Below the pieces are notes generated by a model. It did no database searches and was not told the DNA's origin. It saw only the letters and a list, made by a program, of their open reading frames with translations. The position numbers and the translations under genes are program-made. From Rozella allomycis CSF55 (taxonomy: Eukaryota; Rozellomycota), in the NCBI GenBank assembly GCA_000442015.1, contig KE561158.1, positions 9,746 to 73,745 of the forward strand: a stretch of DNA of 64,000 nt. Direction: 5' to 3'. Shown in pieces: positions 1 to 64,000 of the stretch (positions are counted from its first letter, which is position 1; each line of letters begins with the position of its first letter).

Positions 1-1
1 T

Positions 2-265
2 AAATCCCTCAATGATATAACCGATGATATTCGAGAATTATCTTCATTGAATTTTCATGCAGTCTTGAAGAAGAATGGTATAAACACAAAGAGAAGTAGC
101 GTTTTAAGAGAGATATGCGATATACAGCATTCTTGTCAAAAAATTATCATTGTTTTTGCTGAACAAGTGGGAATAAAGAAGAAGGCGAACTTTCATGGAC
201 CTTCATGTTGTACCAGGGATTCTCATCCCACTTCTCAGATTAATTATCGTAGAGAGGAGTCATAA
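2..265 (+). CDS. Open frame from the window edge, unrecognised
   Basis: An open frame of about 87 codons enters from the left edge and stops at TAA (263-265). It is basic, with a Cys-rich tail, and I recognise no domain. No splice sites were needed to read it. It could be the 3' end of a gene that starts outside the window, or chance. The evidence is only that the frame stays open. Confidence 0.2.
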   Translation, partial: KSLNDITDDIRELSSLNFHAVLKKNGINTKRSSVLREICDIQHSCQKIIIVFAEQVGIKKKANFHGPSCCTRDSHPTSQINYRREES

Positions 266-340
266 TTCTCAAAGGACCTCTTAAAACTGACAGATCTCTA
301 TTCTGATACTATTTATAGAAAGAATGATACTATTTATAGT

Positions 341-525
341 CTATAGAATGAACCAACCAAATAAAACTCTAAGGAGATATTCAATAAATACATCACGGGG
401 ACAGAATTCAAGCGTAGGAATGTTTGAAGAGCAAACAGCATCCAGCAAGGCCCGAGCATCTTCATCCGCGAAAACAATGGTATTTTCAACATTCTCAGTA
501 TTGGAAATGGCCGCGGAAGACTTAA
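341..525 (-). CDS. Coding-like gene fragment ending at a contig join
   Basis: The minus strand carries about 61 open codons ending in TAG at 341-343. The composition looks like real protein, with an acidic motif FADEDARALLDAVC. The upstream side runs into the single N at 526. On the far side (527 to about 600) another coding-like stretch lies in a different frame, so the gap hides an unknown length. The family is not recognised. Confidence 0.3.
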
Positions 526-830
526 NGGTGCATCAAAGAAGGAATCATTATCCAATTCATCATCGAATAAATGCGTATCAGAGGGTTGAAGGAAGCTAGT
601 ATGACTGTATGAGGATGAAAGGAACCTACCATAATACCATTTGTTTAAACATCAAAAATATTTTTTATTTAACGGAAGGGGAAACCATTCGTCAAAATCA
701 CATCCAAGCCCTCCTGAAATTTCAAAGACATTAAGCTTTAAAATAAAATACCGCATACTGAACACGTGGTTATAAGTTAAAGACTTTAAAAGACCAACGC
801 CCTCTCCAGAAACAAAGAAATAAAATTCCG

Positions 831-1133
831 AAGTGGCTTAGCCACTGAGGCCTTACCAAGCCATCAGTTTGGGGTGGGGTGAGAGAGCGTACGTCCGTAC
901 GCACAGCCACATAAGCTATTTATATAGGTTTTTCTATTTTCTAAAAATATCTTATAATCTAAATATAATTTTATTATTTTTCTTAAACATACACTCACAT
1001 ATCTATATCAAAATGAAACATACACTCACATTTGTCACAAAAATAAATATTTATCTTAACTTAAATAAATAAAAAATGTATCCCAGTACTTTTCGTATCC
1101 TAGTGTTCTCTTTATCTTACCAAGCCTCATAAT
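831..1133 (+). repeat. Dispersed repeat, copy 1
   Basis: This stretch matches 3384-3617 over most of its length. It starts with the near-perfect palindrome AGTGGCTTAGCCACT, then a GT-rich block, repeated CGTACG/CGTCCGTACG units, a long AT-rich middle and a shared end CTTACCAAGCCTCATAAT. Copy 1 carries about 70 extra bases near its end, including a local duplication of CATACACTCACAT. No coding capacity is visible. It may be a small non-autonomous mobile element, but no terminal inverted repeats or target duplications were confirmed. Confidence 0.7.
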
Positions 1134-1187
1134 CTATTGACGCATATTAAAGACTGAGATAAGTTATCGCCGGGGGACGCCCCGTGA

Positions 1188-1422
1188 NACAAATTAGCTC
1201 TCCTTTATCAATTTTATCTTTGTATTTGGCCATTAATAACTCGCTTATAATAATTGGTTGATTGTGGATCCCTCTAGCTCTCATAATGGAATCTGAATGT
1301 GTTCCTTTCCCACTAGCTGGTGAACCTTTCACTTGATGATATGAATGCAGATTACCCATCAGCCAGACAATCTCACTGGGCATGCTCATGTCCACATCCC
1401 CGTTTTCTTGTTTTTGTGACAT
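1188..1422 (-). CDS. Adenylate kinase-like fragment
   Basis: The translation contains a nucleoside-monophosphate kinase P-loop, LMGSPASGKGTH, once a 30-nt GT-AG intron at about 1331-1360 is removed. It is followed by the spacing and the K-GEL element expected at the start of the NMP-binding region in adenylate/UMP-CMP kinases, which transfer phosphate between ATP and a nucleoside monophosphate. The gene is cut by the N at 1187, so the lid and C-terminal half are absent. The frame stays open upstream to about 1504. A presequence-like stretch at 1509-1736 could be an earlier exon, but I could not find an in-frame splice. Confidence 0.5.
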
Positions 1423-1807
1423 ATTCTTCCAAACGTTTTCAAATATTAATCTAGGTGTATTAACACTATATCGTTCCTTTGGACAATTTTCTCTATTTAT
1501 ATTAATTACTAGGTAATTTTCCCATCTTTGCTGTTCAATGATTCAACTAAATTCGCGATATTAGGCTGTGTTTCTATTTTACCAGCGAAGCTTCTCGAGA
1601 GAATATTTTGTTGTAATATACCGCCTGTAAAGGAATGGGACTTTGAGAGTATGATCTTAAAGGAACTAGATATACTCGTCGGTTTTAATAGCCGAAACAT
1701 TGACAAATATGCCAACGCCCAAAAATAGAAGGTCACAAATGTTTGTTTATATCAATAAAGCTTAAGTCATAGAAATGCAATAAACCTGAAATTTCCGTCT
1801 CACATAT

Positions 1808-3004
1808 ATGGCGTGGACACGCTTTAAGCAAACAACAAGGGAGGCGCTGGGAAAATCAGAAAAATACACTGATATTCCACCTGACATTGAAGAATACCAT
1901 CTAATTACTGAAAAACTTCTTTCTATATACCAAGACTTGGCTGGAACAAAGCCTTTACAAGTTGTTAAATCCGTGGCATCCAGTTCTTCTTCAAATTCAT
2001 TAGCTTCAATTTCAAACAGTTGGAATTTATTATGTTCATTAAAGCAGCCAGGGGGTAAAGATCTAAACCCATCATGTGTTTCGTTTATTCAAGAAAGTGC
2101 TACCGTTATAAAGACAATTGATGATTTCAGGGTAGTATTTGAAATGGAACTAGAAGAAAAATATTCAAGGACAATTAAAGATGTCATTAAGATGTGCAGG
2201 GATGCTGAACAAATATATGAAAAGATAAAGTCGCGAAGATTAGAACTGGATAGCAAGAAATACCGCTTAGAACATAATACCAAAGCTATACCTGACAAAG
2301 TTGCCCACTACAGAAACTCAGTGGAATTACAACAGGTAAAACCAAATTTGATGAAAGACAGGAAAAATTTGAAAGCTCTTGTGCTTTGTACAGGCAATTA
2401 ATGGAAACTTTGTTTCAAGAGAAAGCATATCATGAGCTTCATCAAGGATTAGTTGGTAAGCGACACCAAATATACATGAGTTAGCGGTTTACTTGACTTC
2501 AATGCGGAAATATTACAAGGCATCGTTGGAGAAATTAGAAAATCTTGACAAAAAGCTTGACTGGAATTCAGCGCTTTCATTTGACAGGACATTTCTAAAT
2601 AAACCAGAAAACGTCATAATGATGCAAAAATCTGATTCTCAAAGTTCAATACAATCAATTGAGGATTCTCTGGGTAGAACTAAATTGTCCAACTCTGGAA
2701 GTCTAAATGAATTTCCAAAAAGAAAAAGCCAAGAATCGCTCGATTCTTTGGCATCAAATAGTTCAAAGCCCATAGCGAGAAAACCACCTATTCCTGTAAA
2801 AACATACCCGAAAGTTATTGCTCTTTATGATTTCAATGGAGTGGAAGATGGAGACTTGTCTTTTAAAAAGAATGATGTTATTGAAGTAACGAAAAAAGAT
2901 GGCGACTGGTAATAAAGAGAATTTTGATATATGAAAGGTGGGATGGTTCATTAAACGGTCGGAAAGGAATATTCCCTAGCAATTACGTTAAATTTATTGA
3001 ATAA
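1808..3004 (+). CDS. BAR-SH3 domain protein (amphiphysin/endophilin class)
   Basis: The N-terminus (FKQTTREALGKSEKY) is the classical start of a BAR domain, a crescent coiled-coil dimer that senses or shapes curved membranes. The helices run to about residue 260. A Ser-rich linker follows, then a C-terminal SH3 domain (ALYDF motif, conserved WW, FPSNYV) for binding proline-rich partners in endocytosis or actin assembly. Three introns restore the frame: 2336-2361 (26 nt), 2456-2484 (29 nt) and 2909-2937 (29 nt); the last splits the SH3 tryptophan pair. The ATG at 1808 gives the expected BAR start. The exact paralogue (Rvs167, Hob or endophilin) cannot be assigned from reading alone. Confidence 0.85.
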
Positions 3005-3383
3005 ACTATAAATTCCATATTAATTACATTATGTTTCCGATAGCGTCACATTATCATGTAAATGTTACAGGTTAAAGACAAATTATCTGAACTTGATAAA
3101 ACAAGATTGAACATTAATAGCCCTTTCAAAAATCTATATATCCCATTCGGCATTCTTTGCGAAATGAATATTCAATTTAAAGTAAACTTTCAGGATATTA
3201 ATCTTAATATTGGTATTTGGTATTTAAGAATCTCCAATGGCTGAGACCTTCTTTTCTCCGACATGGTCCATATTTGGCTTCTGTTCTCCGAAATGGTCAT
3301 GTCGTTGTCGGAGAAAGGAAGCCTATTATGTCTCTTAATGAATGAGCGTAAAACTATAAACGCAGCGATTACAAGAAGTTCCA

Positions 3384-3617
3384 AAGTGGCTTAGCCACTG
3401 TGGCCTTACCAAGCCATCAGTTGGGGGTGGGGTGGGAGAGCGTACGTCCGTACGTACGTCCGTACGCACAGCCACATAAACTATTTATAGGGTTTTCTAT
3501 TTTCTAAAAATATCTTATAATCTAAATATAATTTTAATATTTTTCTTAAATAAATAAAAAATGTCTCCCAGTACTTATCCTATCCTACTGTTCTCTTACC
3601 AAGCCTCATAATACACT
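3384..3617 (+). repeat. Dispersed repeat, copy 2
   Basis: This is the second copy of the element at 831-1133, in the same orientation, starting with the same AGTGGCTTAGCCACT palindrome and CGTACGTCCGTACG units. It lacks the 70-base expansion near the end. Just downstream (about 3708-3745) a short stretch repeats the TTAGCCACTTC core once more. The two copies bracket the adenylate-kinase fragment and the BAR-SH3 gene. Confidence 0.7.
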
Positions 3618-4290
3618 CGCATTTGTCACAAAAATAAATAATATTTATTTTTATTACTAAGATATAGCTGTAAAATAATCACATACTACATGATCAACTA
3701 ACAACTTATTAGCCACTTCGGGTAAGAGCGGCTAAAAGCCGGTTACAAGTCTAATTTTTGGACCTTGAGAAAATTCATAGGAGAATAATAGAAAGAATAA
3801 AACCAGGAAACAGAAAGTAGGTTCATTTCTGGAAACATACTTCTTTGGAATTTGACAAAATCGAAAAATATTAATTTGAACACATCAGAGACTTGGAGAC
3901 AAAGTCTTGGGAGAGAAATAGTTGGTATTACTGTCAATTGTGTTTATTGTGCAAAATAAAGTAATTTAATTGAATTTTTTTACCCGGTTCTAGGTGAACC
4001 AGGCAATAGGAAAGATTGCGATCAGTATAGACATTACTGAGCATGAAGAGTAGTAGATAATTCTAAATAAATATCTCTTTTCAAAATCAATGTTATTTGT
4101 TGGTACATTAAAATATGTTTTGAATTGGACAAAAATAAATATTGATTTCATTAAAGAAACCTTAGATTGGGATTCTAACTAATTTGAAATCAACAGAGAT
4201 TACGCTTCAACTTGTTGCATTTAAATTAATATCTACTCCTCCTCATTCCGAGTAATGTCAATACTGATAGCAACCTTCTTGATTGCTTGG
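3618..4290. other. AT-rich intergenic stretch
   Basis: No coding region, RNA or clear repeat could be supported here, apart from the short repeat remnant near 3710-3745. The open frames on either strand have no recognisable composition. Confidence 0.4.
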
Positions 4291-4975
4291 TTAAATAATA
4301 TCTTCGTGTGCAAATTCAATTAAATTCTTTATTTTTATCAATGCTAATTCTGGAGGCACAACAAACACAACAGGAACAATTAGCAAAGCAACAATTTGCC
4401 TTCCATTACCTTGTTTCCAAGTTTTAATCCGTTCAAAATAGCATGATTCCATAATTCAGATTTGCGGAAAACAATTCCATTTTTTCTTGTGAATTTTTCA
4501 AGATTCAAAATTTCTCTTGCATCTAATACATTCATGATAATCTGAGCCGCCGGATGTAACAATTTGTTGTAGACTTTTAGAATTTTAGAAATGGTTGTAT
4601 TGAATTTTTTCAGTTGAGCATTCTGGAACTTTACATTGTAACCTTTTTATCAGTTTTTGTTAAATTCAATTTCTCTACAGAAAGTCTTTGTCTTTTATCT
4701 AATATATTTATCCCTTGCAATTTGCATGTCCATTAAGCAGTACCAACAATAAGATAAATCATCCAACTCCTGTAGTCTGAAACAATAAAACTCCGTCCTT
4801 CTATTTCTTCAAACTCCTCCATATTTCAAAATATTATCAACCTTCTCTTCTTTTGTATACATATCATTAAAGGCTTTCCTCAAAGAGTATATGTCCCATT
4901 GGGCCATTGATGCCTTTGTCTTGTAACTATTGAACCCATGTCATGGCCTACCATCCAGTGGCATCCACGCTATTA
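4291..4975 (-). CDS. Unrecognised multi-exon gene
   Basis: Several coding-like pieces lie in order on the minus strand. They are a stretch with SMAQWDIYSLRKAF (about 4850-4920), one with FIVSDYRSWMIYL (about 4750-4800), one with LHPAAQIIMNVLDAREI (about 4500-4570), and a last exon with a hydrophobic VALLIVPVVFVVPPELA segment ending in TAA at 4291-4293. Some pieces join through introns of normal length, for example a 30-nt GTACTG...AAG. Other junctions could not be resolved. The pieces may be one gene or two. No family is recognised. Confidence 0.35.
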
Positions 4976-5088
4976 AGTTATTAAGTTCTCTTTCTTTGTT
5001 AGAGTCGTTTCTACTCGGTCTACAGAAGTTTTACATGTTATTTTCAAAATAATTGAAAGAGGAAGCTGTCGGTAATGTCAATCTTGGC

Positions 5089-5215
5089 TTATTCTTCAGA
5101 CTCGCTCTTTTCATTACAGGGGTTATTCCAAGGTATAAACTCACCATCATGATCATCAAGATTATTTACAACTTTGACATTTACGATAATTTTGACTTTA
5201 TTTCCTAAAATACGG
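5089..5215 (-). CDS. 3' exon of an unrecognised gene with an acidic tail
   Basis: A minus-strand frame begins after an AG at about 5216, reads a basic, Val-rich stretch, then an acidic tail (LDDHDGEFIPWNNP ... SESEE), and stops at TAA (5089-5091). The composition suggests real coding sequence. The upstream exons were not identified. The family is unknown. Confidence 0.3.
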
Positions 5216-5583
5216 AATACCCTAACGAAATTTTATTAATTTGAAATGAGGAAGACTTGACGTCAATCAACCTATAAAATATAAATTATAATTAATCAAA
5301 TTTTCATTGAATGAACACCTTCATTAAAGATTCCTTGACATTATATGATAAATCCAAATTCAATTACCAGAAAATAATTCTGTTACTGTGAAACTGAAAT
5401 TATTACTCCTTCCTCCTAAGATCTCCAAAGACGGGGTGCCCTATTTTTATGCTAAGCTGTACCCGCGGATAATGGATAATTATTATTAAGGAAACGAATG
5501 TCTACTCACTCTTAGTCTATTGAATAGAATCTAAATTATTCCGATAGTGCCATTATCTCATACAAGCCACTTTCGATTTTTGA

Positions 5584-6752
5584 ATGCTAAAAAGTGACTG
5601 CAAAAAGGCATTTGAAGATTTTGTTTTTAACATTCAATCAACGTTATTTGATAATATCGTTGACGAAGAATATTTACAAAACTGTGTATGTTTTTTCTCA
5701 TAGTATTTTTAGACCGTAGTTCTAACGCCTCCGATATATGATGAAGCAATATTTGAAAGAGTTTGTGCAAATACATGCGGTTTTCCTTGTTGCCAAAACA
5801 AGCTCAAAAAATCTAAAGGATGGCAAACATTTGAAGAGGAGTCAACATGGTTCTGTTCCAAGACGTGTAGGCAAAAGTCCTTTGAGTATAAAAGTAAATT
5901 AAAAAGTATGCCAATCAATGAAAGATTAATGATGTAAAAGTTTAAGATGTTTAATTTAGGAAACAGGGCAATGTTGTAATAAAGGGATTCGAGAATTTTG
6001 CTCTTTGGGACGAGTTTAAAGCGAAATCTGTAGAAAAACTTTCCGAAAATCTGGCAGATAATTTGATGATTATAGAAAACTATTCTCCAGATGAAAGTAG
6101 CGCCGACCTTTCTCAGTCATTTTTATTAGAAAAAACAGAAGATGCATTCTATGCAGAAATTAATGATGAATATTACGATGATAGATGTTTATATAATGTT
6201 TCTGAATGCGTGGGTGAAAGTTCGGATGAGAGTTCCAGTTCGCCACTGAAGGCGAAGCTAAGCGTCTTTGGTCGCATTTTGACTTTTTTTAATAATGCAA
6301 TTACTGAAAACACGATTCTTTTTCTTAATGATAAACCATATTCCGACTTGGTCACAAATGTGAACGTTCAAAGGACAAATTTAATGTACAGAGTACTTTC
6401 CCCTTGGTAATTGATGAATTATTGATTTCAAATTAGTATACGTGAAATAACAAGAAATTTTGAAGGTTTAGATGAATCAGACCTGATTACCTTTATCAGG
6501 ACTCTAGAATGTCCACCGAAATTCTCATTCACATATTCAAACAAAGAAGGATTTATTGTCATATTCTTATTGATTGATCTGTAAGAATCGCTTTATATTT
6601 ATCTAATTTTTAGGTTATCAAGGAAACGTCGGACGATTGCAAATTATGATACGTTAAAACAATGGACTTCACAAAAAGTCAAAAATATTATGAAAGAAGA
6701 TTTACTTTGCGAACTTTGTCGGAATCTAAGTAGGACGTGTTTTAAACAATAA
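5584..6752 (+). CDS. RTR1: RTR1/RPAP2-type RNA polymerase II CTD phosphatase
   Basis: The RTR1 zinc-finger core is clear: CGFPCCQNKL followed about 20 residues later by WFCSKTCRQKSFEYKSKL, giving the CxxxC and CxxxC ligands of this atypical phosphatase, which acts on the CTD of Pol II and aids Pol II nuclear import. An acidic middle and a basic C-terminal region follow. The frame needs four introns: 5686-5712 (27 nt), 5934-5959 (26), 6407-6436 (30) and 6581-6613 (33). The start is the ATG at 5584. URM1 starts 24 nt after the stop, on the same strand. Confidence 0.8.
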
Positions 6753-6776
6753 AAAATTATGGCTTAGATTTTTTAA

Positions 6777-7130
6777 ATGTCATCAATAGACGTTCAAATA
6801 GAATTTACGTAGTGTTATTTCCTTATTAAAAATGATAGTGGTGGACTTGAAACTCTTTTTAGCAACCAAAGAAATATTAATTTGACGGTACCTTCGAACA
6901 CCAGCATTGCAGAACTGTTGACTATTCTAAAGACAGACCATCTAACTGGAAAACCAGAGTTGTTTTTAAGTGGGAATACTGTGTAACTAACTTATGAAAG
7001 CTTTACTTTTAGCAGACCTGGTATCTTAGTGTTAATCAATAATTGTGATTGGGAACTAGAAGGAGAAGCAAAATACATAATTCAGCCAAAGGATTCCATA
7101 GTTTTTATTTCAACTCTTCATGGTGGTTAA
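6777..7130 (+). CDS. URM1: Ubiquitin-related modifier URM1
   Basis: After removal of two 30-nt introns (6809-6838 and 6983-7012) the product is about 98 residues. It has the URM1 features: a GGLETLF element, the conserved [15 protein letters not shown] segment, an ISTLHGG ending, and a C-terminal Gly-Gly exposed without processing. Urm1 carries sulfur for 2-thiolation of tRNA wobble uridine and is also conjugated to proteins. Length and the terminal diglycine fit exactly. It is the second gene of a tightly packed same-strand pair with RTR1. Confidence 0.9.
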
Positions 7131-7356
7131 AATAAATTTCAACGGACCGTAAGGTCATTTTTTGAAAATTCTATAGCTAATGTATTTCCCCTCATATTAA
7201 CTTGTTACAAAAAGGGCTTTGAATCATGAACTTTGATTCCACGAGGCTATAAGCATCGTGCAGCATCGCCATCAAGAGATGCTGGAAGCGTAATGTTTGG
7301 ATCAGGCAGATGAGATTCGCTTAATTTCGTCGCCTCTTTATTTGGATTTTTCATAA

Positions 7357-8077
7357 ATGTCTGTCAACAATTTTGAAGGTGAATACAGAGCTACATCAGA
7401 CATTCAAATTCGCGAAATCTTGGCAAATTTTTGGAAAACACATAACTTAGTTGTGGAATCGCAACCTGTTGATTTTAAAAATCATCAACTGCCGTTAGCG
7501 AGAATCAAAAAGGTCATGAAAATAGATAATGGGGTTAAGGTAATTATGCAACTTTATAATTAATTTAGATGATAAGTGGCGACGTAAGTTGATTTAAGAT
7601 TGTGATTTAGGCCCCGATCCTATTTGCTAAAGCATGCGAATTGTTTATTCTAGAATTGACATTAATGTCTTGGCTTCAAACTGAAGAAAATAAGAGACGT
7701 ACATTGCAGAAAAGTGATATCTCTGCTGCAGTAGCAAAAAGCGATACGTTTGACTTTTTAATCGACATATTACCGCGAGACGAGCTAAAACCAGTTAAAA
7801 AGGGCGACGTAAAGGATAATATTACATAAAACATAGTATGGAATGCTTGATCCAAACGAAGCTGCCTTATTTTATCAGCAAAACATGGCCTTTGCTGCAT
7901 CAGTAATGCGAACCCGGTAATATGATAGGGACTTGGAAATGCACATTTAATGGGATTTCCACATAATGCAGTTCCCGAAGCTGATAAATATATTGTAAGA
8001 ATTGATTAATTGTGGTTTTTTAGGACAGAGAATCCGAATTCAGTAACCTAATAAATGGCGATGGAGAAACGGAATAA
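7357..8077 (+). CDS. HAP5: CCAAT-binding factor subunit HAP5/NF-YC
   Basis: The histone-fold core is complete: [13 protein letters not shown], then [18 protein letters not shown], then [18 protein letters not shown] and [12 protein letters not shown]. This is the NF-YC subunit that pairs with NF-YB and, with NF-YA, binds CCAAT boxes. Five introns are needed: 7540-7568 (29 nt), 7584-7610 (27), 7809-7836 (28), 7903-7928 (26) and 7995-8023 (29). The exon between the first two is only 15 nt (7569-7583) and encodes MISGD. The short Gln-poor tail differs from animal NF-YC. A CCAAT box lies upstream of the HSP70 gene in this window. Confidence 0.9.
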
Positions 8078-8167
8078 AATAGGTATACGTCTATCTAAGC
8101 ACGAAAAATGCTTGAAAAGCTCCTTTGAAAATAATTTTATTTTTGACAGCATTTTCCTTTAGGTTTC

Positions 8168-9380
8168 TCAATTTCTAGCTTCCAATTGTATGCTTTCTTG
8201 ATTTGAAAATGATTTCGACATTGATTTATTTTCACTGACTGATATTTTGCGATGATCATTCATTGTATCTTTAACCTCTAGATATGTTTTATCTCCTGTT
8301 AAAGATATTTTCTTTGACGTTTCAAATTCATTCAATGCAGCTTTGCCTTTCTGCGACCTATGAGATTTAAAACTAATAAGTTCTTATTACGAAATTGCTG
8401 ATTCTGTTCTCCCTGAACTGTCACTTTGTTTGGACTTATTTAGCTTTTCATGGATTCTTTTAGTCTCGGTTTTTCTAGCGTATATAGGTTTCTGCTGACG
8501 CCAAAATTCAGTTCTACTCTCAAGATACTGCAAACCCTCGTTAATTAAATCACTTAAAGAATCGTTTGGAGCAAAATCAGGATCATCAGCTAACTTTTGT
8601 AGATATTCTTTATCAGCATATAATTCGCCTAGAAGTTGTTTTTCATTGGCCTCTCTTTTTGCTTGAAGAGCAGTGTCTACAACTTTTAACTGAGCTACAC
8701 TCTTTTTGACATCAATCACTGTAGCTCTAGCCATTGACTTCTTATCATTAGTTTTAAGCGCTGATGGAGTGATAAATGGCGTAGACATAGTATAGCTATC
8801 AGATCTTTGGCTATGAATGGGTTTTAGCTGATATTCCTTATCTTTTCAAAACGACTCTATCTCATTACTGCCAATAGAATTATCTATAGCTTCTTTGGCC
8901 TTTTGTATTCCTAATCTGAATTCATCTAATTCAGGTCGTAAATTGTGACCCCGATGGTAGTAAACAAGCGCCTTTTCAAATTCACCCATGGAATAAAGCG
9001 CTTCAGCTTTGTACAGTTTCCCCTTCAAAATTCTATGGCAATTAATTTACTTTGAAAAAGTCCTTGTCTTCTTTAAGTGACGCTTCTGCGTCAGAAAGCG
9101 CTGCTTTAGGATCTCCGAGTTGTAAGTGGCATTTTGCTCGTGACACTAGGCAGTTCTTATCTGTTGGTCTATGTAATAATGCCATTAAATAATATAATAT
9201 ACTTCATACTTTGGTGAAAGCCTCCACTGCTTTTCTTGGATCACCTTGCTTTGCTAAAAGGTCCCCTTCCGCCTGGAGTGATTGGAATGAAGAAACTGGC
9301 CCATCATTTCCTGATCCGTCGTCGCCTATATCATGGTTCTCGTTATTAACGGGGGGTGTATTTGAAATAACCTTCGCCAT
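8168..9380 (-). CDS. ODAD4: Outer dynein arm docking complex subunit 4 (TTC25/ODAD4)
   Basis: TPR repeats carry the family signature ALVYYHRGHNLRPEL...EFRLGIQKAKEAIDNS and later RTEFWRQQKPIYARK, close to animal TTC25/ODAD4, which anchors outer dynein arms on axonemal doublets. Four introns: 9183-9209 (27 nt), 9023-9050 (28), 8842-8868 (27) and 8358-8390 (33). The first ends in TG instead of AG, yet the protein is restored exactly across it (FTK|ALLHRPTDKNCL). The start is the ATG ending at 9380. The gene implies a motile flagellum, as in zoospores. Confidence 0.9.
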
Positions 9381-9480
9381 GTAATGGTTACTAGGTAAGC
9401 TTCAACTAAATAAAAATAGGCCACAAGTTGATAAATTATGTCCAAGAATCTTAAAAAGAGTAAAATATATTTAATTATAA

Positions 9481-10378
9481 TTAATTCTTGATAATTTTTT
9501 GTTCTCCACTCCATTCCTCACATGGCGCCAATCGCATGTAGTTTTCAACATTCCCCGGTTCAACACAAAACATATTTTTGTACTAATAAAATATATAAAC
9601 TTAATTTACGCTTTCATCTCCAAAGTCCGCCATTGTCTTTGACTTTTGAATCCAAGGATTCCACACGACAACATCAGAGAACCCATTCAATTGAAGGGTA
9701 ATATCAAAATCACCAGTTTCGAGATGTAAAGATTCCGGAATTGAATAGTAGCGACAATCAACTTCTTTACCAAACGTTATTGCCTCATTGTTTTCCACTC
9801 CGTTTTGTCTAGTCAGGTCGTCACAAAATGAAGCTCCCTTTAAACCTTTCACTCGAACATTTGCAATGTCAGAGGTATAAAAATATGTATGAAATAAAGT
9901 TTGGAATTCAAATACGCTGTCTCCGGTATTCTGAACTCTTATTCTGGTTGTTAATTTGTCCTTAAAAAGTACTACATGATACGTAAGTTTAAAGGAGTGT
10001 GGCCAAAGTTTTCTGGTAGTTTCGTTATCCGTCAATTCGAAGGATGTCTCAATATAATCTTTACATTCATTCACATTTTTCGACCATGTCCAATCAATGT
10101 TCCTGGCAAAGCCGTGTTGAGTAGGAATTTTTCCTTTGCCAAATTGAGCTAAATTATAAAATATGAATATTCTTACGAAATACCAATGGAATACCGCCCC
10201 TAATTGGCTTTGATTTGTCAAAAAGAGCTTTATCAGATAAGAATAGTATCGTTCTATTTTGCAATGTACAATGAGTGATTGTCGCTCCAAATATGTGGAT
10301 GTTACAATAGCTCTGGCCAATGCTTATTTTAACCGAGTCTATGTTTCCATTTTCAAGCTTTTTGATTTCAAAGGGCAT
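9481..10378 (-). CDS. Glucose-6-phosphate 1-epimerase
   Basis: The protein belongs to the aldose-1-epimerase superfamily, hexose-6-phosphate mutarotase branch (yeast YMR099C, bacterial YeaD). It interconverts alpha and beta anomers of glucose-6-phosphate in the cytosol. Visible landmarks are RGGIPLVFPQFGKG near residue 60, QHGFARNIDW, the LFHTYFYTSD region, VVWNPW and MFCVEPGNVE near the C-terminus. Two introns: 10149-10176 (28 nt) and 9583-9609 (27 nt). The length, about 280 residues, is normal for the family. Confidence 0.88.
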
Positions 10379-10399
10379 CTCGAATCAGATATTTCATAA

Positions 10400-11404
10400 A
10401 TGGAAATAGACCCTAAAAAAGAAGAAAGAAATGAAGATGATGTAAAGGAGCCTACAAAAGTTGAAGACATCAAGTCGAAATCATGGTGGGAGACTCTAGC
10501 GACCACTGTCATACAAACGGTAAAAGCAATGCAATTATTGAAATAGTCTAATTCATTGATAGATCAATACAAAGATGATGTTAAAGATTTAGTTAATACT
10601 GTTGTTCAAGAAGCTAAACCAGAGAGAGTGAAAGAAAACTTGAGAAAGATATTCCAAGATGACTCCACTGAAGACAACAATAGTGATCAAGGATTAGCAC
10701 TTCCTTCATTATCTCTTCCGAATTTCGCAATACCAAAAATTGAAAAGCAACAAATTGACAATTTATTGAATAAAGTCACGGAGAACATTACGAATTTTGT
10801 AAATGATTTAACAGGCCCAGATTTATCTGAAGAAGTGAAAAAGTTCAACTTGAATGAATCTTTTTACCTAAACCCCATTGAATCAATTGACTACAAGAAT
10901 TACGTAGATTCGGTAAATATTGAAGACAAAACTACAGAAATATCTAAAATTCTTCAAACCTATCCAGAAGTTTCAAATTTGTTTGGCAGATTGGGTAAAG
11001 AATAGTCAGAAAGAGAAATAGTACCTGAGAAACTTGAATACAAAGAATTTTGGTGTAGATTTTTCTTCCATGTTGAAAAAACTGTTCTTTTTGAAAACAA
11101 AGAGGAAGTGGATCAGGAAGTCATCACGGATACTTGGACAGGGCTAACTGTACTATCACCAGTGAAAGAGGAAGGTGTTCATGACCTAGAAGGAAAGACA
11201 AAAGAGATGTTAAATTTACCGCCAACGCTAGATCATGAATTAATTCAACAAGAAAAGCCATCCCCTGGCTTGCTTGGAGTGGATGATTTGGATGATCTAT
11301 TAAAGGATGTAAACATTGAAGTAAGCTATGCGATTCACGATTTAAAGGAATCAATGAAGGAGAACGAAACTAAAGACGATGATGAATGGAGCATTTCGGA
11401 TTAA
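10400..11404 (+). CDS. BSD domain-containing protein
   Basis: The N-terminal half is acidic with an SWWETLATTVIQT helix. The centre holds a BSD domain ending LVPEKLEYKEFWCRFFF, with the conserved Phe-Trp pair. The C-terminus is acidic and ends DDEWSISD. The layout resembles BSDC1-type proteins. BSD domains occur in TFIIH p62 and in synapse-associated proteins, and the role here is unknown. Introns at 10520-10546 (27 nt) and 10995-11021 (27 nt). The second explains an apparent in-frame TAG at 11003-11005 and rebuilds the BSD core. Confidence 0.8.
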
Positions 11405-11550
11405 GAATTCATTTGAAAATATGATTGATTATTAATAAAGATGATCACAAATATATTATTTTTGATGACAAATATATTATTTTATCCCATAAGATAAATG
11501 AATTTGAGAATCGAAATTTTAAGTTGGAAATTTCTTTAATAGCTTTGATC

Positions 11551-11690
11551 AAAAAAGCCAGGTGGTCTTTGCCATAGTCCTACTCTGTTACCGGGTTTGG
11601 TCTGTCATAGATCACCGCGATTAAGTATATCGTGGCTAAGGAAATCAAATTCTTAAATTAATAAGATTTCTGAGCCGAGAAAGCCACACA
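11551..11690 (-). ncRNA. Possible structured Pol III-type RNA
   Basis: This non-coding stretch is less AT-rich than its flanks. It contains a 7-bp hairpin with a 7-nt loop (CCGCGAT / ATCGTGG, one G-U pair, about 11614-11635). On the minus strand it ends at a T6 run (11551-11556), as a Pol III terminator would. I cannot match it to U snRNAs, 5S, SRP, RNase P or a snoRNA by eye. The boundaries are guesses. Confidence 0.2.
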
Positions 11691-11720
11691 TTTAATTAAA
11701 ATAGTTTGAGAAAATCTGTT

Positions 11721-13062
11721 TTATTTTGCTTGGATTATTTTCCCCGAACAAGAACCAAAACCAACTACGATTTCGCCTTTTTTGCACATTCCACGAATAG
11801 TAACCAAATCGCCATCCTCTAGAAATGTTCTCTCTGACCCATCTTTCAAAGTTACAGAATTCTGACCATTCCATGATAGTTCCAGCATAGATCCAAATGA
11901 ATCTTTTGTAGGCCCTGATATTGTCCCAGTTCCACATAAATCACCGGGTCTCATATTACACCCATTAATTGTATGATGTGCCAATTGTTGCTTAAACGTC
12001 CAATACATGTGCTTTAGGTTAGATTTGCAAACAACAGTTTCTTCATTTGATTTTTCGGCTATATTGTGACTTCAATTCTTTTACGCTTAATAGACACTTC
12101 TAATTCGACATCATATGATCCCGATTCTTTGTCTTCCAGGTAAGGGAGTGGTGTAGGATTTTGCCTCGGCCCTTCAACCAGAAAAGGTTCCAAAGCATCT
12201 AAAGTAACAACCCACGGAGAAATCGTAGTCCCAAAGTTTTTGCCGAGAAAAGGGCCTAATGGAACATATTCCCATGCTTGAATATCTCTAGCACTCCAAT
12301 CATTCATGAGAACAACGCCAAAAATATGCTCGTTAGCATTTTGAATTGATATCGATTCACCCAATGCATTTCCTTTCCCAACAACAAATGCCATTTCAAG
12401 TTCAAAATCCAATTTCTCGCTAGGCCCAAATTTAATTGAGCCATCTTTAGCCTTTTTCTGCCCATTTGGCCTCCTTATATCGGTGCCAGATAATACGATA
12501 GATGATGCTCGGCCATGGTATCCAACGGGTAAATGGACCCAATTTGGCATAAGCGCATTTTCAGCACCTCTAAACATGGTACCAACATTTTTAGCATGCT
12601 CTTTCGATGCGTAAAAATCAGTATAATCCCCAATAGTAAATGGAAGATGCATTTTAACAGCGGTTAATGGAATCAACACGTCTTTCATTAAAATTTCATT
12701 CCCTGATATGGTCTTATTTTCTTCTGAAAGTAAATCTTGTAATCTCCTTCTAGCTTCTTGCCACGCTGGTCTTCCTAGAGCCATGAATTTATTCAATGTC
12801 GGCTTTTAAATGATATTACGTTTCAATTACCTGTGAAAACACGTCCTCTGAATGTTGTCGAAGAATCGGTCCATTAAATAGTGACTTTATTGCCAATAAA
12901 TTACAATCCACCACAAATTCCCCAATCGCTACACCTACCCTAGGTTTCGGTGTACTCTATAAATTAAGAAATGGGAAACTATACGGCTGTAGAAAATATC
13001 CCGAAAGGTATGTTATGTAAAGTAAATCCCGAGTCCTTTGGTATTGAAACGAAGCTTTTCAT
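11721..13062 (-). CDS. FAH: Fumarylacetoacetase
   Basis: This is the last enzyme of tyrosine breakdown, hydrolysing fumarylacetoacetate to fumarate and acetoacetate. Family landmarks: HNIPFGIFS near the start, [22 protein letters not shown] (metal and catalytic region), [26 protein letters not shown] and [15 protein letters not shown]. Three introns: 12957-12984 (28 nt), 12803-12830 (28) and 12059-12084 (26). The start chosen is the ATG ending at 13062, which gives the typical short N-terminal SH3-like segment. A frameshifted copy of its 5' half lacking the first two introns lies at 17572-17866. Confidence 0.95.
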
Positions 13063-13144
13063 AATTGATTTCAAGCCACCAGAAACCTGTAAATTAAATC
13101 GAAGTTTAGTCGATAAATTTTTAAATATTTCAGCCGTGTCCAAC

Positions 13145-13230
13145 CCGTCCATAGCTCAGTTGGTAGAGCGCGTGACTGTAGTGTCTCATAGTTATCATGA
13201 TGTCCCTGGTTCGACTCCGGGTGGACGGAC
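13145..13230 (+). tRNA. tRNA-Tyr (GTA) with a 12-nt intron
   Basis: The cloverleaf folds fully. Acceptor CCGTCCA/TGGACGG (13145-13151 with 13223-13229) carries discriminator A at 13230. The D stem is GCTC/GAGC. The anticodon stem is 13171-13175 with 13195-13199. The anticodon GTA is at 13178-13180. The T arm is CCTGG-TTCGACT-CCGGG. A 12-nt intron (about 13182-13193) interrupts the loop one base 3' of the anticodon, the canonical site. A T5 run follows at 13232. Confidence 0.95.
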
Positions 13231-13312
13231 TTTTTGTTGATATTTATGATTTGCGGTAGGCAAGTTGTATTTTATGCATATATGATACAATTATATTTAT
13301 TATAGTAGAAAT

Positions 13313-14501
13313 CTAAATAGTTTGAAGGTCTAAAGAGCTGGTCCATTCAATTAATTCATCCACCTCCCTTTCTAGATCATCTTCTTCATCCTTTTTATGC
13401 TCATCATTTGTCTCTTCTAGGTTTACATTGTCATTACTAAGCAACTGAGATTTGGAGAGAGACTTCAATGAAATTTGTGAGGTCGCAGTCTGCAAGTTTT
13501 TAAGACTATCTTTAAGAATGTTTGAAATATTCATCACTTCTAAGTTCTTCAGTTCACCTAGGGGTTGATTATTTTTTGTGATCATTATATCATCTTTAAG
13601 ACTTCTGGATTTGGATATCTGAGTATCATTTTCCTTTTTAGACTGCTTTTTAGAAATATTTCTCGCTTTTTTATTCCATACACTTTGTATAAGCGAGTCC
13701 ATGACAGCCGTTGTATCCGTGATACATTCATGGCTTTCTGGAGAATTATTAGAAGAGGTAGCTAGCATAATCCAGGACTTATAGTAATCCGTATATGATA
13801 TCATGATTTTCTTTTCTTTTCGAATAATTTGATCCACTTGCTTAATAATAATGTTAGCATCATTAAGTTCTTTCTCTATCTTTTGAGATATTAAATCAGC
13901 TACATTTAAAAAGGTTGTTCATTCATACCTCTTGCCCTCACAGACATAACGGCGCAATCACCAGCAAGTTGGTTGTAGTAATGGGGACTCTCTAGAAAAA
14001 GTTGTAGTGCTTCATTGTTGCATGAATATTCAAGTTCCGGCTCATGCAAAAGTCTCTATCAGAAACAAAACTGATTTTTACACTTAATTCACTCAACAGG
14101 AATGACATGGACGTTCCTTCTAACCAATTATTTTCACTCAACATTGAGCAGGTTAATTGCCCAGTATCAGGGTTTACAAGTTGTATCAAAGAATTTGTAT
14201 TACTATTTGGGTGAAAGGGAATTGTCATGTAACGTACGTGCGGAGCAATTGAATCAAAACGCTCTTCAAAGATAACCTCGAGTTCAAATACACCATCTGA
14301 GTATAGCATGAATTTAAGATATACTTTCCCAGCTGGTTCCTGGTTTGCCTTCAATATACACCTATATGGGCACATGATATTGCGTACCAACCATTCAAAG
14401 AAATTCCAATTGATTAATTCTACATTAATAAACGGTAGTGGATTTCTTTTTAGTTCGTTATAGTATTTTTCCAGTAACAAAAATGCTCTCGATGATGCCA
14501 T
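13313..14501 (-). CDS. E2 ubiquitin-conjugating enzyme-like protein with an acidic extension
   Basis: Splicing restores a UBC fold: FFEWLVYIEGKPGTSWENG, GVFELEVIFEERFDSIAPHV, TIPFHPNINPDTGQLTC (HPN motif with a cysteine ten residues on), then the C-terminal helices (LLHEPELEYSCNNEALQLF). The closest pattern I know is UBE2U. A long Ser/Lys/Glu-rich tail follows. Introns include 14056-14081 (26 nt), 13900-13928 (29), two of 26 and 28 nt in the 5' half, and 14177-14203 (27 nt), which ends in TG. Skipping that last intron would insert nine residues into the HPN loop. The cysteine suggests an active E2, but this is not certain. Confidence 0.7.
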
Positions 14502-14603
14502 GATAATTAATGGTCGCCATAGGGATATTTGATTTCGTCTAAAGTTCCAAACTTGTATACATCACCTATTACATCTAAGCAAATTTATTTAAACATTAAC
14601 AAC

Positions 14604-16115
14604 TCAACATTTTAAGTTTTTGATAGAATCCAATAATAATGACAGGTCTGTTTGGATTGTGTTCGCGTGTTGTAAGATCTTTTCCTTTGTATCAAGGACA
14701 TCGATAGTTTGTGTGTACGGATTATACCTAACAGTGAACCCTCTTTCTAGTGTATGGGAAAAGTTTCTGACTTTCTCTTGAGCGTCTTTAAAGCTTTCGG
14801 CAACAAAGTAAACTGGTTGATACTCTGTGATTGGATATTTCTGTACGCAAGTTTTGGCAGGATCGAATATTCTTTTCTCTGGTTTTGAAGTTAGACAGTA
14901 CTATGTTGAAGAAAGACTCGAGTTCTTTACTTCCAATTCGCCAAATGATGAGAGTATTCCAGCCCCGTATGCACGGTACGAGTCGCCCTCTTTGCAAAGG
15001 CCGAATTCTACTGTAAACCAGTATATCTAGCGATGAATAAAAAAATTTCATACTGTGGCCAATTTTTCAATATCTTCGTCAGATGCTCCCAATGAGCATA
15101 ATCCAATTTCCTGTGAAAATGAGGCAAAGTTTGGATCAGCAAATAAAGGAACATGCCCTAATAATTCATGGCATACATCTGGTTCAGGCGTATAGAATGG
15201 CTGCGAATGATGTCTAATGTACTGAGTAGAGTGAAATACTCGGAAAGCAAGGCCATTTAAGAAATCACGAGAACTTAATAGACCTGTCACTGGCCTTAGA
15301 GTAAAACCAGTGCATTCTAATCAACACCAAATAGTTTGATTACCTTTTAGAAACTTGGATATATCTTCAAGCTGGGGAATATTGTCTTTTGTATAACCGC
15401 AGTTCTGAATAAGCAGTGGAAAGACATATTGATGTTCACGACATGCATGTGTTGGATACAAGGATGTTAACTTTTCGAATACTGAATGTTGTATACATAA
15501 TTCGAGTAATACCTGTTCCCCATGTTCTAATTTCATCTTGAGTGTAATCAATTCTAGGAATTGGTTGACCACTAGTCTCATCAATTATCAAGAGTTACAT
15601 TTTGTAGGTTTTCGCGATCATTGTTATTTCATCTCTTCTTTTTCTATATTCAGGATCTTTGAACCCCTTTTATGTAATATTTTGATCAGTACCGGGTGGT
15701 CAGCAGATAATTCTGCCCCATATTGTAAAGTTTTGTTTGCAAACGAATCTAAATCCGAAAGCCTTCTCGGAAACCACGGAATGACTATCTTTTTCGAAAC
15801 AATGAAATGTACTATTCTCGGATTTTTCGCTCATAGAGCCAATTAGTTTTATATATTTAACCGCGGGTTTGATGGCATTCATTATTTTATCTATATCCTT
15901 TGGATCGCATAATCTAAATTCTATTTCAAAGTCATAGTCGAACTCTGATGTTTTCTATGAAAAGCGGATAAATAAATTACCGAAGGCCTAGATTCTATCC
16001 TTGACAAAGAAACCCCGACTCGCTTTATAATACCAAGTACATTGTCTAAAGCACCTATTTTATCGGTTATTGTAAATAAAATAGAATAAAATGATGAATT
16101 GTCTGGTTGAGGCAT
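14604..16115 (-). CDS. PAH: Phenylalanine-4-hydroxylase
   Basis: This is the tetrahydrobiopterin- and iron-dependent monooxygenase that converts phenylalanine to tyrosine. An N-terminal ACT regulatory domain ([17 protein letters not shown]) precedes the catalytic domain, which has VPWFPRR-like [24 protein letters not shown], the iron ligands in [11 protein letters not shown], and the distal Glu in WFTVEFGL. The short C-terminal oligomerisation helix ends at 14604. Eight introns of 26-31 nt are needed. The start is the ATG ending at 16115, just before the ACT domain. It lies 1.5 kb from fumarylacetoacetase, on the same strand. Confidence 0.95.
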
Positions 16116-16242
16116 TGATCTACAAGTTGCTAAGGCAAGGGTAATTTGAAATAGCCTTTCATTAATAATCTGTTGACATGAATTAAACAAACGGTATTTT
16201 TAAAACCTTTTTATTTATACTTAAAAGAATGACGGCTCTATT

Positions 16243-17570
16243 TTATTTTAATATGTCTTGTAAAAACGACTTTACCTTTTTGACCGGTTTCTTTTGAATA
16301 GGCTCCTAAAGGTTATTACTGAGAGGTAAAACTACCTTTGAATTTCTCTTTTCTCCTACAATGATACCAGCGCTTTGCCTTTCGATTGTTGAAGTATTGA
16401 ATGATAATAATCTCCGCAACTTTGACTTGTCTTGATTCAAAAGGACTCTAGAAGCTGAGCGGTTTAGCATTTTTTTATTTCTAGTCAATTGAGAATTTGA
16501 TAGATCATTGCTATTGGATTTATTTGTGTTNGTCAAACAAAATGTCTGATTTCTACAGTTGAGTGAAAAAAGGAAGCGTTACGTGCCTCTCAAGAAACTC
16601 TCTTTTTTCAAACGCTTCCTTTTGGTAATCAATTTGAACAGATTCACTTCGATCCAAATATTGCATTGTGTCTTCTTCAACTTGTTCAGCTTCCTCTGCA
16701 AACAAATCGACATTCTCATTGACGTGGCCATTCAGAACTCTTTTCAATATTCTTTCTTGAGGATCCATGAATAAAAATTCGTCATCATCGTCATCCATTA
16801 AGAGACTCATTTCTTTGTTTCTTTCCATCATTCTTCTTGTTTCTCTTAACCCATGTTTCAACCCATGTACTAACATTGTCGTTTCCTTTTTATCTTTTTC
16901 TTTCAATAATTGCCTTGTAAATAAATAGAAACAATTTTTACTGATGATATTCAAACGCTTTTGGATCATTTGACTTTGAATTGTCAAGGGAAACAAATTT
17001 GGCCAATTCAGGATCGTTCATTGGATCTTCATCATCATCAGATGAATCAGAATCGTTTCCATTTATTATATTTCCTTCACTGTCTTCTTCAAATGCTTCT
17101 TTCTCCAAATAAGGTTTCAATTCCATTAATTTTTTCTTTTTCAATTTCTTTAATTGTTTTTTCTTTTCTTTTAATTCATTCTCCATCAATAAATCAAATG
17201 CTGTTTTTATTTTATTTTCTTCACGTTCGTCATCTTCATTGTCTTCGCCACTCTCCTCTTGGTTTGATTCTCCTTCACTTTCATCTTCATCAAATTCTAT
17301 TTCCTCTTCTTCATCATTGTAAAATATTTCCTCTTCAATTTCTTCCAATTCTTCAGGATCAATTTCTTCTTCAAACTCTTCATTATCCACAACTTCCTCA
17401 TTTTCTACTTCCATAGATTCAACTTTATCCAAGTTTTTAGCTTCTTCGATGTTTTCATTTATAATATCACCCTTTTCATTTTCATCACTCTCATTTTTAT
17501 TAATATGCTCTCCAGGCTCTTCTTCACGTTGCGTTTCAAATTTTCCGGAAAGGAGTGAAATGTCACTCTC
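16243..17570 (-). CDS. Acidic coiled protein, possibly Mrc1/claspin-like
   Basis: The product is very rich in Glu/Asp, with Lys-rich stretches (KEKKKQLKKLKKKKL) and a block FEYHQQLLKEKDKKETTM, then LLMDDDDDEFLFMD and repeated acidic patches. Composition and block order recall the replication-checkpoint mediator Mrc1/claspin, but this is tentative. Introns include one of 28 nt near 16940-16970 and one of 30 nt before the last exon (stop 16243-16245). The gene is broken by the N at 16532 and its 5' end is lost at the N at 17571, where it abuts an unrelated pseudogene. Confidence 0.45.
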
Positions 17571-17571
17571 N

Positions 17572-17866
17572 TTCCCTGATATGGACTTATTTTCTTCTGA
17601 AAGTAAGTCTTGTAATCTCCTTCTAGCTTTTTGCCACGCTGGTTTTCCAAGAGCCATGAATTTATTCAATGGTGGCTGTGAAAACACGTCCTCTGAATGT
17701 TGTCGAAGAATCGGTCCATTAAATAGTGACTTTATTGCCAATAAATTACAATCCACCACAAATTCCCCAATCGCTATCACCTACTCTAGGTTTTGGTGTA
17801 CTGGCAGTAGAAAATATCCCGAAAGGTATGTTATGTATCGTAAATCCCCGATTGACCTAAGGCTTT
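17572..17866 (-). pseudogene. Intronless frameshifted copy of fumarylacetoacetase (5' part)
   Basis: This stretch matches the 5' half of the FAH gene at 11721-13062 at high identity, but both introns present there in the same region are exactly absent. The exon joins read ...TCTACTGCC|AGTACACC... and ...TCACAG|CCACCATTG.... Two single-base insertions, near the HNIPFG segment and in the VGVAIGE segment, break the frame. The copy ends at the N at 17571, so its 3' part is unknown. Precise intron loss points to an RNA intermediate (a retrocopy). Confidence 0.8.
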
Positions 17867-17994
17867 GGTAAATTCAAAAGAGTTTTTGTTTTAGCCAATT
17901 TATCGGATGTCGGTAAAATGGAATGTGCATTGTGCGAAAAACAATATTCTCTTTGTTAGTCTCGCCTTTGCGTCTATAAAAAGCATTGTTTTCA

Positions 17995-18450
17995 ATATGA
18001 ATGCGAGTGAAGCGAGTGCAAACCCTAACTATGGACAATGTGGTGGGAACACGGGGCCGTATGTGCTAACTAGCGCGCTAACCCCGATACATGTTGTCAT
18101 GTAACTCTATTAATGTGAGCGAATCGTCGACAACCGCTAGAAACAAAATGCTTTTCGAAAAGCGCAAATAAAGAACTGCGAGCGAAGCGAGTTCAACCGC
18201 TTATTAATTAAAAATCTCAATTTTCCGCCACAAGGAATCAAGGATTAAAACTCCAAGAGTGGTTTGTTGTTAACCACACTCACAGACCACTCGATTAATG
18301 GAGTCTGGGTCTTCTGGCAATTTGGGAAAAGCTGTTCTTTCAGATAGTCATAACCTATTTGAATTTTGGATCTGGGTCAGTGTAAGGAATATCATTATCT
18401 AAATCGATGTATAATGCGAAAGAACTAGAAGCGAGTACAACCGCTAGTCA
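17995..18450. repeat. Region with a recurring GCGAG...CAACCGCT motif
   Basis: Short related motifs recur in this non-coding stretch. GCGAGT/GCGAGC followed by AAGCGAGTxCAA(C/A)C occurs near 18003, 18179 and 18430, and CAACCGCT near 18132, 18194 and 18440. A perfect 14-bp palindrome GCTTTTCGAAAAGC lies near 18150. No gene is supported. Its function is unknown. Confidence 0.35.
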
Positions 18451-18510
18451 GCCCATCCCAAGTTTTACGCTAGTCTAGATTGAGCGACACCTCTTAGATA
18501 CCAATCACCG

Positions 18511-19494
18511 ATGAGTGACGAGTACGCATATCAATTTTGCAACAGGCTTGTAAATACTTCTCCTATTGCATGTTTTAATTCGTACGCTGTACAAATTGCA
18601 ACTCTTGTTTACGGCGGAATCTTTTTCACCAACTTCATTTTTGTGGTTCGTGCTATGATTATAACCAAAATTAATTTTAGAAAACTAACTACATTTGACT
18701 ACAGTTTATTCACAGCGGCTGCTATGTACCTCTTTGGTTCAATAATGCCAATTCTAATGGCGTTTGATGTGGCAACTCCAAAGAAGCCAACCGATACTAT
18801 GAAAACTGAATATTTGTTTTTCGTTGTATCAAGCGTGATATATTATCTTCTTCCTCTTTCGGGCTCCTGGCTATTTTTCAACTTGTTCGAAAAGACAAGC
18901 TTCTTGGTGACCAGCAATCGAAATGCCGCTAGATCAATTAAAATGAAGGGTGTTATTTACATGTCATTAGTTTTTTTGCTCGATTTCGTTTTACTGCTCT
19001 TAATGTGTCAAAAGACAGATTTGCGTGAATACTTGATGCTCAGACAAGGAAGAAGGCTATGTTGTACTTTTTTGGTGACCGGATACTCCTTTACATATGT
19101 TTTGATTTTGAAAGAACTATCAAAACTAGAAAAGACTGTTCAAGAAATGTCCAAAAATGCCAACTCTCAAGTTATGCAAATATTTAAGAGAATGCTAAAG
19201 TTTGGAAAAATTAGCATGATCTCATTAATCGTGAATACCGCTACAACGTGCGTTACTATAATTTTAGAGGTAGTCTGTCGGAACAACTTGGGAGTTCAAA
19301 TAGGTTTAATTGTATACGACTGTATCTCCTTGAGTACTGGGATGCTCGCTTTGTCATCCAAGGCGGAGACTTCAGTGATACCTAAATTATTTGAGGAAAA
19401 GGCTGTGATGGCGGAAATTGACTCCATTAGACATGCTACTTTAACTCATGCCACCGCCAGCGTAGGAGGAGCAGAATCTCAAATAAACAGATAA
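18511..19494 (+). CDS. Polytopic membrane protein, orphan receptor-like
   Basis: A single uninterrupted 327-codon frame encodes about seven hydrophobic helices (roughly residues 25-50, 58-82, 97-122, 145-168, 180-198, 230-252 and 258-280), followed by a hydrophilic Ala/Thr-rich tail. The topology looks like a 7TM receptor, but I see no signature that assigns a GPCR class. It has no intron, unlike most neighbours. The upstream region carries the recurring motifs described at 17995-18450. Confidence 0.65.
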   Translation: MSDEYAYQFCNRLVNTSPIACFNSYAVQIATLVYGGIFFTNFIFVVRAMIITKINFRKLTTFDYSLFTAAAMYLFGSIMPILMAFDVATPKKPTDTMKTEYLFFVVSSVIYYLLPLSGSWLFFNLFEKTSFLVTSNRNAARSIKMKGVIYMSLVFLLDFVLLLLMCQKTDLREYLMLRQGRRLCCTFLVTGYSFTYVLILKELSKLEKTVQEMSKNANSQVMQIFKRMLKFGKISMISLIVNTATTCVTIILEVVCRNNLGVQIGLIVYDCISLSTGMLALSSKAETSVIPKLFEEKAVMAEIDSIRHATLTHATASVGGAESQINR

Positions 19495-20371
19495 CGCCTT
19501 TATCGTTTTATAAGAATACTATCGTTACTTTATTCTTCATTATCGTGTGCAGGACGCAGTGGTAAAAAGTGGTCTACATTTGGATAGTTTAAAATTCATT
19601 GAAACTCCGATTCACGTACTGCATTAAACTTGACCTCTACCAGGTTTAAGGCAATAGATGGCCCGTCGCTGATAAAATATCCTCTAAATCATAGGGATTT
19701 TCCAAAATCAATTGATTAAAGTCGATACTACGCTAAGAACATTAGGGATATCACTGCCTTTAATCAAATATTTTCGTGGTTATATGATGTATTACACGCA
19801 GGAGAAGAAGCACTGTCGAATACACTGCTAGCAAATAATATAATGGATAATTCTGAACAGCAATGTTGGACTATGTTTAACTAAGCCATCGTAAATGCAG
19901 ATCCTCGTTGTCCCTTTCTCAGCCCCTTATTATGAAAGGCCATGGTAATGCTTCAAGTTGTTTGGATCGCGATATCTGCTCGCGAAATCGAAAGGAGAAG
20001 GGGCCAAACTGTTGGGGAAATTGAAGGGAAAGCTACATTTGTTGGTGCCTCTGCCTCAAATATCTCTGTATCGATCTATATTGCATTAAGGGTCACAACG
20101 GTTTGTTTGACATTGTGGAAGATATGACGTCGTGTTTCAGTCGCGACAGCTATATATATCATGTTTTTGAATTGCAATTTTTAGTGTGAGTTTCTGAAGT
20201 GGTGCGGGGGAATCATCTCCAACAACATTTTGCAGATCAAATGTTACCGTTAGGTATATCCACCTTGCCATGCACCTCAAACGACACGAAACACGTCAAT
20301 GAAACTATTACAATGTCAAAGTAAAATTGACCGTTTTAAAATTCCAACACCAAATTTATTTAATTGAAAGT
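19495..20371. other. Intergenic region with degenerate coding-like scraps
   Basis: No gene could be supported. A short plus-strand stretch near 19735-19880 (ITAFNQIFSWLYDVLHAGEE) looks protein-like but has no usable start or splice context. The frame at 19942-20127 has no family features. This may be gene debris. Confidence 0.3.
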
Positions 20372-22717
20372 TTATTTTTCAATTAATTCAAAAATCAATG
20401 CCAAACATCGCTTTTTAAATTTACAGATTTCGTCAATCAATTGAATAGAATCGCTTTCTTCAAAGTCTGTTGATAAAATTCTATCATCCCAAAGGTTAAA
20501 CCTTAATACTTCACCTCTTCTTTCTATAAACCTTATTAAAGAATAATTTATAATCTCTTTTCCTGCCCTACAGCAGTTATTTCCGATATCCCGATTCACA
20601 CTATCATCTGTAATGAATTCCTCAATTAGGCTATTTTGATCCTTCATAAAGCAAAGCAAATCGACAAAAATCAAAAATCGAAGAAATTTGTCTTCAATAG
20701 GTTTCAATTTGAAGTATTTTAATTTGGAAATTCTTGTCAGTCTATTTAATGTCATTGTATAATCATCATTGAGAACACATCTAATGGAATTAAAAGATTT
20801 ATGTAGTAAATAGAATAAATCCTCCATTCCCTTAATTTCATTCCATATAACTTTAACGAATGGTTTACCCATCTCTTCTAATTTAGATGTTAAAATGTTT
20901 TTCGGGTTTACAGACTCAAAAGCTTTTCCTTTAGTGTTTGAAATTAGCATAGAATAGCATTTAAATAAAACATTTATATCAGCGGATTCAATGTCAGCGA
21001 ATGGAGCTAAGAGAACAAGCCTCACTTTCATGAACATTGTTAAATACTAAAAGACGTCGGTGGTTATTATTTACAATAGATTCTGATACACTTGATGGTA
21101 TTCTCGATGGTATTCTCAATGTTGAAGCTTCAGAGTCATCCATTGCACTTTTACTTCGTCTCATTGAACCTTCTGATGTAACTCTGGTAATAAATGCACT
21201 GCTAGAGACTTTCAAAGATCCCACAATTAATTCTTCTTCTGGTTTATTATTCAGCAATTGATCCTATTCTTTTGAAGGTAACGTCTTACTAGAAGAAGTC
21301 TGGCTCTTAATTGCCGCCACGAAATGAAGCCATTCTCTTCCAGCACTTTTTTACTTGACAAAGATGAATCATTAATGTATTCAAATACACAAAGAACAGT
21401 TATGGGAATCTCTGGAATGTAATTGGAATGATTAATCAACGTTTCTAATAGTTTCTTGCGATACGCATTAGAATCACTTTCACCAGTTTCAAATTGAACA
21501 AGATTCGGCACCTTCAAATCTTTTTAATATTCAGATTTCATTTACTGTACAATGAATCAACCACAATTTTACAACTTGACTCATTAATTATTTTAAAACA
21601 TCTATTATGCACAATAATGGTTTCAGAAAGAGGAATTGAAATTTCAACGCAATCTTCAAATACCAAAAGGATTTCAAAGATCAAGAAGATATAGCCTAGA
21701 TTTCCTTTCATTATTTGTGGAAGAAAATCAACGTAGACAAGACGATAAACAAGTACCAATAGACTTTCATACAAAAGCCTCGTTTCCATTAAATCTGAAA
21801 TGAAATAAAATAAATCAAGTTTTAAATTCAAAATATTTTCTATTCTATCAAGCCTATCAAGTAGTAAAGAGTGTTCTACTCTGACACTTGGCCTCGAAAA
21901 CATTCGAGATCTTCTGTACATGAGCGTTCTATAATGTTTAATAATCTTTCACATATTGATTCCTCAAGATATCTAACAAATGGTATTTGTTCCACTTTAT
22001 CATTCATACTTATTCAATACCCTTTAAGATGTTTAATATGACAGTCTTTGCTGCGCTTTGTGAAATAGAATCGGCAGTCTCCAACAATTCCAGACTCTTC
22101 TCTACAAGAATACATTTATTCTCAAATCAAAGCTTTGATGTTAATACCTTGACATGGAAGAATGGAATAGTTTCAACATTCAGCCTTAGCGAAAATGATT
22201 TTAGAATAGCAAGCTGAAAACCAAATGCTTCCTCATCAATGCACGATAATTGAATAATCGAATTAACAATATTGTTTGACATGAGGAAATCTATCATCCC
22301 ATTACAAATTTGATACACAGGCATTCTGTATTTTGCAGATTTTCATACAAAACATGGAAAACTTTAAGAACAAGTCCCTGATATTCACCAAAAAGCATGC
22401 ACGATAACAGATCCAAATGACCCTTCTTTTCAATAAACGATCTGGTCAATTTGCATTAATAAGCATACTCGAAAATTGTAGATCCTCTGGAATTGGGATA
22501 CTCGTTTCTGTCGCTCCAAATCAAATGGTCTATAATCTTGTTGAATATTTCCTTGATTTCACCATCATCGTACTCGTGCTCTGGATCTGATAGCTCCCTA
22601 AGCTGTAGAATTAATACACTAAATATTTTTAGAAAGTTATATATACTGGAGGCTGGAGATGGTGGGTCTGTTTTGCTTGAAATCGAAAAAATTGAAAAAT
22701 GAAAATAAATTAGACAT
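20372..22717 (-). CDS. CLEC16A: CLEC16A/FPL-domain protein
   Basis: The N-terminal half carries the FPL domain: IDHLIWSDRNEY, FIEKKGHLDLL, YFLMSNNIVNSII and FQLAILKSFSLRLN, matching the order in CLEC16A/Ema, membrane-associated regulators of endosome traffic, mitophagy and autophagy. The C-terminal region is helical and less conserved, with a Ser-rich loop (about 21100-21240). Eight introns of 26-31 nt were rebuilt. The start is the ATG ending at 22717; the stop is at 20372. The later half is assigned by continuity rather than by motif. Confidence 0.75.
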
Positions 22718-23001
22718 GGCCTGATTTTATGAGAAATTCCAGAAAATATTCATTAAATATTGCATTAAATTAAATAGATATAATAAGAAAGGGATGTCGA
22801 AGAATACGGAATTGTGTTTTCTATATTAATTACCGTAATTCGAAAAAACTCTGAATTTGCGCAAATATAACATCTTTTCTTATTGAAATTTCTTATTTAT
22901 AAAGAATCAAGATTCATTGTCAATTTATTATTGGCTTTATTTAACGTCCACACTGAAATCACGCTAAATATATCCTCTAAGCCACGTTACTAAGCGCCAA
23001 A

Positions 23002-24444
23002 ATGATCCCAATCCTGTCAAGACTCGGTATTCGAGATTATATGCGGCTCTTGATTTGCTTTGTGATTCTGTTCATAGAATCAGTGGTCAGATCATTTCTT
23101 AATCTTATTCCTTTCAATACGGGATGGAAAAGGCTATCTAGAAGAATGATGAATCCGGTTCTTAAATTTGTCAGGACAAAGAAACGAAAAATGAGTACAT
23201 ATCATGTTATCGAGTATAATGATCCTGATACACCGACGATGATCAAGCAAAGGTAAAATCTATAGTGGATTATCAGTCGGGGCTTTGAATGCGAGGAACA
23301 TTTAGTGGTTACAGAAGATGGATACATACTTGTATTACATAGGATTGTACCGGCGGTGAAAAAGAAGGCGGGGAAGCCAGTTTTGTTTATGCATGGATTC
23401 ATGGTACTATTTTCTTTTTCGAGTAATGTAGATGAATTCAGAGGTATGGGTATGTCATCCGGGCGAAAATCAATCACTGACATTTGAACTGGCATCCAGG
23501 GGGTAATGATTAGAAATATTTGTGAATAGTTATGATGTTTGGTTGGGGAATAGTAGGGGAAATAAATATAGCTGCAAACATGTGAAAATGAAACCTTGCA
23601 ATGAAGACTTTTGGGATTATGCGCTTGATGAATTAGCGATCATGGACGTTCCAGCCATTGTTGATGTAAATAGATCTAAAGGATGATGAAAGTATATCTT
23701 GGATATAGTTCCGTATAATTCGCTTTCGTACGTGGGTTTTTCACAAGGAACAGCGCAATGTTTCGCCTCTTTATCTATAAATCCTCACTTGAATAAAAAG
23801 ATCAATTGCTTTGTGGCGTTGGCCGCAGTCACGAGGCCTAGCGGTAATCATAATTTACGTATTTCAAAGGATTGGAGAATAAATTCGTGAAATCTTTGAT
23901 CAAAATAACCCCAAAACTTGTGTTTTTACTATTTGGAAGGAAGAATTTGATTTCTTCAGTCATTTGGTGGAAGCAAATATTAGGAAGGGATTTATATTCC
24001 ACATGTATCGACAAATCAATGAATATACTTTTCGGATGGAATACTAATTGTATCGCTAAAGAACATAAACCGATTCTTTATTCTCACCTGTACAGTTACG
24101 GATCAGTGAAACAAGTTGTTGTAATACACTCATTTTTCTGTAAATAGCACTGGTTTCAAATCTATCAATATCAAGAATTTCAAATGTATGATGAGAACGA
24201 AGAATTTTTTGCATCTGGTCATCAAATACCGAAATTCCCGCTTCAGAACATTGAAGTACCAATTCACCTATTTCATGGTCTTTCTGATACATTATCTGAT
24301 ATTGCTTACACTCTCTCTAGTTGTCCAACAAACACCAAAGTTTACTCCATAGAAAATTATGAACATTTAGATTTTCTTTGGGCATCAGATGTCGGCAGCC
24401 AAGTCAACAAATCTGTCATCAAAATTATTGAAAAACTGCCATAG
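23002..24444 (+). CDS. Acid lipase / sterol esterase, membrane-anchored
   Basis: This is an alpha/beta-hydrolase of the lysosomal acid lipase / yeast Tgl1-Yeh family, which cleaves steryl esters or triacylglycerol. A hydrophobic N-terminal anchor (residues about 13-35) precedes FECEEHLVVTEDGYIL, the oxyanion-region HGFMMNSEVWVCHPGE, YDVWLGNSRGNKYS, the nucleophile elbow GFSQG, and a late Asp and His (HGLSDTLSD, NYEHLDFLW). Six introns of 24-28 nt. The ATG at 23002 keeps the anchor. Confidence 0.88.
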
Positions 24445-24622
24445 AATAAATTGATTAAATAAAGTTTTCAACGCGCATTAGCCGTTTGCTTTCCTGCACT
24501 GAGATTATCGTTCAGGTAATCAACAAGATCTATAACTAAATCATTGAAATATGTTTTGCTTTCCTCTAATACTCAATGCATTTATGCATCACCTATTGCA
24601 TTCTTTTCTTGTAAGCCACTCC

Positions 24623-25882
24623 ATGGATTCTGAAATTCCGCCGGGATTCAAAGGGTCAAAAGCTCATCATCATCCGAAGGGTTATTTTATCAATCCTTGG
24701 CCATCCTTTAAAAATGTTGCATCTTTCTGGTCTGGCTTCAAATTGCTTCGGCAAATGGACTTTAAGAGGTCAAAGCCTCCACCAGAGCATGAATGCGTAA
24801 ATTTGAGTTATTTCCAAAAAATAAGGAAGCCAAAGTTTGCCCTGTGAATTTTGAAATACTCAAGAAGAAAATTGACAACGACAATGAGGCAAGGTTGACT
24901 TGGTTGGGCCATGCATCATTTTTACTTCAAATTAAAGAAGCGAATATCTTATTTGATCCAATATTTTCAGACAGGTAATCTATCAAATCTGGATTTATAA
25001 GATGCTCTCTGTCACAGTATGTAGGTCCAAAGCGATACACTAAACCTCCTTGCAAAATTGAAGATATATCAGATATAGCAGATATCGTTGTCATAAGTCA
25101 CAATCAGTAATTTTTTGCATGTCTGAACATTTAAAGTTACGACCACATGGATCTTAATACATTGAAAGCTCTAAGGCCAGACACAACATATTTTGTACCC
25201 CTCGGAAACAAATCTTGGATTATCAATAACGTTTCCAAACAAGCCATGGTTAATGAATGTGATTGGTGGTAAAAGACAATGAGAAGCTTGAAAGGGACGA
25301 ACATGAAATTAAACCAAACTTGAAAGTAATATGCACCCCATGTCAGCATTTCACCGGAAGGGGCATACATGATAGATTTTGGACACTTTGGGCAAGTTGG
25401 TGCATTGTGAAACCAACATTCAAGTATTACTTTGCCGGGTACAAAAATTGATCTCATTCAATAATTGTAGAGACGCAGGTTATCGTTCTGTACCAGAAGA
25501 TATACCAGATAACTTTGATATCAATAAATTAGACTACTGCCCGGTATTTAAAGAAATTGGAAAGCAAATCGGTCCTTTTGACTTGGCGTGCATTCCAATT
25601 GGTGCATATTCACCAAGATGGTTTATGTCCCCAGTACATTGTGCGCCCGAAGTAGGTTAATCCATTTCAAGCTTTTACTAGGATTCTGTTTGTCTACATC
25701 AGGACATCAAATCAAAGAAGAGCATCGGAATGCATTACGGGACATTTGTGCTCACAGACGAGCCTGTAGAAGAACCACCTGTGAGATTAAAATCATCTAT
25801 GGTTGAAAAAGGACTCGATCCAAAAGAGTTTGAATGCATTAAGATCGGTGAAACAATAACTGTTTTTCAATCCAAGGAATAA
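24623..25882 (+). CDS. N-acyl-phosphatidylethanolamine phospholipase D-like
   Basis: This metallo-beta-lactamase-fold enzyme resembles NAPE-PLD and yeast Fmp30. It has [10 protein letters not shown], the zinc motif SHNHYDHMDL (HxHxDH), a second histidine site in [15 protein letters not shown], and the [21 protein letters not shown] end. It would release N-acylethanolamines from membrane phospholipid. Six introns: 29, 27, 30, 26, 32 and 30 nt; one falls inside the zinc motif. The N-terminus ([18 protein letters not shown]) is typical of the family. No transmembrane segment is evident. Confidence 0.9.
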
Positions 25883-26003
25883 AATTGGTTACATTCACTT
25901 TTCGGATTATTAATGTGCTCAATTCAATTTCAAGTGGAATATAAATAATTATTTGGCACATTTAGTCACAGACTCGCAGGCTAAAGAAATTTCCGATCCA
26001 AGG

Positions 26004-28472
26004 ATGCAGTACTGGCTTTTTCCGATTTTTGCAATCCTGGGGATATCTCTCTATCTGTACTCTGATGGTTTCCTGCTTTCAAGAACTGTTTTAACAAACA
26101 CAAATGATAAGGTCATAGAAAATCCTAAATCATTCAAAAAATTGGTATTCGTCGTTATAGATGCTTTAAGATTTGATTTTATTGACCCAGAAGCTAAACA
26201 ATATCCGTTTAATGGTTTGTGGGATATAGAGGAGAATGATATTTTATTTGAAATGATTGCAGATCCACCTACTACAACAGCACAGAGGCTGAAAGGAATG
26301 TTAACTGGTGGACTTCCCACTTTCATTGATGCATCTTCTAATTTTGAATCTTCTATGTTAGATGAAGATAATTGGCTATATCAGTTATCATTGAAAAAGA
26401 ATAGTATATACTTCTTTGGAGATGAAACGTGGGTAAAGTTGTTCCCACACATTTTAAATAATAGCTCTCGGGTGTTTCCGTTTGAATCATTCAAGCTATT
26501 TGATCTTCATACTGTTGACAATGGAATTAATAATTTGATTTTTCCTGTGCTGGAATCCAACAACTACGATGTGATCGTTGCGCACTATCTTGGGATTGAT
26601 CACTGTGGTCATAAGTATGGCCCATTGCATCCTTCAATGGTAAGCAAGATACAGGAGATGAATAATGTCATCAAGAAAATTAAAAGCTATATTGACAATG
26701 ATACTCTTTTAGTTGTTGCCGGGGATCATGGAATGACGCTTAATGGAGATCATGGGGCTGATTCCCACGATGAAATATCAACCGCTGCGCTTTTTTATTC
26801 GCCTGCATTTAAAAGAAAAGTTTTAAATTACAACGATAATCGTCGTTCATTTCCCCAGGTATATTTGCCACCTACAATATCATATTTAATGAATATCCCG
26901 ATCCCTTACAGTAATTTAGGAATTATAATAGATTCCTTTTTATCCTATACTTGCGACAACGTTTCTGACTGCATTATGAACAAGTGTATTGAAAATTTGA
27001 ACCAAATGAAAAATTATGTAAAACAATATCCATCAGACGAAATAAATTATTTGGCGGAATTTCCAGAGCCCAAGGATTTCAGCCAGTGTAAAGAGAGGGG
27101 TGAATTCATTTTGAAGGAAATGGGAACGGCTTTAACAACATTTGATGATATTTCCATTGTTATGGGCATTATATTGATGATATTTTGTACTACTGTCTTG
27201 TTAATTATATATATTTTCCAATTTGAACAAAATATTTTCAAATGGACGTGGGGTTTGTCGCTTGGGGCAAGTGGAATCTTTTTTGCTTCCATTTTTAAAG
27301 ATTATCAAAAAATAGTCTTGTTTTGGATTGGTATATCATTGGCCCTACTTTATTTGGCTGGTTTTAGAGGATTCAAGGTTGATGTGAAATCAGCGGATGG
27401 CGTTTTTGCTGTGGGCCTACTGCTAGTGCAATCTTTAGGATTTCTTTCTAATAGTTTCATTATATTTGAAGATAGATCTATTTTGTACTTTTTTCAGTCA
27501 TCGATTGCATTTCTTTATTTCAAGTGTTGCGATAATATTAATACGATGAAGAAATTGTTCTTTATATCGATCGTCGTTCGTTTAGCTAGCTTATTTGGTG
27601 CATGCAGAGAAGAGCAATACCCATACTGTAATTATTTAACCAATGCGAATATCTCCTCGATCTATTTACTGGCAGCATTTCTTACTTTTGCTATAAGTCA
27701 AATCTACCTTTCGAAAAATCGCACCAAGTCTCTTTTCACGGCATTTGCTGTAGGATTACTTTGTGTGATTATGATTCAAACATCCTTACACTCAGATGTT
27801 CATTCCTTTCAAGAACAGGACAATACATTTTTTAACGGGACATTCACTGAACACAATGTAGCATCAACTGATTCTCTTAGCAGTTATAAAATTGATGAAA
27901 CTATTTGGCGTGTATGGTTACCTCGATGCTACTTACTTACATTGTCATTATATTTGGCATTTTCAAAAGATTGGACAACTTTTTGGATTTATTTACTCTC
28001 TCTGCTTCAAAGACCAGTAGGCTCAATGATGGTATTAGGTTTGTCCCACCTACTTCACACTATCTTGCCAAGAGATAGAAAATTTTCTGAAGTTCACGCG
28101 ATTTTATTTTCGCATTTTGGATTTATTTTGTTTCTTTCCACAGGTCATCAAACAGTCTTGGCATCCATTCAATGGGAATCTGCTTTCATTGGAATGTCCT
28201 CATACAATTATTATCTAGCTGGTTTGATGGTATTATTAAACACATACGCAGGTCACATTATATCTTTAATTCTGTTTATATCGAGAAGACCTGACAAGAA
28301 ATTGCTTTCATTTTATTGCTTCGCGCAATTGTTACCCTTTCTTTTCATGTCATTGACGAATTATTTTTTAAAAAGACATTTGATGATATGGAAGATATTC
28401 GTGCCCAGGTGGATGTTTCAATTCTGCCTTTTGTCACTAACATTTCTAATGACGGCCATAAACCGCAAATAA
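26004..28472 (+). CDS. GPI13: GPI ethanolamine phosphate transferase 3 (PIG-O/GPI13)
   Basis: About 822 residues with no intron. An N-terminal membrane anchor is followed by the ER-lumenal phosphodiesterase-like domain: VVIDALRFDF, DPPTTTAQRLKG, HYLGIDHCGHKYGP and VVAGDHGMT. Ten or more transmembrane helices follow. This enzyme adds phosphoethanolamine to the third mannose of the GPI anchor, the group later joined to proteins. The frame is open upstream to 25953 without an ATG, so the start is set at the ATG at 26004, right before the anchor. Confidence 0.92.
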   Translation: MQYWLFPIFAILGISLYLYSDGFLLSRTVLTNTNDKVIENPKSFKKLVFVVIDALRFDFIDPEAKQYPFNGLWDIEENDILFEMIADPPTTTAQRLKGMLTGGLPTFIDASSNFESSMLDEDNWLYQLSLKKNSIYFFGDETWVKLFPHILNNSSRVFPFESFKLFDLHTVDNGINNLIFPVLESNNYDVIVAHYLGIDHCGHKYGPLHPSMVSKIQEMNNVIKKIKSYIDNDTLLVVAGDHGMTLNGDHGADSHDEISTAALFYSPAFKRKVLNYNDNRRSFPQVYLPPTISYLMNIPIPYSNLGIIIDSFLSYTCDNVSDCIMNKCIENLNQMKNYVKQYPSDEINYLAEFPEPKDFSQCKERGEFILKEMGTALTTFDDISIVMGIILMIFCTTVLLIIYIFQFEQNIFKWTWGLSLGASGIFFASIFKDYQKIVLFWIGISLALLYLAGFRGFKVDVKSADGVFAVGLLLVQSLGFLSNSFIIFEDRSILYFFQSSIAFLYFKCCDNINTMKKLFFISIVVRLASLFGACREEQYPYCNYLTNANISSIYLLAAFLTFAISQIYLSKNRTKSLFTAFAVGLLCVIMIQTSLHSDVHSFQEQDNTFFNGTFTEHNVASTDSLSSYKIDETIWRVWLPRCYLLTLSLYLAFSKDWTTFWIYLLSLLQRPVGSMMVLGLSHLLHTILPRDRKFSEVHAILFSHFGFILFLSTGHQTVLASIQWESAFIGMSSYNYYLAGLMVLLNTYAGHIISLILFISRRPDKKLLSFYCFAQLLPFLFMSLTNYFLKRHLMIWKIFVPRWMFQFCLLSLTFLMTAINRK

Positions 28473-28503
28473 ATTTGTTTTTATTTTACTTCGCTGGAAG
28501 CCA

Positions 28504-28575
28504 GCCTTCATAGCTCAGTGGTAGAGCGCATGTCTTGTAAACATGAGGTCGGGTGTTCAATCCTCCCTGAAGGCA
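28504..28575 (+). tRNA. tRNA-Thr (TGT)
   Basis: The 72-nt cloverleaf has acceptor GCCTTCA/TGAAGGC (28504-28510 with 28568-28574), discriminator A, D stem GCTC/GAGC, anticodon arm CATGT-CTTGTAA-ACATG with anticodon TGT, and T arm GGGTG-TTCAATC-CTCCC, which has one T-T mismatch. There is no intron. A T6 run follows immediately. It begins 32 nt after the GPI13 stop codon, on the same strand. Confidence 0.93.
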
Positions 28576-28601
28576 TTTTTTGCTTAATTTAATGTATTAA
28601 A

Positions 28602-28729
28602 AATCAATTTTATTGATACAGTAAATCGTAATGACCAGGACGATAGAGAAGCGTTATTTCGCACAAACTGTTAGAGTTTTCCGGGCCAAATTCATGGAAG
28701 GATATTTTGGAGTCTGATGCATCCAAATA
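28602..28729 (-). repeat. Duplicate of the otubain 3' end before a contig join
   Basis: This stretch repeats 28745-28873, the last ~40 codons of the otubain gene, with only a few substitutions, and ends at the single N at 28730. It is best read as the overlapping end of a second contig or allele, not a second gene. Confidence 0.8.
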
Positions 28730-28755
28730 NCAATTCAATTTAATAAAAACCAATT

Positions 28756-29547
28756 TTATTGATACAGTAAATCGTAATGGCCAGGACGATAGAGAAGCGT
28801 TATTTCGCACAAACTTTTAGAGTTCTCCGGGCCAAATTCATGGAAGGATATTTTGGAGTCTGATGCATCCAAATACGCAACTTTCACTTTTACATCTAAA
28901 GCATTAGATAACGCTATAATATGAATTTGGTCAGCATCTCGACCAAAGGCTTCCACCTGTGCTTGGCAAAATACATCCATGGTCTCGTATCCATCGACAA
29001 ATGGTAGGTAATCATCAGCATGAGTTTGCAAAAAGCTTGAAACAACTAATCTAAAAAATACTACAATTGCATTAGATGTCCCGTCTTCTTGAAATATCCT
29101 TACCAGTTCAGATTCAACTATCCCTCGACAATTTTGGAAATACTCCATTGTCATGTCATAAAAATCTTCAAAGGCGAATTCCTGATACCCAATTTTCTTC
29201 AACCAAGCTTTTACATTTTCCAACAACTTTATAGCATCTTGATGCTCCTGCTCAGTTGCATTTGTTAGGAAATACTCAAAGAAGCGATATGAAAATGCTC
29301 TATAAAAACAGTTTCCATCTCCTCTACATCTTCGAAAGTTTGCGATATTTTTCTCCTCTAATTGCTAGTATGATATGCAGTTTCTTTGTACCTTTAATTT
29401 GTCAAGAAACACATTGTTTTCTCGGTATTCATCGTACAATTCAGAAACATGGTTTTTAAATCCTACTAAAGGATGAATTTTTGCTTCGGCATCCTTAATT
29501 TCTTGCTCATACACAAGTATTTGCTGATCACTAGGAATTTCACTCAT
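28756..29547 (-). CDS. OTUB1: Otubain-type deubiquitinase
   Basis: This is an OTU cysteine protease of the otubain branch. It has the catalytic Asp/Cys motif RGDGNCFYRAF after an N-terminal helical region, the middle HADDYLPFV and CQAQVEAFGRDADQIHI region, and the catalytic His in LLYRPGHYDLLY at the C-terminus. OTUB1-type enzymes cut Lys48-linked ubiquitin and can inhibit E2s. One intron of 27 nt lies before the catalytic exon (about 29372-29398). The length, about 254 residues, is normal. Confidence 0.93.
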
Positions 29548-29822
29548 TTAGAAAATTTGGTCGTTGCAAAATTGCAAATTCATTTTTGTTAGAAATCGAC
29601 AACTTGTTCATACGAATCATAATAAATCAGTCAATCATGAATCATCAATCAATATGACTATAAACTTGATACATACAATTCCATGTCTTTTAGTCGCCTG
29701 TGATATATTATAATGCACCTGACAAATCTTATGCAAGCATATTTCCAAATTCAATATTTTTATTTTCTATTTTACGCTATAAAGTGTAAGGGTTTATTGT
29801 TTGTTTACATTCGCTTAACGAC

Positions 29823-32800
29823 ATGGACGACTCTCCAACCTCTTCCGCTGTGCAGCGAAAAAAGTCTCTTTTCCTTGAAAAAGTTGAACAATCCTACTTT
29901 GGTATCCTGTATACAATGGAGACGGTGGGCTCTGAACGACGCCGTGTACCCAATACAATTGAGGCATTGGGCTTCCTTGTTCTTGATTTTCTCCAGTATA
30001 TAGCCTTCTCTATTGTTCCTACTGCTTCTTGGGGATCCGTTTTAACTACCGTCATTCCATATGTCCGGTTTTTCCACTTTCGCTTAAGCGACTATGTTGT
30101 CATATTCCCTGTCTTTCAAGTGTTTTTCTGGTTGTTGGTGTTCGCTACGGCCATTACTGTAGGAACTTCAGTTTATACTGGGTAAATAGCCTTTTCAGTT
30201 AATATAGTTACTGCTTTTGGCGTAAGGAATACAAATTCATTTGGCCAATACGTGGGCTCCAGTTTACTGTATCCATCTTTTTCCGTCTGATCTTCATTGC
30301 AAGTTTGTCCTTAATAATTGACGGAACATTGTGCTATCAAGGTTCTCTAGTTCGTTTCTCCAACGTCCCGTGTGGTTCAGTCAATCACTATCTTCAAGCT
30401 ACCTTTGGGATTATTGTGTTGTTATTTCTCATTATTTTTGCTGTGAGCAATCTCTTGATGGATATATCTTTTCGAAAAAGGCCTGTTGACTTGACCGTTA
30501 CATCAAACCCGTTTTTCGGAACTGCAAATCTACTTGGGATAATATTCTTTTGTATAAACTACAGTTTCCTTTCAAAAGCTGTTTACTCAGCTTTTTGGAC
30601 GCACTTGCTTAACCTTATAGTCTCCACAGTCATGTTCGCTACACTCATATATTTTGTATCTTATCAGGTAAATAAGTACGTTAAAAGTTAACTTTAGCAC
30701 CACTCAATTGGAAAAATAAGGTCGGGAATTCTTTTTGTGTTCGTGTTCACGAATTTTATGGCATTGGTGTCTGTCTTATGTGGAACGAATCCAAACTTTG
30801 ATAATAGATTAGTCGATATTCTTCTATTTTTGGGACTTTTCCCTTGCTATCTCATCGGATCCTCGATTTATAACATGAGACTTCAATATTTTAAGGTTCT
30901 TTCCAATGCAGTTCAAGATGAAATCAAGTCTACAACAGCCAGTGTGTTGAAAAGACCGTCAGTAGACTCCCCTGATGGTTATGATGAAATGATTAAAGAT
31001 GAATCGAGAGATGAGAATGTAGCAATTGACAATGCCAGCTTGTTGCCTAAAGCGTTAATGATGGCTAATATTAATGAATACACGTTAGAAATTGTTGCAA
31101 GATTATTGTGGATGACAGAAGGTCCAAATTACAATCCCACTGCTGCTAATACCATTTATAAGAAAGGGAATGCAGCGTTTCCAGCAAGCTTTTATGTAGC
31201 GGTTGCTTATGTTTTCTTTTCGGAGCAAGTTTTTCCGTCCGAAAGACTTTCATTGTCGCTTCTTGAAGAATCCAATACCAGCTTGAAACCACGCTTTGAT
31301 TTGCGCTTTTTATTGTTTAAACGCCAGATGGAAGAAATTCAAAAGAAAACTACTCAGGGCTATGGAACTGAAAGAATGGACTTGGTGGCATATGTTGAAT
31401 ACCAGAAATACTACAGGTAATATGATTTATTGTTATAACATTAAATAGTGAAGCAAAGAAATATCATGGAAAAGTATTGGCTTCAATCAGAAACTTTTGG
31501 TCTCTCTTCCTTAAAAATAATGTCCAATTTCAAGAATTTTCCGTTGCTACCAGACTTATTGATACTCAAACGGCAATGGCTGACAGATTTTACAATGTTC
31601 TTCTTGACAAATACCCTAAAGCATTTCATTTACATGAAGCGTATGCCTTTTTTCTCGAAACAGTTATACTTGACTATGATAAGGCAGATAGACACAAAGA
31701 AGCTGCACGTGAGTTACAGTCGGCATCAAAGCAGCAAAAGAATGCTAGTGATATGCTATCTCAATCAAGCGGCGAAAGTGGCCAAGATGAAGATTCTTTT
31801 GATTCCAATTCTGTAATTACAATAAATGAATCTGGCCGTATTTTACAAGTCAATAATGCTGTCCTCAACATGTTCGGTTACTCAAAGAAGGAAGTGCTCG
31901 GGGAAAATGTCAGCATGTTAGTTCCATCCCCTTATAAAGAAAACCACAATAAATATTTGGACAGGTACAGAAAAACAAGGGAAGCAAAAGTTATTGGAAA
32001 AAAGAGAGTTCTCTATGGGCTTCATAAAAACGGATATATCTTTCCAATTAAACTATCAGTAACTGAATCAAAAGGGCCTGATGGGAAAGTAGTATACATA
32101 GGAATGTTAATGAAATGCAGAAAATCTGAAGACGCTAGAGTTGGAACCATTGTTATTAGAAAAGATGGAGCAATAATGATGGTAAATAAAAGAGCAATAG
32201 AGCTTTTCGGTTATAAACCAGAAGAAATGTATAAGAAGAATGTGAAGCTTTTGATGCCTGAGGAGCATGCTGTCAGACATGATGGCTATCTCAATCGTTA
32301 CTTGACAACAGGGGAGGCCAAGGTTATTGGAACTAAAGGAAGAAATGTAATGGGTAAGACCAAAACTGGAAAAATGATACCAATTTCCCTCGAAGTAAAT
32401 GAAGAAATAATAGACGATGTTCAAATCTTTATCGGCTCCATTTCAGATGCATCTTTAATTGCCGCAACAGTTATCATAAATGTTAAAGGATCGATTCAAA
32501 GCTGTGACGAGAATTTTGTTAAATTGACAGGGTATGACAAAGACAAATTGATCAATCAAAATATAAAAATGATAATGCCATATCCATACAGTGCATATCA
32601 TGATTCATATCTTGAAAGGTACGCAGAGACAAGACAAGGTGTTATTGTTAATGATGTCAATGGTCGTATTTTACAACTTCAACAAGCTGATGGTTCTTTG
32701 TTAACTGTACAACTGACTGTGACTAGTATTGAAAACGATAATGACATTTTGTTTAAAGGGGTCCTTGTTAGAACAAACGCCAATCCTGTAACTGACACGC

Positions 32801-35800
32801 AGAATGAAGACGCTGTCATCAGCTTCAACGAAAAATCATTTGAAATTTTACAAGTCGGCGAAAAGATTGTATATCTAACTGGTCATAGAAGCGACAACCT
32901 TGTAGGTAAACCATTGAAATTTTTGTTTCCTCCACTAATTGATCATGAAGAGCATACTGTGGAAAAATTGCTAAATAAGACAAGATCTCGTGGAAAAACG
33001 TGCTATGGTTACTTGGTATCGTCTACACTTGAAGTTATACCTGTTGGAATCTTATCATTGGCTAAGAATGTGGTATCCAGTGAAAGGCAGTCATGGAGAA
33101 TTTTTGATTTGCGCCAAAGCGAGGGTGTAATTAGGATCAATAAAATCGGTACACTAATTGATTCACATTGAAAAGGTATTGTCAAAGAATTCGGTCAAGG
33201 CTGTACAGACCTATTTGGGGTCTCAAAAAGTGATATCTTGGGGAGAAATATTACTGCGTTGATGCCTGAATCAGTTGCTGTGCATCATCTGAGTTTTCTT
33301 GAAAGGTAATGAAGTGTAAAAGAAAATTATAGGTATCAAACAACGCGCGAAGCTAGAGTTGTTGGTAAGAGAAGAGATGTTACCGCCTGCCATGGTGATG
33401 GATCTCTTTTCCCAATTGCATTAGAAGTTATAGAGCAAACAGTGGCAGAAACATCTGAACCGGAATATATTGGAAGAGTGCGACATGGAATTTTGGACAT
33501 ACACGTTGATAGCGACTGGCTACAGCAATTCAACGTTACCATACAACTAAATACTTTAAAGCCAGATATGTCACCCTCATATTCTTTCAATTCTTCAGTT
33601 AAAATGGATGAAAAACGAGTTTCAATAAAAGAAACTAGTGACAGAGGTGAAGATGAGGAAGGTGTTAGATTGGGCGCTTCGATAGATGATTTTGAACGAC
33701 ATTCTCAGGAACCGGCTGAAAGCGTTGAGCCCGAGGGAGAAAATGATAAGTTGAGCAGTAACGGTGGAGTTGCAAGTGACGATGGTAAGAAAGCAGGCGG
33801 GAGCGATGGTGGTGATTCATCCCATTCGTCAAGGGCATCTACTGTTTATCAAGCAAAGAAGATTTTGGCGATCAGAAATGGAACAGTGGCTATACCCTCA
33901 ATAGATATTATGAATAGGTCTTTAAGTATTGTTTTTCTCATAATGTCCACTATAATTGTAACCTGCATAATTTTAGTTTCATTCTTCCCTCAAGCAACCA
34001 GATATATTGAAATTAAGGATCATGCCGAACATGCTACAAAGTCTATTAATGACATTATATCGTATGCTAGAATGAGAAGATTCTATGAGAATAGCTCTAC
34101 TAATCGAGGAAGCTGTATTTGGACCACTACTGGTACTTTCAATTCAAGTCATTGTCCTTGGGCTAAAAGTCCGAGCATTCAAAATAGCGGCTCTAAAATG
34201 TCAGATGCCCTTGAGACATTGAATTCCGAATTCGCTAAGGTTTATAGCTATTACACTACAGCCTCTAGTACAAATCTCAATGCTTTTCTACTTCAAAATT
34301 TTGTGGTTCACTCTTACCACTATGAAAATCAAACACAATATTCTGATATTTTACTTCCGGATTTTTGGTCTGTTATACAAAGTTATGCGACAGTAAACTT
34401 GATCATATGGTTATAATTAAGAAAGCCAAGCTAGTAGTTGACGCAACATCTATCAATAATGTTTTGAGAGAATGGAATTATATTATTGCAAACCAAGATA
34501 AAGTTTTAAGCTATTGCATTGAATTTTTAGACGAACTGGATTCAGCTGCCTTCAATTCATGGGAAATGATATTTGTATATGGAGAATACATATCACTCGC
34601 CGTCTTTGGATGTTCATTGGTATCAATCATTGATTTATTTACATAGATTCTGTTTGGTATTTTGATTGTCCCTCGACTTAAATTTCTGGATGAAGAACGC
34701 CGAGCAATATTTTTGATTTTGAAACAAATTCCAAAACCACTCGTCAATCAATTAGTTACAGAAAAGAATGGATTTGACTCTGATGAAGGTAGCGGTGATG
34801 ACTTGGATGATGATCCACCTGTGAAGGGCACTGAACAAGATGATGATGAAGACGATCTGAAGAAGAAAGGAAAAGGAAAATCTAAAGATGTGAAAGACGA
34901 AATTCTTCAATCAAGACGTGCCAGTTACTCTAAGGAAACATTTAATATCAAAAAGAGGGAAGTCGAGAAAGGAGCCCGTTTTGCTTACCTCAAGTCTAGA
35001 ATAACCATAATGATATTTCTAGCGATGACTTTAATTTCAATTCCTTCAGTCATTTGGATTGCATATAATGGAAGTGTTGCAGTTACCGTGAAAAGTATGA
35101 GACAGATCTCAAACGATTTCACAAACTTTGAACTTAAGACATACGATATAAGACGACTTTCTTTGCGACTTTGGGTTTCAGATCCAACTGATTTTGATTA
35201 TGTTCCAATAGCAACAACTCAAAGCAACTTGAATACCGTTTACAGTGATGTAAGTCATTAATGAACCATCTATTAGATATATACCCTATTTACCTCCTTG
35301 AAAAGCCAATTTTTATTCAAAAATGCTATTATTCAAAATATATGGGACACCAAAGTATGTTTGGCAGCTGATGACCCTACTCGTTGTGAAGCAAAATCAA
35401 CGTCTGATATTACCCTCCCTCCATCATACAACACTCATATTTCTCAAGGATTCCGTGATCTATTTACATTCTTGATGAACAATGTACAAACTCTTGCCAC
35501 CTCAACTGGCTCTGTCACTACATCGTCTGTTGTACAACAATCATTCTGGTACATCTGGGAAATGACTTCTGCTGAATTGTACTACGGACTTGATTTGACA
35601 CAAAATGTTAACCTAGAAAATCTCAAGTACAGCTACACTCTAGTGCTTCAAATGCTTTTTGGATGCATTGTCGCCTCCTTTGGCTTGTTGGTGGTCATTT
35701 TTGTTGGCTTTGTAAGACACATAATGAGTAGCCTTCGCAGTGAAATAAACTACAGTCGCAAAAGTAAAAATATAATTATTAATGAACTCAGTTTTATTGA

Positions 35801-35880
35801 CTATTCCACGTGGGATCGTAAACTCGATTCCTGCCATCAAGGAATTTATGAAGGAGCTTGCGAAACAAATCAAAACTTGA
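29823..35880 (+). CDS. Giant multi-PAS TmcB-like membrane protein
   Basis: About 1,930 residues encoded over 6 kb with nine introns of 26-30 nt. An N-terminal block of roughly 8-10 transmembrane helices leads to a TmcB/TmcC-type helical repeat region (FLETVILDYDKADRHKEAARELQ). A tandem of about five PAS domains follows, each with the pattern GYSKKEVLGENVSMLVP ... H..YLDRY..TREAKVIGK. Further transmembrane segments and acidic, Lys-rich linkers come after. A 27-nt intron (33149-33175) removes an apparent in-frame TGA. PAS domains suggest sensing of redox, light or a small ligand; the output is unknown. The end (IPRGIVNSIPAIKEFM) resembles an earlier internal repeat. Confidence 0.8.
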
Positions 35881-36092
35881 ATAAATCAAATATTACAACT
35901 TTGATCTTATTTTTCCTTTTAAAATTACACTCTAGATTGATATTAAATGGATGTCTTTTATATTATGCTAACAAATTGAAACTTTTCTGCCTAACTTTAA
36001 TTATAATACTTGGTGCGAACAAATGAACAAGAGCATACATAGAACTAGAACTAAAAATAAACCAAAAACCTGAGATATTTTCTCAATTTGTT

Positions 36093-37276
36093 TTATTTGA
36101 CCAAATCATGTTTCTTCATTTCTTCCAACATCAAAGTCCCCATTCTAGCCGGCGACTGTGTAATTCTAACACCCGCGTCTTCCAACGCAGCAATCTTGGA
36201 TTCAGCCCCACCCTTGCCGCCAGATATAATCGCTCCCGCGTGTCCTAAACTACTAAAAACTAACTATCCATACCCATTCTTCTACCAGGTGGAGCAGTCC
36301 TTCCGGCAATGAAAGAAACAACTGGTTTATTCAAAGTATTATGTTTCTTCAAATATTCAGCGGCTTCTTCCTCTGCTGACCCACCAATCTCGCCGATGAG
36401 TATAATTCCTAGTAACGAGTTACTAATGACGTACCTTTGGTTTCCGGATCTTCCAGAAACAGTTTCACGCAATCAACAAAGTTTGTGCCATTGAATGGAT
36501 CACCGCCAATACCAACACAAAGCGTCTGACCCAATCCAACGGCTGTAGTCTGTGCAACAGCCTCATAGGTAAGCGTTCCAGATCTCGAAACAATACCTAT
36601 CACACAACAAAAAATCAAGTGTTACCTATACATCCAGGCTTATGAATATGCCCAGGCATAATTCCTACTCCAAAATATTAAAACATTCATACCAATCTTA
36701 CATTCACCCGGCTTGATGATACCTAAAACAAGCAACTCGATAAATTACCAGGACAGTTAGGTCCAACAAGCCTGCTCTTATTCTGGCTGCGAAGTACAGA
36801 CGAAACTTTAACCATATCGAGTTGGGGAATTCCTTCAGTGATGCACACGATTAATGGAATTTCACTTTCAACCGCTTCTATGATAGCCTTGGCAGCGCCG
36901 GCAGGAGGTACGTAAATGACTGTTGCGTCCGGATTCACTTGAGCTTTGGCCTTTAAAGGTGAATTAATTGAAATACTTGGGCAACTGAATCGAACACTGG
37001 TAGGTTGAGATGTGTTTGGCCTCCTTTCCCTGGGGAGACACCGCCTACCATTTTCGTCCCATATTCAATTGCTTGTGTGGAGTGGAATGTACCCTAATTG
37101 ATGTTTATAAATGCATTGTTTACTTGCTTCCCAGTAAAACCTTGACAAATAACTTTGGTTGCTTTGTTTATAGCAAGGTTTTTGATAGTTTGATCATAAA
37201 TTGAGGATGAATTAAATCTTCTGAATATTTTTAATGATTGTTGAGGATTGGCGAGATATCTAGGGGCGTGAATCAT
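36093..37276 (-). CDS. LSC1: Succinyl-CoA ligase alpha subunit, mitochondrial
   Basis: This is the TCA-cycle enzyme subunit for succinyl-CoA to succinate with NTP synthesis. A basic, Ser/Arg-rich N-terminus suits mitochondrial import. Then come [29 protein letters not shown], the CoA-binding core, [20 protein letters not shown], and the phosphohistidine site in [18 protein letters not shown]. Seven introns of 26-30 nt; one falls just before the catalytic histidine. The length is normal for the family. Confidence 0.95.
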
Positions 37277-37422
37277 TTACGAAATATCAAAAGTGGAAGA
37301 GTAGAAAGTGAGACAAACAAAAATTAAATTCTTGAAAAAGGAGTTACTCATTGATTTAATAATATTTTTAAATATATTAAAGACCGTTTAGTTAAAAGAA
37401 TGAAATAAATTTATTAAAGTAT

Positions 37423-39372
37423 TTAATCAACTTCTTCAATGGTTGGACCAGCATTGTCACCTGATGGGGCAGCACCGCCTGGAGCAGCACCTGGGAAGCC
37501 ACCTGGAAATCCACCTGGAGCAGCACCAGCTTGTTGGTAGAGTTTAGACATGATTGGATTGGCAACAGATTCAAGTTCCTTGTGCTTAGCATCGAATTCT
37601 TCCTTCTTTGCGTCTAAATGTTCATCTAACCATTTGAGAGTTTCATCAATCTTGCTTTCAAGGGTTGACTTGTCATCAGCAGAGAACTTGTCTTTAAGGT
37701 TGTCTTCATTCATAGAGTTGCGGAGAGAGTAAGCATAACCTTCCAATTGATTCTTTGATTGAATACGAGCAGCAGCTTGTTCATCTTCATTCTTGAATTT
37801 CTCAGCATCAGAAACCATTCTTTCAATATCTTCCTTTGAGAGACGACCTTTATCGTTGGTGATGGTGATCTTGTTTGACTTTCCAGTGCTCTTGTCAACA
37901 GCGGAAACGTTGAGAATACCGTTAGCATCAACATCAAAAGAAACTTCAATTTGAGGAACACCACGTGGAGCAGGTGGGATACCAGAAAGTTCAAACTTGC
38001 CAAGGAGATTGTTATCTTTGGTTTGAGCTCTTTCACCTTCAAAGACTTGGATCAAGACACCTGGTTGGTTGTCAGCATAAGTGGAGAAGGTTTCACTCTT
38101 CTTGCATGGAACAGTGGTGTTTCTCTTGATCAAAGGAGTCATAATACCTCCAGCAGTTTCAATACCTAAAGAAAGTGGGGCAACATCCAACAACAACAAA
38201 TCTTGAGTCTTCTCTGAAGTGACACCAGAAAGGATAGCAGCTTGGACAGCAGCACCATAAGCAACAGCTTCATCAGGATTGATAGACTTGCATGGTTCTT
38301 TTCCATTAAAGTAATCAGAAACTAATTTTTGAACCTTTGGAATTCTTGTAGATCCTCCAACCAAAACAATTTCATCAACTTGGCTCTTGTCCATCTTGGC
38401 ATCTCTCAAAACCTTTTCAACTGGATCGATAGTGTTTCTAAACAAATCTCCACACAATTCTTCAAACTTGGCTCTTGTAATAGAAGTATAGAAATCAACT
38501 CCCTCAAACAATGAATCAATTTCAATAGTAGTTTGAGTTGCTGATGACAAAGTTCTCTTTGCTCTTTCACAAGCAGTTCTCAATCTTCTCAATGAACGTG
38601 GGTTTCCAGACAAATCCTTCTTGTGCTTTCTCTTAAACTCTTGGCAAAAGTGGTTAACAAGACGGTTGTCAAAATCTTCTCCTCCCAAGTGAGTATCTCC
38701 AGCAGTAGCCTTAACCTCAAAGATTCCTTCTTCAATCAACAACAATGAAACATCAAAAGTACCACCACCCAAATCAAAGATAAGAATGTGCTTCTCTCCA
38801 GTTGTCTTCTTGTCCAATCCATAAGCGATAGCAGCAGCTGTTGGTTCGTTGATAATACGCAAAACGTTCAATCCAGCAATAACTCCAGCATCCTTGGTAG
38901 CTTGACGTTGAGAATCATTGAAATAAGCTGGAACAGTAACAACAGCATCCTTCACAGTGGTTCCCAAATAAGCTTCAGCAGTTTCCTTCATCTTCAACAA
39001 AACCATAGATGAGATTTCTTCAGGGGTAAATTGCTTAGCTTCTCCCTTGTATTGAACTTCAATGATTGGCTTTCCGGCCTTGTCAACAATCTTGAATGGC
39101 CAGTGCTTCATATCGGATTGAACTTCAGCATCATTGAAACGACGTCCGATAAGTCTCTTGGCATCGAAAACAGTGTTCAAAGGGTTCATAGCGACTTGGT
39201 TCTTGGCTGCATCTCCAATAAGACGTTCACTGTCGTTGAAACCAACATAGGATGGAGTAGTACGGTTTCCTTGGTCGTTGGCGATAATTTCAACACGGTC
39301 ATTTTGCCACACTCCAACACAAGAGTATGTAGTTCCTAAATCAATTCCGACTGCGTTAGTTGATGAAGTCAT
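37423..39372 (-). CDS. Cytosolic HSP70 chaperone
   Basis: 649 residues with no intron. It has all Hsp70 signatures: [28 protein letters not shown] and [13 protein letters not shown] in the ATPase domain, the substrate-binding domain, GGFPGG repeats and the cytosolic EEVD tail that docks TPR co-chaperones. The reading frame is more G/C-rich and uses fewer codons than its neighbours, as expected for very high expression. The upstream region holds CCAAT, TATA-like and heat-shock-element sequence. Confidence 0.98.
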
Positions 39373-39520
39373 GAAAAATTTTCAAACAAGCCACGGTACT
39401 CTTTCCTATTTATCTCTTTCGGCTGGCCAATCAGAATCGTCCAAGAATTTCCATTTCCTTCTTTCACTTTCCATAGAATTTTCCAGACTTCTACAACCTT
39501 CTTTATCAAAATTTATCAAA
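39373..39520 (-). promoter_or_regulatory. HSP70 promoter region
   Basis: Upstream of the HSP70 start on the minus strand there is a TATA-like run (ATAAATAGG near 39403-39412), a CCAAT box (39427-39431 on the plus strand) and a heat-shock-element core GAATTTTC (39476-39483) flanked by other GAA/TTC half-sites (near 39434, 39444 and 39460). Heat-shock factor control is the usual arrangement for this gene. The sites are recognised by eye only. Confidence 0.5.
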
Positions 39521-39662
39521 ATAAATAAATGAAACACGTCTTCTATTAATAGTACAAAGTTTCAAATAGAAACAATTGAATGAACGCCATTTTCATCCAA
39601 AGCTCAAATTACTAGGAAATGCTTAATAAAATATTTTATTTAATTTAAAATAGTTTAAACAT

Positions 39663-40774
39663 TCAATCAAGCCTACGTGGTCTTGAAAACGGGGCAAAAT
39701 TATGTTCGGGCGTTTCAAAATTTATGCAAGCTTCACTCACTGGATATGAAGGTGGTAATGTATCATCGAATTGACCATCATGATCAAAATTCAAATAGGA
39801 TGGTGAGTCATAGGTTTCAAATAAATATCTCTGATCTTCATGTATTTGTAGAGGAGCGGATGCCATTTTTTCATCTAGATAATAATTGTATTCAGGAAGG
39901 CAGTAATGACCTTGATGACCTTGAGATGCGTGTGCCAACTTATGATCTTCATTCGCAAAAATTATATTTTCATAATTCACGTCTTGAGTGAATCGAAAAT
40001 CTCTTAAATAAGGATTGGGGTACGCAACAGTTTCTTCACATTGAGTTTCAAAATATTCAGGCGATTGCTCCATATACACAGATACAGTTTCATTCAAAAT
40101 ATTCTCACAAAATTTATCNAATATTCTCACAAAAATTATCAATTTCATGGTCAAAGTAATTTTGAACACGTTTTTGATTTTTCACTTTGTCCAAAGAAGC
40201 AAGTTCAGTAGAGCTGGAGGCTCTTGTCAAGTCTTCTACAGCTTTGAGTTCAGTGCCAATTTGAGTGTCTTTACATACTTCGGACACTACTTGCTGATCC
40301 GGTTTTGGAATGGTTGAATCACCTTTCAAAAAGTTCTTTTCATCAAAGGCATCATTATTATATTAGCTTACATTCTTACTGGATTGTTGGATATTGGGCT
40401 GAAAAGTAGGAATTACCAAAGAGGAAGACTTCTTTCCCTTGTTGAAAATTCCATGGGAGTTTTTTAATGAGACTGTCAGTCTGCCTTTGGACGAACATTT
40501 TAGTTTCTACTTGGAATATAATACACATTTTTACTTCAGATTGGATTTTGGTCAAGGTGAACTTTGTTGGGCGCGTCTCTTTAAAGGATTCCTTATTATT
40601 AATTAATATCGAGTTTTTGAAAGTGTCTTCTTTGGCAATACGTTCCGATGAATTCATAATGTGGTCTGGGGTGCTTTGTATCACCTTTAAGTCTATCGAC
40701 TCCTTCCAATCATCCACTAAAGTCTGGCAATCACTTATATATGAATCCATAATTAACTTCTTCATTTCATTCAT
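39663..40774 (-). CDS. Hypothetical protein, split by a contig join
   Basis: The frame from the ATG ending at 40774 encodes a charged, Lys/Asp/Ser-rich protein with no domain I recognise (starts MNEMKKLIMDSYISDC). A splice near 40340-40385 is required, but no AG acceptor gives the right frame. The single N at 40120 is flanked by a short repeat (AATATTCTCACAAAA). The C-terminal exon is Tyr/Pro/His-rich and ends FSRPRRLD at 39663. Possibly a fast-evolving structural or nuclear protein. Confidence 0.5.
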
Positions 40775-40913
40775 TTTGCAAATTGGTTTTGTTAAAACCC
40801 TTGAAAACTGGTTCTGAAATTTGTAAATCAATTGATATTTAAACTTTACAAACAGTCAAACATCTATCTTGAAATTAACTTTTTTTTGAATCACTTGGCA
40901 ACGTAATCACAAT

Positions 40914-42385
40914 ATGGAAGATCATTACGTCACCTTACTCTTGTTACTCTGCGAATTTATAACAATTTGTTATTTTATATTCTCCATATTACTGGTTTAT
41001 CGATATAGAAGTACTGACATTATTCAACGGAGAAGCTTTTCCACAATGGTTTTGATTACATCTGTCAATTGCTTATGGTCGGTCATTTTAATTCTCTTCC
41101 TAAAGCCTTTTACAAGCATTATGTTCATGAATTGTCGTATTGAGATGGCCTTATTCTATTTTGTCATCCCATATCTACTATTTATATTTTTAGCTAGGGC
41201 GTGCTCTTTGATAGTTTCAAGCTTACAAAATAGAAGTGAGCTTTCAAGCAACAAGTCTTTTACTTTAACAAAATTGGAGAGGCCATTTATTTCTATACTT
41301 ATTTTAATTTCAAAATATTTATTAAGAGAGGTAACTTGACAATAGAAAAGTTTTAGAACAGTAGCGTCAAGGAGAATTCTGAGATATTCATGGTGAGAAA
41401 ATTAACCTTTAGAATACTTTTGAAGCTATCAGTATATATTTTCCTTCTCGAGATTCTGTATTTCTGTGCAGGCTATTTTATTAGCTTAGATAAGCTGGAT
41501 AATGTTTCATGCGAATTTATAACTTATGTGCCCATTTGCTTTATGCTTTTGATTTTTATGTTGTTTATGGGTTATGTCACCTTACTGCTTGTCCGGCTGA
41601 AGCTGCGCGATGACATTTGGCTTACAAAAGAAAGCAAGTATACATTGTTAAATGCGTTAATCGGATTTTCTATTTATTGTGTTGTGTCATTCAAGCCTTT
41701 TCCTTTGGCAGATTTTATCAAAGTTAAGATTGGGGAATCTGTGATCAATTTGTTCGTATCACTAACTCTGCAATGGATCTCAATTATTTATCCAGCCTTA
41801 TTGGCCAGAAAAGTTAGTAAATCTAAGAAAAATATTGATACTTCTGAAAAAGCAATGTATGTCGTTCTCGCCAATAAAGATTTATTCGAAAAGTTTAAAG
41901 AAGAAGCTGCAATGACATTTTGCTTGGAAAATATCCTTTTTCTCGAAGATGTTTTTAATGTTTATCTAAAACATGGTCATAAGTTTCCCCTAAAGGCGGT
42001 TATGTCAGTTCACCAGTCTCGACAGAGCAAGCTAGATTTAGAAGACAGTTCGAAAGAGGTTTTAATTATGAAATCAATATATTCAGAAGAAGATTTAAAT
42101 AATTTGTACTTGAAATACATAAAACCTGGATCTATTTACGAGCTCAATTTATCATCGCAAGTTTTGCAAAATTTTCAAGCCGATTTGAACAGCAAGGACT
42201 TAAGTATTCTAGATCCAGTTATTAAAGAAGTATTAAGGATGCTATTCCAGAATACATTTCCAAGATTTTACAAAACGAATCAACAAGAAATCTTAAAAAG
42301 ACTTAATTTTGCAAAAATCTCTGGAGAAAAAATAAAGAAGACGAATTCGACTCTTTCTATCGTAACTGGCTTCTTTAATGGATAA
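40914..42385 (+). CDS. Seven-transmembrane protein fused to an RGS domain
   Basis: Removing one 26-nt intron (about 41331-41356) joins an N-terminal block of about seven hydrophobic helices to a C-terminal RGS domain: FCLENILFLEDVFNVYLKH, LYLKYIKPGSIYELNLSS and VIKEVLRMLFQNTFPRF. RGS domains speed GTP hydrolysis on G-alpha subunits, so this would be a membrane-tethered terminator of G-protein signalling, like plant AtRGS1 and some fungal and protist receptors. The product is about 481 residues. The ligand is unknown. Confidence 0.8.
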
Positions 42386-42613
42386 AAAGTGAATTAGAAG
42401 GTATTGACGTAATAAATTGTAGCGATTTACTTTATTGGCTAAGGATAATTTAATTACTGCTTTGAGAATTTTCCCAAATGTATGATATATAAGCGGACTT
42501 NGGACGTAATAAATTCTAGCGATTTACTTTATTGGCTAAGAGTAATTACTGCTTTGAGAATTTTCCCAAATGTATGATATATAAGCGGACTTTACGCGAA
42601 ATTAATTAATAAT
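42386..42613 (+). promoter_or_regulatory. Duplicated promoter segment around a contig join
   Basis: The stretch GACGTAATAAATT...ATATATAAGCGGACTT occurs twice (about 42405-42500 and 42502-42590), separated by the N at 42501, with small differences. Each copy holds a TATA box (TATATAAGC). The right copy lies just upstream of the phosphorylase ATG at 42614. The duplication is most likely unmerged contig ends. Confidence 0.6.
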
Positions 42614-43873
42614 ATGACAGTACCAGAGTGTCATGAGACCACAGGAAGTGTTTGTTTTCAAAACAATAACATGCAGGCCATTAAGGCGCTACAACGAAAC
42701 CAATCATCTTCCCTTGATGATTTTGTACCACTTCAAGTTCACACAACTGCCAACATGCCAGTTGACATTAATGGGCGCCTGTACCACCTTGGTCTAAAAT
42801 CTGGGGAGAGTAATCATATTGATGTATTCCAATTAGTCGCCAATCGAATAATAACAGTTGGAGATCCAAGGAGAGCTCTAGCGATAGCTGAAGTGATGGA
42901 CGGATATGACCCAAAATTTACCTTCGTTGACGAGGAAGACGAAATCGATTTCGTGGAAGGCATCAATGAAGACGAATTATATTTAAATGCCTTGAGCAAA
43001 AGATACCCACATGTCAAAATATACCCATCTCACCGTGGATTTTTGACTGTTACAGGTAAATTCAGGGGTGTAGATGTCAGTGTCATTGCTATAGGCATGG
43101 GTAAAGACTTCTTCAAACCTTGATTAGGCCCATCAATGATGGATTTTTTTGTTCGTGAGTCTCGAGAAATTGTGCAAGGGAAAATGGCAGTGATAAGGTA
43201 TAAAATTAATGTGGTGAAAATAGATTTGGTACATGTGGTTCAATATACCATGGTCATGAAGTTGGCTCTATTGTAGTCAACGCAGATGGTGCTGTACTAG
43301 TCCAAAGATCACCCAATGGATTTATAAAGCATTCCCCAAATAAAGAGAATGATAAAGCCGCGACGAAAAGTAAACATAATTCTGGATTTCAATTTCCAGG
43401 TGACGCAAATTATAATTGTTACACTATTTCAAAACCATGCTATCCGGACCAAGGATTAACAGATTTGGTAACAAATGAAAGATGTGTTCATTTAGCTGAT
43501 CGAGAAATTGAAAGAAAGAAACGAAGGGAAACCTGTATTCACAAGCTTAAATGCAACTTGCGATTCATTTTATTCTTCCCAAGGACGTCCCGAAAGACAA
43601 TTTCACGATGACAATGCGAGCCTCATCGACCAGATCAAGCGGGAATATCCGCAAGTAGCTACACTCGACATGGAGACGTTTCAGCTATTCCACCTTTCCA
43701 ATTGTATCAAAGACAAAAGAGAAAATGGAATTTTGTGTAGTGCCGTCAAGATCGTAGTTGCCAATCGACAGAAGAATATATTTTTGGTAGACGAAGAAAG
43801 AAAACGAGCATTGGAACGACTAGGAGGACTGGCTTGTCTTGAAACGCTTATCAATGTAGATCTTAATAAATAG
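42614..43873 (+). CDS. Uridine phosphorylase-like nucleoside phosphorylase
   Basis: This belongs to the PNP/UDP phosphorylase superfamily. It has ITVGDPRRA (phosphate binding), AIGMGGPSMMDFFV, RFGTCGSIYHGHEVGSIV, the uracil-side region, and LDMETFQLFHLS, which holds the Glu-Met-Glu-type ribose/base contact. It would cleave uridine with phosphate in pyrimidine salvage. An N-terminal extension of about 50 residues is unusual. Three introns of 27, 26 and 28 nt. The exact substrate is inferred. Confidence 0.82.
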
Positions 43874-43947
43874 ACCGACTTTATATCATTTTCATGCCAA
43901 TTTTAGATTGCATTTTGGAAATTTCCGATAACCCTTGTTAACCCTTG

Positions 43948-45077
43948 ATGAGCGGGAATCAAAGCACTCTGGCCAACGGGGAAGTACGTATAGCGAACAA
44001 GTATAGGCTTGGAAAAAAATTAGGATCGGGGTCTTTTGGTGAAATTTACCTTGGTACGTGAATATGACTGTTTTGAACAATAGGAACTAATATTGCCACC
44101 GAAGAAAATGTAGCAATTAAAATAGAAAAGACGAATACCAAGCATCCGCAATTAGAATATGAAGCTCGTGTTTATAAGTATTTGGCTGGCGGAAGTAAGT
44201 TATATTCTAACGTTTTGGTTTTAATCTAATGATTGATTTATATTCAAGAGAATGTTTTTAATGTTAGCTGGTATTCCAAACATTAGATGGTATGGCCAAG
44301 AAGCAGAATTCAATTGCATGGTGTTGGATTTACTTGGTCCAAGTTTGGAGGATCTATTTACTTATTGCAAAAGAAAATTTACATTGAAAACAGTTGTTAT
44401 GCTTGCGGAGCAATTGGTAAAATAAACTATAGTAAAATTACTTAGCTTTCAAGAATAGAGTTTGTCCATGCAAAGAATTTTCTCCATCGTGGTAAGTTGT
44501 AGTTATTGTTGAGAAAGATATAAAACCCGATAATTTTTTGATGGGCACTGGTAGAAGAGCAAATATTGTCCACGTTATTGATTTTGGTTTGGCAAAGAGA
44601 TTTAGGGATCCGAGAACTCATATGCACATTCCTTATAGAGAAAATAAAAACTTGACTGGAACAGCCCGTTATGCTTCAATTTCTACACATTTAGGAATAG
44701 GTAAGTTATTATGATTTAATTTTAAAGAACAAAGTCGTAGAGATGATTTGGAGTCTATTGGCTATGTTTTGATATATTTCCTTAAAGGGTCTTTGCCATG
44801 GCAAGGTCTTAGAGCTGCAACTAAAAAACAAAAATACGATAAAATTCAAGACAAGAAACTTTCTACACCGATTGAAGTTCTTTGTCGTGGACTACCAATG
44901 GAATTTCAATCATACTTGAATTATGTCCGCGCATTACGTTTTGACGATAAGCCAGATTATGCGCACCTTAAAAAACTCTTTTCAGATTTAATGGCAAAAG
45001 AAGGAATGGCTATGGATTATAGATTTGATTGGGTTGAAGTAAGACCATTTTCTTCATTCAAAGTAGAAAAAGAATGA
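43948..45077 (+). CDS. Casein kinase I
   Basis: CK1-family Ser/Thr kinase: [13 protein letters not shown] (P-loop), VAIKIEK (Lys), [14 protein letters not shown] (catalytic loop with the CK1 form of HRD), [11 protein letters not shown] (DFG), and the CK1 signature [26 protein letters not shown]. Five introns; four are 26-29 nt and one is about 73 nt, one of the few long introns here. The product ends soon after the kinase domain, so it is a short isoform without a palmitoylation tail. Confidence 0.95.
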
Positions 45078-45179
45078 AGACGCCGGGCCATCAGATCTTA
45101 AATCAAATGGGAACTTACAAGAGAATATTTATAAATAAAATCTTGTTGCTTATCATTAGTAGATTTTAAAGTTAGTTTA

Positions 45180-46214
45180 TTAGCATTTTTGAAAGGTTAG
45201 TTTATGGTTCCTATGTTCATAGACAAAGTCACAAAAATGCCAAACTTCACGTTTCCAATCAAGAAATAATTTTGATTCATAAAACCTTAAAGGCGCATCA
45301 CCCCATCGGTGTGTAAATATTCTCTTTGTTTTATCAACTTCATTCTTAAATTCTAAAATGTCTTTGCTTAAAAATCTATCAATTTTGGCTATTTCAAAGT
45401 TATTATAAAACATCTGTGGCAAATAGTCACGCCTTTTTTCTGGGGCAGGAATAAACGAATAAAGATTATTCACAGACGCCAGAGTATCATGTTCCTTTGC
45501 ATACTTATCAATAAAGTCTAACATGCCTTCACATACAGGTGATGCGTCTTCCGTAATATATCTGTACGCATAGGTATATCCTTTCTTTTCCATCACTTTA
45601 AAAGGGTCATACGTGATTTTCGAATGAATAAAAGAATCTGTATCCATTCGCATATAAAAGTCATAATTAGACATTAAATTAAACACCTCATAAAACCAGA
45701 ACCGTATCATCAATTTGTATCCTATCACTCCAGGCCAAATAACTTCTTTATCGACCTCAGGGTTAAAATTAGACGGAAATTTAAAATCAATCCTCCTAAA
45801 CATCACTCTGACTGGTAACGTATCTGTAAATTTTTGCAATCTCTGCAATGCTTCATCAGAGTACGACTCATCATAAAATAGAATCACAGGGTATGGAAAC
45901 ATTTCAAGAAAATTTTTATACAATAGAGTTAAACTCTCTTTGACTCTTTCCTCTTCTTTCTCATGAATTAAATATGTAACCGCTGCCTTGGAAAGATCGG
46001 ACTTTGTACTAATAAACGTAACTTTGTCTGCTTGGGCTGCATTAAATTGTTCATATACGACTGGAAGGCTTGAATTGCTGTACATGTTTGACTTTTTATC
46101 GACTTGGATCGCCTCCTGTGATTCACCATGGGAAATATTCATAACATTATACAATAGTGTCGCAGAAAACATAATTGACGCTACAATGATAAAACTCTTT
46201 GTGGGCACTTTCAT
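45180..46214 (-). CDS. GT15 alpha-1,2-mannosyltransferase (KRE2/MNT1 family)
   Basis: Type II membrane topology: a short basic N-terminus and a hydrophobic anchor (residues 7-26), then a lumenal glycosyltransferase family 15 domain. Landmarks are YPVILFYDESY, WPGVIGYKLMIRFWFYEVF, the metal-site region YDFYMRMDTDSF, YAYRYITEDAS and RIFTHRWGDAPLRF. These Golgi enzymes extend O- and N-linked mannan and are largely fungal. 344 residues, no intron. The usual E-P-D motif reads M-D-T-D here. Confidence 0.88.
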   Translation of the reverse strand: MKVPTKSFIIVASIMFSATLLYNVMNISHGESQEAIQVDKKSNMYSNSSLPVVYEQFNAAQADKVTFISTKSDLSKAAVTYLIHEKEEERVKESLTLLYKNFLEMFPYPVILFYDESYSDEALQRLQKFTDTLPVRVMFRRIDFKFPSNFNPEVDKEVIWPGVIGYKLMIRFWFYEVFNLMSNYDFYMRMDTDSFIHSKITYDPFKVMEKKGYTYAYRYITEDASPVCEGMLDFIDKYAKEHDTLASVNNLYSFIPAPEKRRDYLPQMFYNNFEIAKIDRFLSKDILEFKNEVDKTKRIFTHRWGDAPLRFYESKLFLDWKREVWHFCDFVYEHRNHKLTFQKC

Positions 46215-46313
46215 TTCTAATTAATCAAAGGTCCAGGGTTTTCCGAATTGGTAAATTGCCGAAAAATACTGATTAGATACTATATACAATGAATTAAATA
46301 GTTTATTCAAGGA

Positions 46314-47169
46314 TTAATCTCTTCGCTTTCTTCTTCTATCCTCTCTTTCATCCTCTCGTCGCATGAGAATAATGAGTAACCTGACAAATAGCGAAATGCC
46401 GTCAACAAAAAGGTCAACACTGTGTCCTATAAAATCATCGGATCCCCTCTCAGCACGTTCAACAATTAATTGAGTATCGTATAAAATGAAACCACAAAAC
46501 ATTAACAATCCTATAAAGAGCTCAGCTCCAAAGAATGCTTGAGATTGAAAAAACAATCCATTAACTAATGATCCCCAGAAAAGTCCACTAGCGATTGAAA
46601 ATAATGTGCCTAGGATTAACTTTACTGCTCTTTACCTCCCATATACAAATACGACCTTCTCGTGTTAAGTAAGGCGCTAGCACTGAATCCAGTAAAAGTT
46701 AAGGCAGAAACTCCTAAAGCTTGCATAATCAAGGAGGCCCTAATAATTTAATATAATCAGCTATACCCATTAGCAAAATTTGTCAGAGATAACGACAGAA
46801 GAGGAGCTAAACTCATACCTTGAAATGCCCCCATTCCAAGTAGACCTGCTAGTCTGTAATTTTGGTTCTCTCTCGTTGGTCTTGAGAACAAAACTCCCAA
46901 CATACAAACCAAACTTAACAACCCACTGAAGCCAGAGCCCTGAATCATCAATCGAGAATAAATATTACAATACTAATGAATTGATTCAGCTGTAAGTACG
47001 CCCCTATCGCGGAAGCTCCGAACGTTGCGGCCAATGCCGAGTAAACTCTTACTAAATGACTTTGAACCCTTGAAGAAAGAGGAGAAGACTTCAATAATGT
47101 TCGCAAAGAAAAATTAGACCCAGCATTCCATAACCTATTGAACGGATTATTGTTGTCGTCGTTCTGCAT
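46314..47169 (-). CDS. Bax inhibitor-1 family protein
   Basis: Six or seven hydrophobic helices with the TMBIM/BI-1 end: FILYDTQLIVERAERGSDDF and the Asp/Lys-charged C-terminal tail (basic here, RREDEREDRRRKRRD). BI-1 proteins are ER membrane pH-sensitive calcium leaks that dampen stress-induced death. Three introns of 29, 27 and 26 nt. The start is the ATG ending at 47169. Confidence 0.9.
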
Positions 47170-47262
47170 TTGAGTGGCTGATTGATAATACGTGTCAGAA
47201 CTTTAGTCAACAATGTAAATATTTTATAATATAATATATTTATTGCATTTTATATCGCCCCA

Positions 47263-48732
47263 TTAAACAATCGACATGCGTCGTTGTTTCCCTTCAACCT
47301 CTGTGTCTGTATTCGTCGAGTCAATGGAGTTGGTCCTTGTTATAATAGACACGTTTCTTTTATTCCAAAAGTATTTAATTAGAACAATTGCAAGTATTAA
47401 AGTCACTAAAGCGCCTATGGATATCAGTAGGAAGGTAAGCCAGTCGAGTCCGGTGTATTTCTTAATCAATAAAGCGATATCATTTTCCGTTGCATCACTT
47501 GGAAGATTTGAAAGTTGTACTAGCTGTTTACCGGTTTCGTTAGTCCATATACTCTTTAGAAGTAAGTTTGGCGACCCGTTAATGGTGTCAGACCTGAGGA
47601 CTCCATGAGACGATAAATCAAGTAATTTTCCTCTTATTTGGGCTGGGGTAAGAGAACTATTTTCTTCCAACATAAGCGCGATTATTCCTGTGACGAAAGG
47701 TGCGGCCATAGAAGTGCCACTCATTCTCATGTACCCATTTGAAGACTTTCCAGGAAGTGTAGAAGAATAAATACCATCACCTGGAGCGAAAATGTCAACA
47801 CATGACCCATAGTTGCTATATGATGCACCAGTGTCTGACTTTGTTGATGCCGCGACGTTTAAAACATCTTTTAATGACCCTGGAGAGCTAGTACATGCAT
47901 CTGTCGCACCATTTCCTGAAGCTGTTACGATTTGGACGCCATTGTCGATAAGTTTTTGGGCAAGAGATTCAACAAAACTAGATTTATCACCACCCACAGA
48001 CATGTTAATAACCGCCGGCTTTTTGTGATTCACTAACAGCCATTCTAAAGCATCTGCCAGATTTGAGTTTTCTCCAACACCTGAACATGATATAACTCTT
48101 ATCGTCATTATATTGGCTTGTTTTGCTACACCAACATTTCTTCCTGCTGCGATTCCAGCAACGTGTGTACCATGACCTGTGCAATCATCTGTTGTGTTAA
48201 AAATGGAATACACTACCGATGCTCTTTGGTCAAATTCAGCGTGAGATGTGTAGAGTCCTGAATCAATGGTGTATATATTAACTCCTTTCCCTGTCAAATT
48301 AAATCGATAACTCCCATCCAATGGCAATTTTGTTTGATCAATTCTATCTAAACCCCATGGCGCATTCTCCATAACTTGATACGCTTCAAAAATTTTCTCT
48401 CGTTCAATATATTCAATAAATGGTATTTTTCTTAGCAAACTTAACGGTAATTCACCAGGACAACACATGTGCATTCCTCCATTAGAGTACTTTGATTTCA
48501 CATTGAGGCCAAATTCAACAAGAAGATTTGATGCTCTGTCCAAGAATTCCATGCTTTCTTCCGAGAATTTAATAAAATAACAATTTGAAGAAGTTTGTTT
48601 CGAAGGATCCCCCATAATAATTGGGATATCTTGTTCCACTTCCAAAAGAATGCTCTTTAAAGTATCTACTTGCAAAGAATGTAGCATTTCAAAGAAATGA
48701 CCAATAATAAACAAGATAAAATATCCTCTCAT
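47263..48732 (-). CDS. Subtilisin-like serine protease with a C-terminal membrane anchor
   Basis: 489 residues, no intron. A signal peptide (about 1-20) and inhibitor I9-like propeptide precede an S8 proteinase-K-type domain with catalytic Asp (IYTIDSGLYTSHAEF), His (GHGTHVAGIAAG), oxyanion region (VTASGNGATDAC) and Ser (SGTSMAAPFVTGI). A hydrophobic anchor (about 437-459) and a short basic cytoplasmic tail follow. It is a secretory-pathway or surface protease. The anchor is unusual for this subfamily, which is mostly secreted. Confidence 0.93.
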   Translation of the reverse strand: MRGYFILFIIGHFFEMLHSLQVDTLKSILLEVEQDIPIIMGDPSKQTSSNCYFIKFSEESMEFLDRASNLLVEFGLNVKSKYSNGGMHMCCPGELPLSLLRKIPFIEYIEREKIFEAYQVMENAPWGLDRIDQTKLPLDGSYRFNLTGKGVNIYTIDSGLYTSHAEFDQRASVVYSIFNTTDDCTGHGTHVAGIAAGRNVGVAKQANIMTIRVISCSGVGENSNLADALEWLLVNHKKPAVINMSVGGDKSSFVESLAQKLIDNGVQIVTASGNGATDACTSSPGSLKDVLNVAASTKSDTGASYSNYGSCVDIFAPGDGIYSSTLPGKSSNGYMRMSGTSMAAPFVTGIIALMLEENSSLTPAQIRGKLLDLSSHGVLRSDTINGSPNLLLKSIWTNETGKQLVQLSNLPSDATENDIALLIKKYTGLDWLTFLLISIGALVTLILAIVLIKYFWNKRNVSIITRTNSIDSTNTDTEVEGKQRRMSIV

Positions 48733-48894
48733 GTTGTGTAACGCAACAAAGGGGTGTCAGATGTTCGACCCAATAGAACTTAATGTTGTTTATTTATAGA
48801 AATCTAAATATTCTGGTGCGAATTACTACTTCATATTTTATGCAAAAGCGTTAAATTTTAACTAGCAGTGGGTAATAATCGCAGGAGAGGGAAA

Positions 48895-49471
48895 CTAAGA
48901 ATTCAAATATGAAAGAATTTTCTTTCTTTTTTCATTTTCCAGTTTGTGTTTCTTCAATATTTCTTTTTTAGTTTTCTGGCGATACTATGTTTTAATCATT
49001 TGGATTTTTTACGAATTCGAATGGGTTCTGTTTTTCTGATTCAACTTCTTTAATATCAATACTCATGCCCAGACCTTTGCGATCTAATTTCTTAGCATAT
49101 GTAATGGGTTTTGTAATTCCTTCAGCGTGTTTTCCAAGGCCTTTTCCTTCCCATCCCGCCTTTTTTAGTAGCTGATAACCAACATTATTGACAGGCAAGT
49201 CATATGTGGGTATATAGACAGGATTATTTTTTATTGTATCTTTTCGCGATAATATATGTGAAAATGATATTTGATGATCATGCCGAGACGCGTCTGAAAT
49301 TATGACATTACAGTCTTGGCAAAAAAATGAACAGTCTTGTATATTTAGTGTTTTCCTTGTTGTATGCACTTGTTGGGTTAAATTTTTATAGAAATCCGAT
49401 GGATTAAAATCGTCTCCTGGTGGAGTTCTCATTTGAGAATTTAACGAAATTCTAAACCTAAACATCTTCAT
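48895..49471 (-). CDS. G-patch domain protein (GPANK1-like)
   Basis: The centre has a CxxC zinc-like pair (FFCQDCNVIISDASRHDHQ), then a G-patch (VGYQLLKKAGWEGKGLGKHAEG) and a basic region. G-patches activate DEAH helicases in splicing or ribosome assembly. A 28-nt intron (GTAAAAAATCC...ATAG) near 48980-49010 adds a Lys-rich last exon (YRQKTKKEILKKHK) ending at 48895. Without it the product would stop at 48992. The layout matches GPANK1 without the ankyrin repeats. Confidence 0.75.
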
Positions 49472-49539
49472 TCAAGACTTTAAATTAAAGTCTTGAAGTC
49501 TTTAATGTATTGAAAATCAAAATGCGAGAAATGTGATTT

Positions 49540-51030
49540 TTATTTCTTCTTTTTTGCACTGGCTGATTTTTTGCCGCTTTTCTAAGACAAAGGAAAGGGA
49601 AAAGATTTACCGGCTGCTTTGATTTTGCCTTCTTTTGTTTTTTCCTTTCAATATGCCCCCTCCAGAGTGCCTGTATTTTAATTGCGGCGCTAATCATTAT
49701 TTTTTCATCTTCTTGCTTCTTTTTCTCGGCCTCTTCGGCTATCCTCTGTTGTTCGACAATAAAGTCATATTCCTTCTTTATATCAGCGAATCTTTGCTCT
49801 AATTCTTGTAATTGGGCTTTTTCTTCTCTGTACATTGCCTTTAAAAAAGTGAATAGCTTCTTACTGATGTTTCTTCTATTTCATTTTGTTTTTCTTCCAT
49901 TTCTTGGTCATATTTATGGATCCAATTTTCCACTTCTGTTTCCATTTTGAATTTCTTTTTTCGAAGCATTGTTTCTTCATCTTGGTTTTTAGCTTGAACT
50001 TCAAACAACTTTTTCGTCAAGTCTGCAATTTCAGGTTTAAGCTTGCCTTCCTATTGCTATTTGACCTAATTGAATACCTTTTCTTTAAATGCCGTTTGAT
50101 CCATAGCTTCGCGCTGCTTAAACTTACTTTCTTGCTTTGATGCAGTTGCTTCTGACTTTACTTTAATGTCCTGTAATTGTTCCTTAAGACGTTTAATATT
50201 TTCATTCTTAATTCCAATTTCCGTTATCCTGCTTTTCTTGGCTACTTCAAGTTCTTCCCTTAAAGTAGCGATTTCTTCGTTTGTCTAGCGTTTATGTTTT
50301 CATTAAAACTTACTTTCCTCTCCTTTGCTAAAATGTGAGATAAATGCTCTTGAATTTTCTTATCTTCATCAATTGTTGTCTGCAGTTTTTCTTTCACGAC
50401 ATATATAAGATCTTTCCACAATACAATATATTCATGCATATTTTCATCAAGAAGGCTGTCGTAGTTTTCGATTTTGGCTAAGATATCGTGAATGCTAATT
50501 AGGCTCCGACATGCAGATCGAGTGGCGGCTTTCAATTTTCGGACCTCGTCTTTTAAAAAATCAGGCTTTATTACAAAGACTTATAATTATACCATCTGAG
50601 ATATATACCTCAGGTTTTTGGCTGATATTTCGCTGTTAGGGTCGCTTTCTGTTTCTTCCTTAAATTTTTGCAAGTACTTATCATAAACTGACTGATATTT
50701 TATTTCACAATTTCTAAACTCCTGGATTTTAAATATTTATGCCTAACTTACTGTTAAATTTTCGAAAATTTCTGCTCCCAAAACTCTGGCCAAAGCAGAG
50801 TCGGGATATAAAGGAACAGACTCAACAATCTCCATTTTTCTTAAAGCTTCTTGTAAAACGCTTAAAATACGATAGCCTTCTATATTCAAGTTGGATGATT
50901 GCATCTTTTTATTGGTCTCACTGAAGTTTGAGGTTTCTTCATCTGAACTCCATTCAGTTTGATGTTTTGGAGGAGAAGATACGCGTGTGTGAACTGTAGT
51001 GAAATTCTTTTGATTGATTGGAGGGAACAT
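49540..51030 (-). CDS. DRC10: Dynein regulatory complex protein 10 (IQCD)
   Basis: A long coiled-coil protein with the DRC10/IQCD start IEGYRILSVLQEALRKMEIV, helical repeats in the middle and a C-terminal IQ motif (AIKIQALWRGHIERKK) for calmodulin. DRC10 is part of the nexin link that regulates axonemal dyneins. Six introns (30, 27, 29, 27, 26 and 29 nt) give a product of about 430 residues, close to animal DRC10. With ODAD4 it is the second axonemal gene in this window. Confidence 0.78.
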
Positions 51031-51422
51031 TTGTTGTTGTCAACTGATAAATTTTCAAATAAACTTTTAAACAGATTTGATGAATTAATAAAAACAAGAA
51101 ACAAATTAAGAGAGTATATTTAATGCATTCCCAACCATCGATTTTGTTCATATTCATTCATGATATTTTGAATGATCAAGACAACAATGCAACATTCCTT
51201 CTCATGCCCGAGAATCCCGGAAGACATACATATATACGATTTCTCATTTCAGAGTATTCAAGAGTTCTGTGTATTGATCGATCACGCTATTCTACAATGA
51301 CATGTATAGAATATTTGCAGTGACCTTCAATTAGTTTAAGGTGTATGGTTATCTGATATTTTTGTATAAGAGATGAAAATTGGCATTAATTTAGATATAA
51401 TGCAGGTTTATGATTTACTGCT
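51031..51422. other. Intergenic, nothing supported
   Basis: AT-rich sequence between the DRC10 start and the aprataxin stop. The open frames here are short and unlike known proteins. The 5' regulatory region of DRC10 must lie here. Confidence 0.4.
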
Positions 51423-52330
51423 TTATTTATTATGAATGAACAAATGGTCCTTTAAAGCAACAAACGTTGAAAACCGATGTTCACAAGAATTGCATTTTAG
51501 TTCACTCTTTAGTAGACTCTTTGCTTTCGTTTCATCAACCTCTTAAAATTGGAAGAGTCTTTTACTTTGATTCTACCAAACTCTAATAGTTGCTGAATTA
51601 TTTCATCAATTTTCATAAAGAAACTAGTATTAAAAGAATTCCAATGCTTTTTATTCTTCAAGCAATCAGAAATGTAATCTTTAGAAATTACATGAAGATG
51701 AAGTGGTCATAAATCAAAATAAAATCTTATTTTTACTTCATTGAAGGAATCATGTGGAATCCCATATTAAATTCGGTGCTTTTGGCATGTTGGGGAATGT
51801 CGCGCGCTGCAACCTCCTTGAAATGGCGCAATAAAGGGATATGACTTTCATTGAGGTCTAAGATACTCAACAGGTGCGGATTTCTTGGAAGAATTAGATA
51901 ATGATATTTAGACTGAAAGAATTATCGCATCATTTGATTACTTTTGGGTACATGTCCTTAATCATAACAACTTGACTATCACTGTAAATAATTTCATCTT
52001 GATATTTTGAAGGATTATCTAAGTAAACCCTTAGTCCTTCTGTCCAGTGACTTCTCTTATTTTTCTGAACATTTGGAAGTGACACCCTCTTTGCGATTGC
52101 CAAAATATCTACCTATAACTGAAACCAATCTTGATCCCGAGCTTCAATTTGGGATGTAGGAACAGTGACTTTTATAATCTATTTTGAGAATTTGCAGTGT
52201 ATTACGTTTAGACGTGCATTTCCTTGAAATATTGGTTCCCTCGACACCTGTATATTCTCTGTTGGACGATCTTCAGTGATATTAATTTCTTGTACTCGAT
52301 TTCATAAATAATTATGACCTTACAATATTT
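51423..52330 (-). CDS. Aprataxin (DNA adenylate hydrolase), 5' end uncertain
   Basis: The HIT domain is clear: HWTEGLRVYLDNP, VVMIKDMYPKSKYHYLILPR, FNMGFHMIPSM, LHLHVISKDYISDCLKNKKHWNSF, then a C2H2 finger CNSCEHRFSTFVALKDHLFIH. Aprataxin removes 5'-AMP left by failed DNA ligation. Introns include 29 nt before SKYHY, 26 nt before the finger, and 29 nt at 51708-51736, which ends in TG. With that splice the first histidine of the triad reads Pro. An upstream in-frame TAG near 52110 could not be resolved with confidence, so the N-terminal domain is undetermined. Confidence 0.8.
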
Positions 52331-52739
52331 CCCACGCCATGTCCTTTCGACAACTACCACACTGATGATTGACTATTTCAGATTACGTTACTTTGAATTT
52401 GAGATCAATGATTTGAGATTATTTAATGATCCAGACAATTTTTTCGATTTATGTGATGNGCACTGATGATTGACTATTTCAGATTAGGTTACTTTGAATT
52501 TGAGATGAATTTTTTGAGATTATTTAATGATCCAGACAATTTTTTCGATTTATGTGATGATATAATCTTCATGATTTCCTCTGGGCAGTCGTAAACCAAC
52601 AAATTCAGCGATGATCCTTGTGACGCCTATAATCACTTATAAGGATATAAAACCTTAGACAGCAGTTCAAAAGATTCCATAGCTGATAACATTCTATTCT
52701 TGTAGCCTAAAAGAGGCAAGGCAACGTCAAAAATACTCA
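52331..52739 (-). CDS. Unrecognised exons upstream of aprataxin, interrupted by a contig join
   Basis: From the ATG ending at 52739 (MSIFDVALPLLGYKNRM) a 27-nt intron and then a Lys/Ser-rich stretch can be read (LLVYDCPEEIMKIISS), reaching the N at 52459. The sequence 52361-52458 is repeated on the other side (52460-52560). A further 30-nt intron gives NVVVVERTWRGKYCK. These may be the first exons of the aprataxin gene or a separate gene. No domain was recognised. Confidence 0.35.
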
Positions 52740-52777
52740 TGGGAAATTCCAAAAACATTTTTTATGAAAAATGAAAT

Positions 52778-53527
52778 TTATTTCTTTTGTTCAGTCTTCT
52801 TTGGAGCAGCTTTCTTTGGCTCTTCACCATACTGAGCTAAAAGAGCATCTTTCTTGGCTTGAACACGAGCAGCACGACGTTCACGGACGTTCTTGTTTCT
52901 TGCACGTTGAGCTTCAGCTTGATCACTTGATTCAAATTTATGAATAAAATTTACGCTAACAATTTGGCACGTTGTTTTTCATTCTTGGCCTTGATGATAT
53001 ATTCCATCAAAACACGCTTGTTCTTGAAAACATTACCCTTTGACTTGAGGTAAAGTTCACGGTACAAATGCTTGTCAATTTTGCCAGCTTCCCTGTATTT
53101 TCTTAGGAGGCGTCTCAAGACACGTTGACGGCGCATCCAGATGACCATGCTTGGCATACGAGCTTCAGCAGTACCTTGGCGTTTACCATATCCAGTATGA
53201 CGACCTTTACGCTTGGCAGCCAATCTTTCACGAACACGGAATCTGGAGTGCATAGCTTGTGGTTGACGGATGATCAAACCATCTTTTACTAACTTGCGAA
53301 TATCTTTGCCTAAAATTAAAATATGTTCAACAAAAAAATATTAAAGCAAATTGAATGATCGTGTAATTTGAAACAGTTGCTTACGAGAATTTGCATTTCC
53401 GATGTTTTCAGTTTCCTTTGGATCCAACCAAACTTTGCGTTTTCCACATCCGAGAACGGAAGCTGCTAAACGTTTCTGAGAGCGTAAATTTGGCCTAAAC
53501 GTAACATATATAAGCTTAAAATTACAT
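52778..53527 (-). CDS. RPL19: 60S ribosomal protein eL19
   Basis: eL19 landmarks: [77 protein letters not shown] and [17 protein letters not shown]. The tail is Lys/Ala-rich. Three introns: 53495-53525 (31 nt) splits the start codon as AT|G, one of about 75 nt follows residue ~40, and one of 29 nt lies near the C-terminus. The stop is at 52778-52780. The strongly skewed codon choice fits high expression. Confidence 0.96.
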
Positions 53528-53706
53528 TAGAGGGAAATTTACAGGGGTCGTATTCGAAAAAAAAATTCACAAATTTTGGAATTGGAATTATCAGAAATTC
53601 TAAAAACTCTGTTTTTCACCATAAAATAACGAGTTTATAACTTTTATGAAAAATTTATCCCCATTTGTATATCTATTTGATAACACTCATTTTTCAATTT
53701 TTGTAA

Positions 53707-53964
53707 ATGTCGAAAATATTTGATAGCACTAAAGAGCCCAATATTATCGGAGTAACTAAAGTATGGTAAATCAGTTATGTTATTTATTAAAGGATAGGAA
53801 TATACTTTCTTACAGTTGCGGGATATTTAGGTGCCAAAGCCTATTTATCTCGAGAAAGAAGAAATGAAGCAAAATTGAAGTTTGAGAGAAATCAAGAGAG
53901 AATAAGAAATAAGAACTTTATGTATAATGAACCAATGCAGAAGAAGAAATATGAATATTACTAA
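53707..53964 (+). CDS. Small single-pass membrane protein
   Basis: A 27-nt intron (53766-53792) gives a 76-residue product: a short polar start, one hydrophobic helix (VWIGIYFLTVAGYLGAKAYL), then a basic helix rich in Arg/Lys/Glu and ending YEYY. The shape resembles small mitochondrial or ER membrane proteins, but no family is recognised. Confidence 0.6.
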
Positions 53965-54021
53965 TAAATGAACTTTCAACCCAGATGAATGTCAATTGAT
54001 TAATACAACATGTTTATTGAT

Positions 54022-56336
54022 CTATGTTGCTTCTTCTATTTCTTCGTCTGGAACAGATACGTATCCTTCATTTGATACACTTTTATATTTATAGTTTTTG
54101 CAAATGCGCATATATAGGAGAATTGCCAGCACTAAAATACCCGAATACATGACGGATGTNGGAACAGATACGTATCCTTCATTTGATGCACTTTTATATT
54201 TATAGTTTTTGCAAATGCGGATATATAGGAGAATTGCCAGCACTAAAATACCCGAATACATGACGGATGTCCACATTTCATGATGTGGAATATTACCAAT
54301 TGGATCAAAAAGGTTAAATAGGATTACTAATAGGTTACCGAGAGCTATCGCTAAAAGCCATCCTGACTGGCAAATCGATTTCATCGATGAAGGTGCTTGT
54401 GAGTATGCTATATAAAGTCATTAATATTGTCTACCAAATTCCAAACCAGTTATACTAACCAATACTTCCCCGCATGTAAGAACGATGTATTGAGGTATTT
54501 GCCACAAAATTGATATACAGTTATCATTGCATTGAGAGGCATCACTAAGTCTAGGGCCAGTCATGGTATTATCAATTTCAAATTGGAGATATGCTGACAT
54601 TAAAAATGCTACAAGCGCAATTATCAAACCCGCGCCAATTTTCCTTAGTGCGGTTAATTTGATGCCAAATTTCCTGACAGCAGGGAAAATAAGTTTTTGA
54701 AATAAAGGAATCATAATTAAAATGAAAACAGTGTTCCAAACCTGCATTGATTCTGGAGGAATTGAAATTGTGCTGCCGAATATTGACGCTTTATGGTTCA
54801 TTTGCCAAACCTGTGCCGTCCATCTAGATCCTTGTTGATCATAGATCATCCAAAAAACTGACAGTGGAGCGAAAATAATCAAGACAGAAAACACAGACTT
54901 GATTTCATCTATAGTTTTGCGGTCAAATAACGGGTATGCGTAATATAACCAATGGTTAGGTAATTCGGCCTCAGATTCTTCCCTTTTCCTTTTTCTTCTC
55001 TCTTTTATTGCAGTTTTTACAACATTAAACATCAAAATAGAAACATTCCCACTTAGAGGTCTGTGTTTGTAGGATTTAGAGCCAATAACAAACAAGCAAG
55101 TCGCTACAATTAACAAGATCGCGGGCAAGCCAAAAGCCAATGGAAAACATTGATCAGATCCAAAACTTTTGAATTTTAATAAAAAAATTACCATTGAACA
55201 TTTTCCCTAATCCATGGAGTTATTATCATGGAAAAGAAACTTCCCGCATTTATCGAAAAATAGAACAGCGAGAAAAATAACGCTGATTGCTTAACCTGTG
55301 AAGCATCGAATTGATCACCACCAAAAGAAACAACACAGGGCTTTTTTGTTTGATTGTAATATTTACCTTGATACCTCCTGTACCTATAGCTAACAATAGA
55401 AGCCCAATTAAAGCCCCATAGGGCTGTGGTGGATTGCCGGCAACAGATGGAAATGCAGTCACTGCCATTACTATGTTCCCAATAATATATACAATAGAAA
55501 GAGTTAAAATTGTTCTATATTTTCCCCAATAGCTATCTGCTAAAATAGCCCCTATTCAAATATAACATTGGCGTCATACCGAATAATGGAAAAAAATATG
55601 CCAACATGACAAATGAATGATAAATCGAAGTAGCCATTCCATCAGGGAATCTCAAAAACTGTGCTAGGTATGTCCACAGAATTGCCCGCATTCCATAGTA
55701 AGAAAACCTCTCGCAGAACTCATTACCGATTATAAAAANGCTTCCCGCATTTATCGAAAAATAGAATAGCGAGAAAAACAATGCGGACTGTTTAACCTGT
55801 GAAGCATCGAATTGATCACCACCAAAAGAAACAACACAGGGCTTTTTTGTTTGATTGTAATATTTACCTTGATACCTCCTGTACCTATAGCTAACAATAG
55901 AAGCCCAATTAAGGCCCCATAAGGCTGTGGTGGATTGCCAGCAACAGATGGAAATGCAGTCACTGCCATTACTATGTTCCCAATAATATATACAATAGAA
56001 AGAGTTAAAATTGTTCTATATTTTCCCCAATAGCTATCTGCTAAAATAGCCCCTATTCAAATATAACATTGGCGTCATACCGAATAATGGAAAAAAATAT
56101 GCCAACATGACAAATGAATGATAAATCGAAGTAGCCATTCCATCAGGGAATCTCAAAAACTGTGCCAGATATGTCCACAGAATTGCCCTCATTCCATAGT
56201 AAGAAAACCTCTCGCAGAACTCATTACCGATTATAAAAAATACAGATTTTGGAAGTGAATCACTAGAATGATTATCGGACCCCATTATTTCAGTAGGGCC
56301 TCCGGCTTCCAATAATTTATCTGAATCTTCCGACAT
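54022..56336 (-). CDS. POT/PTR2 proton-coupled oligopeptide transporter, duplicated at two joins
   Basis: Twelve-helix major facilitator of the POT family: FFIIGNEFCERFSYYGMRAIL, LADSYWGKYRTI, GTGGIKPCVVSFGGDQF, FYFSINAGSFFS and the FWMIYDQQGSRW motif. It imports di- and tripeptides with protons at the plasma membrane. Introns of 28, 26, 26 and 27 nt were found. The N at 55739 is flanked by about 490-nt near-identical copies (55239-55738 and 55740-56230), and the N at 54160 by about 110-nt copies. The real gene should contain each once. Confidence 0.9.
55239..56230. repeat. Near-identical 490-nt duplication around an N
   Basis: The two halves, split by the N at 55739, encode the same helices of the peptide transporter with a handful of differences. 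The break points fall inside exons and the copies would destroy the reading frame. This is a contig-end overlap or unmerged alleles rather than a biological repeat. Confidence 0.8.
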
Positions 56337-56413
56337 TAAATTAATTTGGAAAAATCTAAAATTGATTTATAGAAACTGCTAAGAATTCAAGTAGGCTTTA
56401 AAAAATTTATTCG

Positions 56414-56860
56414 TTAACGAATTGCAATACATTTTCGCTTCTCCGCCGCCTCGCTTTTGGCGACTCTGAGTTTCAAAACGCCATTATCCAAAGTAGCCTC
56501 TGTCTTTTCTGGATCCACTTGTGCCGGTAATCTCACACTTCGCTTCATTTTTCCGTAGAACCTCTCCGTCAAATGAATTGTTCCATTATTTTCGTCTCTT
56601 TGATCTCTCCTCTCTGTTTCCACTGTCAGCACATTATCTTCCAAGTTTACGGAAATGTCCTCTTTCGCTATGCCCGGCAGATCGGCTTGTATCACATACG
56701 CGTTATCGAGTTCCGATATATCAAGAGCTAACTGTGGTTTAATATGAGTTGATTTAAATGGCTTTGAAACCTGCTTGTTGCTAGCAGGCTCATCAAAAAA
56801 GTCGTGTAAACGTTGTTCAATGTAGCGATCAAAGTTATCAACTGGTGTTATTCCAAACAT
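56414..56860 (-). CDS. Small heat shock protein (Hsp20/alpha-crystallin)
   Basis: 148 residues, no intron. An N-terminal FDRYIEQRLHDFF helix leads to an alpha-crystallin domain: YVIQADLPGIAKEDISVNLEDNVLTVETER, then FYGKMKRSVRLPAQVD and ATLDNGVLKLRVAK. The end is CIAIR, which supplies the I-x-I type motif for oligomer assembly. It is an ATP-independent holdase. The promoter has a perfect three-unit heat shock element and a TATA box. Confidence 0.96.
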   Translation of the reverse strand: MFGITPVDNFDRYIEQRLHDFFDEPASNKQVSKPFKSTHIKPQLALDISELDNAYVIQADLPGIAKEDISVNLEDNVLTVETERRDQRDENNGTIHLTERFYGKMKRSVRLPAQVDPEKTEATLDNGVLKLRVAKSEAAEKRKCIAIR

Positions 56861-57112
56861 ATAGTTATTGGTATTAATTATGGAAAGTCATAAGTGCGCG
56901 CCTATTTATATTGTGACCCATCGATTTCTGGAAATTTCGAGATGTCTGATCAGATTCGGAGAATTTCTACAAAATCTTATCNAGAGAGTCATTAGTGCGC
57001 GCCTATTTATATTGTGGCCCATCGATTTCTGGAAATTTCGAGATGTCGGATCAGATTCGGAGAATTTCTACCGAATCTTATCGAACGACATGAAGTTGAT
57101 AATTGAACATGT
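56861..57112 (-). promoter_or_regulatory. Hsp20 promoter with heat shock elements (segment duplicated at an N)
   Basis: A three-unit heat shock element TTCTGGAAATTTC lies at 56926-56938, with further half-sites to about 56970 and a TATA box (TATAAATAGG on the minus strand) near 56902-56911. The block 56882-56981 is repeated as 56983-57083 across the N at 56982, so the element appears again at 57027-57039. The repeat is probably an assembly overlap; the element itself is convincing. Confidence 0.75.
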
Positions 57113-57164
57113 AGTATAAATTTATTTATTCATATTCAATTGACTCTTCTGAGATGATAATGGC

Positions 57165-57362
57165 TCAGCCATTAATAATAGGACTACTCAAACGTGACGA
57201 AATTTGGAAGGGAACAGCAAAATAAATTTGCAACATGATTGGCACAGACATTGGCACTAACAAATTTAGAAAACGGAACAACAAAGTTACGATTACAGAG
57301 GGGGTCAGGATAAAAATATCCTCTTTGGTTTGCATGAAAATAATAATTATACCTAAAATCAT
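57165..57362 (-). CDS. Small hydrophobic frame, possible micro-gene
   Basis: A 65-codon frame with a hydrophobic core (VTLLFRFLNLLVPMSVPIMLQIYF). A 30-nt GT-AG segment inside it (GTATAATTATT...CCAAAG) can be removed without breaking the frame. No family is recognised. It lies between the Hsp20 and thaumatin-like promoters, so it may also be chance. Confidence 0.3.
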   Translation of the reverse strand: MILGIIIIFMQTKEDIFILTPSVIVTLLFRFLNLLVPMSVPIMLQIYFAVPFQISSRLSSPIING

Positions 57363-57428
57363 GAAAATGATCTATTCAAGTCCACTCTATATAAATAGCA
57401 CTCATACCCCCGTTTCAAACTTTCAAAC

Positions 57429-58203
57429 ATGTACCATTTGCAAGCATCAATTCTGCTATCAGCTCTCACCACCTTTTCGCTAGCCTCCATCACCATAAAT
57501 TTCACCAACCAATGCCATTCAGACATCTGGGTGGGCGGCATGGGNCGGCCTGCACCTCCCAAAAGGCACCACACAATCCCTCAACCTGCGCACTCCGCTC
57601 ACCGCCGGCCGGTTCTGGGGCCGCACGGGCTGCACCAAAACCCCCACCGGCCTCGTTTGTGAAAGCGGCGACTGCGGCGGCCAAGAGAAATGCCACAGCA
57701 CCAGCGGCCAGCCCGCCACGCTGTTTGAATTGACTGTTGATTCGCAAATAACGTATGATATCAGCAACGTCGACGGGTTTAATCTGCCGATGCGAGTGAG
57801 TGTTGGCAATGAGGATGGTAATAGGTGCAAGAGTATAGAGTGTACGTCGATGAAGCTTGGAATGTGTCCAAGGGATTTGCAGATTTTGAATGCACGGGAG
57901 GAGGTGGTTGCGTGTATGAGTATGTGCAAGGAGATTGATGATGCTCCGCATAGAGAAAAGTCGGCTAGTCTGTCAAGTATGTTTAAACAGGATAGTGCTG
58001 TTAGAGATCTTGTTTGTTGTATGGGAGAGTATGGGACACCGGACAAGTGCAATGTTAAAGCATGGCCCAGTCTAGATGGAGTTAATATGCAGTCGATGAT
58101 CAAACAACTGTGTCCCGATGCATATAGTTACGCATACGATGATTTGACCTCTACATTTATATGTGATTTGAATACTAAAGAGTTTACAGTCACATTTTGT
58201 TAA
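57429..58203 (+). CDS. Secreted thaumatin-like protein
   Basis: A signal peptide (about 18 residues) precedes ITINFTNQC, then after the N at 57545 the frame gives TAGRFWGRTGCT, GLVCESGDCGGQ, VDGFNLPMRV, CPRDLQ, VACMSMCKE, CCMGEYGTPDKC, and the ending CPDAYSYAYDDLTSTFIC. These are the conserved cysteines and thaumatin signature. Such proteins bind beta-glucan or act in defence or wall remodelling. A TATA box lies near 57390. The stretch 57500-57730 is strikingly G/C-rich against an AT-rich background. The single N breaks the frame. Confidence 0.88.
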
Positions 58204-58283
58204 TAAACCTTTTAAAATTGTAAAATTCAAATAATAAAATTTATTGCTTTAGATCACATAAACATTTTTCAATAGCTTGATAA

Positions 58284-61200
58284 TTAGAATGGCTTCACTC
58301 TAGTCTTACTCTTCAACATAGCATACGTAACAGTCTACCCAATTCAATCCCATATCTTACCTGACCAGGCACCTTAACCTCACTCATCACCACGTCCCCA
58401 AAAACATCTCTATTCTTCTCCACAATATTCCACCACGCCTTTTCAAGCACCACAGCCGACCGACTGACCGGCGCATCCTACGCTCCCAAACACCAACACA
58501 GCATACCTCTCCATTAAACCTAATACAATTATCAATAACCAATTTAAAGTCGCTCAAAACTTGGCCAACATTCTCGTAAAAATCCTGCTGCAGTTTGGTA
58601 TGGATCGTTGAGAGGTCCATTGGCTGCTTGATTATTTTCGGATAGTTGAAGAGCTTCAGTTGCTTGTAATCAACTGGCTCGTTGAATGGAAACGCGAACA
58701 CTTCCTGTCTGATACCCTGGATCAGCTGAACAAGTCTGTGTTTTAAATCTCTAGGGATCGGGTTCTGCGGTTTCTTCAATGGCAGACATGAAACTAGTCT
58801 TGGCCATTCCTTTTCATAAAACAAATCCAATTTCTTTGCCATTACAAACACCTAAAATTGTTTCTGATTGAATCTATTTACTTCTGAATCATCGAGATTA
58901 AAAGTGTAAGCGTTTTTGATCATCAACTTGAAATCAAAGATGAAATCATCAATTGTTGCATACTTTTCAATACGCCCTGCGAGTGTTTTCAGATCCATGG
59001 GCATTCTGATAATGTCATAGTATTTGGGAATGGAATACAAGATGGCGTCAACGGGATCCAAGAATGGAAATGCGAATGGCTGTTTTTTACATTTTTCAAT
59101 CAAATTGTGGCAAACAATGATTTCTTCAGGATCCATTCTAGTGTGAGGCCAGGGTGTTAACCAACCAGCCACTTGAGTTTCAAACACATTTAATAATTCT
59201 AGAGCTTCGGTGTAGATGGAGGAATCTTGGTTGTTGTAAATGAAGCAGTTGACGAATACTTGTTGCACATCGAGAATGAAATCAAAGGTGGAAGAGTAGT
59301 TTGAGAGATTTGATTCTATTGTAGAGAAATCCATTGGACGTTTAATTAAATGAAAGTAATTTGGGATATTTAAAGCTACTGGATCAACCGGTTCAAGAAA
59401 ATGGTAACCTAATGGATGATCTTTTAAGAGAGATAGTAATGATTTGGCTTGATTTAAATTGAATGATTTAGGGAATCTACCAGACCAGCCATTGGAATAA
59501 GCTTCCAACGGTGCAGCTGATGTTAAAGAGATTGAAGGAGATTCAATTACTCTATCAGAGTGGACTATTGTAGGGGACTGATTAATAATTGGAGACTCTA
59601 TCAACGTAGATAATTCATCAATTTTGTAAGATTCATTGATTGTTTGTTCTTGTTGTTTTGAAGGTTTTAATTTTAATTTTATTGTAGAAGATTTTCTCCT
59701 TTCATTATTCAATTTCAATGAAACTTGCAATGATTTTCTACGCCCATCTCTTTCTCTCTCTCTTTCTCTTTCTACTTTTTCCCTCTCTAATCTCTCCCTC
59801 TCTAATCTCTCCAACCTCTCTAAATTTTCTAATTCATAATTCATTCTCTTTTGATTCCACTCACTAATTTCTTCATTCTCAATTTGAATTCTAAAATTTC
59901 TATCATGCTCACTCTCATTATAATCACCAATAACTAAATCCTGCTGAAACAATGACTTGACTCTAATTAAACACTTTTCATAAATCTTTTCAAGTTGAAT
60001 TGAATTTTGATAAACAAGAGAACCTAAAAATAGAACAATGAAATTTCACAAATACCTTTTTGATTAAAAAGTTGGCAATTTTTAAAGATTAATGAAACAT
60101 CAGAATCAAAATGTTTAAAATTTTTGTAAATGTTTAATTTAGATTCAATTTTTGATATATCCATTGGTCTTTTTATTTTGTTGAAATAGATTGGAATGTT
60201 TAATGCTATTGGATCTACAGGGTATAGAAAATCTATAGAAATTTTTTGAGATTTAATTTTATCTAGAATTTCTAAAAATAGATCTAATAATTTCTTTTTT
60301 GGTTTTGGAATTAATTGTTTGGAAATTTGAAAAAATAATTTTTCAGTTTCCAGCCATTCTTGTTTCTCTAATTTATTAAATGAAAATTTATTGTTTTTTA
60401 TTAAAGATTCAAAAGATTCAACAAAAGATTCAATTGATTTAAATTGGTTCAAGTTGTTTCTCAACAATAAATAATCTGGATTAGTTAAGACCATTTGTCT
60501 TTCTCTTCCTGGATCATATTCCAATCTATTAACCAAACAAGCAATAACGCGATCAATAGGAGGTACAGAGGGGGGTTGAAATGGTTGGGAATTAGTCACT
60601 GGTGAAGTAGTTGTAGTAAGAGGTGTAGTAGTAGCAGTAGAAGTAGTAGTAATTGATTCAACCTTATCTTTCTCTTCTCCCTTCTCATCACCTTCACCTT
60701 CCACCCCTCCCCCTTCTACCTCTAACCACGTGGTAATGTTCTCATTAAAAAGATTCAACAAACTCTCCCCCTTCTTATAAAACAACGAATCAGGGGTATT
60801 AAAAGTAAAACAATTCTTGAAAATCAATTCAAAATCAAACATCAACTGATGCAAATTCAAATACTTGCCACACAATGCCTTGCATTCAATAGTAAACAGA
60901 TCCATCGGCTGCTTAATAACCTTGTAGTAATTATACACTCGCTTGTCAACTGGATACTTGAATATTTCAGACTCTGGAATCAAGCTTAATTGATCTAGAA
61001 TTGATAATGCTTTTTCTGATATTTTGGTTGTGGAATTTGGAATTGCTATTATTGTTTTTATTGACTCTTCTGGAAGTGGATATTCTGGAATGTGATAACA
61101 CAAGTCTAGATATTTAAATATTGATTTTAATCTCTGAGGATCGTTTATTAGTTTATTAAATACATATTTTCTTATTCTGCTGCAAGTAGCATTAGCCAAT

Positions 61201-63162
61201 GCCATAAATTCAGAAGTTTGTATAGACATTGAAGTAGATATTGAAGTAGACATTGAAGTAGATGGACCATAAGTAGTAGAAGTAGTATCAACTGTAGCAG
61301 TAGCCTCACCTTCCTTACTCTCTCCACTTCCCTCTCCTTCCTTTCTCTCTCTACTCTCTCCACTCTCTCTACTCTCTCCACTATCTTCACCCTTATCACA
61401 CCACTGCCGTATGAAATCAATTAATTGTTGGACTTGCTTTCCATCTTCTTCAACTCTCGCAGGAATTTCCACATTACTCAACGATCTTCTACACTCCTTG
61501 CTAAAATACCTCTGCAATTTCAATCCCTTCTCATAAACAATAGACCCAGGGTCATTGAATACAAAACAATTATCAAACATTAAAACAATATCGCTAATAA
61601 AATCACCGACAGTCTTGTAATGATTCAACTTGTATTCAATAGTGGACAAGTCTATTGGATTAGTAATAATGTTGTAGTAGAATGGAGTTTTAATGTCAAC
61701 TGGGTATCTGAATGGAATAGCCTCTGGATGTTCAGCCAGTCTGTTTAATAGCTTTTTGCAGGTTGGAATAAATAGTGAAATGTCATCGTTGTTGAAGGGT
61801 GAAGAATTGATGGACTTTCTTTTAATGTCTAGTTGGAATTGATTGAATTCATCTTCAACGTCTGATAATTGTTCTGGTTGTTCATTAATTGATATTTTAA
61901 TTCTCATTGGTTGCATGAATTGTTTCTCATAATAGATTTCATATATTTGCATTAGATAGCCATCCAACATGGGATTCACATTAAACAATTCTAATATTCT
62001 ATTCTTTATCCATTCTTGCTGTTTCATCCATTCTTTGAATTTACATTGTTTTGTTTTTATCAATTTTAAGATATTAATCAAGCAGCAAACTTTAATTTCC
62101 AAGCAATCCCACTTGACCAAATCCAACACATAAGCCATCACATCCATTAGGGGATTTAAAGGTAGTGAGTTTGACGTAGTAATAGATGTACTATTAGCAG
62201 TAACACCTGAACCTGTAGTAGTAATACTTGCACCTGTACTATTAACACTTACACTCGCTGTCACACTTGCACTACTACTCTTCCCCCCATTAACCCCACT
62301 AACTCCCCTNACTAGCAGTTGCACTACTACTACTTTTCCCCCCATTAACCCCACTAACTCCCCTTTCATCACCTCTTCCCTCTTGAAGAAAAGATAAAAT
62401 TAATAAACTCTTGATGGCTTCTTTCCTAACAGAAATAAAATGCCCCTGTTTAGAATAAGCTTTAAACAATTCCAAATCAATTTCCATTAACCTAGTCATT
62501 TGAAATTTACAAAGAGATTCCAAACACGAAACAGTCCACGTATTATGAAACGATGGAAACAACAAATCTTTCAATCGGTACCTCTCAATCTCTGACAGAA
62601 TATCTTCAAACATGGGGTTTCTATAGTTCACTTTATTTCCTTTATTGATTATTAGAATAGATCTCGTTAATGATTTTATCACTGATGATACATAATAACT
62701 ATCAGAATACTTTTTAAATCATTTCAATTGTTTACTTGATCATTTCCATTGTCATTGTAACATAAAATATTCAACAGAAATTTAACTACAATCATTGGAG
62801 ATTGGCCATTCTCATATCTAGAAAATGAAATTGCTTCTATTATTGCCTATTCTTAAGAGTTTAATGGTTTACTTTTTGCATAAAATAGTTTGTAAAGTTT
62901 TCAAATGAATTTGGCTTTGGCACTGTATAACTCTCTTGCTGTTCAGAATAACAATATCTTTCTTTCAATGGAAATAATAGTTTACCTATAATAATCAATT
63001 ACTCTACTTGATTACCTCGTCTTGAAAAATGTTAATAAATATTTCAATCCCTTCCAATCCAAACTCTGATTCCCAACATGCTTCGCCAACGAATACGCAG
63101 CCTATTTGATTAGTCTTCAATCTTTACTTGCATTCTAACTCTATAAAATGCTTTTGAATCAN
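58284..63162 (-). CDS. TAF2: TAF2 C-terminal region fused to six or more bromodomains
   Basis: The upstream part matches TFIID subunit TAF2: FYRVRMQAAYSLAKH, KPNSFENFTNYFMQKAI, LLNILCYNDNGNDQYSDSYYV and SEIERYRLKDLLFPS. A Ser/Thr/Gly linker (with an N at 62310) follows. Six clear bromodomains come next, each with the PVD...Y...IK.PMDL.TI and N-C-F-x-F-N pattern, near 61480-61760, 60760-61000, 60050-60260, 59190-59430, 58870-59090 and 58500-58700. A degenerate one lies near 60400. Arg/Glu-rich linkers separate them. Introns are 26-32 nt. The N-terminal aminopeptidase-like part is cut off at the N at 63163. Confidence 0.82.
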
Positions 63163-63163
63163 C

Positions 63164-63668
63164 TTCATCAATAAATCCATTTGATTCACAGGAAACAAAG
63201 CCATATAAAAACGATAAAGAAATAGTTGCGATGAAGAGTCTTTTGGATGCTTACGAAACAAGAGACATCATAGCCTTTGAAAAGATTATTAAAGGTACTA
63301 AATAATAATAAACTAGAAAGAAAATGAGCTTTCAATAATGGGAGATTCCTTTATTAAGGATTTCATTGAGCCGATGATTCACCAGTTACGAACTTTGTTC
63401 ATCCTAGACGCTACAATACCTTACTCTTCTGTTGATGTCTCATTTTTGGCTTCTTCTGCAAATATTAATAAAGAAAGAATTGAAGAATTAATAATTGAAT
63501 TGTTGTTGGACAAGAAGCTACATGGAAGATACGATCAGATGAAGGGTGTTTTATACTTGAAAGAAAAGTATTCGGTTAGTTTCTATCAAATAGGAATAAT
63601 GTGAATGAAGAATTTTGGCAATCTATGAATGAGTGGTCAACATCATTGAACCGGTTAGTTGATGGAAT
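63164..63668 (+). CDS. CSN2: COP9 signalosome subunit 2 fragment
   Basis: The PCI-domain end of CSN2 is recognisable: [49 protein letters not shown], and the winged-helix part ending [14 protein letters not shown]. Two 26-nt introns (near 63295-63320 and 63569-63594) restore the frame. Both ends are cut by single Ns (63163 and 63669). CSN removes NEDD8 from cullins. Confidence 0.85.
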
Positions 63669-63689
63669 GNAAACGTAAAGGAACAAATA

Positions 63690-64000
63690 ATGATCAAACT
63701 TGATCGCAAAGAATACATTTCTTTGCCTTATGAACCAAAAAATGAACGCAAAGTTCGTAGTGCGGCTTGGGAGTCCTTTCATTTGGTATGTGATACCAAC
63801 CAGGACTCTGTTGGGTATGCACTTTGCCAGCATTGCAAGGAACGAGATGGTTTAATAAGCGTTAAACACAAAAGCACTTCCGGGCTTCTCAAACATATTA
63901 ACATTTGTAAGAAGAGAAAACTTTCCGAGGCCAGTTTTCCGGAGCCAGGTCAAATGCCAATAACTTCATTTTTAAAAGTACAAATTTTTATTTTTTATTT
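63690..64000 (+). mobile_element. BED zinc-finger frame, probable hAT transposase start
   Basis: From the ATG at 63690 a frame runs off the window. It encodes a BED finger: AAWESFHLV, then CxxC (LCQHC), then K-x-TSGLLKHINIC with the paired His/Cys. BED fingers at the N-terminus of a longer frame are typical of hAT-family DNA transposases and of host proteins derived from them. The catalytic part lies outside the window, so the assignment is by N-terminus only. The join at 63669 separates it from CSN2. Confidence 0.6.

Follow-up and report, generated by a model that had tools for sequence, protein, structure and literature searches.

The minus strand of the window, the 64,000-nucleotide stretch of Rozella allomycis CSF55 contig KE561158.1 analysed here, carries between 63161 and 58284 a gene of nine exons that is open from an assembly gap at 63162 to its stop codon once an overlap at a single N, position 62310, is merged. 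The eight introns are of GT-AG type and 26–58 nt long each. The initial annotation had read this strand as the C-terminal region of TAF2, a TFIID subunit, running through short introns into an array of bromodomains; the exon model and Pfam matches on both pieces of the gene, above and below the N, bear this out, and the end coordinate given there, 58284, is the end of the stop codon (Table 1).

Table 1 Features of the TAF2–bromodomain gene, in order of transcription
Feature	Position	Strand	Basis or remark
Assembly gap, cuts TAF2 (-) and PCI-domain gene (+)	63162..63162	.	no flank overlap
TAF2 C-terminal helical repeats (exons 1–4 and start of exon 5)	62311..63161	-	PF25577, PDB sequence search, exon model
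Exon 1 (cut by gap)	63161-63128	-	
Exon 2	63101-63016	-	
Exon 3	62957-62873	-	
Exon 4	62846-62736	-	
Exon 5, N at 62310 inside	62709-60056	-	
Ser/Gly/Thr linker with N at 62310	62256..62365	-	both sides same frame; probable unmerged contig overlap
Helical segment ending RIKISI, possibly last TAF2 repeats	61887..62159	-	weak colinear profile match
Bromodomain 1	61497..61769	-	Pfam; own profile i-E 3e-28
Bromodomain 2	60741..61019	-	Pfam; own profile i-E 2e-25
Degenerate half bromodomain, possible relic	60330..60500	-	9.1 bits; absent from P0001 model
Bromodomain 3, split by intron 60055-60024	59974..60287	-	Pfam; own profile i-E 2e-29
Exon 6	60023-58882	-	
Bromodomain 4	59176..59460	-	Pfam; own profile i-E 4e-28
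Bromodomain 5, split by intron 58881-58852	58810..59124	-	Pfam; own profile i-E 4e-26
Exon 7	58851-58507	-	
Bromodomain 6, split by intron 58506-58478	58427..58743	-	Pfam; own profile i-E 4e-27
Exon 8	58477-58361	-	
C-terminal tail and stop codon	58284..58426	-	exon model
Exon 9	58334-58284	-	

A domain search of the gene, one of the checks proposed at the outset, finds TAF2 first and bromodomains after it. The 238-residue piece encoded above the N matches the Pfam family TPR_TAF2_C (PF25577, E 9.6e-39), and in a search of PDB sequences it aligns with residues 689–895 of human TAF2 (E 1.9e-30) and with yeast Taf2 (6hqa, E 2.5e-11), marking a TAF2 core that is common to Rozella, human and yeast. 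Below the N, a helical segment aligned with positions 278–336 of a profile of the relatives' TAF2 C-terminal regions reaches 3.7 bits, more than any of 500 shuffles (best 2.2) and with a Rozella linker used as control close at 2.4; on its own the segment has no Pfam match, and hhalign against TAF2 gave none. The colinear match weakly suggests that this segment, too, belongs to TAF2.

In the 1302-residue piece below the N, Pfam recognises six bromodomains (whole-protein E 3.4e-106), all six above the curated cut-off of PF00439. Inspection of the sequence finds in every one of them the pocket tyrosine of the ZA loop and the asparagine that holds acetyl-lysine, residues whose roles are known from BRD4. 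The six domains are thus predicted to bind acetyl-lysine, and the proposal that TAF2 itself carries putative acetyl-lysine readers is supported. Of the six clear and one degenerate domains counted in the initial annotation, the six stand, and the seventh is reduced to a weak half-domain relic: it spans the second half of the domain only and scores higher than every one of 2000 shuffles (best 8.4 bits), and it is not significant in a profile search (i-E 8). An array that has ceased to read acetyl-lysine and acts as a scaffold might be suspected from this degenerate stretch and from several long Rozella branches in the bromodomain trees, yet it is quite unlikely, given that the pocket tyrosine and asparagine are retained in all the intact domains. 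By total score, the best PDB match to the first part of the array is Polybromo-1 (PBRM1), likewise a tandem array. PBRM1, a remodelling-complex subunit with six bromodomains, is not known to have TAF2 domains.

The N at 62310 had been named as a caveat, since the fusion must cross it. An exact match of 29 nt, and one of 39 nt at 97% identity, link its two sides, and a gapped likeness extends toward the N. The shared 26-mer has no further copy with up to two mismatches in the 9.97 Mb genome, in a search that skips very common words. Flank overlaps are found at eight of the 15 single Ns in the window, seven of them of 21–144 nt at 91.6–98.2% identity (300-base flanks) and the eighth, at 55739, of 499 nt at 97.6%. 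Taken literally as one base, the N breaks the frame; with the overlap merged, TAF2 core and bromodomains share one frame with no stop codon between the two parts. Because the shared stretch is unique in the genome and the frame is equal on both sides, the N most likely stands where two contig ends overlap and were left unmerged. A possible alternative is an internal repeat, in frame, next to a small true gap; the reading frame would not differ between the two cases. The overlap supports the join and so eases the caveat, which persists in part, the overlap being short and its outermost bases matching poorly.

A public protein of R. allomycis CSF55, P0001 (1049 residues, six bromodomains), is the top match of the window's protein, with 100% identity over the aligned part. 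Over longer spans, identity falls to 80% in one main piece and 84% in the other, mainly through gaps in the linkers, and we take P0001 to come from the same species, in a different assembly or haplotype. Four downstream splice joins are common to P0001 and the window gene model; the annotated P0001 model omits the relic stretch and diverges in several linkers. Its first residue is an in-frame methionine just below the linker, which leaves the N outside the protein, and the record is named only "Bromodomain-containing protein".

These features of P0001 would fit a misassembly in which a TAF2 fragment and a separate, perhaps neighbouring, bromodomain gene were wrongly joined at 62310, as would the facts that a single N is a scaffold join, that the linker is of low complexity and that the next join, at 63162, looks unreliable, with the other half of TAF2 lying on another contig, C96. 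Such a chimera is nevertheless very improbable in the light of the uniquely shared stretch in equal frame, the overlaps at other Ns of the window and the uninterrupted reading after merging. Furthermore, the joined order, TAF2 core and then bromodomains, is the architecture of 118 of the 120 relatives listed (best 120 of 374), which makes a chance mis-join unlikely. The TAF2 C-terminal region and the bromodomain array are probably expressed as one mRNA.

The identification of TAF2 in the window holds for its C-terminal region; the N-terminal half is found elsewhere. The peptidase-like and Ig-like parts lie at about C96:3041-4707 (PF01433, M1 peptidase-like, E 2e-9; PF25316, TAF2 Ig-like, E 9.9e-18), in a piece that ends at another single N, C96:3040. 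In the whole genome there is one match to PF25577, in the window, and one to PF25316, on C96, with no second TAF2 seen by these two families, and the two pieces are therefore most likely the two parts of one gene. The middle of TAF2, some 75–90 codons by a by-eye estimate against the protein of Dispira simplex (P0003), was not found. A comparison of the flanks of the N at 63162 gave no overlap. One or both of the scaffold joins, 63162 and C96:3040, are most likely wrong or mis-sized, and the position of the other TAF2 half on C96 makes the former look unreliable. A plus-strand PCI-domain gene (PF01399, E 9.7e-12) has its 3′ part to the right of 63162; from its motifs we take it to be CSN2, and the unreliable scaffold join means that it is no safe neighbour of TAF2.

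The spread of the fusion was assessed in a relatives search seeded with the TAF2 region of D. simplex, with candidates restricted to 0.55–1.75 times the seed length; among its 374 protein matches the 120 best were listed, and 254 remained outside the list. With a bromodomain-bearing seed, a length limit and the best 120 of 374 taken, TAF2 proteins without the fusion are under-sampled. Among these best 120, Pfam and our own profile agree that 118 carry at least one bromodomain on TAF2, and the two that do not are records marked partial. Counted with our own profile in the same best 120 of 374, three bromodomains are present in 66 proteins, four in 28, six in 14, five in 4, two in 2 and one in 3; a further protein of this set, the low-quality model P0091, shows seven pieces, three of them short, with the cleaned profile. 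The first profile had given the same counts as the cleaned one except for P0091 (six instead of seven). The architecture, which the initial annotation took to be unusual, is therefore the prevailing one in this sample, and the number of domains is not exceptionally high either, six being reached in 14 of the 120 listed proteins and seven pieces in the one low-quality model.

Among the listed matches are Dimargaris, Coemansia, Mortierella, Mucor, Endogone, Umbelopsis and many mushroom-forming genera, which presumably represent several fungal phyla. The search for the same architecture in other fungi thus succeeded for Mucoromycota (Mucor and Endogone), among others, while named chytrids, the other group of interest, were absent from the sampled relatives. 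The fungal proteins resemble that of Rozella in that TAF2 Ig-like and helical-repeat domains are followed by tandem bromodomains; they differ in usually having three or four of these (94 of the best 120 of 374), compared with six and a possible relic in Rozella. Six are also present in TAF2 of Mucor, Absidia, Cunninghamella and Endogone, and a search with the window protein found three each in Sympodiomycopsis and Kwoniella. Several UniRef records that carry the fusion (Mucor, Coemansia, Grifola, Kwoniella and others) are named Transcription initiation factor TFIID subunit 2.

Unlike the Rozella protein, the animal and ascomycete TAF2 proteins sampled have no bromodomain by our own profile. 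The ascomycetes were two, Coniosporium and Cladorrhinum; the animal sequences, two from Meloidogyne and a partial one from Tropilaelaps, came from a search with the Rozella composite, which missed known fungal TAF2 proteins, and owing to this low sensitivity it says little. To our knowledge, human TAF2 has no bromodomain.

The textbook account of chromatin reading by TFIID is built on TAF1 in animals and on Bdf1 and Taf14 in budding yeast. The tandem bromodomains of TAF1 and the yeast BET protein Bdf1 are, like the Rozella array, acetyl-lysine readers tied to TFIID; there the readers reside on TAF1 or on a separate BET protein, whereas Rozella adds TAF2 as an extra site. The contrast drawn in the initial annotation between these systems and Rozella is weaker than implied. 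A TAF1 core is encoded on contig C101 (PF12157, E 4.0e-135; one TAG within the match is probably in an intron), and downstream of it on the same strand lies a bromodomain split over two frames, which we assign to TAF1 by its position. A BET protein with two bromodomains and an ET domain is encoded on contig C164. The presence of both indicates that the TAF2 readers are additional, and a replacement of the TAF1 and BET readers by TAF2 is not supported.

Taken together, the data are best explained by a TAF2 of R. allomycis, a TFIID subunit, whose tail consists of six intact bromodomains and perhaps one relic, and by its belonging to a fusion that nearly all the listed TAF2 relatives from non-ascomycete fungi carry (best 120 of 374) and that most likely goes back to an early fungal ancestor, the array having changed in size from lineage to lineage. 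We give this reading a probability of about 0.9.

The trees bear on how the array came about. Rozella bromodomains 1–4 cluster in a tree of 70 rows (97/92) and bromodomains 1–3 in one of 42 rows (88/74), as might be seen if the fusion had arisen independently in Rozella as a lineage-specific invention; clustering is expected, too, if many copies were made within the Rozella lineage. An independent origin is unlikely, because bromodomains follow the TAF2 C-terminal repeats in what we take to be several fungal phyla, and because the grouping of Rozella domains 1–4 with the like-numbered domains of Mucor, Absidia and Endogone is not rejected in four AU tests (p 0.121, 0.171, 0.138 and 0.074), for which the groups were chosen after seeing the first tree. 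The same clusters and p values (0.074–0.171) are what bears on a one-to-one orthology between the six Rozella and the six Mucoromycota domains. The fusion may date back to the origin of Fungi and have been lost in Ascomycota. We lean slightly toward a fuller history in which the TAF2 of the fungal ancestor already carried several bromodomains, the ascomycete yeasts lost them and came to use Taf14, with its YEATS domain, at the Taf2 C-terminus together with Bdf1, and the Rozella array expanded on its own to six or seven.

A literature search retrieved no paper containing TAF2–bromodomain phrases and none combining Rozella with bromodomain; outside its reach was a 2019 survey of TFIID evolution, reportedly that of Antonova et al. 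in Genes Dev, which may already describe the fusion. In the portions available, PMC1199594 and PMC3879359 do not mention a TAF2 bromodomain, and in PMC12844337 the TAF2 ortholog of Cryptococcus appears among the bromodomain-only matches to Spt7. This match, together with the records named TFIID subunit 2 that have a Pfam bromodomain, means that the fusion is already known as a kind. Since it is common in many other fungi, the Rozella protein is not a new kind of protein; it is an early-branching example.

As a TAF2, the Rozella protein is expected to belong to TFIID. Its peptidase-like and helical-repeat core would dock into the complex and touch promoter DNA on the downstream side of the start site. 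Beside the core, the tail, being flexible, could bind the acetylated tails of nucleosomes near that site or acetylated TFIID partners; many weak contacts of this sort may help to keep TFIID at active promoters. For yeast TFIID, the available part of PMC6220335 places Taf2 on promoter DNA and describes a stalk built of Taf14 together with the C-terminal ends of Taf8 and Taf2. Acetyl-lysine readers on a TAF2 tail would come to lie close to that site.

The distribution of the fusion suggests TAF2-based reading of acetylation in many non-ascomycete fungi, with yeast as the exception, and the Rozella case supplies time depth for the fusion. If the proposed history is true, recognition of acetylated promoters by TFIID via TAF2 would be the ancestral fungal condition.

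The sequences on either side of the single Ns at 28730, 40119, 42501, 52459, 54160, 55739, 56982 and 62310 (the last in the TAF2 linker) overlap each other, by 499 nt in the case of 55739. The flanks of these eight Ns were probably duplicated by the assembly, and are not to be read as tandem repeats. Two copies of the upstream exons of the POT-family peptide transporter are present in the window, a doubling that is probably due to the overlap at 55739.

The gap at 63162, which cuts TAF2, also removes the 5' end of the PCI-domain gene, the remaining fragment of which we take to resemble CSN2. The N-terminal half of TAF2 sits on a short contig, C96, where a join at C96:3040 is doubtful. C96:1-8000 presumably also carries an endonuclease IV-like fragment and some stretches similar to transposon genes; two stretches of C96:1-8000 searched against Pfam gave no match. 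Within the window, the thaumatin-family and TAF2 genes are arranged tail-to-tail.

Features in the window and on C101, the contig carrying the TAF1 core
Feature	Position	Strand	Pfam match or remark
POT-family peptide transporter	54421-56366	-	PF00854, E 1.1e-56 for 54424-55206
Small heat-shock protein	56414-56887	-	PF00011, E 2.4e-23
Thaumatin-family protein	57499-58203	+	PF00314, E 6.4e-46
PCI-domain gene fragment	63163-63604	+	PF01399
Bromodomain, split across two frames	within C101:162500-167000	same as TAF1 core	downstream of Rozella TAF1 core
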